From contig CP141148.1 in assembly GCA_035235625.1 (NCBI GenBank), forward strand, positions 19,779,057-19,843,056: a stretch of 64,000 nt of DNA, in the 5' to 3' direction. This DNA comes from Saururus chinensis. Taxonomy: Eukaryota > Streptophyta > Magnoliopsida > Piperales > Saururaceae. A program made the position numbers and the translations under genes. Shown here piece after piece: positions 1-64,000 of this stretch (position 1 is its first letter; each line of letters begins with the position of its first letter). Below the pieces are notes generated by a model that was not told the DNA's origin, did no database searches, and was given only the letters and a program-made list of their open reading frames with translations.

Positions 1-116
1 GTCCGGGACGGGTATTTCGGGTTGGGGCATTACACCTATGCATCGGTACTTCCTCATAGTAGTAGCAACGCATAGTTCTATGCGTTGGTACTACCTATTT
101 TTGAAATAAAAAATTC

Positions 117-660
117 AATGAAAGAAAGGGGTGAGAGAGGGTGGAGAGAGAGAGGAGCAGGAGAGAGAGATAGGGGAGGGAGAGGAAGGAGAGAGAGGGG
201 AGGGAGAGGATGGAGAGAGAGAGAGGGGAGGGAGAGGAAGGAGAGAGAGAGGGGGAGGGAGAGAAGAGAGAGAGGGGAGGGAGAGAAGTGAGAGAGGAGA
301 GAGAGAGGGGAGGGAGAGGAGAGAGAGGAGAGAGAGAGGGGAGGGAGAGAAGAGAGAGGAGAGAGAGAGGGGAGGGAGAGAAGAGAGAGGAGAGAGAGAG
401 GGGAGGGAGAGAAGAGAGAGAGGGGAGAGAGAGGGGAGGGAGAGCAGAGAGAGGGGAGAGAGAGGGGAGGGAGAGCAGAGAGAGAGGGGAGGGAGAGAAG
501 AGAGAGAGGAGGGAGAGAAGAGAGAGAGGAGAGAGAGAGAGGGGAGGGAGAAGAGGAGGAGAGAGAGGAGGGTGGAGAGAGAGAGCGAAGAGTGAGAGAG
601 AGGGGAGAGAGTGAAGAGGGAATGAGGGGAGAGAGTGAGTGAGTAGTGTAGAGAGAGAGT
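117..660. repeat. Purine (GA/GGGA) tract, over 500 bp
   Basis: Almost unbroken purine strand built from GAGAGAGAGGGGAGGGA-type units of roughly 16-40 bp in imperfect tandem order. It sits inside the CACTA-like end. Long open frames on both strands (Arg/Glu/Gly on plus, Ser/Leu/Pro on minus) are products of the base composition, not genes. Mirror-symmetric purine tracts of this kind can adopt triplex (H-DNA) structure. Confidence 0.9.
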
Positions 661-1164
661 GTGGTGCACCCTCCTCCCTTCCTCTTTCGCTCCGCCCTGT
701 TGCTCGTTGTCGCGCTGCCCCTCCACCTTCGTCCTGCCGTCCTCCGCCGCCCCTCTACCCCCTCCGGTCCCCCTCCCCTTCTCTACACTGCCCTGTACCC
801 CCTCTCCTTCTGCTCCGGTCTGCCTTCTCCCCCTGCTTTGCCCCCCTCCTCTGATTTTCAGTGGAGGGGGTGGGGGGAGGAAGGAGGGGTGGAGCCAGGG
901 AGAGGGAGGCCGGAGGAATGTGGTGGCAGTGTGGCTGCTGTCCTCCAGCTCCCGCTCCCCTCCTACTCCAGTACCCCCCTCCCCTGCTGCCTCCCCTCCC
1001 CTAGTTGGCGCCCCTTCCCCTGCTTGCCGCCCCCTCTCTCTCCTTTAATTTTCAAAGGAGGGGGGCAAAGCCGGACATCCGGATTCCCCGCCGTCCTCCG
1101 GCCCCCTCTCCCTTCCACGGTGGGCCACCGAGGACTTTTTCATAAAAAAATTCATTATTAACGA

Positions 1165-1745
1165 TGTTTAAAAAGCGTTGGTATTTAATTTTTTTAATAA
1201 TTATTAGCGACGTATAGAAAGCGTTGCTAATAATGACTTATTAGCGACGATTTAATTGTACGTCGCTAATAAGTTATTTTTAATTTTTTTTAAAAATACT
1301 TTTTATATTAGCAACATATATATATGCGTCGCTAATAATTTCTTATTAGCGACGCTTATAGATAAACATCGCTAATAATTTAATTTTTAATTTTAAAAAA
1401 AAACTATTTTTCTATTAGCGATGTATATGTAGTGTCGCTAATAATTCCTTATTAATGACGCTTATAGATATACGTCACTAATAATTTATTTTTTAAATTT
1501 TTTTAAAAACTATTTTTCTATTAGCGATGTATAAAAAATGTCGCTAATAACTTATCATTAGCGACACTATAAAATATATGTGGCTAATAAGTTTTTATTA
1601 GTGACGCATAGTTATATATCGCGAATTGGTAATAGCAACAACACTTTTTTCGACGATTATAGCACATTTATTATACGTCGCTAATAGGCATTAACGATAC
1701 TTATGAAACTATTAGCGACGTATAAATGCATCGTTAATAGTCTTT
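1165..1745. repeat. Alternating TATTAGCGACG / CGTCGCTAATA subterminal repeats
   Basis: A 10-12 bp core occurs in direct and inverted orientation every 30-60 bp. Some copies have decayed by C-to-T or G-to-A changes (for example CACTAATA, ATTAGTGACG), as expected of methylated transposon DNA. Confidence 0.8.
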
Positions 1746-1756
1746 TTGTTATAGCG

Positions 1757-2830
1757 GGCTTTGCATGTGGGTAGGACAATTTCTAAGAATACTAAAAAGT
1801 TTGGTGGTATTTCTTAGAATACACTTTAGTTGAGGGTCATTTTTGTAAATTTCTCTTTCTTTGATTTATATAAACACTTCTCATTATAATATTTGATGTA
1901 TAAAAGAATTATTACAAATATCTAAATAGAATCTTGGTGAAAACAAAAGTCTAGAAAAAATATGTGAATTTGAGAAAATCATGAAAAATTATAAAAAGTG
2001 CCACTAAATGAAGTTTTAGTAGCAATTAATTCATATAATAACCCAAAAATTACATAATTTAAACATATGTAGATAGAGATCGCGCTACCGTGAAAATTAG
2101 AAACCGCAAAAATTTGGTCATCTGAGGGGGAAAATTACCCATTATGTCTATAGGACAATATGGTCATTATATCTATCAAATGAACTAAAACTTTTGAATT
2201 TTTAATAACAAATCAGAATAAATCAGATTGTTGTACAGTTAAATGTGCAGAATTATCTACAAAATTACTGTGAATTACTCTAAGTTATACTAGTAATATC
2301 TCAAGATATTATCAAATTCCAAAAATGGAAAATAGAAAAACTCACAAAAATTCACACAAGCATTATCACAACCATATAATTGGAGTACATAATTCAAAAG
2401 TATTTACTGTTATAAATGAAGCTAATAGATTTATAAATTAGCTGTAAATCCCCTTAGTTCCAATTTTCAGATTGAAATTAATATCCCTTAGGTCAGTTCA
2501 TATTGTACAAATCGAAAATTGAATAAATCCACTGAATGTGCTAAATAAAAATGATTGAGAACACAATAGGAGAGCAAATTTGCAGAGAGAGAGGAGAGGG
2601 AAAGAAAGTTTAAAGGGAAAGAAAGAAAATTTAGAGAAACAGTGAACTTGAGATGTAAGAGAGGAGAGACGCTTGAGTTCAGTAAACCAGGCGTGGTCTG
2701 GGGTTATTTATATGCCACAAATGACCATTTGTTGATTACCTTTGACAATATTTGCAATCATCATTAAAAAATTTTAATTGACAATTATGAATGAAAAAAA
2801 GGGTATTGGGCGTTAACTATAAAAAATATT
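1757..2830 (-). other. AT-rich, LTR-like stretch with a minus-strand promoter signature
   Basis: No gene is visible. On the minus strand a TATAAATA box (2705-2712) is followed by a CT-rich leader (2580-2690), the arrangement usual for plant LTR promoters. Neither TG...CA ends nor a target duplication could be fixed, so an LTR fossil is only a suggestion. Confidence 0.3.
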
Positions 2831-3773
2831 ATTAATCTGATTTGTGTAAAGACAAAAATGCTTCTTTATCCGACGAAGGAAGAGGAAAACCGAGAGGTGG
2901 TCGCCTATCGCAGTAATTCCGAGTGCTCCGTAGGGTCCAATGCATTGTCTCCTCTTGTCCCACCTTCTTGTCCTTCTCCTCCTCTTTCCCCACCCTCACT
3001 CCGACACTGCCCGGCCTCTGGCTAGCCGGGCGGGACACTGGCACGGTTGGGCCTCCGCCGCCCATCCTACCGGTCGTCTCGGCTGCTCAGAAATGGTATT
3101 GTTGGCCTTCACATCGCCCTTGATTCTGCCGCACCTCTCTCTCACCTCCAACCAGAACCATTTGCTTCTCCCCCTAAACCTCCTCCTCCTGCTGCTACTC
3201 TTTTTACAACTTGCATCTGGTCCCCTTCCAACGCCCATCAGCACCACTGCCATGACTCCTTCCATCCTTTAGTCTTCTCGGGTTCAGTCTTAAACTGGAA
3301 CCCTCATTGCTCCGGCTCGCTGCTTCCGTCGCCCGCTCTAGTACCTCTGCCCCCTTATCTTTGTCGTCGACTCCCTCCCTCCAGCCCCCAGCCTCTCATA
3401 CACTGGTTGAGACAGGTAAAGAGCTCCTTTCCCAATTCTATTTTACCTTTCTCGGGAGAACAAATATCCTATTATGGATGGTTACTAGAGGGCCAACCTG
3501 CTGGGACATTGGCTTATTTGCACATTCGATCTTCTCATCGTTACTCCTGAGAATTGGTGACTAATAAAGATTGCTTGGTTGGGTGTTCACAGACACTGTT
3601 GACGGCCAACCCAGGAAACAAATTGATGGCCCAAAATCAATTACCGAGGATGAAGAGATGAGAGCCGCATTCAAGAGGTTGAATGAGAGTGGAAACCATT
3701 TATATTTACTTTCTTTGTTATATATAAAGAGATTAATTTACTTTTTTTGTTATATACAAAGTGAGTAAATATT
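2831..3773 (+). other. Gene-like, GC-richer fragment of unknown origin
   Basis: Base composition rises sharply here (CT-rich, leader-like 2935-3400). A possible exon follows a TTCACAG acceptor at 3586-3592 and reads GPKSITEDEEMRAAFKRLNE around 3630-3690 before losing coding character. Overlapping short frames of 60-167 codons exist, but none has a convincing start, splice pattern or family that I recognise. It looks like a piece of a host gene (leader plus exon fragment) carried or left behind by transposition. I cannot name the parent. Confidence 0.3.
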
Positions 3774-6428
3774 TACTTCATCGGTCTTATTTTAATAGCT
3801 TTAATAGAAAAATAATTTATGTTTTATTTTAATTGTTCCATTCCGCTGAATTAAAATCTAAATACGTATCTAATACTTCTCATGTTAAAACCTATTCACA
3901 TTCGTCCTTCTCACCCATTGGCTTCCCACTGCCTTTTCTTCTTCTTCGTCAATTCAGAACCCGAAGAAGGAGCATGAGAGGGAAAGACTATATCACAATT
4001 AGAATTTATGGAGTAATATACTTAGACCCTTGCCGGCGTTGGAGTGGGCATCTCGGAGATGCTACTAGAGCCCATGGAGTTCCTCTCCCACTCCTAGAGC
4101 GTCTTCGCGCTGGAAGTCTCCAAGGTGCTCACCCAGCACCCCAAGCCCCCCCGACGTGGGTCCTATCCCGGAAGACTCCGACGACGAGTGCTAGGACGAT
4201 GCTCTGGTATCCGGGAACCCCTTAGACTTCACCTCGTCGGCCACCTCGTAGTTGGTCATGGAGCGGATCATGTCCTAGTCGGTGAGCCATTCACATCCTT
4301 AGCAACTCAAGAATTTTTTAGATACTTTTTTCTTCTAGTCCTTTTGCTTTTGTCCCTTTCTTCAGTTCTGATTTTGTTCTTTGGATTTTATGGGAGGAAT
4401 TCAGAAATGAGTTTTAATTGATCTCTCTATTTTGCATGATTTGTTGTGTTCATTCCTGGCTTTTGTTCTTTTGACCGTTTTCTTTGTGTACTTTGTTCTG
4501 ATGATTTCATTTCTTCTAAGACGGTGGGGTCTTGTGTGGCTTAGAACCCAGCTTTGGGGGCAAAGTCTTCTACTTTCTCACAGCTTTAACTTATGTGTTT
4601 TAAGCTGAACTCTTTTTTTTTTGCAATTGTTTTTTCACTCATGCATTGCCAATTTGTGTTTGCTCTTTGAACTTTTGCTCTTTGTGTTCAGTTAACCTCT
4701 AGCATTTGCCTCTTGGGTGCTCTCTCTCTTTGTGTTCACCATGCTGAACCTGCAAGTTCTGGCGTTTCACTATGGCAGCAGCTATTTTAACCTATATTCT
4801 CTTTTACCCTATCCAACTCCTTACGTCTTAGGAGTTCCCTACTCCTGGCAGCTTTAGAACATCCACCATTGGAGGACCAACTTCAACAACTGCTTCTGCC
4901 TGCCTCCATATCTTCCCTTTCTTCTTTCTCTTCCTCCCATTTGTTGGACCATGGTATGGGCTCGAGCCCGGTTTCGTCCAATGGTGTCGCGGTCTGGGTG
5001 AGCCGGTACGGGTCACATGGTCCTAGGGTGGTGGGGACGGTCGCGCAAATCCCACATGTACCTTCGTTACACATAATTCGAATGGGACCCACACATGTCA
5101 CACATATACACTAGACATACATATAGGTGTGCATTTACACATTGTGGGGCCAAGACACGTGAATTAGGTATTGAGGGTGGGACCCGCATGATTATCGAGG
5201 GGTCGATCCTGTCGCGGGCTTGGCCATGCGCAAGGGGTTCAGGCCTCCACGGGCTCTATGGGACAAAGCCCACTCCCGTTGTGTTAGACCCTCTAGTTAA
5301 ACCGAGAAGAATGAAATAGTTTGGCCCATTAGATTTAGCCCACTCAAAAGCCCATTAAGAGAGCTAATTCAAACACTGCCTAAATAAGGAAGGGGGGGTT
5401 ATTAAGGGAGTGAATTAAAGAGAATTAAATGGATTTTATTTCATGCCATTTATGCTTGGGTCGCCCCACCCCTTGAAATGGATCTTCTTCCCAATTGGTT
5501 TTCACTCCCTCACTCTCCTTTCTCTCCCTTCATCTTCCATTGGTGCGGCCTGCTCTTTCTTTGAGAAAAGCTGCTGGCCGCCCTGCTTCTCCCACCTCCA
5601 AGGTGTGTTTGGTGGGCTGAAAGAGGAAGAGGGTTCTCTTCTTAGGCTTGGACGTGGAGGCTGATATATTGGGCTGATCTTGCTGAGTTTCTTCATCAAT
5701 CCAAGCACGGTGTTGAGGGATTTGCACATTAGAAAGGTAAATCTTAATCCCTTCTTATTGATCTTGCTATTGATGTGAGAAGGCTGATTTGAAGGGCGTG
5801 CTAGTGCTGGATCAAGCCTAGGTCAGTATGTATTTATCCAATATTTATATTCATATACTTGATTTGATCATATACATGTTGATATTGCTAATTGTCATTA
5901 GTTTATTGCATGTATTGTGTAGATCTCATATAAAGTTTTGAATTTTATGTGCGCCACCTCCTCCACCAAGTCTTCCGCTACTGGCTGGCCATTCTACACC
6001 ATTCCCTCCACATATTCGGGGAAATTGAAGTTGAGGAGATTGATTAGGGCGATAGGCAGAAGGAGGATGAGTTGGGGCTTCTGAAGGCATGTCACTAGAC
6101 CAGGAAAATCTTTGATTCAAGCAAGGGGAGAATCGAAAGCTTTACTAGAAAAGAGGGAGACGTGGTACTTCCCGTCTACCGAAGGACCATGTTGCATCTC
6201 GGGAGTTTTCACATGAAGGGGGCGGATACTCTTACCTCTGTTTCGTGGTTACGCTTTTCTAATTCTATTTGCATAGGTCTGACGAAACTGACATAAGTAG
6301 ACAAGAGCGGCATAGCGAGGAAGAAAGAAGTTGAATATTATTAGACGTGGAAGAGAGCTTTGGATTACCCGTTCGATAAAACTAACAAAAAATAGAAATG
6401 GAGCTATTAAAATAGGACGGAGGGAGTA
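3774..6428. mobile_element. Segment between Stowaway/mariner-like inverted ends
   Basis: The left end reads TA-CTTCATCGGTCTTATTTTA (from 3774). The right end (to 6428), read on the minus strand, is TA-CTCCCTCCGTCCTATTTTA. The first 25 positions after TA agree at 21, and both continue AATAGCT. CTCCCTCYGTCC with a TA target is the Stowaway (Tc1/mariner) signature, and the small MITE at 62661-62764 shares the right-hand end. The 2.65-kb interior has no transposase. It holds gene-like fragments (3900-4330), intron- or UTR-like DNA (4330-4860) and an LTR-like part (about 4940-5900, TAAATAAGG near 5382). Either one large mariner-like copy carries foreign sequence, or two unrelated MITE ends lie 2.6 kb apart. 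Confidence 0.4.
3960..4330 (+). pseudogene. Gene-like fragment, parent unknown
   Basis: GC-rich stretch in which adjacent frames read ISEMLLEPMEFLSHS and FALEVSKVLTQHPKPPRRG. The reading frame is interrupted and shifts, after which T-rich, intron-like sequence begins. There is no identifiable domain. It lies within the segment bounded by Stowaway-like ends, so capture of a host gene piece is possible. I do not recognise the family. Confidence 0.25.
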
Positions 6429-6454
6429 TTATCTTTATTAGGAGGGAGATGTTA

Positions 6455-6950
6455 GAGCTATTGTGAACGGAGAGGCAGACGGAGGACGAAGAGGCATGGA
6501 GTAATGATCTGGATGGAGAGAAAAGGGGAGCAGTGATATGGACGGAGGAAGAAGCGATATGGGCAGAGGAAGAAAAAGAAAAAGAAGAAGGCGTGGTGGA
6601 GGAAGGAATGCTGTGGAGGAGGCATTTGAGCTGCTATGAACAGAGAAGGAGATGAAGGAGAAGGAGGCATGAAGAATAAAGCATAGAGTAAAGATCTGGA
6701 CGGAGGATGAAATGGAGCATCAACTTAGATGGAGGAAGAAAAAAATAAAAATAGGAGGGCATGGTAGAGGAAGGCACGTGATGAAGAATGTGCCGATATT
6801 GTTGTGGACGGAGAGGGAGACAGAGGAGGAGGTATGGAGCATAAAGCAACGATTTAGACGGAGGAAAAAGCGATATAAATAGAGGAAGAAAAAGAAAAAA
6901 CAAAGAAAAAAAGTAGAAGAAGAAAATAATAAAAAAATAAATTTGTTCAA
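6455..6950. repeat. Purine-rich imperfect tandem repeat, period about 168 bp
   Basis: Three diverged copies begin near 6461, 6629 and 6795, each with a GGAGAGG/GGAGGA block, then GGCATGGAG..AAAG and GAT(C/T)TGGACGGAGGA. The strand is dominated by GGA and GAA. Minus-strand frames rich in Phe, Leu and Ser here are composition artefacts. Confidence 0.6.
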
Positions 6951-7795
6951 AAATATAAATTATGTAAATTTTTATGGATAATTCACAAAGTTGTCATTAC
7001 CTTCGTCATCAGATAAAGTCTGCTGCTCATGGGAGCATACGTTAGTATTTTGATAAAAAAAATTAGTTATTCTAAGATAAGATATCGTCAAAAATTATAA
7101 CATAGTGACTTAAAACAATAATAGCATAATAGTCAACTATATCCTTTGATTTAAGAGAGAGAAGTTGGTTGGTGCAGGGTGGGTCCATGACGGGGTACAT
7201 GTGAATTCCTCCCTAGTTATTGATTACTCTTACTTTCAAAAAAATTTGTGAATGAGGACATGTCGCCAAATTCAATAGAATGGGGCCAAGGGGCAACCTT
7301 TGATCCGAATGATGAGACTCAAGTTAGTTTAAGAAGCTATTGGGAACTTGGGCAACCTTTGAGTTGTCCTCGAGTTCACAATTTTTTGGCACAGTGTTAC
7401 ACACCCTTTGGAGCTTACGATGGGGGCAAGAGTTTGAGGTCTTTCATAATAGTGATGGTCTCCTGTGCTTGCCATTGGCAGATTGGTCTAACGTTCCTAT
7501 GGGTATAATCAAACATTTTTAGTAAAAAAATTTTTTACCGCCTTCACCTTTGTAGCGAGCTCAGATTCTATGGGTATAATAAAATAATTTTAATAAAAAA
7601 AATAAAATATCTTTAATGAGGCCTGTTGAGCAAATTAATATTAACCTCCGTGACACACCGCGTTACCGTCAAATACTCCCTCGAGTAGTTAATTTAATAC
7701 TAATTAAACATATAAGTGCTTAATTTGCTGACAGTGTAACTGCTTAATTTTCACAGATATTTCTATATACATCATCATTTCGCTGGCGCACAACT
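6951..7795. other. Intergenic, nothing firmly identified
   Basis: AT-rich DNA downstream of the minus-strand gene. It has an 86-codon plus frame (7248-7508) without family resemblance. A short direct repeat, TGGGTATAAT followed by A/T runs, occurs at about 7500 and 7570. The 3' UTR and poly(A) site of the minus-strand gene should fall just left of 7796. Confidence 0.5.
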
Positions 7796-8800
7796 TCATT
7801 TCGCTGTTGTCAACTGTGATACATGAAACTGCGACTCGTACTTGTGCGAAGCAGAGTTGTGTGGCCTTTTGTCATGCAGGGAGGAACCCAACTTGTGTGT
7901 AGCAGTATCATCATCAGCTTCCTCCGACACAGCCTCATTCAAGAAAGCCCAGTTGCTTCTTGTCCACCTCCACGCAAAAATTACATCCACAAGGGGAAAC
8001 ACATTAGAACTTAATTTCTTCAATGTTGTTCAACAGTACTTTGGAGCAATTTTAGCAGAAAAAAATAAATACTTTTTTTATATTATATTAATACTTATAT
8101 TTTAAAAAAATTATTAAATAATAAAACGTACATATATGAAAAAAAAACTTATTATTATTTTTTTAAGTACTCAATTATTTAAATTAAACAAAATAAAATT
8201 ATTATTATGAAACAAATTTTTTTGTCTCTGTATAATAGGCGTTAATAAATTTCGATCCGCCAGAGCTCATGTCAGCCTGACTCAAAAATAGTAAGAGAAA
8301 AATATTCTCACCAGTCGCTTATGTTTGTTTGTTTTGTCATCGCCGGTTGGACATTTGAATCCGATTCTTGCAAACCAACCTTTCCGAAACCAGTACACTC
8401 TCCACTTCTAGCCTCCTGTAGTCCATATAGAGGAGAAACAGTTAGATCGATGGTTCGTTCTGACCATAAAACGAGAGAAAAAGTGAGAAGATGAAGAAGC
8501 AGACATAGTGAGTATTGCTACCTTAGGGTGATTTGCGAGATAATCCATGTTGGCCTCTCGGCGTTGCTGCTCTTCTTCAGGCATCTGATGGGACCTCCAG
8601 TAGCTCTCAATTTCCATTCTCGTCAAGGATCTTTCCCCTTCCAGACCAACTAATTAAGGCAAGAAGAGAACAAATGAAAAGATCAGCACAATAAGTAACC
8701 AAAATAAATGGAGGAGAAGACATGATACCGAGGCTATGCTTCTCTTACCTGATTTAGGATCTGTGAGAGGAGCGTCCCAGCCTGCCATTAGCGAACCCAT
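7796..8800 (-). CDS. Small plant-specific protein with conserved MGSLMAGWD and WWTRSNWAFLNE ends; four exons
   Basis: Read 5' to 3' on the minus strand, the coding exons are 8800-8749, 8649-8522, 8415-8312 and 7967-7796. All introns are GT-AG and all phases agree, giving 151 residues and a TGA stop. The protein starts MGSLMAGWDAPLTDPKS. It continues with a charged middle (SLTRMEIESYWRSH, EEEQQRREAN) and ends with WWTRSNWAFLNE plus KYESQFHVSQL. The WW codon pair is created by the last splice junction, which strongly supports the model. I know this pattern from an uncharacterised land-plant family of about 120-160 residues; no enzymatic motif, signal peptide or membrane segment is visible. A TTTAAAAGG box lies 85-93 bases upstream of the ATG. 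The lineage-variable part is an acidic insert (about EEADDD) between the two C-terminal blocks. The gene looks intact, and its function is unknown to me. Confidence 0.85.
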
Positions 8801-8884
8801 GTTTTTCTATTCTTCTGTTTTCTTTCAATCTTTCTCTGGTACGTGAAGGTTTTGTCTTGACTTCTTCACCTCCGAGGCAAGCGT

Positions 8885-8893
8885 CCTTTTAAA
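8885..8893 (-). promoter_or_regulatory. TATA-like box of the four-exon minus-strand gene
   Basis: Minus strand reads TTTAAAAGG, 85-93 bases before the ATG at 8800. A start about 30 bases on would give a 5' UTR of some 50-60 bases rich in CT, as seen between 8801 and 8870. Confidence 0.5.
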
Positions 8894-8939
8894 GGCAGTT
8901 GTTGTCATGGCACACAGAGAGCTGTAAATCTAAGTGCTG

Positions 8940-10139
8940 GTCCGGTTTCGTGGTTCGCTAGATGTGTCAACGTTGATTTTTTGGTCCTAACATAGCGATG
9001 TCTCCCTTTATCTTATTTTTCTGAGAGTCGAAATGCTTTGTCTAATGCACTTTCCTACGTGTCGTTGTTATCCAGTTGGTTTTTGTGGTACAATTGTCAT
9101 CCAGTTAGTACCGAGGGAGAAATATCTGGCTGTTAAAAATTTTATATTAATAACGCGGCTATATGATAATATGACCTTCGAAAATCTTCGGCACCTTATT
9201 TCTTCTTTGCCTTGTTTAGCTACATATTTTTTTTATATTTATTTTAAATAAAAAAATATTACTTTTTTTTTTACCCCTCTTTTTCTATTGACTTTTTTCT
9301 ATAAAGGGGCATGGCGGAGTACCACACTACTCTAGGCCCACTTTTTTTTTATTTTTTTTCTAAAAAAAATGATGTTCATACTCCACATTTCCTTATCAAA
9401 AATCTTACGCCACTTTTTATTAGATAGAGAATCCGAATCACATGTAGGAAATTAAAAATTTACATTTCCCTGTCTAATTAGAGGTGGAGTAAGACTTTTA
9501 GAATAAAGAAAGTAAAGTAGAGATATGAAATTCATTCTTCTTCTCCTCTTTCTTCTTTTCCTCGTCCTCCTCTTTCTTTATTTCCTCTTTATTTTTCATC
9601 TTCTTCACCCTTGTAGCTAAAATATTTTACACATCCAAGGCAAAACAACCTTTTTGGTTGTACATTTCTGGCTGCACTATTCTTGGCTTTTTGGTTGCGG
9701 CTAGATATTGGTTGGTCATGGTCATTGCGGCAAAAAAAATTGCGCCTTCAAATCTCTTCCTCTTTCTTTGGCGGGCTCTTAATTCTTTGACGTTGGCAAC
9801 TACTCATTAGCAACCATCTTTAGAAAAAATCCCTCCCATCTCCCCTTCCCCACCATGGATCTAGCCATGGCATGTTTTGGGTCACAGCCAATGGTGTTTT
9901 TGGTCATGGCGGCCATGAATTTGGTCAAAGCCATGGTCATGGATGTTTTGGCTTGTATGGATAAAGAAAATGAAAAATGAAAGGAGAAGAAGAAGAAGAG
10001 AAGGAAGTAGAAGAGAAGGAAGAAGAAGAAAGGGAAGAAGAGGAGGAAAGAGTGGCAGAGGTAGGGCCAGGAAGCCAAGGCAATAGGCAAAAATGTCTGC
10101 TAGTGACATTGGCACCAATACAAAAAGAGGAGAAGGGGA
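8940..10139. other. Intergenic AT-rich DNA with a small fold-back and a GAA tract
   Basis: No gene. A short inverted repeat pairs AATCTTACGCCACTTTTTAT (about 9400) with its diverged complement near 9480-9505, suggesting a decayed MITE of about 110 bp. Plus-strand purine tract (GAA/GGA) at 9968-10060; the Phe/Leu/Ser-rich minus frames opposite it are artefacts. Confidence 0.4.
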
Positions 10140-11657
10140 TATCACGACCCAGATTTTTAAAACCCATTTTAAATAAATTATACGCAATAAATCACGACAA
10201 TTTTTTTTCTTTCTTAAACATAAAATAAATCATTCGATTAAATATCTAAGTCGTGATAACTAGGGTTTACAAAGATAAATATCATAACATATGATATTAT
10301 TACACGTGTCAAAATTTGATAAATAGCAGGTTAACCCTTTAAGTACAAGTCTGTCATCTGTCCGAAAATAAATAACCAAGTAAAGTTGGCTCTCACGTTA
10401 GTAATTACAATTACTTATATGATTGCAAAAGTAAGAAATTAAATCCCACTAGTGCAATGTCATCCTCAAATGCCCACCAACATCTTGATCTTGCACTGTC
10501 CCCATCTAAAGAATCTGCAAACAAACAAGACCAAACAACAACCAAACATCTCATCCCCTTGGAAGAGTGTTTCAAAAGAATAAAAGTAAAATTTAATATT
10601 TTTCAGATCTAGCCAACATCACCCGATGTTAGTTGTCTATATACTCATCAGACAACATCTCTAATGTTTTCAACAAGATCAGATCTAGACGTAGTTCTGC
10701 CTAAAACTACACTATACTAAGAAGCATAACATCACATGTGCAATGCTTAAGTATTTTTAAGCAACCTACATTTTTATGCAAGTCGTTTAATCATTTTACT
10801 TGTTCTAATTAAACAAGCAATATCAAACAAGTCATTAATTATCTTTCGAACCATTGTTCGATAATTAATATCCCTATCTAATTTCAATGACAGACAGACT
10901 CATTAGATGTCAACCTAAGTGACAAATGACAAACTCACCATAGACCACCCTCAAAGGTAAATCCATGACAAAACACCCTGGAATCCACCAGGAAGTACCA
11001 TCACCCCTCTTAGCCCATGAAGGACCTGACCGGAGTAGAAGAGCATGACCCACAACTACACCTGAACAGAAGTGGCAGAAAAAGCTAACCAAGTAGGATG
11101 TCAGCTAATCCAAATGCATGTACACTAAAAGATCCTCAATAGATCTGTAGATCTGTAGTGAGCTTGGCTCACGCAGAGCTCCATCCAATGGGGAGGTGGA
11201 ACTACACGATCAAATCAGCAGCACCACAATAGAGCTAAAACTTAGGAAATCATTCAGAACCCTATTTTGCTCATCAATAAGCCATTATTTTGAATGAATA
11301 TCTCAAACCCTATTAGTCCCTTCTAGACTAAGGTTTAAAACTCGAAACTACCATCGATTCATCAACTAAGGCAAATTGTCAGGTCAAAGGCTTTGCTCAC
11401 TCTATAAATTAATCCTAGACCCCTTTGAGGTATTTTAGTCTTTATCTTGATTAGGCGTTCTCGCCCAATCCAAAGCTATCCACCCCATCAATTAATCTTT
11501 CAATAACCTTAAGTTAGTGATAAGTACTATCACAATATCAATAGCAAAAATCAAAACAATGAACAACATAAACAATCAGAACCACACAGGTCTAAGCAGA
11601 TCATAATATCAATAATCAAATTCCATAATGATATTAGAATTGTTCGAGCTCACATGC

Positions 11658-13776
11658 TGTAACACCCCGCTTTTCTAATTATGTTTAGACTTCAGGGTTA
11701 GAGGTAATTAGATAACCTTTTAATGAGTCTTAGAGGGTTTTAAAGATTAAAACCTTCGATATGAGTAGAGCTCGAAGAAACAAGCATAACAAGTCAAATA
11801 ATGCACGAAACGGAGGTCGGGGCCGAAAGTTACGACCTTAGGAAGCATGCATTATAGGCAGGACCCACTTGAAAAGAGCAAGTTATACTGCTTTAAGTAG
11901 GCTTGTATCGAAGGTCTCATTGATACGAGTCCAATGGTACTAGAAATGCGTGAACCTGAATCCGGAGTAGGAAGTTATGCATGTTTGAAGAAAGAAGAAA
12001 AAAAGAAAAGAAAACGGTGCATGGTGTAGCCAGTGCAGCGTGGTGCAATGCGCGCTCGCAAAATTGCGGGTGCCGCATTTCAATGGGTACTGCAGGAGCA
12101 TGCCGTTGCCTGAAACCAGCAGCGCCACTATTTCTAGTGGCATGGTGCCGCGGTTTTGGCGCGGCGGGAGGCTATAATAACCTTCTTCTATTATTTTTGG
12201 GGAGAACTTTATTTCCTCTGTTTCTAAGCGTTTTGAGGCCGATTAAGGCCATTCAAGAGCCGTTCTTAAGTAAGTTGAGTGTAGAAGTGGTCATTTCTTC
12301 GAGTTGGAGACCGTATAAGGAGGAAATGCCCCAAGAGAAGGAGAGGTCCTGCCCGTTATCTTCGAGCATCGACAAACTTGTTTTTCTTCATTTCTGAGCA
12401 TCCTAACTCCGATTTAGTCCGTTCAAGAGGCGTTCTTGAATAAAATAAGCATTCTCTACACAATGGAAGGGTCATTTCTTTGAGTTGAAGACTATATGTG
12501 GAGGAAACACCCTGATATATGAAGAGGCCCTACTCATCATCCTCGAGCACCGGAAAAAGAAAAATGGGCCACGAATAAGATGGGGTTTTGTCTGTAGATG
12601 CCGGGTCACAACGAGAGAAGTAATCCATAGTCGGGGAGGCTCTGTCCTCCTCCACCACCCAGTAAGAGAGGCATCCCCGAGCTAAGGGGAGACTCAATCC
12701 ATAGTTCACAAGCACAGAAGGAGAAAGATGTCTCTGAAAAGAGGGTGTCCTATCCGTCAGCTTCGAGTACGGAAATTGAAGAATATCTCCAAGCTAAGGA
12801 ATGCTGCATCCTCCTACTTCGAAAGAGATTCTACCCGCCATATCCACATCTGAAAGGAGGACACTATGAAGAAACGAACAACTCTAAACGCAGCTGCTTC
12901 CAATGTCTTCTCTAGGTAAGTAAACTTGATCTTCTGTATGAGAATACATATACATCTTAAGTAGTTAATACATCTTAAGTAGTTAACTTAGGATGTTAAA
13001 TTATTTGTACGATTACACATCTTAATTAGTGATAATAATGCACTAATTAAGATGTATGAATTGTTATGATTTAATATGTTCTAATTTGAATTACTATGCT
13101 TTATCTGATATGATCTGAAGTGTCTTGCTATGCTTTGATCCTTTGTGTTCTAATTTGCTATGCTTTGATGTGACTTGTTATGTTCCGTCTTGCTATAGGG
13201 TAGAGCAAGATGTGTGGTGTGTGTTGTTCGGTCTCGGCTTAGCAATAGAGCGAGACATGTGTATGTGCTAGATCCACTCTAGGACAGAGCGAGGCATGTG
13301 GTGGTCGTGTGGTACTCGACTCTATAATAGAGCGAGATGTGTATTGCCTGTGTTTTATTGGTTTCTGTATAACTCTGATTGAATATTAGTATATACATAT
13401 TTCAATGTATATAATTTTGTGATGTCTGATGTATGTAGTAGCCGTTAAACAAAACTACATTCGGATCCAATCATATTGGAATAATATTGTGAGTGTTATC
13501 CAATATGTACATATAAAACCAACGACAAGGCAACGTTGGCCCGATCCAAATTAATTATAATAATAAGTTTCATTTTAATTTATACGTGATGAACTATGAA
13601 GCTTTGTTGTGTGTATATGATTGTTACAACCTAAGTCTACGTATAAGGAAGCCTTGAAGCTCCATAGTGTGTAGATGAACGTTGTACCTCTCGTACACAT
13701 ATGATGATTCCTGGCTTAAGGAAAGAAAATTATTATTAGAGATTTTCTGGGCCTTGGCTTGGGTTGGGGTGTTACA
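11658..13776 (+). mobile_element. Solo LTR (Ty3/gypsy type, LTR E) with 5-bp target duplication
   Basis: Starts TGTAACACCCCGC at 11658 and ends GGGGTGTTACA at 13776. It is flanked on both sides by CATGC (11653-11657 and 13777-13781). Length 2119 bp. A plus-strand TATAATAA at 12173-12180 marks the LTR promoter, followed by CT-rich leader. Near the 3' half, 13185-13345 holds a local tandem array of TAGAGCGAGAC-like units. No internal region remains, as after LTR-LTR recombination. It lies inside the older minus-strand LTR of family B and is therefore younger than that. The perfect duplication suggests moderate age. Confidence 0.85.
13185..13345 (+). repeat. Minisatellite in LTR E (about 55-bp units)
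   Basis: Three to four diverged copies carrying TAGAGCGAGAC(A/G)TGTG, beginning near 13198, 13243, 13286 and 13328. Confidence 0.6.
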
Positions 13777-14640
13777 CATGCCCTAACCCTCCTTGGGTTA
13801 ACTTATTAAATCTTTATGAAAACCGATCATAATGCACATAATGACATTAAGGCAATTATTCTATAATGGACAAGGTCATCTCTGCACTCGGCAAGTTTTT
13901 AACCTCTCAAAAGGTTTCGGTATCTCATTGGCCTATTAATTTCATTCACGCGAATGTGGGCCGGTACACTCATAAGGATATTTCTAAGGTTTTGATATCT
14001 CATTGGCCTATTAATTTCATTCATGCGAATGCAGGCCGGTACACTTATAAGGGTATTTCTATCTTTTTGTTGAGGGCTACTTTGAATCTCAATGGGTCTA
14101 AAACTAATCTCAGGGTTACACCTTGATGTTATGAACCCGAGGTAATTTTCTTACTATTTAACTGGGTTGTAAACCCCTCGAACCAACCTCAGTTTAATTA
14201 ATAGTCTTACCGTAACCCTAGGGGTAAAATAGTCAAATATCAATTTATTGAGAATTTTTTCTAACTTGTGGCTTAGTCCAAATTTAGGATACACACTAGA
14301 ATCTCATTGGAATTTTTCTCAATTTTTAAATCATCTCATAGGCCCTTGAACCAGAGCCTATAAATTCTATCTAGGGAGGAATTTATTCTACTAAGAAGAT
14401 CAAAGGGTCAAACATCTTATTTTCTACGTATTTAATTTTTGAAACCTAGGAAAATTATGGATATTGCATTCTTTCCTCCTTAGAAGAATTGCGTCCTCGC
14501 AATTCGCGATGATCAACCCTTGACAAGCTCAACCTTTAATTCAAAAGTCATTCTACCTTTTCAATCCACATCAACTGCAACTTACAATTTAAGTAGTAGA
14601 CAACTTAATATCTTACAAAATTATGGTCATTACAAGGGAA

Positions 14641-15119
14641 GTAGGGTTATGATATGTAAGGTTGAATTGGGTCAGGGCATTTAAAAGTCTAGATCACCCT
14701 ACCCTAAGTGGGTTAGGGATGGGATTTGTCTTTTTTTAAAAGTTCTATTATTTATATATTTTATTAAATATTATATACTAATAAAAAATTCATATTTTAG
14801 AGTGGGGACCCACTAGTTGACCCCATAAGACACAAAATCATATACCTATAACCTATAAGTAAGGCTCTTCCCAGAAAACTATGGTGACTTGCAAGGTTAT
14901 GATCTCCAAACTTCTTTTCATTATACAACTATAAAAAAGGAAAAGTAATTTTTTTTATACTTGACAAACCGAAAAGGCCTGCAGGCTCCCCCACCCCCTT
15001 AGCCTAGCCCAACCCTATTTAAGTTGGGCTTGAAATTTTAGGCCCTATCCTAAGACCAATCAGGTAGGGTCTGGTCAGCTACTTAACACTATATTTCCCC
15101 AATAGGGGCTAAGTATAAT
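14641..15119. other. Unclassified repeat-like DNA
   Basis: GGGT/ACCCTA-rich ends (GGGTCAGGGC near 14672, TAGGGTCTGGTCAG near 15065) resemble hAT-type non-autonomous elements. A clean inverted repeat or an 8-bp duplication was not found. No gene. Confidence 0.25.
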
Positions 15120-17480
15120 ATTCTAAATATAGAGTGATATTAGAGATAAAAGTATGATAAAACTCTTGTGTATTGATAGAACTCTTAAGCGATAAGTGTA
15201 TCATGCCCAAAAATTTTAAAAGTAGACTTTAGGAGTAAAGTTAACATCATTAGAAGAATACAATATGGGTGCACCCTATGCAAAAAGTTCAAACACCCTA
15301 CCTATGTGTGTCTTGTTTAATAGGGTCATTGATATGAGCACAACGGTAATAAGGCTTAAATCTAAATTTTAGTAAAAAACTTTATGGCCATTAGAAGTTT
15401 AAAAATGGATTGTGAATTAAAAAGAATAAAAAATATAACAAAATATTGGATGTTGACACTATCTAGAGCGCATGCAGCACTTGGCATTGCCCAGCGGCCA
15501 TGCATTAGTTTTGGGTGCCACGTACTTTGTGCATGTTGCTCCTTCCGCTATAAATAGGGATGCCCTTGTGAGCTTTCCATTTCCAGTAGTATTGATATAG
15601 TTTTCTCATCTCTCAAATTTCTCCATTTTGAGACCGTTTTAAGTCCAATTTGGGTTGTTTAAAAGGTGTTTCCATATAATTTGAGTGTTTTCTATGTGAT
15701 GAGAGTCTCAATTTGAAGATTTGGAAACTCTAAGAGGACAAAAAATTTTGTTAAAATAAAGGCAATTTTGCTCATCCCCTTCAAGTTCAAGTCGAGAATA
15801 AGGTATGTGGTGTTATGATTTTGATGCATGTTTGATGACATTAGTGTGTATTTAAAAATACATGTTTTTCCTACATTATTGTTGGCTTATATGTATTTAA
15901 AATTATGTGAGAGTGATGGATCCACTATCTCAGGATTGTCTAACAATCAATACTTTTCAAGAGGTATTACATAGTCAAGAAAATGTCATGAACACTTACA
16001 AAAGACTTTTTTCTTATCAACATTAAACTTACACTCTTAGAGAAATCACCCTCACTTTAGTTTGAGAAATGAGTCTAATATGAAGGTACGTCATTCTTCA
16101 ACTTTTGTGCCACCATGTAAGAAGACTCTAAATGACATATTGCATACATTTATACAGAGTTAAGTAATAACCAACAACTAAACAAAGCAAGTCATTAATG
16201 ACTTTAAGGCTTCTATTACCCAGTTGACCACAACTTTGAGTACTAAAAAAATAGATATTTTCTTCTAACCTCAACCAAATCCCAAAGGTCAATTTATAAT
16301 TAAAAATTTGAATTCTTCGATTTTACAAGAGGAGGATGTTAAGTCTATCACTGCTTTAGAAAGTGAAAAAATCATTAATAAAGATATTCCAAATAAGGTT
16401 TTTGAACCCAAGGAGTCTTTAAATTTTAAAAAAAGTGATGAATTTTATAACTTTGATTGTGTTTCTCCCAATTCTCCTTTTGCCCAATGATTGCAATTTT
16501 CTCCTAAGTTAGTCCAAAATGGTAACATTCTTGATATTTTTAAACAAGTAAATATCAACATTCCCTTTTTATATGTCATCAAACAAATTTTGTCTTATGT
16601 AAAATTTTTGAAAGACCTTTGTACAATCAAATGTAAGCTAAATATACAAAAGAAGACATTATTTACTGAACAAGTGGGTACAATATTGTAACAAAACACT
16701 CCACCTAAATACAAGATCTTGGTTGTCTAAGAATATCTTCCAAAATAGGGAATTATATAATAGAAAAAGTTTTGCTTGATCTTAGTTCATGTGTTTATCT
16801 CTAACCTAATTCTATATGTGAACAATTCGGCCTTAGTGAATTGAAGTCGATAAGCATTACACTTTAGCTTGTAGATCACTCAGTTAAAACATATAGAGGA
16901 ATTGTTGATGATGTGCTACTCCAAGTGGAAAATTTTACTTTCATATTGATTTTATTATTTTGGACACATAACTAGTTTTGAATGTTTAAAATTCATGTCA
17001 TATTAGGCCACCTAATTCTTGCAACTATTAATGCTCTTATTAATTGTAGAAATGATGTTATAAAGCTTTCTTTTGGTGTTATGACTTTAGAACTTTTCTT
17101 TTTTAATATTTGCAAGACTCTAGGAGATAATGTTGATGATGTGTACAAAGTGAACATAATCCAAAGCCTTATGAATGACAATAAATGTTTTATTTCATCA
17201 TTTTTTAACCCTCTTCAGGTTTATTTTGCTCATTTTAGATTTGATGATGACTATATGAATATTGAGATACTTTTTTATTAGAATAAACCCCCATGATGAA
17301 CATCAATAAGTGACAAGCACTCATTTCTAGAATTGCCTCATCCCAATAATGCTCCCCTACCTTCTTATGTCGAAACACCCAAACTTGAATTAAAATTCCT
17401 TCCTAGTGAGCTCAAATACATTTTTTTGGGTGAAGAAGAGAGATTGGTAAAAACTCATTCATGACCTAATGCATGATATC
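15120..17480 (+). mobile_element. Ty3/gypsy retroelement fossil: LTR part, gag-end and protease region
   Basis: An LTR-like part with TATAAATAGG near 15550 and a leader resembling LTR E is followed by degraded coding sequence. Short stretches are recognisable as the plant gypsy gag-protease region (for example QILSYVKFLKDLCTIK near 16590 and NALINCRNDVIKLSFG near 17030). A further stretch near 17390-17440 corresponds to the part of pol leading into reverse transcriptase. The family pattern is that of the Athila/Tat branch. The element is broken many times and is cut off at about 17480 by another LTR. It is a fossil, probably one of the older insertions in the window. Confidence 0.6.
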
Positions 17481-17484
17481 ATGA

Positions 17485-18906
17485 TACATCAGTGAGCAAA
17501 AGTTTATATGGGTTCTAACACATGGAACATGCTCCCATCAGTCCCTTCATGCATCATAATCACATCATAACTAATTACAATTTCATAGTAGAATCCTCAT
17601 ACGTGTGTGTTCATGCATATTCTAAGCATATAACAAATGCCTTGACATAAACTCATGAGCCAACATGTGCATGCTTAAACACATTCAAAACAATGACTTT
17701 CAACTGAAATAAAAAATAGCCGAAATGCTATATAGCCAATCGATCGGCCTAGTAGGCCATTCGATAGGCCTAATTGATTGGCTATAAGGACCGATCAATT
17801 ACCAGCAAGGCAAATTGAGACCTTCTTCTCCATTTCGAAAATCAAAATCGAAACACCATGAAAGCACCTTAAAACCTTCAACCATGGTCTCATACACTAT
17901 CAAAATCCCATCAAACCTTCTAGAACACTAATTTAACCCATTATAAGATAAAACCCTAAGAAATTGAAACAAGAGATTAATATTTATTAAACCTACCATT
18001 AGAGCTCTAATCAAGCAAAACCCATTCAAATAAAATCATAAAATCAAGATTTTTATCACCACAAAGCTGAGATTTGAAAGACCCATTACCTTTTCTTGTT
18101 GATTTGGGTTGGATTAAACCTTCAATCACCTCCAACACCTTTCAAAAACATGATTTTATGTTAATACACATCTAAACTCAATTTAGCTTTGAAAATCAAA
18201 AGTAAACCTTAGATTTAGAGTTTTGGAAGCATAACAATGAGATTTGGAAGATTAGGGCTTGAAAAAGAGAAGTAAAATAGTGATTTTATGCTTTCAAAAT
18301 AGATTAAAATGATGGGGGAAGTCAAGATTAAGAAGAGTTTAAGAAAACCCTAAAGATTAAGCAAAGATTAAGCTAAACTTGCCTCTAATCGTTTCCTTTT
18401 TGGCATAATTAGGGATTAGGCTCCAAATCTCTTAGTTAAGCCTATCCCCAATTTAAAAATGGCACAACCCCTTTCCTTTTATAAGAGGGGTTGGGCTATA
18501 CCTAATTGAAATGTGGGGTAGTAATAGAGTTTTTAACTAAAATTAGGAAATTTGGCAATTTAACCCAAAATTAGGTGTAGAAAAATTCTAAAATTTTTTA
18601 TAGTGTCTTCCATTAATGTATGGGGTATTTTGGACTAAAAATCCTAATTTCGTCGGTGGGGCCCACAAGTGGGTCCCTCCAAACCCTAATTTTTAGAAAA
18701 TTGGTGAAAAATAAGAAAAATCCCAAAAATTTAAATTTCACCCAAAAACACTTAAAACTTATAAATGTGAAGTTAGTTTTGATTAAAACCTTTAGAAACC
18801 TGATTTATTTTTGAAAACTACCGAATTTAATCAGAAAATGCTTAAACCACCCGATAACCGATAAATAACATTAAAAATAATCCAGTTCAAGATGAAAGTC
18901 CTTACA
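17485..18906 (-). mobile_element. Partial LTR, minus strand, family of LTRs A and D; fossil
   Basis: Read on the minus strand, the LTR begins TGTAAGGAC at 18906, close to the TGTAAGATCC start of LTR D at 56621. It carries the same order of features: CCCAC-rich U3 near 18650, a promoter and leader, and GATCGATTGG-type words near 17750 that also appear near 46650. It abuts the gypsy fossil on its left. The right flank (CTTGG) finds no partner, so it is a fragment. Confidence 0.5.
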
Positions 18907-19194
18907 CTTGGAGCACCGAAAATGTGCAAGTTGCATTCCAGAGGGTTAAAAATGATCTAGAGGTGACAACAAGCCTAATAGAACAGATGCACCCCCCACA
19001 TAAACCATAGACAGAGCAGCTGCAGGAACCCCTCAACCGGAAGTTCAGCATGCAGCAACCCCTCTGCCAAGAACATAAGGAGAGATGTTGGTTTGGGTCA
19101 AGGCTAGAGTTTTCAAATCAAATAAAGTTGTTCACCAATCTACTCATAAAGAGCAAAGATTATCTATCCCTGAGTCTGTCGGTGAGAATTTTAT

Positions 19195-22100
19195 TTTGCG
19201 TAAGTACATTGTCAATTACACAACATGTTCCATTATCGTGTTAGTATGGGGATAATCATGTTATCAATCACATGCAAGCACACAGTCATTTGATAAGAAA
19301 ACGATGTGGTAGTGGTCGTGTGATCGATAACATGATCGTATTTATCAATGTATTTCTTTCAATACGATAGGTGGACACATGGTGTCATCAAAAACACACT
19401 TTCTTCGCATGTCATGTATTTACAAATATGATTTTTTTACTTCTTATATGCAAAGAAAAGCGAGCCGAAAGCTGCCTCCTCAACAAAGAAGAAGGGTCCG
19501 AAGGTTGAAAGGATTGTAATAACAAGATCCATCAAGAAACCAAATGAAGAAGTTGTTCAATCCCGGGAGGTCAAGGAAAATTCCTGTGAGGAAAAAGAAG
19601 AGGAAAGCATAAATAAAACTCAAAATAAAGAAGTGGTGCCTTAGAAGCAAATAAATCTAATAATAAAGAAGCGAAAAGCTTCAAATGCTGGCCCTATCGC
19701 ACCCCTCCTACCTCCTGTGCCCAGGAAGATGATGTACACAGTGGCTAATCCACCGGATCATGGATCTAAGGGTGAGAAACCAACCAAGAAGGTAGCTGCT
19801 GAGGGTGAGAAGAAGCCAAAAAATTATGGCAGCTATATTGAAGAGAATATTGTAAAGATGAAATGCCCAGCAATGGAGGAGGAACATAAAGCAAATCTAG
19901 ATGATGAAGTTCCATTGGTATCCATCCCTGGCCCATATAATATCCTTGCACCACAGGCAAGGTCTCCGACCCCGAATTTGGTGGGCTCAAATATTGCCGA
20001 CAATAGTGCCACTATGTCGAATACACCTCCAGTTGATCAGGAACTACTAGAGAGTGTCCGACAAGTGATAGACGTGGAAGAACACGCTGCACAACAGAAG
20101 AACAAGGAGGAGGTCACTTTGGTGCCACATGACTATCTTGATATAAAGATGGCATTCCACATGGAGATTCAACGGGTTTTCTGGCACACAATGGCCTATG
20201 GTGATGCTTCTCCACACTCACTACGTATCTTTGCTTAGGCAAGAGTGCATAACGAATGAGGTAATATCGTATTATTGAAAATATGTTTTATTACATAGTG
20301 TGTTATGAATCACATGATAAGTGAAAATATGTAAAGGCCACTTCTATTTATCTTTTTATTGATGACACGAAATGCCCTCCTATCATTGTATAAGAAGACA
20401 CTAAGTTTCATACAATATTATATAGTATCACTATTGTACTTATGATTAAACAATGTAATTTACATCATGTTATTGGTTATGCGATATATTCACATGTCGT
20501 GTTGTGATTGACACGACTCATCATTTGTCATGTTATGACTAACATGATTATTTTGTTGATGATTCAAGTCATAGACATCTTCTGCCAACTTCTGGAGGAG
20601 CGCAATGCTAAAAATCCCAACCTTTACCACAATTTTTTTGTTGGGAAGTTCGTGATCTAGCACTATTACAACATTGGGACGCAACACGGCCCAGAGGAAA
20701 TACTCCCCATTGTGGCAACTTGATGAGGAGGTTGAATGTTAACACCGAGGGTAGTTTCATTCCGATCAACATCACTGGACATTTTTTTCTAATTGTCCAC
20801 TGCAAGGAGAAGAGGTTTAGGTGATATAACCACTAAAGGGTGACCACAACTACCACTTTACAAATGTAGATCACATTAGGAAATGTGTTGCCCATGAAAT
20901 GGATAGGGTTCTACACATAAAGGATGCAATCAGGTGGCCAATGACGAAGATCAACAAACACACATATCAAGAGACCAACAAATATTTTGATGTCTTTATA
21001 ATGTATTATGTAGCAAAGCTGGTCGGAGGAGTCCTTCAACCTAATTTTACCCAGGTTGAGATTAAAAATTTGGTGAGGCCTCAAACATGTACGGCAATTC
21101 TTCGGCATGAATCGATATGGAATTCTCAAATGTTTTTAATCCTCCATACAAAAATTACACAATTTATTAATAGACAACTATTTTTTCCAATTCCATATCG
21201 TGCAATCCTCCATGCAAATTGACTTTAATCAAGTAACTGATAACACACCGTATGTACATTTCTTGTTTGAATGTTTCACATCGTGTAAGCAGCCCGACAT
21301 ATATATGTAAGTCTTGTTACTAATTACACGAAGACATGTTAAGTTGTCTAAGTTAGATGAAGGCTCGTGTAAGAAAGTACATGTCAATAGTTAAGTCATG
21401 TCATCATTAAGTCAATATAGATAATATCGTGTTAATACACACACGATCATCCCATTAGTAGCGTGCTAGATCAAATGACCAATATTAATATTGTGCCATA
21501 TTATTGTGATGAACGTGTCTTGGAATCCACGACTAGTAGATTATCGCATCACTGATAACGTGAAAAGAATGAGTATGCAAAAACATTTCTTGTACACAAC
21601 TCTGTATGTGGAAAAAGGTATAATTTTTATTAATATTTTTCATTACACAACAAATTACAATGATACTATTCTTTATAAAAACAAAAAAAATAAAAATCCC
21701 ACAATCCACCATGATCTACATTCCCCCTCCACACTGTTTGTAAGTTTTAGAACCTTTCTACTGGAGATTATTCACCACCAGTTGCAAGGGAATTAGAGAT
21801 AAAACATTGTCCATAAAATAATACAAAATTTATGTAAAGTTTCCAGAGGAGAACAAACACCAACTGTCTCTATGTCCACAAAGATTATAAAGCGATAGAC
21901 AATTGTAACATGGAAATTACTCCCGACTATGAGTAGTCCAAACCCAGTCGCGGATGAGGACCATATGGGGTGACTCATCCGCCAACTAGGTTTGACAAGT
22001 TCATAGTTGGCATAATTTACATGGCCAGATTGGGCAACTTTTTAATCGGTGACCTAACCATGTTGTGCACATGGAGATGGAATGTATTTGATCCTACCTG

Positions 22101-24190
22101 AGCATTATCTTAGTTGACTTCTGGCAGTCTAACTGGATATTAGGATTTATAATAACCAATTCGAGTGGAGTCCAGTGTGGGATATTGGAAACAGATGTGT
22201 GATTAATGCCCTCGAATTGGAAATAGAACGACTCTTTGGAAACGGAGTGACCCTTCAGAAATTGAATGTTCACTAAATGTTATTGTTGTGTTATTGATAT
22301 TATGACATTAAGTATATCGTGTCATTGGTGGCACACAATGTTGAAAATAATTAAGTAAACTCAAATGTTTTATTTTAATTCCCTATCATGTAATATGTGA
22401 AAGCATATCGTGTTTGATAACATGACTCATGTATGTGCCATTAATGTAAGATTTATATAGTGTAATTTGTGTTCACCGATCGTGTAATCAACTACGAGAT
22501 CATATTTAGTCGTATTAGTTGTATGACAGTTCGTGTAAGCAACAACACGCCAGGGGTTATGTTTGTGTCATCGTTCACCCAACCTTTATTGACATCGTGT
22601 AAGTAAACTCATGACCAGTCCTTTAGTTGCGTAATGAAAGTCGCATCTAGTGTTAGCAATGACCTCAATGTTGTTCTGAATGCTCTTGCAACAGGCCCAA
22701 ACATCCAAAATACTCTTTTGAAATCGTACCCCCTATAGGTCCCGGAATATCACATGATCTTATTGGAACAACTACACTTCCTAGATTTATCCTTTCTATC
22801 TGAATTCCGTAAGCAAGAAGTATGTGATAGGATTTGTCTAGGTCCCCGTCTATAAAATTAGTCAATGCTTTACTTGCACAACCTAATATTAAGTTGTTAA
22901 TATTCTAATAAAGGTTATATGACAAGTTCATTGAGCATGTTCCCGATCACATGACAATGTTTGTAGTCATGATATCATAAACCTAAACTGATTTAACATG
23001 ACATGTAATTAGGTCGTGTTATGAGAAAATGCAATTGTATGCTTATCATGTGTCCGATAACATGTCATACTTAAATTTTGTATTATGGAACACACTCTTT
23101 AAGGAGTCTCATAAGTTTATATTACATGAACGCCAACATTTCTTGTAGTTCACAGTTATGCCACAGTGTTTTGAAATATAACTTGTTATGCTTTTAGGTA
23201 TAATGTCTATTGAATCTTTAAACAACCCATAACATTTTTTCGCAATCTAAAGGTGCAATGCTAGAGGATGTTTAGTTGACTTCCTTTGAGTTCTACACGA
23301 ATGGTTCAGCACTAACCTCGTGACAGTCACATGTTCTCCTATATTTGAAGCCCTTATATACCAGTTACAAGAATGATTGGAGTACTTTACGGCGTATGTA
23401 TTCTTGTTTTCATCTACAATAAGTGAAATTCGCCTTTATTGCTAAGTCGATCAAAACCCTCTTGAAATGCAACAAGCTTAGAAAATGTGCACCCATTTCA
23501 AGTAGCTTCTAGTAATCTTTTATTTGCAAACTGCCAGTCATTAGCTCGTCTTCACCAATATTCGGTTTCAATAGGTTGAGATCATCGACTGTCTCCTACT
23601 CTACCTCGGCCTCAATGTCAAAGTTACTGGGGACCTCATTATTTTTGAATTCTTCGTAGTCAGACATATTTTCCATGTCAACTATATCATTCGCATTCCA
23701 TTGATCATCACCCCACACTTCTTCAAATTCTTCGTCATCGTAATTATAAAGACCGTATGGGGGGTTCATAGTTATCAAATGAAGTCTTTGTCGCACCCAT
23801 CATTGGTGACAATTCTTCTAATCCAGTATGGTTGACTTTTATCATAGGTTCCGTAGTCATTAGATTAATATAAGAAGAATGACATGGATTTGTTCTCCCA
23901 ATCTACATTGGATATTAACATGTTAATAAATATGTGATATAACTCGACATAATGTATTCGGTTACACACTTAGAATTCATATTGTGCTAATGATAACACG
24001 ATAAGAGCACATGTCATGTTATTACATTTACTCTAAAAATCATTATTGTTATATTGCATGTGTAGGTCACATCATTACTTATACGATAGAATAAAAGTTG
24101 TGTTTTTCTTCAAATGATATGCTTTGAATAGAACACGATATGTTCTATATTGTGTGCTCAAGTACATGATAAATTACATTCTTGTGTAAA
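19195..24190. repeat. Dispersed palindromic CGTGTTA..TAACACG word family in the gaps of the MULE
   Basis: Words such as CGTGTTGTGATTGACACGA (20497-20516), CATGTTATGACTAACATGA, ATCGTGTTTGATAACATGA (about 22408) and GCTAATGATAACACGATAA (about 23984) recur. They crowd 19195-19440, 20245-20572, 21215-21490, 22260-22650, 22880-23100 and 23920-24190. They are rare in the coding-like blocks. Most are near-palindromes of CRTGTTAT with ATAACAYG, spaced 15-45 bp apart and strongly diverged. Confidence 0.65.
19441..21214 (+). pseudogene. Ulp1-like cysteine protease gene of the MULE, decayed
   Basis: Exon-like block 1 (about 19449-20238) is in one frame apart from an in-frame TAG near 19642. It is Lys/Glu/Pro-rich (KSEPKAASSTKKK, PLLPPVPRKMM), like the low-complexity N-terminus of these proteins. 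After a gap, block 2 (about 20573-20830) reads LLEERNAKNPNLYHNFFVGK, and with a frame change IPINITGHFFLIVHCKEKRF. That matches the beta strand around the catalytic His of Ulp1 (IPIN...HW.L.V...K). Block 3 (about 20850-21214) includes YFDVFIMYYVAKLV, where the family has DCGVFVMYY; the catalytic Cys is absent here. The protease is therefore dead. Its role in the transposon family is unknown. Confidence 0.55.
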
Positions 24191-24699
24191 CTTAAATTGA
24201 TTGTTACCTGTCAATAAGTAAATTGTGTATTATTTACTCTCATTTGCATTCTAAAATTAGAGATGGGCTAAGTCATTATGGCCAATGATTTAGTTCTATT
24301 GAATATTTGGTTCCTTTATACTAATGGTGATTTGTCACCATTGTTGGGTTCTTTCATCTTAACATACAATGAAAACACCTCATTATTTGCCTTCTTATAA
24401 ATAGAGAACACTGATTGCAGGTCCTCATTATCTTATAATTTATATATCATGGATGATTGGGAAGATGGAATTAAATAGTTTACAGTCACATTACTATTTA
24501 CGTCAAGTTGTACTTTGACTTGATGTAGTAACTCACCGAACCTCACTAATGAATCAATGCATATCAATCGTGCCTTTCTACCTATATACACGTCATTATT
24601 ACCTACTTCTCTATTGTAATATATGCAAATACCAATCATATCTATAATAGGTGTAAAAGGGTGATCGGATCCATAAAATGAAGCCTTTAGAGCCCTCAA
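22665..24699 (-). pseudogene. MURA-like Mutator transposase gene of the MULE, decayed
   Basis: Minus-strand blocks in order. 24699-24433 has RKARLICIDSLVRFGELLHQ, the N-terminal part of plant MULE transposases; the frame continues with FSIYKKANNEVFSLYVKM near 24400. 23796-23596 is acidic (GLYNYDDEEFEEVWGDDQW). About 23520-23400 reads MGAHF..FKRVLIDLAIKANFTY, the MuDR DNA-binding region (PF03108 type). 22865-22665 reads SYHILLAYGIQIERINLGSV, which precedes the DDE catalytic domain in the family. The catalytic domain itself is not recognisable further on. Stops and frame changes separate the blocks, and two gaps (about 23110-22880 and 24240-23920) are filled with palindromic repeats. No functional transposase can be made. 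Confidence 0.6.
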
Positions 24700-24949
24700 C
24701 AGCTTCTAGGGTATAAAAAATAATTTTTTAATGAACAACGGCACTCTCCGGTGTGTCAACATTGGTTACCTCCCACCAGCGACTTTCATTGGCCACAAAT
24801 AAATCCCAGCACACTAGAACTGCGTTATATTGTTTCAATATTTATTTATTATAATATATCGGGTAGTGGGATTATTTAAAATCTAAGAGTAATTTCATCA
24901 TCAATAAGAATGTAGTATGATATTTATGCTTAAAATATAAGGAATAAAA

Positions 24950-25943
24950 AATATTATATTCTTTAGCCAGGTAATATAAAAAAACTTAAAAAAAACCTTA
25001 CTAGTGCTTAGGCAAGGGCTTTACAGCGCTTAGGCAACAATTGGGGCAAAATAATACCTCGACTTGCTAAATGCCCGTCCACTATGTGCTTATTTTATGC
25101 TGAAAAAGATTAACTGAGACGATATCCAACTAGTCATGCATTTTTGGACATCTATTAAGTTAGCGAGTGTAATGACTTTTGAACTTAATCAGGAGATACA
25201 TTAGATGTTACTTGGTTAATTAATAATTAATATCCACCCTAAACATCTATAGGCAACTTTTGACTTCTGCCATGTGTTAGACGCATTAAATGCAGGCTGA
25301 GTACGGCCACTCACACAACTGCCCAAGGAGCATATAGGATGAGTGCTACACTACAAAAAGTGTATAGTAAAGATAGGTGAAGCTATAGAAACCGGATTTC
25401 CAACAAATCGTATTGCCTCTAAGGTAGATTGAAGCCTTTAGATAGGCACATTGGAGAGCAGCATATCACACTCTTGAGGAGTTTTAAGCACTAAGGTGAT
25501 TTGTAATACTGCAGCGCGGTTATCATATGACACGAGCATTGTCGACTGAAACACCAATACAAGGATGGATCCATGCTGCTTACTTGTGTAAGAAAATATC
25601 ATATGTAGGTGGCGCTTGTGCCCTATCACCTTGAGGTTGTATTATGAAATTAAAGGTTGATGCTGCTACTTTTCGCATGCCTACTGGAGATTATGCCTAT
25701 TCTATCCTCTTAATAGATAATGTATAGGAAAACGGTCATCTCAAATGGAAGATTATATCAATTATCCAATGGTAGTATAAGGTTTACGTTAGTATTAGAA
25801 GAAGCTAAGAATTAAGTATAAATAAAATTCATTCTTATTTTTGAGTAATTTAATATATTTATATTTTTTTTTAATATTTAAACTTGTCGATAAAAAAATT
25901 AAATTTGTAATTACTCCATCGGCTAGCTTATAATTAAGGGCCA
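24950..25943. other. Intergenic DNA; possible CACTA-type terminus at 25349
   Basis: No gene. CACTACAAAAAG at 25349-25360 is identical to the usual CACTA element end and faces right, but no matching end or subterminal repeats were found. The segment 24990-25100 has repeated CTTAGGCAA words. Confidence 0.3.
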
Positions 25944-26120
25944 CTGAGGTGAGTCTTGGCTGTGTGAGCCCATGCCCACTTGGCCATCGGATTTATATTT
26001 GACGGCCCATGTTACTTAGGGGCCCAATGTTTCCGAGTAATGTTGGCTATTATATATAAATCCAATGACCCGGTGGGCCTGGGCTCACGCAGCCGAGCGT
26101 GAGCCCAGGCTCACCTCAAC
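25944..26120. mobile_element. Fold-back MITE, diverged copy
   Basis: Left arm GAGGTGAG..GGCTGTGTGAGCCCA..GGCCATCGGATTTATA (from 25946) is the diverged reverse complement of the right arm ending TGAGCCCAGGCTCACCTCAA (to 26119). Arms are about 80 bp with almost no loop. The core words (GAGCCC..GGGCTCA, GGCC.TCGGAT) are shared with 35505-35715. Confidence 0.65.
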
Positions 26121-26940
26121 TTTTCCTTTTATAATTAGTCTTATTAAATTCTAATAAAGAGGAAAAGAAGGCGATCGTGGAAAAAAAAGGGAAGAAGATA
26201 AAGAAAAGGAAGAGAGGAGAGAGAACAAAGGAGATGAGGATGAAAGATGAGGGAAAGGGAGAGGAGGAAGAAGAGGAAAAGGAAGTAGAGGAGAATAAAG
26301 AGGAGAGAAAAAAAAAAGATGAGGTGGTAGAAGAGGTGACTCTCACATAGGAAAAAAAGACAAAATCTGATAAAATAGATGTAGTGACAAAGACAATAAA
26401 GTTGGTAATAAAAGTGGTTAATCGGTGTCTATAGAGACAGTGAAGCCGATGATAGGGGTGATAAAGTAGAAGCCATAGGTGATGAAAGTGAAAAATATTA
26501 ATTTAATAAAGTTAAAAAGAAAGAAAAAAATAAATATTTTATATAATTTATATTATATATATATAAATTTATATATACATAGGGTTATTTTGTAAATTAT
26601 TTAAAAATTTAAAATATTTTATATAACACAATATATTAGAGTATCTCTTACGTCAAAATTAGAGTCCTTCAAGACTCCATCTCCTGTGATATGAAGAAAC
26701 AGTGGCCCTCACTTAGGATTCCTACGTTAAGATGTTATTTATATATTTTATATACTTTAAATTATATTTTTTTAATTATACGTTCTTTTTTATTTATCTT
26801 ATTATTATTTTAATATTAAAATAAACAGATAAACATCTATAGTTAGTGTTCATGAATCTCTATTTTAATGGTGCCTCTCTTAAGACTCCCATGTTGAGAT
26901 GCTATTTATATATATTTTGTATACTTTTAATTATACTCTT
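26121..26940. other. Intergenic: purine tract and a direct repeat
   Basis: GAA/GGA tract at 26158-26340; the minus-strand Ser/Phe-rich frame opposite it is an artefact. A segment of about 75 bp is repeated directly at 26695-26770 and 26870-26945 (GTTAAGATGTTATTTATATA / GTTGAGATGCTATTTATATA), about 175 bp apart, just upstream of the promoter of the coiled-coil gene. Confidence 0.5.
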
Positions 26941-27192
26941 ACGGCATATTGAATCAATTCCCCTTCCTACAAAGCCAAAGCCACTACGCCTGCGAGTCTA
27001 CGAGTGCCCCAGACGTCCACAAAACGTGTTCTCCCCTTCTGACGCTTTCGCTCGCCCATCAGAAATTTCCGGCACCGGCAGAGAGAGACGACTTCTTTCT
27101 ACCAACAAATCGGAGTCGACTTCGTTGCGCAAGCAGAGTCAGTCCGTCCTCTTCAAGTCAGACACTCCTCAACTTCTCAGTCTCTCTTTACA

Positions 27193-27199
27193 TATAAAT
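27193..27199 (+). promoter_or_regulatory. TATA box of the coiled-coil gene
   Basis: TATAAAT lies 72-78 bases before the ATG. A start about 30 bases downstream would leave a 5' UTR of some 40-45 bases. Confidence 0.6.
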
Positions 27200-27253
27200 T
27201 CGTGAACGGAGTAAGTTATACAGAGGAGGAGCTCGGTTGAATTTTTCACCCCA

Positions 27254-27262
27254 AAACCCTAA
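27254..27262 (+). promoter_or_regulatory. Telo-box (AAACCCTAA) in the presumed 5' UTR
   Basis: Exact AAACCCTAA eight bases before the ATG. In plants this motif near transcription starts is linked to genes active in dividing cells and to telomere-repeat-binding factors. Together with the CCCACCATGGCC context it supports this ATG. Confidence 0.55.
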
Positions 27263-27270
27263 TTCCCACC

Positions 27271-29058
27271 ATGGCCGACGCCCGGGTGAGGCACGAGTTC
27301 CTGCCGCGCAAGTACGAGAACTTGAAGAAGATCCGGGCCGCCTTGGACGAGGAGGTGGCGGCTCTTTCGAGGAGGAACGTGGCGCTGAAGGCGCAGGTGC
27401 ATGACCAGATGAGGGAGAAGTCTGCTATGAAATTGAAGGTGGAGGAGCTTGGGAAGGTCAATCTGGACTTGGCGGAGAGCGTGCGCGAGCTGTCCAGGGA
27501 GAGGTCGTTGTTGAGGTCGCAGGCCGTGCATCTTACGAAGAAGGCGGAGGAGAAGCGGCTGGAGGCTGATGGGCTGAGGGGGCGGGTTTGCGACCTGAAA
27601 GCAATTCACGCGGAGGCGGAGTCGCTGAGGCTGCGGGTGCGGTGTCTGGAGGCGGACTCGCTGAGGCTGCGGGGTCTGGAGAAGAAGGCTTTGGAGGTGG
27701 AGAAGGATAAGTCGATTTTGGCACAGGAGTTGGAGGTGTTCAAGTATCGCGTTGTGGCTCTGGAAGGGGAGAAGTCGAATGCTCAGAAGGTGGTCGGTGA
27801 ATTGCGCGGCTGCCTTTCTGTCTTGGAAGAGGAGAATGCAAACGGGAAGAAGGTGATTGAGGGGTTGAAATCCCGGAACTCTGAGTTGGAGGAGGATAAT
27901 ACTATTGTTCGTGAAGAGCTTGAAGGGATGAATTCTCGGGTTGTGGATTTGGAGAGGGAGAGGTCAGATGGAGAGAAGCTGGTCGAGGAAATGCGGAGCC
28001 AAATTTCTGTTCTGGAACAGGAGAATGTGGATCAAAATGAGGTGATTGAGGGTATGAAATTCCAGAACTCTGAGTTGGTGAAGGATTTTACTATTGTTTG
28101 TGAAGAGCTTGAAAGGATGAAATTTCGGGTTGTGGATTTGGAGTGGAAGAGTTCAGAGGGAGAGAAGCTGCTCGAGGAAAAGCAGAGCCAAATTTCTGTT
28201 CTTGAACAGGAGAAAGTGGATCAAAATAAGGTGATTGAGGGTATGAAATCCTGGAACTCTGAGTTGGAGAAGGATTTTACTATTGTTAGTGAAGAGCTTG
28301 AAGGGATGAAATCTCGGGTTGTGGAATTGGAGCTGGAGAGGTCAGATGGAGAGAAGCTGCTCGAGGAAATGCGGAGCCAAATTTCTGATCTGGAACAGGA
28401 GAATGTGGATCAAAATGAGGTGATCGTTGGGTTTGAGTTTCGTATTTCAGATTTGGTCAAGATAAATGGGGACTTAGAATCTGAAGTCTCTGAACTTAAA
28501 TGGGAAAAGAAGATGGCTGCCGAAGAACATAAATGGCAAGCTACAGAGTTGAAAAACATTGTTTTGGAATCCCAAAATGAGGTAGAGGCCTGGAAGCTTA
28601 GGAACAAAGACCTTGAAATCAAGAATTTAGATGCACAAGAGAAGCTCAAGTGTTTGAGTTGTCAGATTGCAGATATGCGAGATGAAATCTCTGAGGCACA
28701 GAAAGAAATTGAAAGTTTGATGTCTTGCAATTCAGTTCAGGAGGCGCAATTCCAGCAGAAAACTGAGGAGCTGGAAAAGTTATCTGAGAAAACTCGAGCA
28801 CTTGAGAAGTTCTGTGAGTGGGCTACATGGATGCTGAAATCAACTGTGAAGAGGTTAGGGGGATTCCAAGAAGCAAAAGAAGATGACGGAATGGGAAAAT
28901 ACAATGGAAACTTTCAAGGGGAGGAGCTGGGAGTGAAGGTTTTGGCCTTCAACAGGGAATTATTGGCTATGGAATGTCTCTTTAAGACTAGGGAAAAAAA
29001 GTTTGAAGCTTTGGAAAGAGAATTGTTGCTGGGGGACTGGTGTGTCATTAAAGAGTAA
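27271..29058 (+). CDS. Intronless 595-residue coiled-coil protein with 63-residue repeats
   Basis: One open frame from ATG 27271 (context CCCACCATGGCC) to TAA 29058. The N-terminus is MADARVRHEFLPRKYENLKK, and almost the whole chain is heptad-rich in Leu, Glu and Lys, so it should form a long parallel coiled coil. Residues about 171-390 are built of near-identical 63-residue units: unit 2 at nt 27970-28158, unit 3 at 28159-28347, a diverged unit 1 before them and a partial unit 4 after. The unit core is GEKLLEEMRSQISVLEQENV. The C-terminus leaves the coil near residue 515 (ALEKFCEWATWMLKSTVKRL) and ends GDWCVIKE. No signal peptide, membrane span or catalytic motif is seen. I do not recognise the family; a scaffold, cytoskeletal or nuclear-matrix role would fit but is inference. 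GC content falls from the 5' to the 3' end. Confidence 0.9.
   Translation: MADARVRHEFLPRKYENLKKIRAALDEEVAALSRRNVALKAQVHDQMREKSAMKLKVEELGKVNLDLAESVRELSRERSLLRSQAVHLTKKAEEKRLEADGLRGRVCDLKAIHAEAESLRLRVRCLEADSLRLRGLEKKALEVEKDKSILAQELEVFKYRVVALEGEKSNAQKVVGELRGCLSVLEEENANGKKVIEGLKSRNSELEEDNTIVREELEGMNSRVVDLERERSDGEKLVEEMRSQISVLEQENVDQNEVIEGMKFQNSELVKDFTIVCEELERMKFRVVDLEWKSSEGEKLLEEKQSQISVLEQEKVDQNKVIEGMKSWNSELEKDFTIVSEELEGMKSRVVELELERSDGEKLLEEMRSQISDLEQENVDQNEVIVGFEFRISDLVKINGDLESEVSELKWEKKMAAEEHKWQATELKNIVLESQNEVEAWKLRNKDLEIKNLDAQEKLKCLSCQIADMRDEISEAQKEIESLMSCNSVQEAQFQQKTEELEKLSEKTRALEKFCEWATWMLKSTVKRLGGFQEAKEDDGMGKYNGNFQGEELGVKVLAFNRELLAMECLFKTREKKFEALERELLLGDWCVIKE
27781..28440 (+). repeat. 189-bp in-frame tandem repeat inside the coiled-coil gene
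   Basis: Units start at 27781, 27970, 28159 and 28348, exactly 189 bp apart. That is 63 codons or nine heptads, so gain or loss of a unit keeps both frame and coil register. Units 2, 3 and the start of 4 are the most alike at DNA level, pointing to recent duplication or conversion. Confidence 0.85.
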
Positions 29059-30200
29059 ATTGTCTAGCAATAAGGTAATCAACTCTTCTATATATAGTGC
29101 TGTATAGTTCTATGACTCTTAAATTTGATTTGCCAATTAGGCATCTTGATTTCAAAACTTTATGTATAGGGTTTTATAACAACTAAATAATATTCTTAGC
29201 TTGATTTTTGCTCAATTCGTTTCTTTGCATAAAGAATATCTGTTGCTTAGCTGTTGTTGTCCCTGAATTTTCCGCATCATATCTCTTCTGGCTGTTTGTT
29301 TTCCCTACAAAATTTCTCATGCTACATGAACCTAGGTCTGTGAATAATTACTACACCAAGATGAGCTTATGCCTTGTCTTGTTCTTTTTGTGGGCATTGG
29401 ATTGCACTAGATCACTGAATGAGTTGGAAGTGGAATGTTTAAATACAATTGAGCAAAATGACAGAGTAGAATCAGTTGTGTTTACTTAGATGATCATCTG
29501 TATAGAGGATTACGCATTTTGTATGTAAGGGTAAAGTCAATTGCATTTTTTTTTGTGGGCAGGAAATATTATGGAGGAGTAGAGTGCTTCTATTCTAGGA
29601 AGAACCTCTTAATATGAATATTGAAAGGTCATATGGCTCAGCAGAAATAAAAAAACTATGGTGTTTTGAAATTACTAAATTGATATTTTCATGGTTTTTG
29701 ACCTACTCATTACCAGCTGAGGGTCATTTAGGCCACAATGTGCTTGTCTTCTCTTGAAAGCAGGTCCTTCATTTAACTAGGTAGAATGGATATAGGCAAA
29801 CCTTTGGGCAATTGGCGTGTGGTGGTGAATTAAGTTTTCTTATAAGAAGATGGTGCCACCATTTTCTGCAACTTTGTCATGTGTACTACCTTTTTTTAAA
29901 GTAGTCTATGTTTTTTTTATCCTGCACAAAGAAAGCAATTTCCGCAATACTAATTGGTGTTTAAGATAGTAGTGGGAGGCATCCTTTAGGCTTTAACTCA
30001 ATTCAATCCAGCTATTATAATTGTAAATAAAGAAAATTTTACATTACCTAGAATGTTACTGAATTTACATCTGGTTTTGTCGAGGATTTTATGGATTACT
30101 TGTTTATATCCACAAACAACCTTTTAACCTGACAACCCACCCCTAACCTTTTTCTACAACTCTACTACTGTCGTTCTTGACCTTCTACACCACCTTCGAT
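29059..30200 (+). other. Downstream region of the coiled-coil gene
   Basis: No further gene seen. A GTAATC donor at about 29074 and a T-run plus GGGCAG acceptor at about 29563 could define a 3'-UTR intron, but this is speculative. The 93-codon frame at 29208-29489 has no family resemblance. Confidence 0.35.
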
Positions 30201-30204
30201 AAAG

Positions 30205-30640
30205 TGAATAATAAATCATGATCCCTCCTTTACTCTCTAAAGTAGTTTGGTTCAAAGATTTTCAGCATAAAGGCAGAAGCGTTAATGGTGAGAAAGGATG
30301 CTCCTTTCTTGTGTTCTAAAGAAAACGGATACTTGTTTAAATATGTTCACATCCCTCCTTTACGATGTAAAGTAGGTTAGTCCAAAAATCTTCGAGCAAG
30401 AGATGGAATTGTTTTTGGTGAGAAATGAGGACCCCCCTTGCTTGAGTTGTGATCTTTTATGGTTTGTAGTGAAAAAGAGACACCCAGTTGAATATGTTCT
30501 CATCCCTCCTGTACATTCTAGAGAAGCTCGGTCCCAAGATCTACAACGAATGTGGTAAGTGTTTCATGCGAGGGAGTCTCCTTTCTCGAGTTGTGATCTT
30601 TGGCGGATTGTAAGAAAATGGCCGGCAAACATTAGCCACA
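30205..30640. repeat. Imperfect tandem repeat, three units of about 140-150 bp
   Basis: Each unit begins CATCCCTCCT(T/G)TAC near 30219, 30350 and 30502. It then has GTTYGGT(C/T)CAAAGAT, GGTGAGAAA and GAGTTGTGATCTTT. Non-coding. It may be part of an unrecognised repeat element. Confidence 0.6.
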
Positions 30641-31084
30641 TCTGCGGATAGGTTGTGTTATTCAATATTTATCATCTTGTCGATTTAAATATGGGTATTT
30701 GTATCTTATGGCTGTTCATTACTCGTGTAGAATCGATTAAATGATGGGTAAATGTATCTTAAAACCAATTCCAAAGATGCAATTACCAGAACATTAACAT
30801 GTTGGTGTAAGAAAAAAATGAGTGTGCCTATTAGCCTTTATTACTACGGTGTATTCAGTCATGATAGAAAAAGGTACCAGTGGAAAGCTCTACTTTATTA
30901 ATAATGCTCTTTCCTTCCTCAATGACGTTCTAGGAACATAGTTCAACAGTAATAATTCAATTATCATGTTCTTTTCAATTATTTCCACTTTTGTCCAAAA
31001 ATATGCCCAGCCACTTACTAATGCAAACTAAACCTGTGAATCAAGACAGACCTTTGCAGTGGTATCTCAATCAGTAAAGCACAT

Positions 31085-31255
31085 GATTAGGGGTGATAAC
31101 AAGCTGAACTTGGTCATCGAGGCATCGAGCAGGCTTAGCTCAGCTCGAATTGGGCTCTAGTCTTGAATTAGGCTCAGCTCAAGCGTACCCTTACACAACT
31201 CAGCTCACCTCGGATGGAACTTGAACTTAACTCATACTCTGGCTCAAGCTTGTGC
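31085..31255. mobile_element. hAT-type non-autonomous element, partial
   Basis: AGGGGTGATAACAAGCTGAA at about 31090, followed by runs of GAGC and GCTCAGCTC, resembles the GGGGTGNAAACGAGCCGAGC ends common in plant hAT MITEs. Only one end is clear. Confidence 0.4.
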
Positions 31256-31706
31256 ATGTACAAATGGGTGGACATAGAGTTGCATTTGTCACTTCTTGCC
31301 AATTACAAACTCCAATGGAGTATTATAGGAGATTATTTGAAGAAAGATTAAGGAGGAAGTGTACAATAAACTTAAATATTTTAATATTATCTCCATGCAG
31401 CTTGTAGGTTTTTTATTATTCATTCCCACTACCCACTACATTATAATATTACAGGTTATAAAACTTTTTCTCTGGTTATTTATGTAGAAAGGTTATAACG
31501 GGTATGGGAATGCCAATTCTTTTTCTTTTTGCCCCTTACAAAATTATATGTTATCCACTCATATCCATATTTACCCACATATACATTGTGCTCAAGTAAT
31601 ATTTCACAAAAATATTCTAGTACACGTCTTAAATTCATCACGTGCAACTTATCTAGCATACAATAAGCAAAAAGATATCTATCATATACGATGATTGTCT
31701 AACAAC

Positions 31707-33100
31707 TACTAAATACTCCTATCTCATAAAGTGTCATTTTTAGTTTTTCATAATAAACTAAAATTCTTCGAGCCCCTACTTCAATATAGTATATACATAT
31801 GAAGTTTCACAAGTTTTAAATCAATTAGAATATCCCACAAGATATAAACGGAGTTTATAACTTTTACATGGAAATTAGAGAAAATGTAGAAAGAAGAGGA
31901 GGTGGCTTTGGTATTTTTAGAGGCAAAATTGTTTGTGTGCCTTCTAACTTGAGGTGGGAGAAGGTGAGAACTCTCATCCAAATAAGGTTATACTCACATC
32001 AGGAAACCCAACTCTTGATTCTATTTTATATTGTATTCAAATTGAGAAAGCTCTAAATAGAAATCTTTGTATTGGGGAAACTTCTCTCTTTGTATTTGTC
32101 ACTTTCCGCCAATTACAAACTTCTATATTTTTCTATGCAGATATGGGGTTATTATAGTATACAAATGAGGTTTGACAAGTTCTAAACCAATTAAGACTAT
32201 GAAATCCATATTTTTTATGTAGCTATAAGATAAACTCTATTAGAGAAATTATTGCAATATTCTAGGTCTCTTGAGTTCCAAATTAATTAAGAGTTTCTTT
32301 AAAAGAGAAATATAGGTATAACATGGCAAAAATTTTTGGCTCCCTTCTCACTTTAATAATAACTAGTAGATGTGCACGTGCAAAATGCATGTGCTAAACT
32401 TTCATTAAGCATCAAGTTTAATATTTTATTGAAAATAGCTCTATTTAGTTAAATGTGCTTAAACAAAATCATTAAAATTTGTCAGCAAAGTAGTGTGTTC
32501 TTGATATGGATCAACTTTTTCAATATGTACCATTATCCATATTTTTCGCTTTTGAAGACATATAATCGTAGTTGATGTATATATCTAACAATTTTAAAAT
32601 CAACTATAGCATATTCAAATATTCAAATATCAATCGTATCCCAAATTATATGAAAAGTTATGTTTGTAACAATTTAACTATTATCAATTATAAAATATTG
32701 CTATGTCTTTTAAATTTGGAGCGAAAGAGTTAGCATCGAGCACTCAATGGATTTTGTGTCACTTGTACATGAAAAAAATGTAAGAGAAGCATAAAAAGTG
32801 TTATTTGTTATATATTATAGTATACTACTAGTTGATAATAGTAGATGATGATTATGTATATACTTTGTATTATCTTTAATTTTGTAGATTGCACTACAAG
32901 TGTAAGACATTCATTGTGGCTATTGACTGCTTTAGGTTGTTTCTACTATGTTTTTTACATTAGTAGTAAAAATCAAAGATGGTTAAAGGCATATTAAAAA
33001 CTTTCTACCTAGTAGGACCGTAGGAGTATGAGAAATAGGACATTTTAAATAGGCTAAAGAGTTTATTTTGAAATGAGACATTTTTTATGGGATTGAGGGA
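31707..33100. mobile_element. Region bounded by weak Stowaway-like ends; direct repeat inside
   Basis: TACTCCTATCTCATAAAGTG at 31708 and, on the minus strand, CTCCCTCAATCCCATAAAAA ending near 33100 look like inverted ends of the Stowaway type. A further GGACCGTAGGAGTA lies near 33013. Inside, GTATATACATATGAAGTTTC (31788) recurs diverged at about 32155. No coding sequence seen. These could be several decayed MITEs rather than one element. Confidence 0.3.
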
Positions 33101-33105
33101 GAATT

Positions 33106-33663
33106 GCTATGATCATGGTTTGCCGTTTCGGTGAGATCTCTGTCTTAAGGCCTTTGTTTAGATTCAAGACTATGAAACTAGAATTTAACACTGTCTCACT
33201 AAGATCATCTAAGATCTATGTGAAATTACCGAGATCGTACCGGCATGGCCAAGATTGTGACAATCATAACAAGATGGGAGACAAAAGAGACATTAATATA
33301 TTATTAAATATTTTACTTAATCAATTTCTTATCTCATTTCATTGGGTTTACTAATGCCTAGGTCTTGTATCTTAATAGGTTTTCTTGATAAACATTAAAT
33401 GTGTTTACTCTCATTCTATATCAACACTAGATATTATATATTTTACTTATTTTATGTTATTTATATTATATAATAAATTTATAATTATTAATATGTTTAT
33501 AAATGATAATATATACTTAGATTGTTAAATATATGTGTGGACAAACTTGTTTTAGTTACCTAGATGATCGAGATTGTATTCCAGATCTATGTGAGATCTC
33601 ATTTCTTTGGCTCATCATGACAAGGCTGACATCCGAGACGGTAAACCATGGCTATGATAGCTT
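33106..33663. mobile_element. Inverted-repeat element of about 560 bp
   Basis: The left end GCTATGATCATGGTTTGCCG (33106) pairs with the right end, whose minus strand reads GCTATCATAGCCATGGTTTA (ending about 33660). A second pair is ATCTAAGATCTATGTGA (about 33207) and the block near 33565-33597. Arms are about 150 bp and diverged, with an AT-rich middle. No coding capacity, so it looks like a non-autonomous DNA transposon of unknown superfamily. Confidence 0.5.
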
Positions 33664-35110
33664 CAATATATTTGGCTGTAAACCTAATAGCCGCAAGCAG
33701 AACCATAAAATGTTTAATATCCATTTGCCTATATCAGTTTTTTCTCGTTATTGAACAATTTTATCCCAGCTATTTTGGAGAGTGATCTATTGATTCTTCC
33801 GGTCATCTTGTAATGTCAAGTTCAATTTTGAGTACGCATATTTTTTGGGAATTTAATTCGTTCGCTGATACAGGAAGAATGAAGAGAATGTAAAATCAGG
33901 AAGACCTGAAGTAAAAAAGAGAGTAAAGGAACATATGCTCGGAATAAAAAGGAAGAAGCTAACAGACGGAGCCCAATTCTTGTTGGGGGAAAGATGATAA
34001 GCCCATAAAGCAACCCACACAGGTACCAAATCCAGAAACAAGAGAAGCATTGAAAAGTGATCATCAAGAAAGTGGCACCAAAACCCATCAGGAAGACAAA
34101 GGCCACTAGTTCTTTTCTTCACCCACCCAACTGAAATTTCTCAATGCATAATATATATGAGCCTTGCATGCAAAGCAATACTTAGCTCCCCTTGCTTGTC
34201 CCAGCTCCCGTCACATGGCAATAAACATCTAAAAAACTTCATGTGCCTTCAAGACTTCTGCTTCAAATACAGCCAACATCTCGTAAAACATCATCCTACC
34301 AGACCCATTATTGAACCAATGCACAAGAGAAGTACAGACATAAGGAGAACTTGGTCATGCAGATGAGGCCTCAACCTTGATGTCAAGACCTCATTCCCCA
34401 TATTATGCTTCACCGAATGCGTTTACTTCCATCAATACCATCCTTAAAATTTAATTTAAAAAATCACCGAAAGCTACATAGAAAATTGAAAATTGAATTT
34501 TTATTGCTTTATTGTTTGGCGTGAAAGTTTCATTGACAGGTGATCAGATAAGTAAATTGTAATTACCTTTTTAACAAATTAGAAAGTGCATAAGTATAAC
34601 AAAGGTCAGGCAATTCAACTTTAAAGTGGAACAAGGAATAACAGTTTCTAAGATCTTAAAAACCAGCATAAAGCCATCCAAAGAGTGTCTTATTGCATAA
34701 TAAATATTAGTTGCACCATTTTTAAAATTAAAAGATACAGTTCATATAGAATGTTCCGTACACATATACCATTTAAGAAGAGTAATGACTTGTGATTCCT
34801 GGCCTTCCGAAGTCAAATAATAAAAGAAACATAATCAGATAAAGCTGTCATCAATTACGACCGAAAACATAACTATCTAATTATAAAGCGACTCTAAATA
34901 CACAAAACACAATCAAACAGGAAAAATTGAAGAAACAAATGAACATCAAAGACAAAGCGAAATAGTTTGAACCTTCTTGCTGAGAAGGGAAGTAGAATTA
35001 AGAAGAAGGCAGCAAGAGGAGAGCAGTAGAAACAAAAACGACAAAAGGGGGAAAAAGTGGGACACTTGGCCTATGATTTTGCCAAATACTCTTTTGTATA
35101 ATGTCCAATA
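33664..35110 (-). other. Possible minus-strand transcribed locus, no convincing protein
   Basis: On the minus strand the stretch 35070-34980 is CT-rich like a plant 5' UTR, and the following 1.2 kb is intron- or UTR-like rather than transposon-like. Two overlapping frames of 89 and 94 codons (34122-33853, 34106-33822) are hydrophobic but unlike any family I know. A non-coding RNA, a gene relic or plain intergenic DNA are all possible. Confidence 0.2.
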
Positions 35111-35424
35111 GCCTAGGCAGAGAAGTTAAAAGGGCCGGGACAACTTCAAACAAATCTTCTTGAACACAGATGAAATTGGATAGATCGAGGGTGCCAAGGG
35201 GCTATTCAGTATCATATAGATGGAAGGTTGGAGTAGGACTCCTCCCCTCCTGAAGGGATTCCTACTGGGAAGAGTATGGAAATCCTCTCTCATCTCAAAT
35301 ATCTCATCTTCCAGACTCCTCCACCTCAAATATTCCATTTTTGGAGTTGCATCAGGAATCAATGGTACTTTAGGTATTATACAAAAATATCCACCCCCTT
35401 CTACCTTTAATAATAATAATAATA

Positions 35425-35431
<7 letters not shown>

Positions 35432-35504
<73 letters not shown>
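35432..35504. repeat. (TA)n followed by (GA)n microsatellite
   Basis: About 18 TA units (to about 35468), then about 18 GA units (35469-35504), immediately left of the fold-back element. Confidence 0.9.
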
Positions 35505-35506
<2 letters not shown>

Positions 35507-35712
35507 CCATTTATATGAGCCCGGGCTCATATATGCCTACGTTAGCCCGGGCTCAATGGGCCGTCGGATGTAAATCCGATGGCCCATAACACTCATGGGT
35601 TACTCATGGGCATTTAAACCCATGAGTATTATGGGCCACCGGATGCAAATCCGATGGCCCATAAAGCCCGGGCTCACGTAGGTTTATAGGAGCCGGGGCT
35701 CATATAAACTTT

Positions 35713-35715
<3 letters not shown>
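35505..35715. mobile_element. GC-rich fold-back MITE
   Basis: Nearly the whole 210 bp is one inverted repeat. The left arm starts TTATATGAGCCCGGGCTCAT and contains GGGCCGTCGGATGTAAATCC; the right arm carries the complements in reverse order to TTTATATGA near 35706. The arms themselves contain the perfect palindromes GAGCCCGGGCTC and GCCCGGGC. It sits between a TA/GA and a TA microsatellite, as known for MITEs that target TA repeats. The same family appears diverged at 25944-26120. Confidence 0.75.

Positions 35716-35787
<72 letters not shown>
35716..35787. repeat. (TA)n microsatellite, about 35 units
   Basis: Uninterrupted TA dinucleotides directly right of the fold-back element. Confidence 0.95.
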
Positions 35788-35789
<2 letters not shown>

Positions 35790-35791
<2 letters not shown>

Positions 35792-36422
35792 ACAAATAAA
35801 CATGTGTCATGCACTATTTTTTAATTAATAAAAGGGAGAATCTCGAGTTTATCTATCATATTAACTATTACCCGATTATTCTATAATCATGTTAGATTTT
35901 TTAGTGATTTTCAACTCCCATCGCAAAATAAAACTTTATATAATTTACCTTTATTAGACAACCAAAGTCGGCATCACAACCTAACCAAGTTGGTTAACCT
36001 CGACTTGCCAAGTTCAGTCCAACCAAGCTTACAAGTGTCATTGAGTACCTTGACAGTGCACTTGTGCAATGTAGGGCAACTCTAGCGTCTATATAGATCA
36101 CTACATCCCATAGTGGGGTCTAAGTCATGATGATTTGGAATGATACATATTTTAAATATAAATCACATCATAAAGTAGCATATAGGTATGTGCATGTATA
36201 TGTCAAACTCGTACAATATATATACATATAGTCATTTAGTATAGAAGAATGTATTGAATATAGTTGCATATAAATAATTTCATATTCTATATGAAAATAT
36301 CATCGAACAATACTTATAAAGATAAGTAGGAAATAGCTATATAAATACTATTTAGGAAATACATGAAAAATAGCTATGAAAAAATACACTAAATATGACT
36401 ATATGCCTAATAGTGCTCCTAA
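35790..36422. other. AT-rich non-coding DNA left of the MULE
   Basis: No gene. The sequence up to 36431 continues beyond the MULE at 39027, so it was the target of that insertion. A fragment near 35960-36120 is LTR-like but unassigned. Confidence 0.4.
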
Positions 36423-36431
36423 TACATAATC

Positions 36432-36709
36432 GGGAAAATTATTTAAATAATAATTTTTTAAAAAATATTTACCAAATCAACCCACTTTGGAAAATATTTC
36501 TTTGGTAAATATTTCCCAAAGTGGTGTTGTTTTTTGCCACGTAGGCGCAAGCCAAGCCGCTGGTGGTTTGGATTAGACATATTAAGCCAATTTCGTCCTT
36601 CTAAAGGACAAAATCGTCATACTTCGCAATTTGGCCTTTAGTCTCTCTAAGCCAAAAGCGATTTCGTCCTTTTAAAGGACGAAATTGTCTTCGTTTTTAA
36701 CCCGACTCC
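36432..36709 (+). repeat. Left TIR of the MULE
   Basis: Contains an ACCCACTTTGGAAAATATTT/CCCAAAGTGG hairpin, GCCACGTAGGCGC, and two palindromic modules of the form TTTCGTCCTT-TAAAGGACRAAAT (about 36591-36614 and 36660-36684). Confidence 0.85.
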
Positions 36710-36969
36710 GCTTCTCTGCTCTAGTTCATCCTGTGCTCGTTTCTTCTCCGTGCTCGTTCCCCTTTCCGCCATGCTGCCGTGCTTCGTGTTTGAGCACCGC
36801 CGCCAAGACCTCGGGGATTGTAGGTTGTCTAACCCTTCTTTAGCTAAATGAATTCGTAACTTCAAATATTTTTTTCACGTATAATTCCTTAATTTTTTTT
36901 AATAACTTTTATCATATTTTGTGACACAACTATGGTCATAGGAGCATTTACATGTCTGTTGACCAAGTA

Positions 36970-38279
36970 TTGAGATGGGTAACTTAGTCGAGGGTGCTCC
37001 ATTAGGAGCAAGGTAGGCTTTATTTATTTTTAACACTTAATTTTTTTAGCAAGGTTTTATTTACATATGTTAAACTCATTTTTTAAATTTAACTCCTTAA
37101 GGTGGAATGTTTGGAAAATGAAAACTGAAAATCCACAAGGAGTCCTCCAATTATTGTAGAGGGGAGTTAGACCACCAGCGGCCATATCAGGTAATTTTAT
37201 TTTATTATTAAATTTTTTAAAATAATTATAAGATATGTGAGGTTATTTAAACTTAATTATCTTTATATATTATATAAGTTATTTGGTAGCCGTACTCACC
37301 GGAAGTATTGGCTGTGTTACCTCCTGTATGCACCGACGATCGAGATGTGTGGCTATCGCGAACACCACTAGTCTGTTATGAGATTATAGAGATGTATGTG
37401 TTGGATCGTGTAATGCTCCAATTTAACCTAGAGAAAGTGGTCCCACCTTCTACTGTCTAGTTTATCCATCGCATCACTCGACAAGGCTGCCATATTACCG
37501 ACTGGGCTATACATCATGCAGCATATATCGTTCAATGGGATAATAGGAGAACCACTGTTATCCATGGGGAGATGGCTACAACATCTCCAGATGTTCATAG
37601 TGCATATATCCAGTGGCATTTATCAATTACAGGGCGATATATTTTACCACGCGATAAAGTAGAGGAGATGACATATCAGCCTAGGGGTGCGTCTGAGGCA
37701 GCTTTGGTAAGTATAACTTTGTTAATTAAGGCACAAATTATTTTCTTATTTATTATTTGTCTAATTTTTAATTTCTTTTTTTTATAGCTTCGTTTAGTGC
37801 GATGTATGCATGAGTATTTGACTTACGCAATTAACACTTGTACTTCGGGTGAGGACTTTTTAGCGTCATGTCAGTCGATGCTTAGGGAGCATGATGATGT
37901 CCTTCGTAGCTTGCCACTGCTTCAATTGGTGATTACGAATGTTCATAGACATTATCATGTCGACGAGGCTGCTTAGACACAGCCGAGGCACAATTCATTT
38001 CCTGATATTCCATCTTCATCAACAGTGCATAGCTCTCCTCCTCGTTCATCATTTCCGGTCACTCCACATATAGCCTATCCTCAGCCAGATCTGATATTGT
38101 ATTATAGACGACATCAGCCAGCTCGTGTTGAGCCATCTATTACTTATGCAGAGCTGAAGCCAGAGCCACAATGGGAGCCAGAGCCAGAGCCAGAGCCGGA
38201 GCTAGAGCAGGCATACCATGAGGAGGAGGAGCTCATAAGGCAGCGTCGAGGTCGAGGCCAAGGACATAGGAGATCATGA
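36970..38279 (+). pseudogene. Plant mobile domain (PMD, MAIN/MAIL1-like) gene inside the MULE
   Basis: Exon-like blocks: about 36970-37011 (ends GAPLGA), 37102-37190, 37279-37706 and 37788-38279. The GT-AG sites keep phase throughout. The protein reads WNVWKMKTENPQGVLQLL, then PYSPEVLAVLPPVCTDDRDV, LSRTPLVCYEII, VMLQFNLEKVVPP and FIHRITRQGCHITDWAIHHA, with AAYIVQWDNRR and SAYIQWHLSITGRYI. This is the plant mobile domain often annotated as serine/threonine phosphatase 7 long form homolog. Host relatives (MAIN, MAIL1) act in transposon silencing and genome stability. The tail is Pro/Glu-rich (EPEPEPELEQ) and ends in an RQRRGRGQGHRRS basic stretch. Four in-frame TAG codons interrupt it, one in block 2, two in block 3 and one in block 4. 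It is therefore probably a pseudogene, though the splice frame is otherwise preserved. A trans-acting or decoy role for the element is speculation. Confidence 0.8.
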
Positions 38280-38632
38280 CATTGAGTGTATTAGATTTGT
38301 CATATGCTTCTTTTGAACTAAACATTTTATTAATATGTGATGTAATATATTTTATAAATATTTATATCTTATGCTTGTTTTTATGTGGTGCATATGATGG
38401 TTGATGTTGATAACTTTAATGTTATGTGAATAATAGTTAATGTAGATAAGTTTGATGTTTTGTAGATGTTAATTAAACATATGCATGGAATGTGTGTGGA
38501 ATGAATGAATAGGGGATAGGTGTATTTGTATAATGTGTGTTGATTGAATTTATGATTGTATAATGTGTTGAATGAATGAATAGAGACAAGTGTTAAATTT
38601 AGTTTAAAAGAATTTTTTTTAAAAGTTCTAAA

Positions 38633-39026
38633 GGAGTCAGGTTAAAAACAAAGACGATTTCGTCATTTAAAAGGACAAAATTGCGTTTGGCTTAGACAAA
38701 CTAAAGGCCGAATTGTGAAGTATGGCGATTTTTTCCTTTAGAAGGATGAAATCACCTTAAGCGGATTTCGTCCTTCTAAAGGATGAAATTAGCTTAATCT
38801 GTTGTAACCCGATTTCGTCCTTTGGAAGGACGAAATCAACTTAAACTTGATTTCGTCCTTCCAAAGGATGAAATCATATATTTTTTTTAAAAAAAATGTC
38901 ACGTAGGCGCCAGCGGCTTGACTAGCACCTACGTGGCAAAAAACAACACTACTTTGGAAAATATTTCCCAAAGTGGGTTGATTTGGTAAATATTTTTTTA
39001 AAAGTATTATTTAAATAATTTTCCCT
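38633..39026 (-). repeat. Right TIR of the MULE, longer through extra palindromic modules
   Basis: Complement of the left TIR but about 115 bp longer. Palindromic TTTCGTCCTT..AAGGACGAAAT modules occur about five times between 38660 and 38880, against two in the left arm. Confidence 0.85.
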
Positions 39027-39099
39027 ACATAATCTTATACTAATAAAAACATGTGTTCCATAAAATGCAAAAGCATCCATATATTACATAATATACACG

Positions 39100-42000
39100 G
39101 AAATATAATAATTAAGAATAGGTATATAAGAGTAAAAACAGGATTATTCACAAATTTCACATGTACCCTATGGAATTCGCAAAAATCACCAAAATAGCAT
39201 GCTTTTAGTAATTAAATCATAGAAAATAGTATAATATTTTTTGCGGCTCAGGATTTTGGAAGCATATACAAATTTTTCTCCATAAAAATATCGGAGTTTA
39301 CCTAGGCCCGCGACTAGAGACACTCGCCATATGTGATAATAAAAATAATTAGTTCCTAGGAACTACTGTCTGTGTACAAACATACAAGAGAAAAATAATG
39401 AAGAGAGTACTTACTTGTGATTTTTACTTGTGGTTCAAAAATCCTTGAAATCACCTCGACAACTCCTAAGTAGGCCATTCTACCTGCACACTAAGCTTTG
39501 ACGGGTCCTGCAAGGTTTGGGGGGTAATGAGTATTTTAAGATACTATGTAGGAGAGTTTATAGAATCAGGCATGAAATAATCACATAGTAGTTACATAGC
39601 ACATATCATAGATACTATTTTTCATAAAAACATGGTATGTCTCTCACCCAAAACCACCCTTAGAGCTTCTTCCTACGTATAGAAGATGCTCATAGGGTTT
39701 GTAAGCTTTCATGACTTACAACAAGTGTCCTAGACACCTACTCTATCCTATGGACTTTGCAGCAGGTACAAAGCAATAGCCTCTTACTCCTTCATAGATC
39801 ATCCCAAAATGCCTCGCGCTTGTGGAGAGGAGGGCCACTTGTGCTCATAGGGCATAGAGATAATGAGAGTAGAGAGTCTTTATATGATGCTCTCTACCCT
39901 AGCGTGCGTAGCCTTATAGGTGTCATTCGTTAGGGGCTAATTAGGGGTCTTACCCTTCGTTAAGGACTCAATAAGCTAAAACAAGTATCATGCATCTGAT
40001 TTCAAATCGGATTATAATTGCACCCTCATCTAATCCATAAACCTTTATCGGGGCACCTAACAATAGCTCCAGACAACCAAAACACTCTTGAGCCCTAGAC
40101 TCATAATCTTCAATCCCAGACTCATAACCAAAACATTCTAGAGTTCCCAGACTCATAAAGTGCAATTTTCTTTTAAAGCATTATATCCCATTGTTTATTA
40201 TTTTAAAAACCCTAGCCTCATCTTTACAAGCCATGAGAGCGTCACTATCAATGACTACAAAGTCTAGGTTGATTGCTCGTTTGAACAAGATAGCTACCCC
40301 TTCTTTGTCCTGCTTTAGTGACTTGATCACCATGCTTATACGTATTTTAGAAAATCATCTTAAGATTCCTCCTTTTGATAAGGACGAGTTCTCTAAAACT
40401 TCCTTTCACACATACTATATTCATTCGCAATGAAATAGTGGTGAAGCTAAATCGTCTCTATCTCACACGCTTTAACATGTATAATTTATATCAAATTCCA
40501 TGGATAAATATTCAATAAAACTATTATATATGAGGCAATTGTAAAGCATTTAGTATATAAAATATATCCGCTTCCAAAGGAAATAATTTTATATATATAT
40601 AGGAAATCATAAAGCATGCAATATAATAAACATGCCCACTTCCAATAGACAATTATTCGACTAATAGAATATACATAATAGAATTATAAACATATAGTAT
40701 ATAATTTCGTATGCTATCTTAACAATTAATCATTCAAAAAATCGAATATATGTGCATAAATCATAACTTGAAAGTAACTCTAACGCATAATAAGCAAGAG
40801 TCATAATTATTAAGTTAAAAACATAACCAAAGTTCATAATCATGCCTTAAGAAAAGATAAAACTCCTACCTCGCTCTCCGCATGAGTTCAAAGATGAGGC
40901 GCTAGTCACCACACACTTGGACATCCACTTTTGGGGCTTTAGAGGTTTCTAACCAAAAAAATAGCCCTGCCACGTTGTCTTGCACAATTGATTTAGGTAA
41001 GAACGTCTCTTGAACAACGCAAACTGAACTAAAAATGACTCAGAATAAGAGAAATGAAGTTTGAAGAACATGGGAGAGAAGAAACTAGAAAAATTGGAAA
41101 AACTAGAACCTCACGCCTATTTATTCTCTAAATTCGTAAGAATAAATAAAATTAACAAAACGACGAACCAATTGGACCACTGTTAGTCATATAATATCTT
41201 TTTAATAGATTAAAACAAGAACTTATTTAAGAGTATGTTCAAATAATTATATAAAGAGACCTCCCATTTATTTGTAATGTCTGTAATCATAAAAAAAATA
41301 CACAAAGTGATACCGCAATTGGACCACTCTTTCTTATGTTAAGTCATTATATTCATTAAACTAGTTTTAGGATAAAGAACCCAAGCAAGTCTAGAATGTG
41401 TACTTCAATGTTCTATATAAATATGCACGGATTCACTACGTTCGTAAGAAATGAATCAAAAGAACAAAATGATGAACCAATCAAGAGCTCATTAAGAATG
41501 TGCACTAATCGTTATATCCTTTTAAGTTTAAAGAGATATCCTAATCATTTATTACATTAATAATCATGAATTAAATACACAAAGTGTAACCGCAATTCAA
41601 CTGCTCTTCCTTAAGTACAATGTTTTTGTTCGATTAACTAGTTTTAGGTCTAAGAACCTATGCTCGTCAAGAATGTGTACTTCAAGGTTTTAAATAAATG
41701 CATACTCATTCTCTAAGTTAGTAAGAATAAATAAAATGAACTAAACGATAAACCAATTAGACCACTTTTGGTCAGGTTATATCCTTTTATTCGATTAAAA
41801 TAGGAGCAGTTTATGAATATGCTCAAATCATTATATTGCATAATGTTTAAAGAGACATCTCATTTATTTGTAACGTTTGTAATCATAAATCAAATACATC
41901 GAGTGATGCCGCAATTGGAATGCTCTTTCTTATAATAAGTCCTTTCATTTGTTAAACTTGCTTTAATACAAAGAACCCAAGCTTTTCATTAATGTGTACT

Positions 42001-43100
42001 TCAATGTTTTAAATAAATATGTATGAATTTACTAAGTCTATAAGAAAGAATCAAATGAACTAAACAGTGAACAATCACGCTACTTTTGGTTAAGTTTTAA
42101 CCTTTTATTTGACTAAAATAGGAGGTCGTTAAGAATGTGCTCAAATCATTATATTATTTAAAGTTTAGAGAGACCTCTCATTCATTTGTTACGTTTGGAA
42201 TCATGAATTAAATGCAGCAGTGAAACCGCAATTTACCCACACTTCCTTAAGTTAAGAGCTTTCATTCAATTAACTAGTTTTAGTACAAAAAACCTAAAAT
42301 TGCCAAGAATGTGTACTTTAACGTTTTAAATAAATCCACACTCATTGGCTAAGTTTGTAAGAATGAATCAAATGATCTACACAATAAACCAAATAGACCA
42401 CTTTTGGTCAACTGATGACCTTTTACTCGATTAAAACAGGAGCTCGTTAAGAATGTTCTCAAATCATTATATTGAAGCAACCTCTCATTCATTTGTTACT
42501 TTCATAATATTGAATTAAATGTACTAAGTGAAACTCTAATTTACCCTCTTTTCCATTAGTCAAGTGCTTTAATTCGATTAACTAATTTTTTGACAAAGAA
42601 CCAAAGCTTGTCAAGAATGTGTACTTCAAAGTTTTAAAGAAATACACACTTAGTCATTAAGTTCGTAGGAATAAATCAAACAAACTAAATGATGAACCCA
42701 TCCGACCACTTTAGGTCAAGTTATATCCTTTTTTAGGCGGTCTGTGTGCCATATCACGTGTACAACACATGACATGGGACCAGCTGCATGGCATGTAATG
42801 CATAGTTCAAACAGTGTTGCGCATCATGTGTTGAACGTGTGACTCACGGGCCGACACCATGAGTTACTCTAATGCATCGCATGACACCAACTGACACAAT
42901 AAATAATATTTCTATTATTTATTTTTTTAAAGTATTTTAAATGCACATAACTTTCTCTCCCAAACTTCGATTCATTTGTTCTTGGTACCGTTGGGCTTGT
43001 ATCGACGAGCCCTACAAAACTAAACACCACATGGTAGATTATCCCAAACTTTTAAAATGTTCCTGCCTATGTAGTATGCTTCCCGATACCATAACGTTTG
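39100..43100 (-). mobile_element. LTR-like gypsy fossil, minus strand, with a tandem array upstream of its promoter
   Basis: Read on the minus strand, 43050-42740 resembles the U3 of LTR E (GTATCGA..AAGCCCAACGGTACC, GTGTCATGCGATGCATT). The tandem array follows, then GAATAAATAG (41126-41117) as TATA-like box and a leader. 40900-39240 matches in style the downstream half of LTR C, with GTACTTACTTGTG, CCTGCAAGGTTTGG and TGAGTATTTTAAGATACT. TG...CA ends were not found. The fossil is degraded, with the MULE at 36432-39026 close to its end. Confidence 0.4.
41130..42735. repeat. Tandem array of about five units of 290-320 bp
   Basis: GACCACTTTTGGTCAAGTTATATCC recurs (trimmed word GACCACTTTTGGTC) near 41176, 41759, 42080, 42398 and 42705, with a diverged unit between the first two. 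Each unit also has ACCGCAATT..CTCTTCCTTA, AAGAATGTGTACTTCAA and ACTCATT..CTAAGTT. The array ends abruptly at 42735. Confidence 0.8.
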
Positions 43101-43599
43101 ACCCTGGTATCCAATAGAGGTGTTCTTAGGCTTGTTACGCTCGTCTCTCCAAGTTCTAACACACAGAAATTCAACTAAATTTCTGCTTCTAAATAATTTA
43201 AAATCATTAAAAACTTATAAAATAGCTTTATTAGAGGTAGAAAAAATGTCAAAAATTCAAGGTCATTACAATATCTCAAACATAAATGTTTACATCATGT
43301 TGGAATGATAAGCGTGTTATAAAAATTATAGTACCTCAAAAGTTAGTCATATAAATAGTAAAATGATACATTCATCTTGAGGGTTAATTCAATCTTTTAA
43401 CCTACCTAACAAGCTTTGAAAATTATGAAAAAAATCAAGAAAATGAATACATGTATAAATGCATTAAAATTTTATATTTTTTCAACATGTAAAGAATTAA
43501 TTACGAATTTTCTCATTTTGGTTGATAATATGATGAGAATTAAATAATTCATAAAAATTACAAAAAATAACAGTAATAAGATAATCAAATAGGAAATTT

Positions 43600-44010
43600 A
43601 AGACAACCCTCTTGAATACCTTAATATTACTAATAAATGTTCATATATGCTAGAACTCACAAGTAATTTCCCTCACCTTCAATTTTTGGATTAGACACAA
43701 CTTTGACTTGCTTCCTATGCAACAAAAAAACTAAATCAATCAATACAAGAACATACTAATAAACTAAGAAGAAATTTGAACAACATAGCTTAAAAGAAAT
43801 ATGAAATAAAGAATGATTATAAAAAACATGTTGGGATAGAGTGTGGAGAGAGAAATATTGAGAGGAGGAGGAGATGGACCAACAAGGGAGAGGAGGAATG
43901 AGTGGTGGAGTGGGGGGGGGGGTTGCAATCCTATTTATAGATTTCCCCAACAAATCCATAATTATCTAATTTTTTAGTATTATCTACTAATTTCTCAAAG
44001 GTAATTAGAA
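43600..44010 (-). other. LTR-like promoter segment, minus strand
   Basis: Minus strand has CTATAAATAG (43940-43931) followed by a C-run and CT-rich leader to about 43800. This is typical of an LTR promoter, but no element ends were identified. The plus-strand G10 run at 43912-43922 is notable. Confidence 0.3.
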
Positions 44011-45618
44011 TACAATTAATAAATAAAATCTCTTAAAATCCCAAGTAGTTTTAGTAAGATTATGCAAAATTCTGATAGGGTTTGTTGAGAAAGTGGTTGG
44101 AAGGTAAGATTTGTTGTTTAGGAGGTTAAAAGAAGATAATATTAGAATATCTAAAACATATGGAGTAAATCTAGATAATAACTTAAATGCAACCAAAAAT
44201 TGGCACAAAGTGATGGGATATTGATGCCTTAGTGATAGGATAAAATTCATGTAGGATCAGAACTATAGTATACCTAAAACTTCAAATAGTCATATTTCAG
44301 CCATCTAAAACCCACGTTAGGTATTCTTAGGTGCATTCTCTTTGTCTTTGAATCTAGTTTTTAATCTAAAAGTTTGAATCAGAATTTTATATATATTGAG
44401 AAATATATTGTTTATAAGGTATTAGGGTTAGAAACCTTGTTTTTGTGGGATGGGTTTGGGTATACTCATGTTTTCAAAGGTTTGTCTAAATCCAAGGCTC
44501 AACAAATAAGATAAAATAACTCTAAAATCAATCAATCAAACTTTAAAAAAATCTTCCATAAGTTTAGAGAAGAATAAAATTGATTAGTGAACCCTTTTTG
44601 GACAAAGTTTGAGCCCACAATGTAGTAAAAACTTTTCGGGCTCAATGCTTGAAGTAAAAATATTTTAAAATAAATGAAATTTTTTTTGGTTATTACAAAG
44701 ATCAATCAAGATGAGTTTTATCAGCTCTAGTATAGTCAATGATCAATCGTACTATAGCCTTGTTACTTAAAATAGGTCATTTTGAGAGCAGATTGTGTCA
44801 TGACAAACACAAAGACCCAAGTCGACTTAGAGAACTATGTAAGTAACTTTTGGGGATGACATTTAGATGTTTTTATTGAGAAAAAATAGAGTGATTCTAT
44901 TATAAATTTCTTTATGCATCTTTGGGTATTTTTGAGAAAGATCAAAAGGACGGTAAGTGAGTTTGACTCATAAGCCCTTCATGAATAGAATTAAGTTTTT
45001 GTGAGAGACACAGACACATTACAAACATGCTGAAAGTTGGAAAAAATCAAGATGGACTTTGATTAAAACTTTAAGGTCAAGAGATTGTGCTTAGGATAGG
45101 AGAAGACATCAAGGAGCTCAAGTTTGTAATTATTAAGAAGGATTTTGGTGGCCAAGACAAATAGATATAGATTGCTAACATAATTGAGTATTTTTATAAG
45201 TCTTATTTCTTAGTGTATTGATTTAAGAAAGTGGACAAGTTGCCTTATTTTTTTGGTTAGGTTTCCACATTAAAAATCTCTTAAGTGTGATTTTTTGTGA
45301 GATTGCGTAGTTTAATTTTTCACATTAGTAGTAAACTAATTCCTACAATCGGAGGCAACAACCGGTAATTCTCTGCACGTAATTGTTTTAGACTAGACGC
45401 ATTATGGTTATCATCATAGTTTGAAGGGCAAAACTCACATACCCTACTTGGATCAGTTCGGATATGCTAAAAACCCTTTTCTTACTCTTTAATTGAGTAT
45501 TTTTATTAACATCATGATTTATAGGCTAAATATAGAATAATTTAGATGCATTGGAACACTATAAATAAATGTCAAACACTTTTTATGTTATTTGATAAGG
45601 TTAGAGTTGAAAAGAGAG
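44011..45618. other. Degraded repeat-like DNA, no gene
   Basis: AT-rich sequence with no frame above about 80 codons and no recognisable protein family. It directly precedes LTR A. It may be old retroelement interior, but I cannot assign it. Confidence 0.3.
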
Positions 45619-48600
45619 TGTGAGATTTGTAAGGTTTTACCGTTTGCTTTGATTGTATGATGATTTGGTTCAATTACAAATTTTCTTAGTCTTAATTTGA
45701 ATTTTAGTTGGAAAAGATTAATGCCTACCTTAAACCACTAAGTTACCACATTATTTGTTGCAAATTTCATGTAATTCTTTGTATTAAGAAAGTGGGCCCC
45801 ACTCTAGGACCCACGTCCATTCACGTCATCATGCCAACTTCTTGGGCCACCGACTTTCATTTGGCATCTTAAATGGGATTAGGCCTTGTACCATTCATTT
45901 TAGCGCATTTCTAATGTGGGTTCACTTATTTCTTTATTGGGCTTATTTCAAACCTACTTACTCACCCTTAGTATAAATACTTACATGGTTCATTTCTCCC
46001 ATTTGGGGTGAGTTGAGATTTTTGAAAGCTTTGGAGAGCTCTACCCCTTCTAAAAAAGGGAAAGCTTAATTCAAGGTAAATTACTGAAATCTCTTCATGT
46101 TTCTTTTGATTTTACCTTTAATCTCATATTCTTCTCCTCTTAAATGAAATTCCATATTTTCTTCTCCTTAAGTTCATTCTTTTGCCCATATTTTTAAATC
46201 CTAGATCTTTGATTCTTTCTTCTACTATGTGATTCATGTTTTGGGCACAAGAGAATGATAAATCTATCTTCTATTAGTAGGTTTGAGTCTCCATTTGGTG
46301 GAAATGTGAGATTTTTTATAAAGTCTAATGTGACCTAATTTTATGGGTAGTAATTCCGTGAACTTGAGAAGAGATTGAAGGGTCTACAAACTGATTTGAG
46401 GCAAGTAGTTTTTGTTTGATGAGGTTTTACTTGCATTAACACTATGATTGTAGGAGGATTCATGTTCTTGATATTTATGGATGTGCCAGCTTACATCTTT
46501 TTGCATGGGTCATTTAATAATGTTTTAACATGAATCTACATGAGTTGTGTTAGATATATCATGTTTAAGGGTTAGATGATGATTACTTTAGTTTCATGAA
46601 TTTTGATGAAGTTTGGAGATGGATTCATATTAGATTTGCTTCTTGGTAGGAACGATTGATTGCCCAGACAAGCCAATTTATCTACAATGCAGCAAATTGA
46701 TTGCCTTCATTTCCTTTGTTCCCAATTGATCACCTTTTGGGGCCGATTGTTTGATTGAATAGGATATGACTTTTAAACTTAATTTTGTCAAATTTAAGGG
46801 GTTTTATTATATCTCTCATATGTTACTAGTAGATTATGATCATGTTGAAGTATGAATGCTTGCACACATGCAACATTAATCAGGTATGAACCATGTTTCA
46901 TGCAATTTAGCTCATTTATGAACATGACCACTTATGTTTGCACAAACGTATGCTTACATGACCTTGTTACCTACCTACGGACCATGTCTCATGAATGATA
47001 GGGTTGTTTATTAATATGATTATGTATGCTTGCATGTACTTAACATTGTTCATGTATGAGTCATGTTACATACATCATGAAAATATTTGTTAAGTCATGT
47101 TTAACACTGATTAGTCATAGCATTTTTTAGTTTTTTAGATTAATCATATGAGGGATTTTGAATGAATCAGTTTTATGTCTAAAAGGATGAGGTTTTATGT
47201 CCAAAAGAGTAGGGTTTTACATATGAAAGGATGGGTTCCTCCTCGGGTTGAGAAGAGAAAAATACTATAATAAGAATACTTATTGAGACTTCTATAGTAA
47301 GCTTCAAGTTGATTTGTCTATGTGCACTGGCTAACTAGGAGCTGTAACGTCCAGGAATTTTCTAAATTCCCGAAGTTGACCATGTAGAAATTAGGGTATT
47401 TGACCCCTTGACCTTGTGAGAATATCTTGCTCAATAGTTAGAATTGATGGCTGAAACTTTTATTGATGGAAAGTAAAAAGCAATAGCTTTGAAATGCTAC
47501 CAAGAATGCACAAATCGGAGTTTGGATGAGGGAGTTACAATCGTTCAAAGTTGAACATAGTGCATAGGGCTCTTTTACCTGAATTAGACACACAAATTAT
47601 CCGTTTAAGTCACTATACAGACCCAATTAATTAAAGTAACAAAAATTAATTTTTAAGGGCCTAATTAGGTTGCCAAAGTGAGGAGGTTTTGGCCTAGCTT
47701 CTAAGGAGATTAGGAACCCTAATCACCATGCTTATAAAAAGGAGTCTTGGAGCCTTTAGCCTTTAAGGGAGAGATCAAGCTGTCAATGACAAAGTTTTTC
47801 TGGCTACCGGAGTAAGAGCATGGTTGGTGATGGAGCCGGGGAAGAGCGAGCTCAAAGACTGGTGCTTTAACAAGGTAAGATGCTTAGCCTTTTTACTATT
47901 GAATTGCTAATTACCTAATCATTATGTGATTTTGATCGTGAGAATATTTTATAAAAATGGGGGGAAGGATTTGGTTGGCTAGTCGGCGCTGATATCCTTA
48001 GCTATGGCTGACCGACATAGATATGACTGAGGCTATGACCGGTTGGTGGTCATGAAGACACCATGAATTTGTTGTCGGGACTGGCAAATCCCTGAAAAGG
48101 AGGAGCTTAGAACCAGCGGTTGGTGCCTATCTAGATGTTTGTGGTCAATCGTAGTCTAGAAGGAAGGGAGTGGCAATGCGGCAGATTCCACCATTGCTAC
48201 CTAGTGACTGCCGGAGGCCAACACGGCCTTCAATGGTGAGATTCTATTCAGTGACTGCCATGGTGGAGGCGGAGCTCTCCTGGATGTAGAGCACCACCAT
48301 GGCCAAAGCTCCACGGAGAATGAAAAAAAAAACTAGAGGATTTTAGTTCTTGGCAGTGCGGAGCTGGCTAGGGATAGGCTGCGGTGCCTGAGTCTCATGA
48401 ATTGCCAAATCCCAGTGATCCGGTCGGTCCCAAGGCATTGCCCAGCCACGAAGGCTGGCCGCCATGCCGATCAATCAAACGACAAAAGAAAAAAAGGTGC
48501 TCGGACCCCAGCCGGCCACCTGGTTGCAGGAGGCCTAGCCGTCGCTCCGCTATAGCAGCCGACAATGGTGCTGTGAGAGGCTCTTTTGCCTTTGGCTGGA

Positions 48601-49907
48601 GATGGGGAAGACGATCCACATCGTGGGTCGTATAGGACGGGCTCGGGTTGGGTGACCCGAACCAAGTGCGTCAAGACCCGGCTTGGGTCTATATTTTTTT
48701 TAAAAAAAGAAAGGGTAATCATTGAACATGGTCCTATCCAGGAAACTATACGTGTTCAAAATTTTTAGAAAAATTACCAGTGGACTTTGAAAGGGAGACG
48801 AGTCTCCTCACAAAGTTTCAGATTGAGGAAAAATCTCAAAGTATATGAAATGATCCTTTTATTCCTTGTCGTTAAATTACCATGTAATATTCACTTACCT
48901 GACAGGGGCTCTGGTTCAGGGGCCTATGAGTTAACATAAAAATTTAAAAAAATTATAGTAAGATTTTAATATGTATCCTAAATATAGGCCAAACCGCATA
49001 GTGAGGAATCCTAGTGAATGGATAATTGACCATTGTGCCCCTAAGGTTTAAGGTGTAAACCATTAGGGTTGGTTCAAAGGGTTCACGACCACGTTAAATG
49101 ACAAGAATATTACCCCAGGTCCGAGACATCAAGGAGCACCCTTGAGCTTAGTCATGGACCTTTAAGATTTTAGGAAAGCCTTGAACAGAATAACAAAAAA
49201 TACCCACATGACCAGACTGCCCACATTCATGTGCATGGAAGCGTGAGTCGATTTGAGAGTGAAGCTGTAACGCCCGAGATTTTTCACCCATTTTCCTTAA
49301 AATTCACGAAATTTTTTTGCAATATAACGTCTGTAAATCGGAGGAAAAATGACGAAACCAAAACCTGATAAAACAGTTTATAATTTAAAACTATAAACAT
49401 CCACATACGGTCAATCATCGTATGGCCAAAGCAAATATCCTCAGGCGCTACTCGAAAACACACGTACGAATAAATTTGCTATGATCATAGACTTTAAATA
49501 CAAATCACTCTCCCAGGCATCCCTGAGTACAAGTCCCATAACAGTCCACAGACTCATCCAAATGAAAGTCCAGAATAAACATCTAACTTCTCATCTCACC
49601 CAATACAGGAGATCGTGGCACAAATAAACTCGCAGAGAGTCAAGCAGATACCTGAGTCAACGGGAATCAATCCACCGCTGAAACGAGCGTCTATCACCAG
49701 GAGCTCTCCGCACAACCTGCAAAACCTCCCGTACAACGGGGCTAAAAAGTAGTAGGGTGAGTATTTTCATACTCAGTAGGAAAATACCCAGTAGGGGAAA
49801 CCCCAAACGGTGAACTCACAAGTTCATAATCACATGCATCATGCAACTCAAACATGAAGCAGTCAACATAATATAATCATATCGTGCACATACGCATACG
49901 ATCATAC

Positions 49908-50043
49908 CAAAGGCACCATCGTGCCAAAATCATACCAAGGCACCATCGTGCCAAAATCATACCAAGGCACCATCGTGCCAAAATCATACCAAGGCACCAT
50001 CATGCCAAAATCATACCAAGGCACCATCATGCCAAAATCATAC
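49908..50043. repeat. 27-bp minisatellite in LTR C, five units
   Basis: Unit AAGGCACCATCGTGCCAAAA plus TCATACC. GGCAC-CATC-GTGCC makes a perfect 5-bp stem hairpin in the left units; the two right units have CATCATGCC. Contiguous, without spacers, so not a CRISPR array. Confidence 0.9.
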
Positions 50044-50224
50044 TATCCAATCAACTTACACAAACACCCTTATCCAGGGTCATACAACTTACATAAATAC
50101 CCTTATCCAGGGTCATACAAACTTACTCGTACCACCGTACGCTTACTCATACAGCTTACACAAACTTGTACGACCTTACTCGTACAATCAGACTCGTACG
50201 ACCGTACTCGTACAGTCTGCACAA

Positions 50225-50410
50225 AATCATACTTACTGTCTTACTCAGAAACACATTCTCACAATCGTGCTCAAACTCTTATAGTCGTGCTCATACACAT
50301 ACGCTTATAGTCCTGCTCATACACACTCTTACAGTCCTACTCATACACACTCTTACAGTCCTGCTCATACACACTCTTATAGTCGTACTCGTACACATAA
50401 TCGTACACAT
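50225..50410. repeat. Minisatellite in LTR C, about 27-bp units
   Basis: CTCATACACACTCTTACAGT followed by CCTGCT or CGTACT, four or more units with decay at both ends. Confidence 0.75.
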
Positions 50411-50635
50411 ATCAACGACCACTGAAGCTCATTACAACTAATAAACTCCAGCGTCGAAATGGAAAAGAATGCCACTGGGGCAACACCTTAACCTCCGGGG
50501 AGTGACTAGACGCCATGGACTTTTCCAAAGGTAAGGCACACCAATGCTCATGGGGCACTGGATCAAACAGGTAAGAGTAGATCCATGATACTACTTACCT
50601 GAGCGTGCAAACATAAACACCCACACATAAGGGGT

Positions 50636-50795
50636 CATACAGTTGCCCACCATAATGGGTCTTATAGTGCCATAGAATCACCCACCATAATGGGTCTTAT
50701 AGTGCCAGAGAATTGCCCACCATAATGGGTCTTATAGTGCCAGAGAATCGCCCGCCATAATGGGTCTTATAGTGCCATTGCCACTCTTGGGCAGA
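50636..50795. repeat. Minisatellite in LTR C, about 36-bp units
   Basis: CCACCATAATGGGTCTTATA followed by GTGCCAGAGAATYGCC, four units. Confidence 0.85.
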
Positions 50796-51090
50796 AAACA
50801 TACAGTGCCACTCTTGGGCGAAAACATACAACGCTCTTAACAGAGCATCAAACGTCTAGGCTTACACAGCACACAGACCAAATCAGAAACATACGTCGCT
50901 CTCAGCAGAGCATCAGACGTCTGGGCTTCATACAGCACACAGACAAAGTCAGAAACGTACATCGTTCTCAATAGAGCATCAAACGTCTGGGCTGATACAG
51001 CACGCAGACCAAATCAGAAACAACGTCGCTCTCAGCAGAGCATCAGACGTCCGGTGCCCTATACAGCACACAGACAACATCCCGCAGGAT
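50795..51090. repeat. Minisatellite in LTR C, about 65-bp units
   Basis: CGCTCTCAGCAGAGCATCAG, ACGTCTGGGCT and ACAGCACACAGACCAAATCA recur four times, the first copy shorter. Confidence 0.85.
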
Positions 51091-51814
51091 AAACACCATG
51101 GCAAGACATGATAAATGCTCGGCCGACTCATTAGCGGCTAGCTCAAACATGGAACTTAATCCGTCGAACCCTCATGTCTCAAACTCACAACGCTATCATT
51201 AGCTGTGCTTATAATTCAAGTTTGAATTAAGTACATTATGCGGTACAATTATGCCACACAACTCACAGTCCTCGACTGGTCAAATTGAAGCTGAGCCCGA
51301 TCCGAAACCCAAGTTCGTCAGGGCAGCAGACTTCACTTACCCGTCCACATCATGGACAAAACTCATCGTACAACAAACCCTTACAGTCTTACGTACTTCG
51401 CCATCCATCTTATGGCCAAAACATCTTACACTGATATCCTCAAATAACGCTCCTCAGAGCTAACCCAGTTGTTGCCCTCTTACTTATATCTCACTTATTA
51501 TACTTATTTTTCACTTCATAATCTGTACGTTATGCTTGTACAATTATGAACACTCTTACTGTCTGACAGTTACCCACCATACCATCCAACCCAAACCGAT
51601 CCATTCTAATCCTTGCCCGTCATACTCATATCCTCTGCCATACGCTTACACAACTGTATCCAAATCCAGACAAAGCCTCTGTCACCTCTTACTGTCCATC
51701 GCCCATACCTCTGCCCACATACACTTACACACATCCAAAGCATAGGCAAAATGCCATCATACATACGTATGTCTCACACATACGTATAACATACACATAC
51801 GGTCATACATACAT

Positions 51815-52015
51815 AACTTACAAACATGCACGCTAGCCATCACTAACACATGCATCCATCAAACGTACACGCTAGTAATCACTAGCACATGCATACATCA
51901 AACGTACATGCTAGTCATCACTAGCACATGCATACATCAAACGTACACGCTAGTTATCACTAGCACATGCACACACATTCGTACATACTTCAAACATGCA
52001 CGCTAGCCATCACTA
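51815..52015. repeat. 39-bp minisatellite in LTR C, about five units
   Basis: CGCTAGTAATCACTAGCACA, TGCATACATCAAACGTACA. CTAG..ATCACTAG gives each unit a small inverted repeat. Confidence 0.85.
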
Positions 52016-55000
52016 GCGCATACATAATCCACATCCATAAAACGTGCATACATCTCATGCATATCAATCATACCATACAATCATGCTTACACGCACATCA
52101 TGCAATCGGATCGTTACTTAACATCCAAGCATGGAATCATATAATCCTAGCATGCTGCTACTCATTCAAAGCATGCTTCATGAATTTACGAGTTCAAAGC
52201 TCCCCTACCTCGTAATCATGATGTTCGATGGCGAGCACACGACGGTGGCGGCGTCAGTGGCGGAGTTGGCGGTCAAAACCGTTGCCTGGCTGAGAGAGCT
52301 GTTGTCCCGAGGATTTTAAGATGCGCCAGAACTATCACGGCCAAACAGGGTGTCAGAAATCAATGCGGTAAAACCCGCGATCCACAGCGGCACACTAGGG
52401 CGGCCGGGAGAAATATAGTGCCAACCTATGTGGCGGTGCGATCAGATGTCAAGGGTGTACACTTTAAAGATCGGCCGGTGGCTAAAACGTGCTCAGCCGG
52501 CCACAAAGACGTCGAAATCGGCCATGGACAGCACCCAACGGCGACGATTTTGGTCAACAAAGGCCCACATACGGGCAGATAGCGTGGGGCAACGCTCGAG
52601 AACAAAGGAGAGGTGGAGGACGACTCTGTGTCAACTCCAATCGGTGGCAAGCCAACCGATGGTCAGGCGGCATGAATGCGGCGCCTAAACCCAAAAGTAC
52701 ACGTGTGGCCACATGCACACGCGACCCAAAAGGGCGGGGGAGATGGCTAAAATGAGGCGACTCAAGGCCCACAAAAGGCAACAGGGCTAAGGCCCTTAGC
52801 TGTGGCCAATCTAAGTGGCGACATCGCCGATCGCCACCCACAACCAAAACCCATGGTGCGGGCAGCTGTGCATCTCGTACGGTATAGGGCAAATGACAAG
52901 CGGCCCATTCCAAGCGGTAATATAATTAGGCCAAGTGGGGCTGACCCTCACTGTCGCCGAGCCGGGGCAGAGCCCATAATGGCCAAATAGCATACGGCTC
53001 GCCGATGACCACGGCCCAAGACGCACCCAAAGCATCTAATCGGGCGGAGCATGGCAATAGGGGCGAGGCGGGGTCGGAAACGGCAACCCCCTACCAACAC
53101 TGGGTCAAGGTAGGCTGGATGGAGCCCATCTGGTGGCCGGACAACGACCGGAAACACACCGGTGTCTAAAACATCCCACGGACAGTGAGATGCAAATAGT
53201 AACAAAAACCCGACCAAAAGATCGGTAGCTCACCACGGAGCGAAGAAAGCATGGCAGCGACTCCAACTAGTGTCTATGGGTTCCTAGCGGCCAACTAAAC
53301 ATAAGTCTAGTTGAGAGCGGCCGCAAACGATGTCAAAATCGTACACCCACAGTGCAAAAACGGGATTGAAGGAGAGAAAACCCGAAAAAAGGTTCGGTAC
53401 CTCGTGGAGGAGCGAAGTGGCCGTGGCGGCGGTCATAGCCGGTACCTATGGACTCGTGGCGGTGAGGCAAAGCGGATCCTGACAAGAACCGCCGGAATCC
53501 GACGACGGAGGAGGGAGAACGGAGTGACCGGATATGCCCTCGGGTTTTCTCTTCTCCTCATAGAACGTCATTTTTTTTCCTTCTGTAAGTTTCTGGAACG
53601 AAATTTACTGTGGTCGGCTTAAAAGCCATGATTTCACTATTCACCTTTTTTATTTTTACATCCATATCCCCAATGTGCGTTAACTCACTAGTTACGCGCT
53701 ATAGCTCCAAACTTCGCGCCGTAAGCACGTAGCGAGGCCTGTGGCCCGCGACTAAGCCCCACACCCGACTCTATAGGTATAAATACGGGGAAAAATATAC
53801 AAATACACATACGCCGAAACATCACATTTTCCTGCCGAAAATGACTAGAAAAATGGCAGAAAAATCCCAGAAAATCGTAGAAAAATCAGGGACCTTACAG
53901 AAGCCTTCAGAGAGGGCAATGACTTAAAATAACTAGAAGGGCAATGAAATAACAAGGATAACCCAAGGGAGGATACCATACCTCAGGTGGTAGAATTACC
54001 CTAATGCCTTAGGGGTAATATATTCCGTTTTTACCAAAATGGATGACCTAGCTAACCATGAGTTAGGGTACCCTATAATGATGTTAAATGACTTCAAAAG
54101 GAAGGGGTATGATTAGTAAGTGATACAAAGACTTTTATAGATCATGTGTCACGGGAAATAAGGGGAAGAACCCTAATTCTATGGGTTTAAGGCAGCATAT
54201 TATACGTGTCTGCAACATAATGCTGCAATCTACTAGGGAGGTATATATGTAACATGTGTGATGCGTTAGAGTTATTTACATTCTCGGAATTGAATTCGCT
54301 GAGTCCTAGCCCTGCAAATGAGTGCAACAGGCCTTCGTTTATTATTAATGGACTTGTGTGACTTAATGTCATTTATGTTGCTTACTTTGATGCATATTTT
54401 TATCATTGATGCGTTAGTTTATAATGGTGACTTGATATTAATAAAGATTAATCAAGAGATATTGGTTGTTGTTAGATTGGGGGGATAATATCTAATAAAG
54501 ATAAAGAGTAAAATACCCTAAATGGGGTTTGGGACCAGTTCATGGAGTGAACTGGGCATTAACATAGAATTTTACCTTGGTTAATGAACTGAGGGTAGTT
54601 ATGGAAGTTTACCCTAGTCTCATTGAGACTATTAGGGGTTGGGACGTTTTCTGAGTCATAGCTCAATAGATGAGCTATTTATTGGGTCGACTCATAATGT
54701 GAAGAGGGCCCAAATGGTTGGGCGAATACTTGATTGGATAAAATTAATCGAGTCTAAGTTTCAAATGTTTAGGGGGAGTTAGTGGTCATAATGATCTTAG
54801 GCTTCTATAGGATGCATATTATTTATGTCTTTGTAGACATTGCTCCCAGAGTTGGGATGGTGGAGATTGTTTTCTTCACTGCCACGACAATTTAGGTATT
54901 AGCCAACGAGGTCTTTACTGTGGGTTTCCCATAGGTCTTCACAGGACCATATAGTGTGTACGAAAAGTAGAGTTGCATGAGCATTATGAAAGTCTTATAT

Positions 55001-56084
55001 TTCTTGCCAATCTGTGTCCATGAGCACAGTTGAGATCCTCTTTTTCATATTCATGGTAGGCTATTGAGAGCCCTAGGGATTTGGGTCAAACTGCCATTAA
55101 GTAGTCTACTCCAATGTTGGAGCCCTATGTTTGGGAATTTCTTCGAGAGTTGAGCTCTCTCTGAGTGAACACATATTTATATTATGTTAAACCTAGAGTT
55201 GGGTTAAAACAATGAAGGGTGGTTAGTGTCATATGTCATTTCAGTTGGCATATGATGTGTCTGTCTGTCCAAGAGATTGGACAAGGGTATTAATTATTGA
55301 ACAAAGCGTTGTGAGATAATTAATTATATTGTTTAATATTGCTTGTTCAATTAGCACAAGTGGAACAATTAAAGGACTTACATAAAATGTAGGTTGATTA
55401 AAAATACTTAAGCATTGCATATTTGATGCTATGCTTCTTAAGATACTACAGTTTCTAGGCAGAACTACGTCTAGATCTGATCTTGTTGGTAATATTGGAG
55501 ATGTTGTTTGATGAGTACATAGGCAACTAACATTATGTGATGTTGGCCCGATACAAAAAAAAATTAATAAAACCTTTTGTTCTTTCGAAAACTCTTCTCT
55601 TGAGGGTAGAGAGGTTTCGATGTTGTTGTTTGGTTGGTTGTAGTTTCTTCAGGCTAGGGCAAGTGAGACTAGGACAGACAAGCATGAGATGTAGTTCCTT
55701 GTTTATGCAATTATGGTAACTGTATCTTTGGTGTGAGAGTCAACTTAGTTATTTATTTTCAGACAAATGACAGACTTGTATTTATTTGGATAGGTTGTTC
55801 TTTATGGATTTTTGATACGTGTAATGATATCATATGATTTGATATTTGTATTTGTGAACCCCAATTATCATAACCTGGATATTTACTCGAATGGTTTGTT
55901 TTGGACTTACGATTTTTTTTCTTTTTTTTTACTTACCGTTCATGCTATTTAAAAATACTTTTAAAAATTCGGGTGTGACAGGAGCACTTCCAATTTATAG
56001 GATTTTCTAACTGTTTTTGGTATTTCTGGCTTAGGAATACCGGGTAAGCAGGGGTTCATTATCTTATGGCACCGAGATTACTTT

Positions 56085-56310
56085 ATTGATGATTTATGTA
56101 TTATGATACTTATTTACACATGTTTTGTGTATAATTATTATGCTTATTTACAAAGGTTTTGTGTATAGTTTATGATACTTATTTATATAGGTTTTGTGTA
56201 TTGATTATGATACTTATTTACACAGAATTATGCATAGATCATGACACTTGATTATACAGGATATGTATAGATTATGACACTTGAATGCATAGGTTGTCTG
56301 TGTGGATTAT
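56085..56310 (+). repeat. Minisatellite in LTR A, about 40-bp units
   Basis: TTATGATACTTATTTACACA followed by GGTTTTGTGTATAG recurs five to six times, decaying to the right. Confidence 0.75.
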
Positions 56311-56620
56311 GATGCATGAATGAGATATTTGTACTGGTAATATGTGTAAGGGATTTGACATTCTCTTGTGTTTATTGATACCAGTTTCGTTATAAAGTTT
56401 ATGTTCTGACTCTTAAAGATTATGTTTTGGTGTTAATGTAATTCTCTATGTTTTCAAATCATTATTGAGCTAACCTTACCCTATTTGTCTTATTTTGTTT
56501 TGGGGTATCTCTCGGGGATTTTTTGTATGGTTGTACCACATAAGTGTTCAAGATAATTTATTTTGCGAGCATGGAGGTGATTACGTGCACATAGAGTAAG
56601 GATATCTTGTATATGTCTTG

Positions 56621-59600
56621 TGTAAGATCCCTAAACCCTAAACCAGTTTATTTAATTTATTTTGTTAATATTGTGTGGTTTAATGTTAAATTTGGCTAAT
56701 TTTGGCTTGTTTGGGGATTTAAGGTGGTTAACTATGGTTTTAATCTACAATTCCTTCATTTTATTGGTTTTTATGTCAACCTAAGTCAATTCAAATTTTT
56801 CTGAAATTTTTGGCTATTTTTCTGAAAACGTTAGGGCGTGTGTCTCACCATGGGTCCCACAAGACCCTAAACCCATCCTATTTTGGTAATTAAGTGTTCA
56901 AAATTTTTAAACTTTATTTTGGACTCAAAATGAACAAATTACTCATTTTTAGTAGTAAATTATATTTGTACCCCAAAATCATATTAAGTATACCCCATGA
57001 CTTACTATAAATAAAAAGACACACCCTCATTTCCAAGGAAGGGTTAGAATCTGGAGGCTAAAAGGCCCTAATCCCCATTCCATAAGAGAAAAGTTCGATT
57101 AATGTAAGATTAGCTTCATTTCTTCATTAATCACTAAGGGTTTTGCCTAATCTTTCTTAATCTTATATCTTCCAAAGTTAAATCTTAATTTTTACCACTA
57201 AAGTTTTTTATTTTGACCTCTATTTCAAACCTCTAATGAGGAATTTTCGTTTTGGAACTAAATGAGCCCTAGATCTACATGTTTTTAAGTGATTTAGGCT
57301 TTATTAATTGGATTTATATATGTATTAACAAAACCCCAATGTGGGTAGGGATTTGAAGAGGTTGGAGCGTCGATTTCGGACCAAGAAACTCATTGAAGGT
57401 AAGGGTTTTCTTCCAAAATAGGTATGTGTTTTTAGATTTGAAGTTTGTGATGGTTTATGTAGGTTTTGCATGAAGTTGAGCTTTAATTGTTGGTTATGTA
57501 AAGCTTAATCTTTCTACTGATTTCTTTGTGTTTTAGTTAATAAATGACTATATTTACCATTTCCTAAGCTTAGATTCCATTGTTATAATGTTTGGAAGTG
57601 AGATTTGAAGGTTTAAGTCAAATTGGTGTATTTTCGATTTTGAGTTCGAAAGGAAGAAGATGAATTAGAACTGCAATTCTAGCGTTCGAAGGCCAACACA
57701 TCAGTTTTGGTCATTTTGCCTATTTTTGCTTGTTTTCAAGTCATTCTTCCTAAATACCATTTATTATGATCATGATGAGTGATTTATACTTAAAAATACT
57801 ACTGTGAGGACATGAATTTGATGTTGAGACCTATGATGATGTTCAAGTGTGAAGTAGATTACATGTTATTCGGTTTAGCATGTTATAATTTCTTATCCTA
57901 AATTCATGTTGAGTGATTCTTCATATTTTACTTAGGATTTCAACAAGTTTATAACATGATACTGAATTTGTATGCTTTTACATATTAGGTTAAAGTATGG
58001 GTGAATGATAGTTCCATGTTTAGCTTAAGCAGGGTAATGAGTATGCTTACATAAGTTTAGCATGAAGTGGTTTTGGACTTGGATTTTTGTTTTTGAGAGT
58101 CTTCACCGATGACTTTAATAGGGAGGAGCCATGCTTAAATTTTGATAGCATGTGTGTAGTATGTCAATGGGTTGTTCATAATGTATATTCATATGCTTAG
58201 GATTGAATGCTACTACCATGTACACACACATGTGGGGCTAATTATGGTAATTTTTTTACACTTATGATTAAAAATGATGCATGTATGGCTGATGGGAGCA
58301 CGTTTCATGAATTATGATTCATTTAGTTATTACTCACGTATGTATAATGTTACATGCATCATGAGATGGATTTGTGAATGAGATTTTATCAAGATTAGCC
58401 ATGGTTGGTTGATTGGATGCAATTGCGTGATATTGCTTACCAGATTAATCGATCGGAGGCTTATCAATTTGGTTTTACGTCCTTAGAGGATAGGTTTTCT
58501 CCCTAGGTTGAGAAGAGCAATAATGTTATAAGGAGATCAAAACTATTGAGACCTGCACCAGCTTACCAGGGGGTATCGTATCTTCCCCATTAGGAAATTT
58601 ACCCAAACTACACAATTCATTCAAACTTCCCAATAAGGGATTGTCTAGAGTGAGCGAGAACTGCTTAAGTTTCAGCTGATCAAGCAGGGTTGTTTTATCA
58701 ATATGCATGGTTGTGATAGTGCGTTAGAGACACTTCTCATGCAGGTTGATTGTTTATGGATATACATGATATGTTGATGTGTTTGAGACACTTCTCATGC
58801 ATGTTGATTGTTTATGAATATGCATGATATGTTAGTGGGTTTGAGACACTTCTAATGTAGGTGATTATTTATAAATATGCATGATATGTTGGTGAATTTG
58901 AGACACTTTTCATGCAGATGGTTATTTATGGATAATCATGATATGTTGGTGTGTTTGAGACACTTCTCTTGTAGGATGAATGCTTATGAAGGAGAATGAA
59001 CATGCATGAATATGTATGGTGTATTAGAGACACTCTTCATGTAGGATGAATATGTTTATGCTTTAGTATGATTATTCATGCTATGGATACTATATTGAGA
59101 TATTTTCATACAGGATAATTATTTATGGGTGAGTATGGTTAGGTAATGAGAATGTGATTAGAAATAAGATGATATATGATATGTTTGATGTGATAGACAA
59201 TGTAGAATGCCATGATGTTTTCAGATTTATCATTTCGGCGTTCAAAACCTTACTGAGTTTTATATTCACTCCATTTTCTTTGTGTTTTCTGTTTTGGGGC
59301 TGCATGGTGCGACATGTAGATGATCAAGTTCATCTTTATGAGGTGCGTGTGGATGATGGTCGGGAGGAGGCAAGAGAGCCTTGAAATCTTACTATCTTTA
59401 TTTGTTTATTCTGCTGGTGTGTTAGAATTTAATGTTTGGTTGACTATCTCATACTTTATTAACCATTGTGGCTTTAAATTTATTTCAGATGTTATAACTT
59501 GAGCCATGTTGATGGCTTAGTGTTGTAAGATTGTTGGTTGAGACTTGAGGACTAATTCAGATTTGATGTCTTTTATATTTTTACTTATTTCCTTTTGCAC

Positions 59601-59747
59601 AAAGATAAAGTGGTGCATTACTCTGTGTGTATTATACTCGTTAGAGGGGTCAAGTCTTCTACAATTCAATACGTCGTCACCCACATGTGCTTCGACCGTC
59701 CCTTGGACTAGGTTCAGCTCAGGTCGGGCAAGTGCTGGAGCGTGACA
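56621..59747 (+). mobile_element. Solo LTR (LTR D) inserted in LTR A
   Basis: Start TGTAAGATCCCTAAACCC at 56621; end TGGAGCGTGACA at 59747; perfect duplication TCTTG (56616-56620 and 59748-59752). 3127 bp. TATAAATA at 57006-57013. Same family as LTR A and the minus-strand fragment at 17485-18906. No internal region. Confidence 0.85.
58704..59045 (+). repeat. Minisatellite in LTR D, about 58-bp units
   Basis: GAGACACTTCTCATGCAG recurs at 58727, 58785, 58843, 58900, 58957 and 59025 (spacing 57-58, the last 68), with TTTATGAATATGCATGATAT between. Confidence 0.85.
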
Positions 59748-60070
59748 TCTTGGGATAGACTTTAGTAAACTTATAACTTTATGATACTTAACTATATGTT
59801 GTGGGATAGGCTTATTTGATGACATAGATACGTTGTTACCTTTTTTAGGCTTGAGACTCCTTATGTTCTGTTCTTATGAGATTTATGTAGGTATTGAGAA
59901 TGACAAATAAATTATTTAAAAAATTTATCTTCTTATATTTACTTTTATACGAAGCAAATTGTGTATTTCAATCTAACTTGATTTTGGGTTACAACTTCTC
60001 TTGTCACACCTTTGCTATTCCATTTTGGCTAGGTTTGGGTCAAGAGGCATGGCAGGGATGTGATAGAAAG

Positions 60071-60440
60071 AGCATTGCAACACTATAAGATACATGCCCA
60101 AAAGCATAATAATCATATCAGTTGTTAATTATATCTAAGAAAATACAAATATAAGACCAAAAAGAATTCTAAGATTTTTTTTAATCTTCTCCACTTTGTT
60201 CCATGTCATCATTAAATAAGTCGAGGTTAGATTCCCTAGATTATGTTGATTAATTTTTTAAAGGAAACTAATATTCCTACTCTATATTTTCTATACCAAA
60301 AATCTTAAAAGAAAAGTAAGTCTCCATGTTATAAGCTATGACTCAAAGGTGAAGTAAGGCTTTTTAATATAAAAAAATAAGGTAAAAATATCATTTCCCA
60401 TTTTTAAACATGCACCCCATGTGGTCAGGTTTAAATGCAA
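60071..60440. other. Intergenic DNA upstream of the SNARE gene
   Basis: AT-rich, no TATA box that I would assign with confidence. LTR A ends only about 590 bp before the ATG of the SNARE gene, so the promoter lies in this short interval or within the LTR. Confidence 0.5.
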
Positions 60441-60655
60441 AAAATACAATCTGGGCCTCATGTGGATTTGTTGCAGAACGGGTTTACAAGGGCTAAGTCC
60501 AAGGCTGACCGGGTTTGCTGCTTGGACGCCTCTCTTTTTCTTTTCCTTCTTTCCGAAAGTCTCTTCTCGCTTTACCTGCCCTTTTTTATTTTATCATTGA
60601 TTCCTGCCATCCAATTTCCGACTCGGGCACGCAACGATCTGGGAATTTGCAGGGG

Positions 60656-63600
60656 ATGAAGATCACGGCGCTTCTGGTGCTGAAATGCAACTCGGCTGTC
60701 TCGGCAGATTCGGGATCGGAGCCGGTGATCCTAGCCAGCGCCTCCGACGTCAACCAGTTCGGCTATTTCCAGCGCACCGCCGCCCGGGAATTCATCCTCT
60801 TCTTCGGTCGCACCGTCGCCAAGCGCACCCCGCCTGGACAGCGTCAGTCCGTCCAGCAAGAAGGTCTGAGATCTATTTTTCCTTTGATTTGATTTTGCAA
60901 TTCTTGTATTGATATTGTGTTAATCTTACATCTGTTCTATGCTTATGTTCGTCCCAATCTAATGTTTACAGTGATATGTATGAAATTGATTTCGGTATTT
61001 TCTTCAATAATTAGGGCTGGAATATTAGTTCTTTCATTCGTCCTGATCGTTAAACAAGATCGGTCACATTGTAAACGTGTTATTGTCCCTGCCTATTTTA
61101 TCATCTGACCTAAAGGTTATCGGTTGAGTTTTTGTTTTTTTCTGTCTATATGTTTTTTTTTTGTGGTAACATTTATGTCTATATGGTTGAAATGGAGGAT
61201 TTTGTATTAGCTGGAGGCATAATTCCCAGTTATCTTAATGCCCTTGATTAAATGTCAAAAGATGTTTGTTATTTATTTTTTTAACTCTGAAGACTAAAGT
61301 TTTATTTTCTTTTTCCCCAATTGCATTCATATTTTTAATTGTTTTGCATGAAGCTGCAGTGATGTGGTATCGATTATGTATTTCCTTCCTTGTCTATGAT
61401 CAGTTAAGTGTATAGTAGTAATAACCTTTTACCTCTTGAAAAGACAACTAAGTTATTGAGGCTGATGTGTGTGCATCTTCCTAACCCCCCTTTTAAAATG
61501 TTGCCTGATGTTTTTTAGAGTACAAGGTGCATTCTTACAATCGAAATGGCCTTTGTGCCTTGGCCTTTATGGATGACCATTATCCTGTCCGTAGTGCTTT
61601 CTCTCTTCTCAACCAGGTGAACAGTTTGCTGTAATTTAGTGTTTTTGATAATTTTTTATAAATAGCCTATAAGTTCTTCTTCTTCAGAAAACTGGCTTAT
61701 ATGTGGTGAGCTTTGGTAGACTCTCTTTCTCATCTTGGTAGATTATGGAGTACCTTTTTTTATTTCTGGCAACCTAGTACTTGTTAATTCTCCCTGTATA
61801 ATTTATGTCTGGATCGGGGTCAACTCTATTTTTCTCTTCATCTTGTTAACTCTACCCAGAAACTTTTATCTTCAAGCGCATAAATCATCTACTTCTCACA
61901 GTCAATTGCCCAGATATTGAGGAATATTCAGAAAGGCATTGTTGGAATGCTTCTGTAGGCTATTTGTTTGGGTACATTGTAGAAAGATGTTCATGGCTTT
62001 TATGGTCAGTTGGAATTGACTAATTTGCCAAAGGAAGAATGGCTTTTATGTACCATTCCACGCATATTTAACAAGAACCAAATTAAACCAGAAAAAAAAG
62101 GAAATTAGAAATTAGATATAAATATGGCTGCCTCTTTGAAAATGGTGAATCACATGGTGTTGTTTTTAGTAAGTGTTATCAGAAATGCTTAAAGCATAAC
62201 TGTTAATTGATAGCCAAATATAATATTTATTGAAGAAAAGTCAGATTTTTTTGAAAGAAAGGACCGTGAAGTTTAATTTTCCCTTCTATGTCGAGTTTTC
62301 TTTAGTTTGTGTCACTTATTTGTTGTTTCTTGGTTTTTAGTGTTAATATGGAAGAGTAACATTGCTTGTATGTAAATAGGCAATTGTTTAAAGGTCTTTC
62401 ACATGTATTTGAATAACACATAGTGCTCTGGGTGAAGAAGGTCTTGCTATACAGCGTGCTGGTGAACTGAATATCTGTTTTAAAGTATGTATTTCACTCA
62501 ACTACTTAAAAATGGCGTAGTTTTGTTACATTAGGTTCTAGATGAATACCAGAAGAATTTTGGGGAATCTTGGAGGACAGCAACAACAGATGCCACTCAA
62601 TCATGGCCATATTTGAATGAAGCTCTAACCAAATTTCAGGTATGTATGCAATCTTTTATACTCCCTCTGACCCATATTAACAGCTCCATTTGGTTTTTCA
62701 AAAGGAACTAAAATTAGTTCATTTTGAAAAGCCAAATGGAGCTATTAATATGGGATGGAGGGAGTATGACTTTGAAAGATAGTTGTTTTTCCAAGAAAAG
62801 CTAATTAGATTATCTCATTTTGGGTTTGCCTTCAGGATCCTGCAGAGGCTGACAAGTTGCTAAGAATTCAGAGGGATTTGGATGAAACAAAAATTATACT
62901 TGTGAGTCCGTGGGCTTTATTGTCTTTCCTATTATTCTTATTCTCGTTATGTTTTTCTTTGTGCTATTACTGACTGATAGTTGTAACTTTGTTGTTGATG
63001 CCTTGTAATTGTGAAACTATGACAATTAATTTAATATGTTCACATATTAAAATAACTTCTGGGGTATGTGCTTTGATTATATTTCTTGATATTTCTTCTC
63101 GGGCATTTAGTATCTTTCTTTATCCTAGCTGGGAACAACAAAGCATTCAACAATGCAGAAACACTTATGTTCTGGCTAAAATAATTATGTCATTTTTATT
63201 AAAAGAATACAGGGTTTGTATGATAATTTCAATCTCCCATTTGTTTTTCTGTTTGGTTAACCTATTGCACTTGGGTGGTGCATATGTGGGCGGCTATGCC
63301 TGAAGGCATGATAAATATTCTAGGTAATGTCAACTTCAGTAGTTGGAAATTTATAGCTGAGTCTGTCATCAACCAAAGTATGGAGAAATTGGCATGGAGT
63401 CTCCACTCTTCTCCTATTGCTGTGAGTTTTAGGAGCCATAGTTGTGTGCTTGTCAGTGGGCCGTGACTCTGATTGATGCAACTGTACGGCATCAAGGCTG
63501 TAGTCCACGGGCAGCTACGACAAAAAGAGGCATGTGATTTTTGGAGAAGGTAGGAGAAGAGAGGGGAAGCAATGATGGATAGGAGGAAAAATATAAGGAA

Positions 63601-64000
63601 GGAGGGATGTGAGGGACAGAAGCAGAGGGAAGAGACATAGAGCATAGGAGGCTAGTTTTTTCAATATTTGAAAATGAAAAGTACAAATTTTCAAATAGAC
63701 ATAAGCAGGCCTTAATCCTTCAGCAAACTATAATCTCCACACTATGAATATTGCAAAACTTTTTACTTGCTAGAAAACATTTTCTACTCCCTATTTCCTA
63801 ATTCCTATAATATAAAATCTTTGTTATAAGAAATTGAAGCAAAAGAAGAGGACATATATTTTGAATGTGTTCTGTTCCCAAAATTACTTATTGGTTGATG
63901 GTGGTTCTATTTTACTGGTACTAAGGTTTTCCTTCAAATTGTTGGATGCAGCATAAGACCATTGATAGTGTTCTTGCACGAGGTGAGAAGCTTGACAGCT
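60656..64000 (+). CDS. YKT61: YKT6-type R-SNARE (VAMP-like protein YKT61), five coding exons, 3' end beyond window
   Basis: Coding exons 60656-60863, 61519-61616, 62535-62639, 62836-62901 and 63952-64000+, all GT-AG with consistent phase, give 175 complete residues. The protein starts MKITALLVLKC. The longin domain (about 1-130) includes FGYFQRTAAREFILFFGRTV, TPPGQRQSVQQEEYKVHSYN and AFMDDHYPVRSAFSLLNQ. The SNARE motif begins near residue 138 (DPAEADKLLRIQRDLDETKI) and reaches LARGEKLDS, with R169 as the zero-layer Arg. Plant YKT6 proteins are about 199 residues. The missing last quarter-hundred should hold the CC-x-x-x palmitoylation and prenylation tail. YKT6 is a soluble, lipid-anchored SNARE for Golgi, vacuolar and autophagic fusion. 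The ATG follows a TTGCAGGGG that could be a 5'-UTR intron acceptor. No defect seen. Confidence 0.95.
62661..62764. mobile_element. Stowaway MITE in intron 3 of the YKT6 gene
   Basis: CTCCCTCTGACCCATATTAA at the left and its near complement ending GGATGGAGGGAG at the right, flanked by TA (62659-62660 and 62765-62766). 104 bp, almost entirely a fold-back, with short AAAATTAG centre. Same terminal family as the right end at 6428. Confidence 0.9.
62902..63951 (+). other. Long intron 4 of the YKT6 gene
   Basis: 1050 bp, with GTGAGT donor and ATGCAG acceptor. The segment 63270-63700 differs from its surroundings (GC-richer, then a GGA-rich purine run 63540-63640) and may be an insertion, but no ends were identified. 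Frames of 60-127 codons here are not supported. Confidence 0.5.

Follow-up and report, generated by a model that had tools for sequence, protein, structure and literature searches.

Introduction

Internally deleted derivatives are familiar among MULEs, the Mu elements that accompany MuDR being an example. MULEs that carry a plant mobile domain (PMD) of clade PMD-C have been reported from several grasses and from Amborella by Ikeda et al. 2017 (PMC5418596), who consider the PMD to have been captured from the host and propose that it is put to anti-silencing use; as published, there were two captures of the PMD. The same paper attributes the first description, made in a rice MULE, to the work listed as its reference 30; from PMC9289625 we identify this as Babu et al. 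2006. PMD-C associated with transposable elements may occur in non-eudicot angiosperms according to Nicolau et al. 2020 (PMC7156037), a 2021 review (PMC8616336) repeats the counter-silencing idea, and PMC9289625 places PMDs in Gypsy elements as well as in MULEs. Anti-silencing that involves arrays of motifs is described for VANC (PMC5735166). Here we compare with these systems an element found in a window of Saururus chinensis DNA, that is, in the whole stretch of 64,000 nucleotides that was analysed, which lies on contig C9 of the 516-Mb assembly (11 contigs) that we searched.

Results

Borders and target site of the window element

The window contains an element bounded by terminal inverted repeats (TIRs) at 36432-39025, or 36423-39034 with both target-site duplications. 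These duplications (strandless) are perfect over 9 bp: the left copy, TACATAATC, at 36423-36431 is identical to the right copy at 39026-39034. The left TIR region extends over 36432-36709 on the plus strand and the right one over 38633-39025 on the minus strand. Their inverted arms pair at 82% (36433-36499 with 38959-39025), 91% (36500-36563 with 38910-38973) and 87% (36582-36709 with 38633-38760), that is, at 82-91% over 64-128 nt. Long TIRs and a 9-bp target duplication mark the element as a MULE, and no transposase was found among its open reading frames; the initial annotation, which had described a non-autonomous MULE with long TIRs and a perfect 9-bp duplication, was right on these points.

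As an empty-site test, we joined the two flanks without the element into a query of 207 bases. Among the 34 rows returned outside the window, 22 match across the joint at 72-79% identity, the best of them, C1:58393455-58393665, covering positions 2-206 of the 207. None of the joined-flank matches in this genome is an identical empty site; despite this imperfection, they support the borders of the element. The insertion target itself (36330-36431 and 39035-39139) seems, from the same 22 of 34 rows, to lie inside a dispersed repeat.

The PMD part is a remnant

Between the TIRs lie five PMD exon remnants on the plus strand, whose limits were inferred from splice-like signals and from the relatives described below. 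The first is a truncated large exon, reduced to its final 14 codons (42 bp, 36802-36843), which ends in TAG at 36841 and is followed by a splice donor that reads CT, not GT, at 36844; the likely acceptor at 36928 reads AA. The second (36930-37012) has two nonsense codons, TAG at 36939 and TGA at 36960, the third (37102-37190) a frameshift near 37150-37159, and the fourth (37279-37706), which corresponds to profile positions 243-346 of PF10536, nonsense codons at 37287 and 37458. The last (37788-38279) has a sixth nonsense codon at 37974 and carries a tail of E/P repeats and an R/G-rich end. PF10536 was matched in two pieces, profile 243-293 in 37290-37460 (E 1.5e-8; 34.7 bits, slightly below the cut-off of 34.9) and profile 296-346 in 37461-37787 (E 0.044), both of which belong to the C-terminal half of the domain. 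The N-terminal half, profile 1-181 in the relatives, is missing from the window element, as is the start exon.

The spliced PMD gene of the initial annotation thus survives as intron-separated exon remnants and not as a working PMD, given the stops, the frameshift and the splice damage; its four exon-like blocks in consistent phase are replaced by five remnants along a reading path that stops and a frameshift have broken. It had also been suggested that the element could interfere with host silencing as a decoy or modifier. PMD proteins do act in silencing, MAIN and MAIL1 being the reported cases (PMC5418596, PMC7156037), and a truncated PMD protein made by the window copy could be pictured in such a role; the missing start exon, the six nonsense codons, the frameshift and the damaged splice sites make this reading extremely improbable, since an untranslatable remnant leaves the window copy unable to serve as a protein decoy.

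In the C-terminal tail (L042 8453-8980; window 38151-38198), E/P repeats vary in length from copy to copy, and the end is R/G-rich. Variable regions with arrayed peptide motifs are reported for VANC proteins too (PMC5735166).

Full-length relatives combine a MuDR-type transposase with the PMD

We analysed four 10-kb stretches around other PMD copies of the same genome (L039-L042). They contain elements some 6.7-7.4 kb long, bounded on either side by terminal repeats; PMD exons, with introns as in the window remnant, come after the transposase frames and share their strand. A perfect 9-bp target-site duplication was computed for L041 (TTAAAAAAA) and read by eye from the flanks of L039 (GTGTTTCAA); a clean one was not found in L040 or L042. 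Pfam searches of L040 and L042 returned DBD_Tnp_Mut, MULE, SWIM and PMD, the transposase domains of L040 (DBD_Tnp_Mut 7.1e-12, MULE 1.2e-17, SWIM 2.8e-5) identifying the transposase of the family as MuDR-type. The PMD of the relatives is matched over profile 1-181 at E 6e-51 and over 239-346 at E 3.4e-19. Some full copies are damaged, stops or frame breaks having split the transposase of L039 into three pieces and that of L042 into two. The absence of transposase noted in the initial annotation therefore applies to the window copy and not to its family. Its proposal to look for further copies in the genome is answered by the loci fetched, full relatives that carry the PMD with the same introns, and the window copy is not a sole copy equal to a neighbouring host locus, the case that it had set against its own reading.

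The pairing of PMD and transposase extends across the family. Transposase sequence lies upstream of the PMD in 33 of 41 loci (L006 and L039, and likewise L007 and L042, are the same places), and the same holds for 12 of an additional 14 loci, which had been picked for PMD exons without stops. No transposase lies upstream in the other 8 of the 41, one of which, L003, represents another PMD family. Seen from the transposase, 49 of 75 copies are followed at 240-296 bp, in the same orientation, by one of the 150 PMD matches listed, and two more have a PMD match about 373 bp downstream, so that at least 51 of the 75 are paired; the remaining 24 have no PMD among the matches listed, and some of them may truly be without one. 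Three shifted controls gave no pairing at all. In the full-length relatives the large PMD exon lies about 285 bp beyond the transposase. PMD and transposase thus occur inside one TIR-bounded element, as seen in L039-L042 and in the pairings of at least 51 of 75 transposase copies, and this pairing makes the PMD a regular part of the family and not a capture by the window copy. Young copies within the family differ by 1-2%.

The two genes appear as separate frames. The transposase frame ends in TAA directly after the zinc-knuckle end in 34 of 35 readable loci, and the first PMD exon begins with ATG in 38 of the 41 loci in which the alignment reached the first residue, a requirement that in itself biases the count towards ATG. 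In L042, transposase and PMD are about 100 bp apart. A spliced fusion of transposase and PMD is possible on paper.

An internal deletion accounts for the window copy

Another relative, L049 (C5:20410400-20418000), contains both of the stretches that adjoin in the window element. Element positions 1-377 align with positions 157-548 of the reverse complement of L049 at 69%, positions 371-2092, the PMD part, with 5365-7034 at 87%, and positions 2296-2590 with 7073-7376 at 79%. The left subterminal stretch, which goes back to the 5' terminus of a full-length element, occupies 36710-36801 on the plus strand of the window; it is followed at 36802-36805 by the deletion junction (strandless), where positions 548 and 5365 of L049 adjoin, about 4.8 kb is missing and the two parent stretches share a 4-bp match, GCCA, a microhomology that is judged through a relative. 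The likeness of 87% in the PMD part and 69% in the left part makes L049 a relative and not the parent; its target-site duplication has two mismatches by eye.

A pattern of 36 bases across the junction, searched with up to 3 mismatches, has a single site in the genome and none in its reversed control, from which we conclude that the deletion is private to this copy and has founded no subfamily at that stringency. Among the matches listed from a DNA search with the whole element (40 places scored), those of other copies to the element's body start at position 371 or later, and matches before position 371 fall in the terminal repeats. A search with the left 409 bases, again with 40 places scored, gave longest left-end matches that stop at 370-382.

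The window element is almost certainly a dead non-autonomous MULE that arose by one internal deletion in a MULE of about 7 kb carrying transposase and PMD. By this deletion the transposase and the beginning of the PMD gene would have been lost, and the 5' end would have come to adjoin the final codons of the large PMD exon at the 4-bp match, a joining of the kind expected from abortive gap repair or microhomology end-joining; the resulting copy could presumably move only with transposase supplied in trans. Because it lacks transposase and has intron-bearing PMD exons within its TIRs, the element could also be taken for a Pack-MULE that picked up part of a host PMD gene. The same PMD with its introns, however, sits in transposase-bearing elements, and L049 holds the left end and the PMD part together; the Pack-MULE reading, in which the internal fragment would derive from a host locus outside the element, is highly improbable. 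We therefore reject capture of a host gene by the window copy, whose internal part matches PMD-carrying MULEs. The DNA-level capture proposed in the initial annotation holds in so far as the introns reflect inheritance at the DNA level; the window copy itself captured nothing, its parent MULE having already had the PMD. The family as a whole may go back to an older capture. The best supported explanation of the window copy, one that the initial annotation had not considered, is that it is a deletion derivative of a PMD-bearing MULE.

L003 was considered as a host PMD gene and rejected as such, being a member of a second multi-copy PMD family. This family comprises L003 (C1:36965775-36970031), C5:4437163, C8:26793564 and others. 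Its identity to the MULE PMD is about 40%; of the 150 L003 matches scored, more than 40 have an identity to L003 of at least 75%. No clear pairing of this family with the MULE transposase was seen by eye among the best 150 of 2831 transposase candidates.

Selection on PMD and transposase

Selection was estimated from 52 loci, duplicates, the window copy, L003, three end-only loci and two plastid loci having been left out; 14 of the 52 had been fetched for a stop-free PMD exon, which biases the set towards open copies. Open full-length stretches were obtained for the large PMD exon (16), the later PMD exon (17) and the N and C parts of the transposase (9 each). We used the ratio of mean dN to mean dS over pairs, which are non-independent, and the requirement for open frames lowers dN somewhat. 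The ratio is 0.197 for the large PMD exon (120 pairs; 0.171 when restricted to the 48 pairs with dS >0.4), 0.392 for the later PMD exon (136 pairs), and 0.318 and 0.542 for the N and C parts of the transposase (36 pairs each). For the same four stretches in this order, the ratios are 0.294, 0.478, 0.257 and 0.365 at dS 0.1-0.2, 0.50, 1.73, 0.87 and 1.12 at dS <0.05, and 0.66, 0.59, 0.93 and 1.01 in the five copies that are open in all four. The large PMD exon, like the transposase, is under purifying selection in the more divergent pairs; a strong reading of this is countered by the ratios at dS <0.05 and in the five fully open copies. The values fit a PMD that selection maintains along the lineage of active elements and that decays after insertion, as the transposase does. 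Separately, plastid-type rbcL insertions were seen in nuclear chromosomes (L047, L048 and others); three span the whole Pfam domain, and one of these three, L048, is stop-free.

In intact relatives the most likely role, which we put forward tentatively, is that the PMD protein would help the element against host silencing. MURB may be an accessory transposition protein for MuDR, and a corresponding role for the PMD of the full elements, in place of an anti-silencing one, is possible if somewhat doubtful: at dS 0.1-0.2 the large PMD exon and the transposase are under similar selection (0.294 against 0.257 and 0.365), and the PMD is coupled with the transposase. Selection and coupling would each agree with whatever function benefits the element, and genic relatives of the PMD are reported in silencing (PMC5418596, PMC7156037), which speaks against an accessory transposition protein.

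Palindromes in the TIRs

The TIRs contain copies of a 23-bp palindrome consisting of TTTCGTC, C/G, TT, three bases, AA, G/C and GACGAAA, which we scored with up to 5 mismatches. The window element has seven, two in the left TIR region (element positions 160 and 231; 36591-36684) and five in the right (38658-38873), L049 has five and L039-L042 have 8-11 each; in all six elements they lie within about 400 bp of an end, and the remainder of the window yielded none. Searched across the genome at up to 1 mismatch, the CCTT form gave 2867 sites, against none for the reversed control. The variable base is complementary to its mate in 129 of 205 sites from 57 sequences (shuffled mean 85.6, maximum 105), a figure that the relatedness of copies inflates. 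Two subfamily forms can be distinguished, CCTT/AAGG in the window element and L049 and mostly CGTT/AACG in L039-L042, the four full elements that are younger, and the base change between them preserves the symmetry of the palindrome. No matching case of palindromic subterminal arrays in MULEs was seen among the open-licence papers listed, and these arrays are possibly a new feature.

Inverted ends and palindromes that could fold raise the question of a non-coding source of small RNAs, with which the window copy would silence its full-length relatives. Both are common to those relatives, which speaks for such a role; ends of the same kind are equally present in other copies, and we regard this role as very unlikely.

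The palindromes may bind transposase, PMD or neither. By analogy with VANC, the parent family could be a PMD-based, sequence-specific anti-silencing system in which a selected PMD protein recognises the CpG-containing palindromes of the TIRs and shields them, a proposal that we consider rather improbable. Were it true, the PMD would recognise the palindromes alone or with host PMD partners; a change that keeps the symmetry would be expected, because binding protein and sites would evolve together; and deletion derivatives like the window copy, which keep the sites without the protein, would profit passively. A use of the sites by the transposase is equally possible.

Discussion

The initial annotation had regarded the locus as a candidate for an undescribed system. 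PMDs in MULEs, their capture from the host and their possible anti-silencing use were already in print (PMC5418596); since PMD-bearing MULEs are known, the window copy is ordinary, a dead deletion derivative of little weight in itself. The family outweighs the locus, being a large set of MULEs in which an open PMD gene is kept by selection, outside the grasses and Amborella, from which PMD MULEs were reported before. It bears on whether PMD capture took place twice, as published, or a single time early on, and its young copies and defined TIR motif offer a concrete system for asking whether transposons use the PMD against silencing. No magnoliid case of a PMD in a MULE was found among the open-licence papers listed, and the magnoliid host is possibly a new feature, as may be the separate transposase and PMD frames in comparison with the published PMD MULEs.

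Among known systems, internally deleted MULE derivatives resemble the window copy in having retained TIRs and target-site duplication and lost the transposase, and we see no essential difference between them. Pack-MULEs are, like the window copy, non-autonomous MULEs with gene-like exons, but the exons of the window copy belong to the kind of element from which it descends and not to a host gene. The PMD MULEs of Ikeda et al. 2017 share with the present family, as far as gene content is compared, the combination of MULE transposase and PMD in one element; they are described there as fusion proteins, whereas here the transposase has its own TAA (34 of 35) and the PMD its own ATG (38 of 41), and their hosts are grasses and Amborella, whereas ours is the magnoliid Saururus chinensis. 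VANDAL21, with VANC (PMC5735166), differs in its protein, VANC there and PMD here, and in that our motif is a palindrome in the TIRs; the two are alike in having an extra protein gene together with repeated non-coding motifs that differ in number and sequence between related copies.
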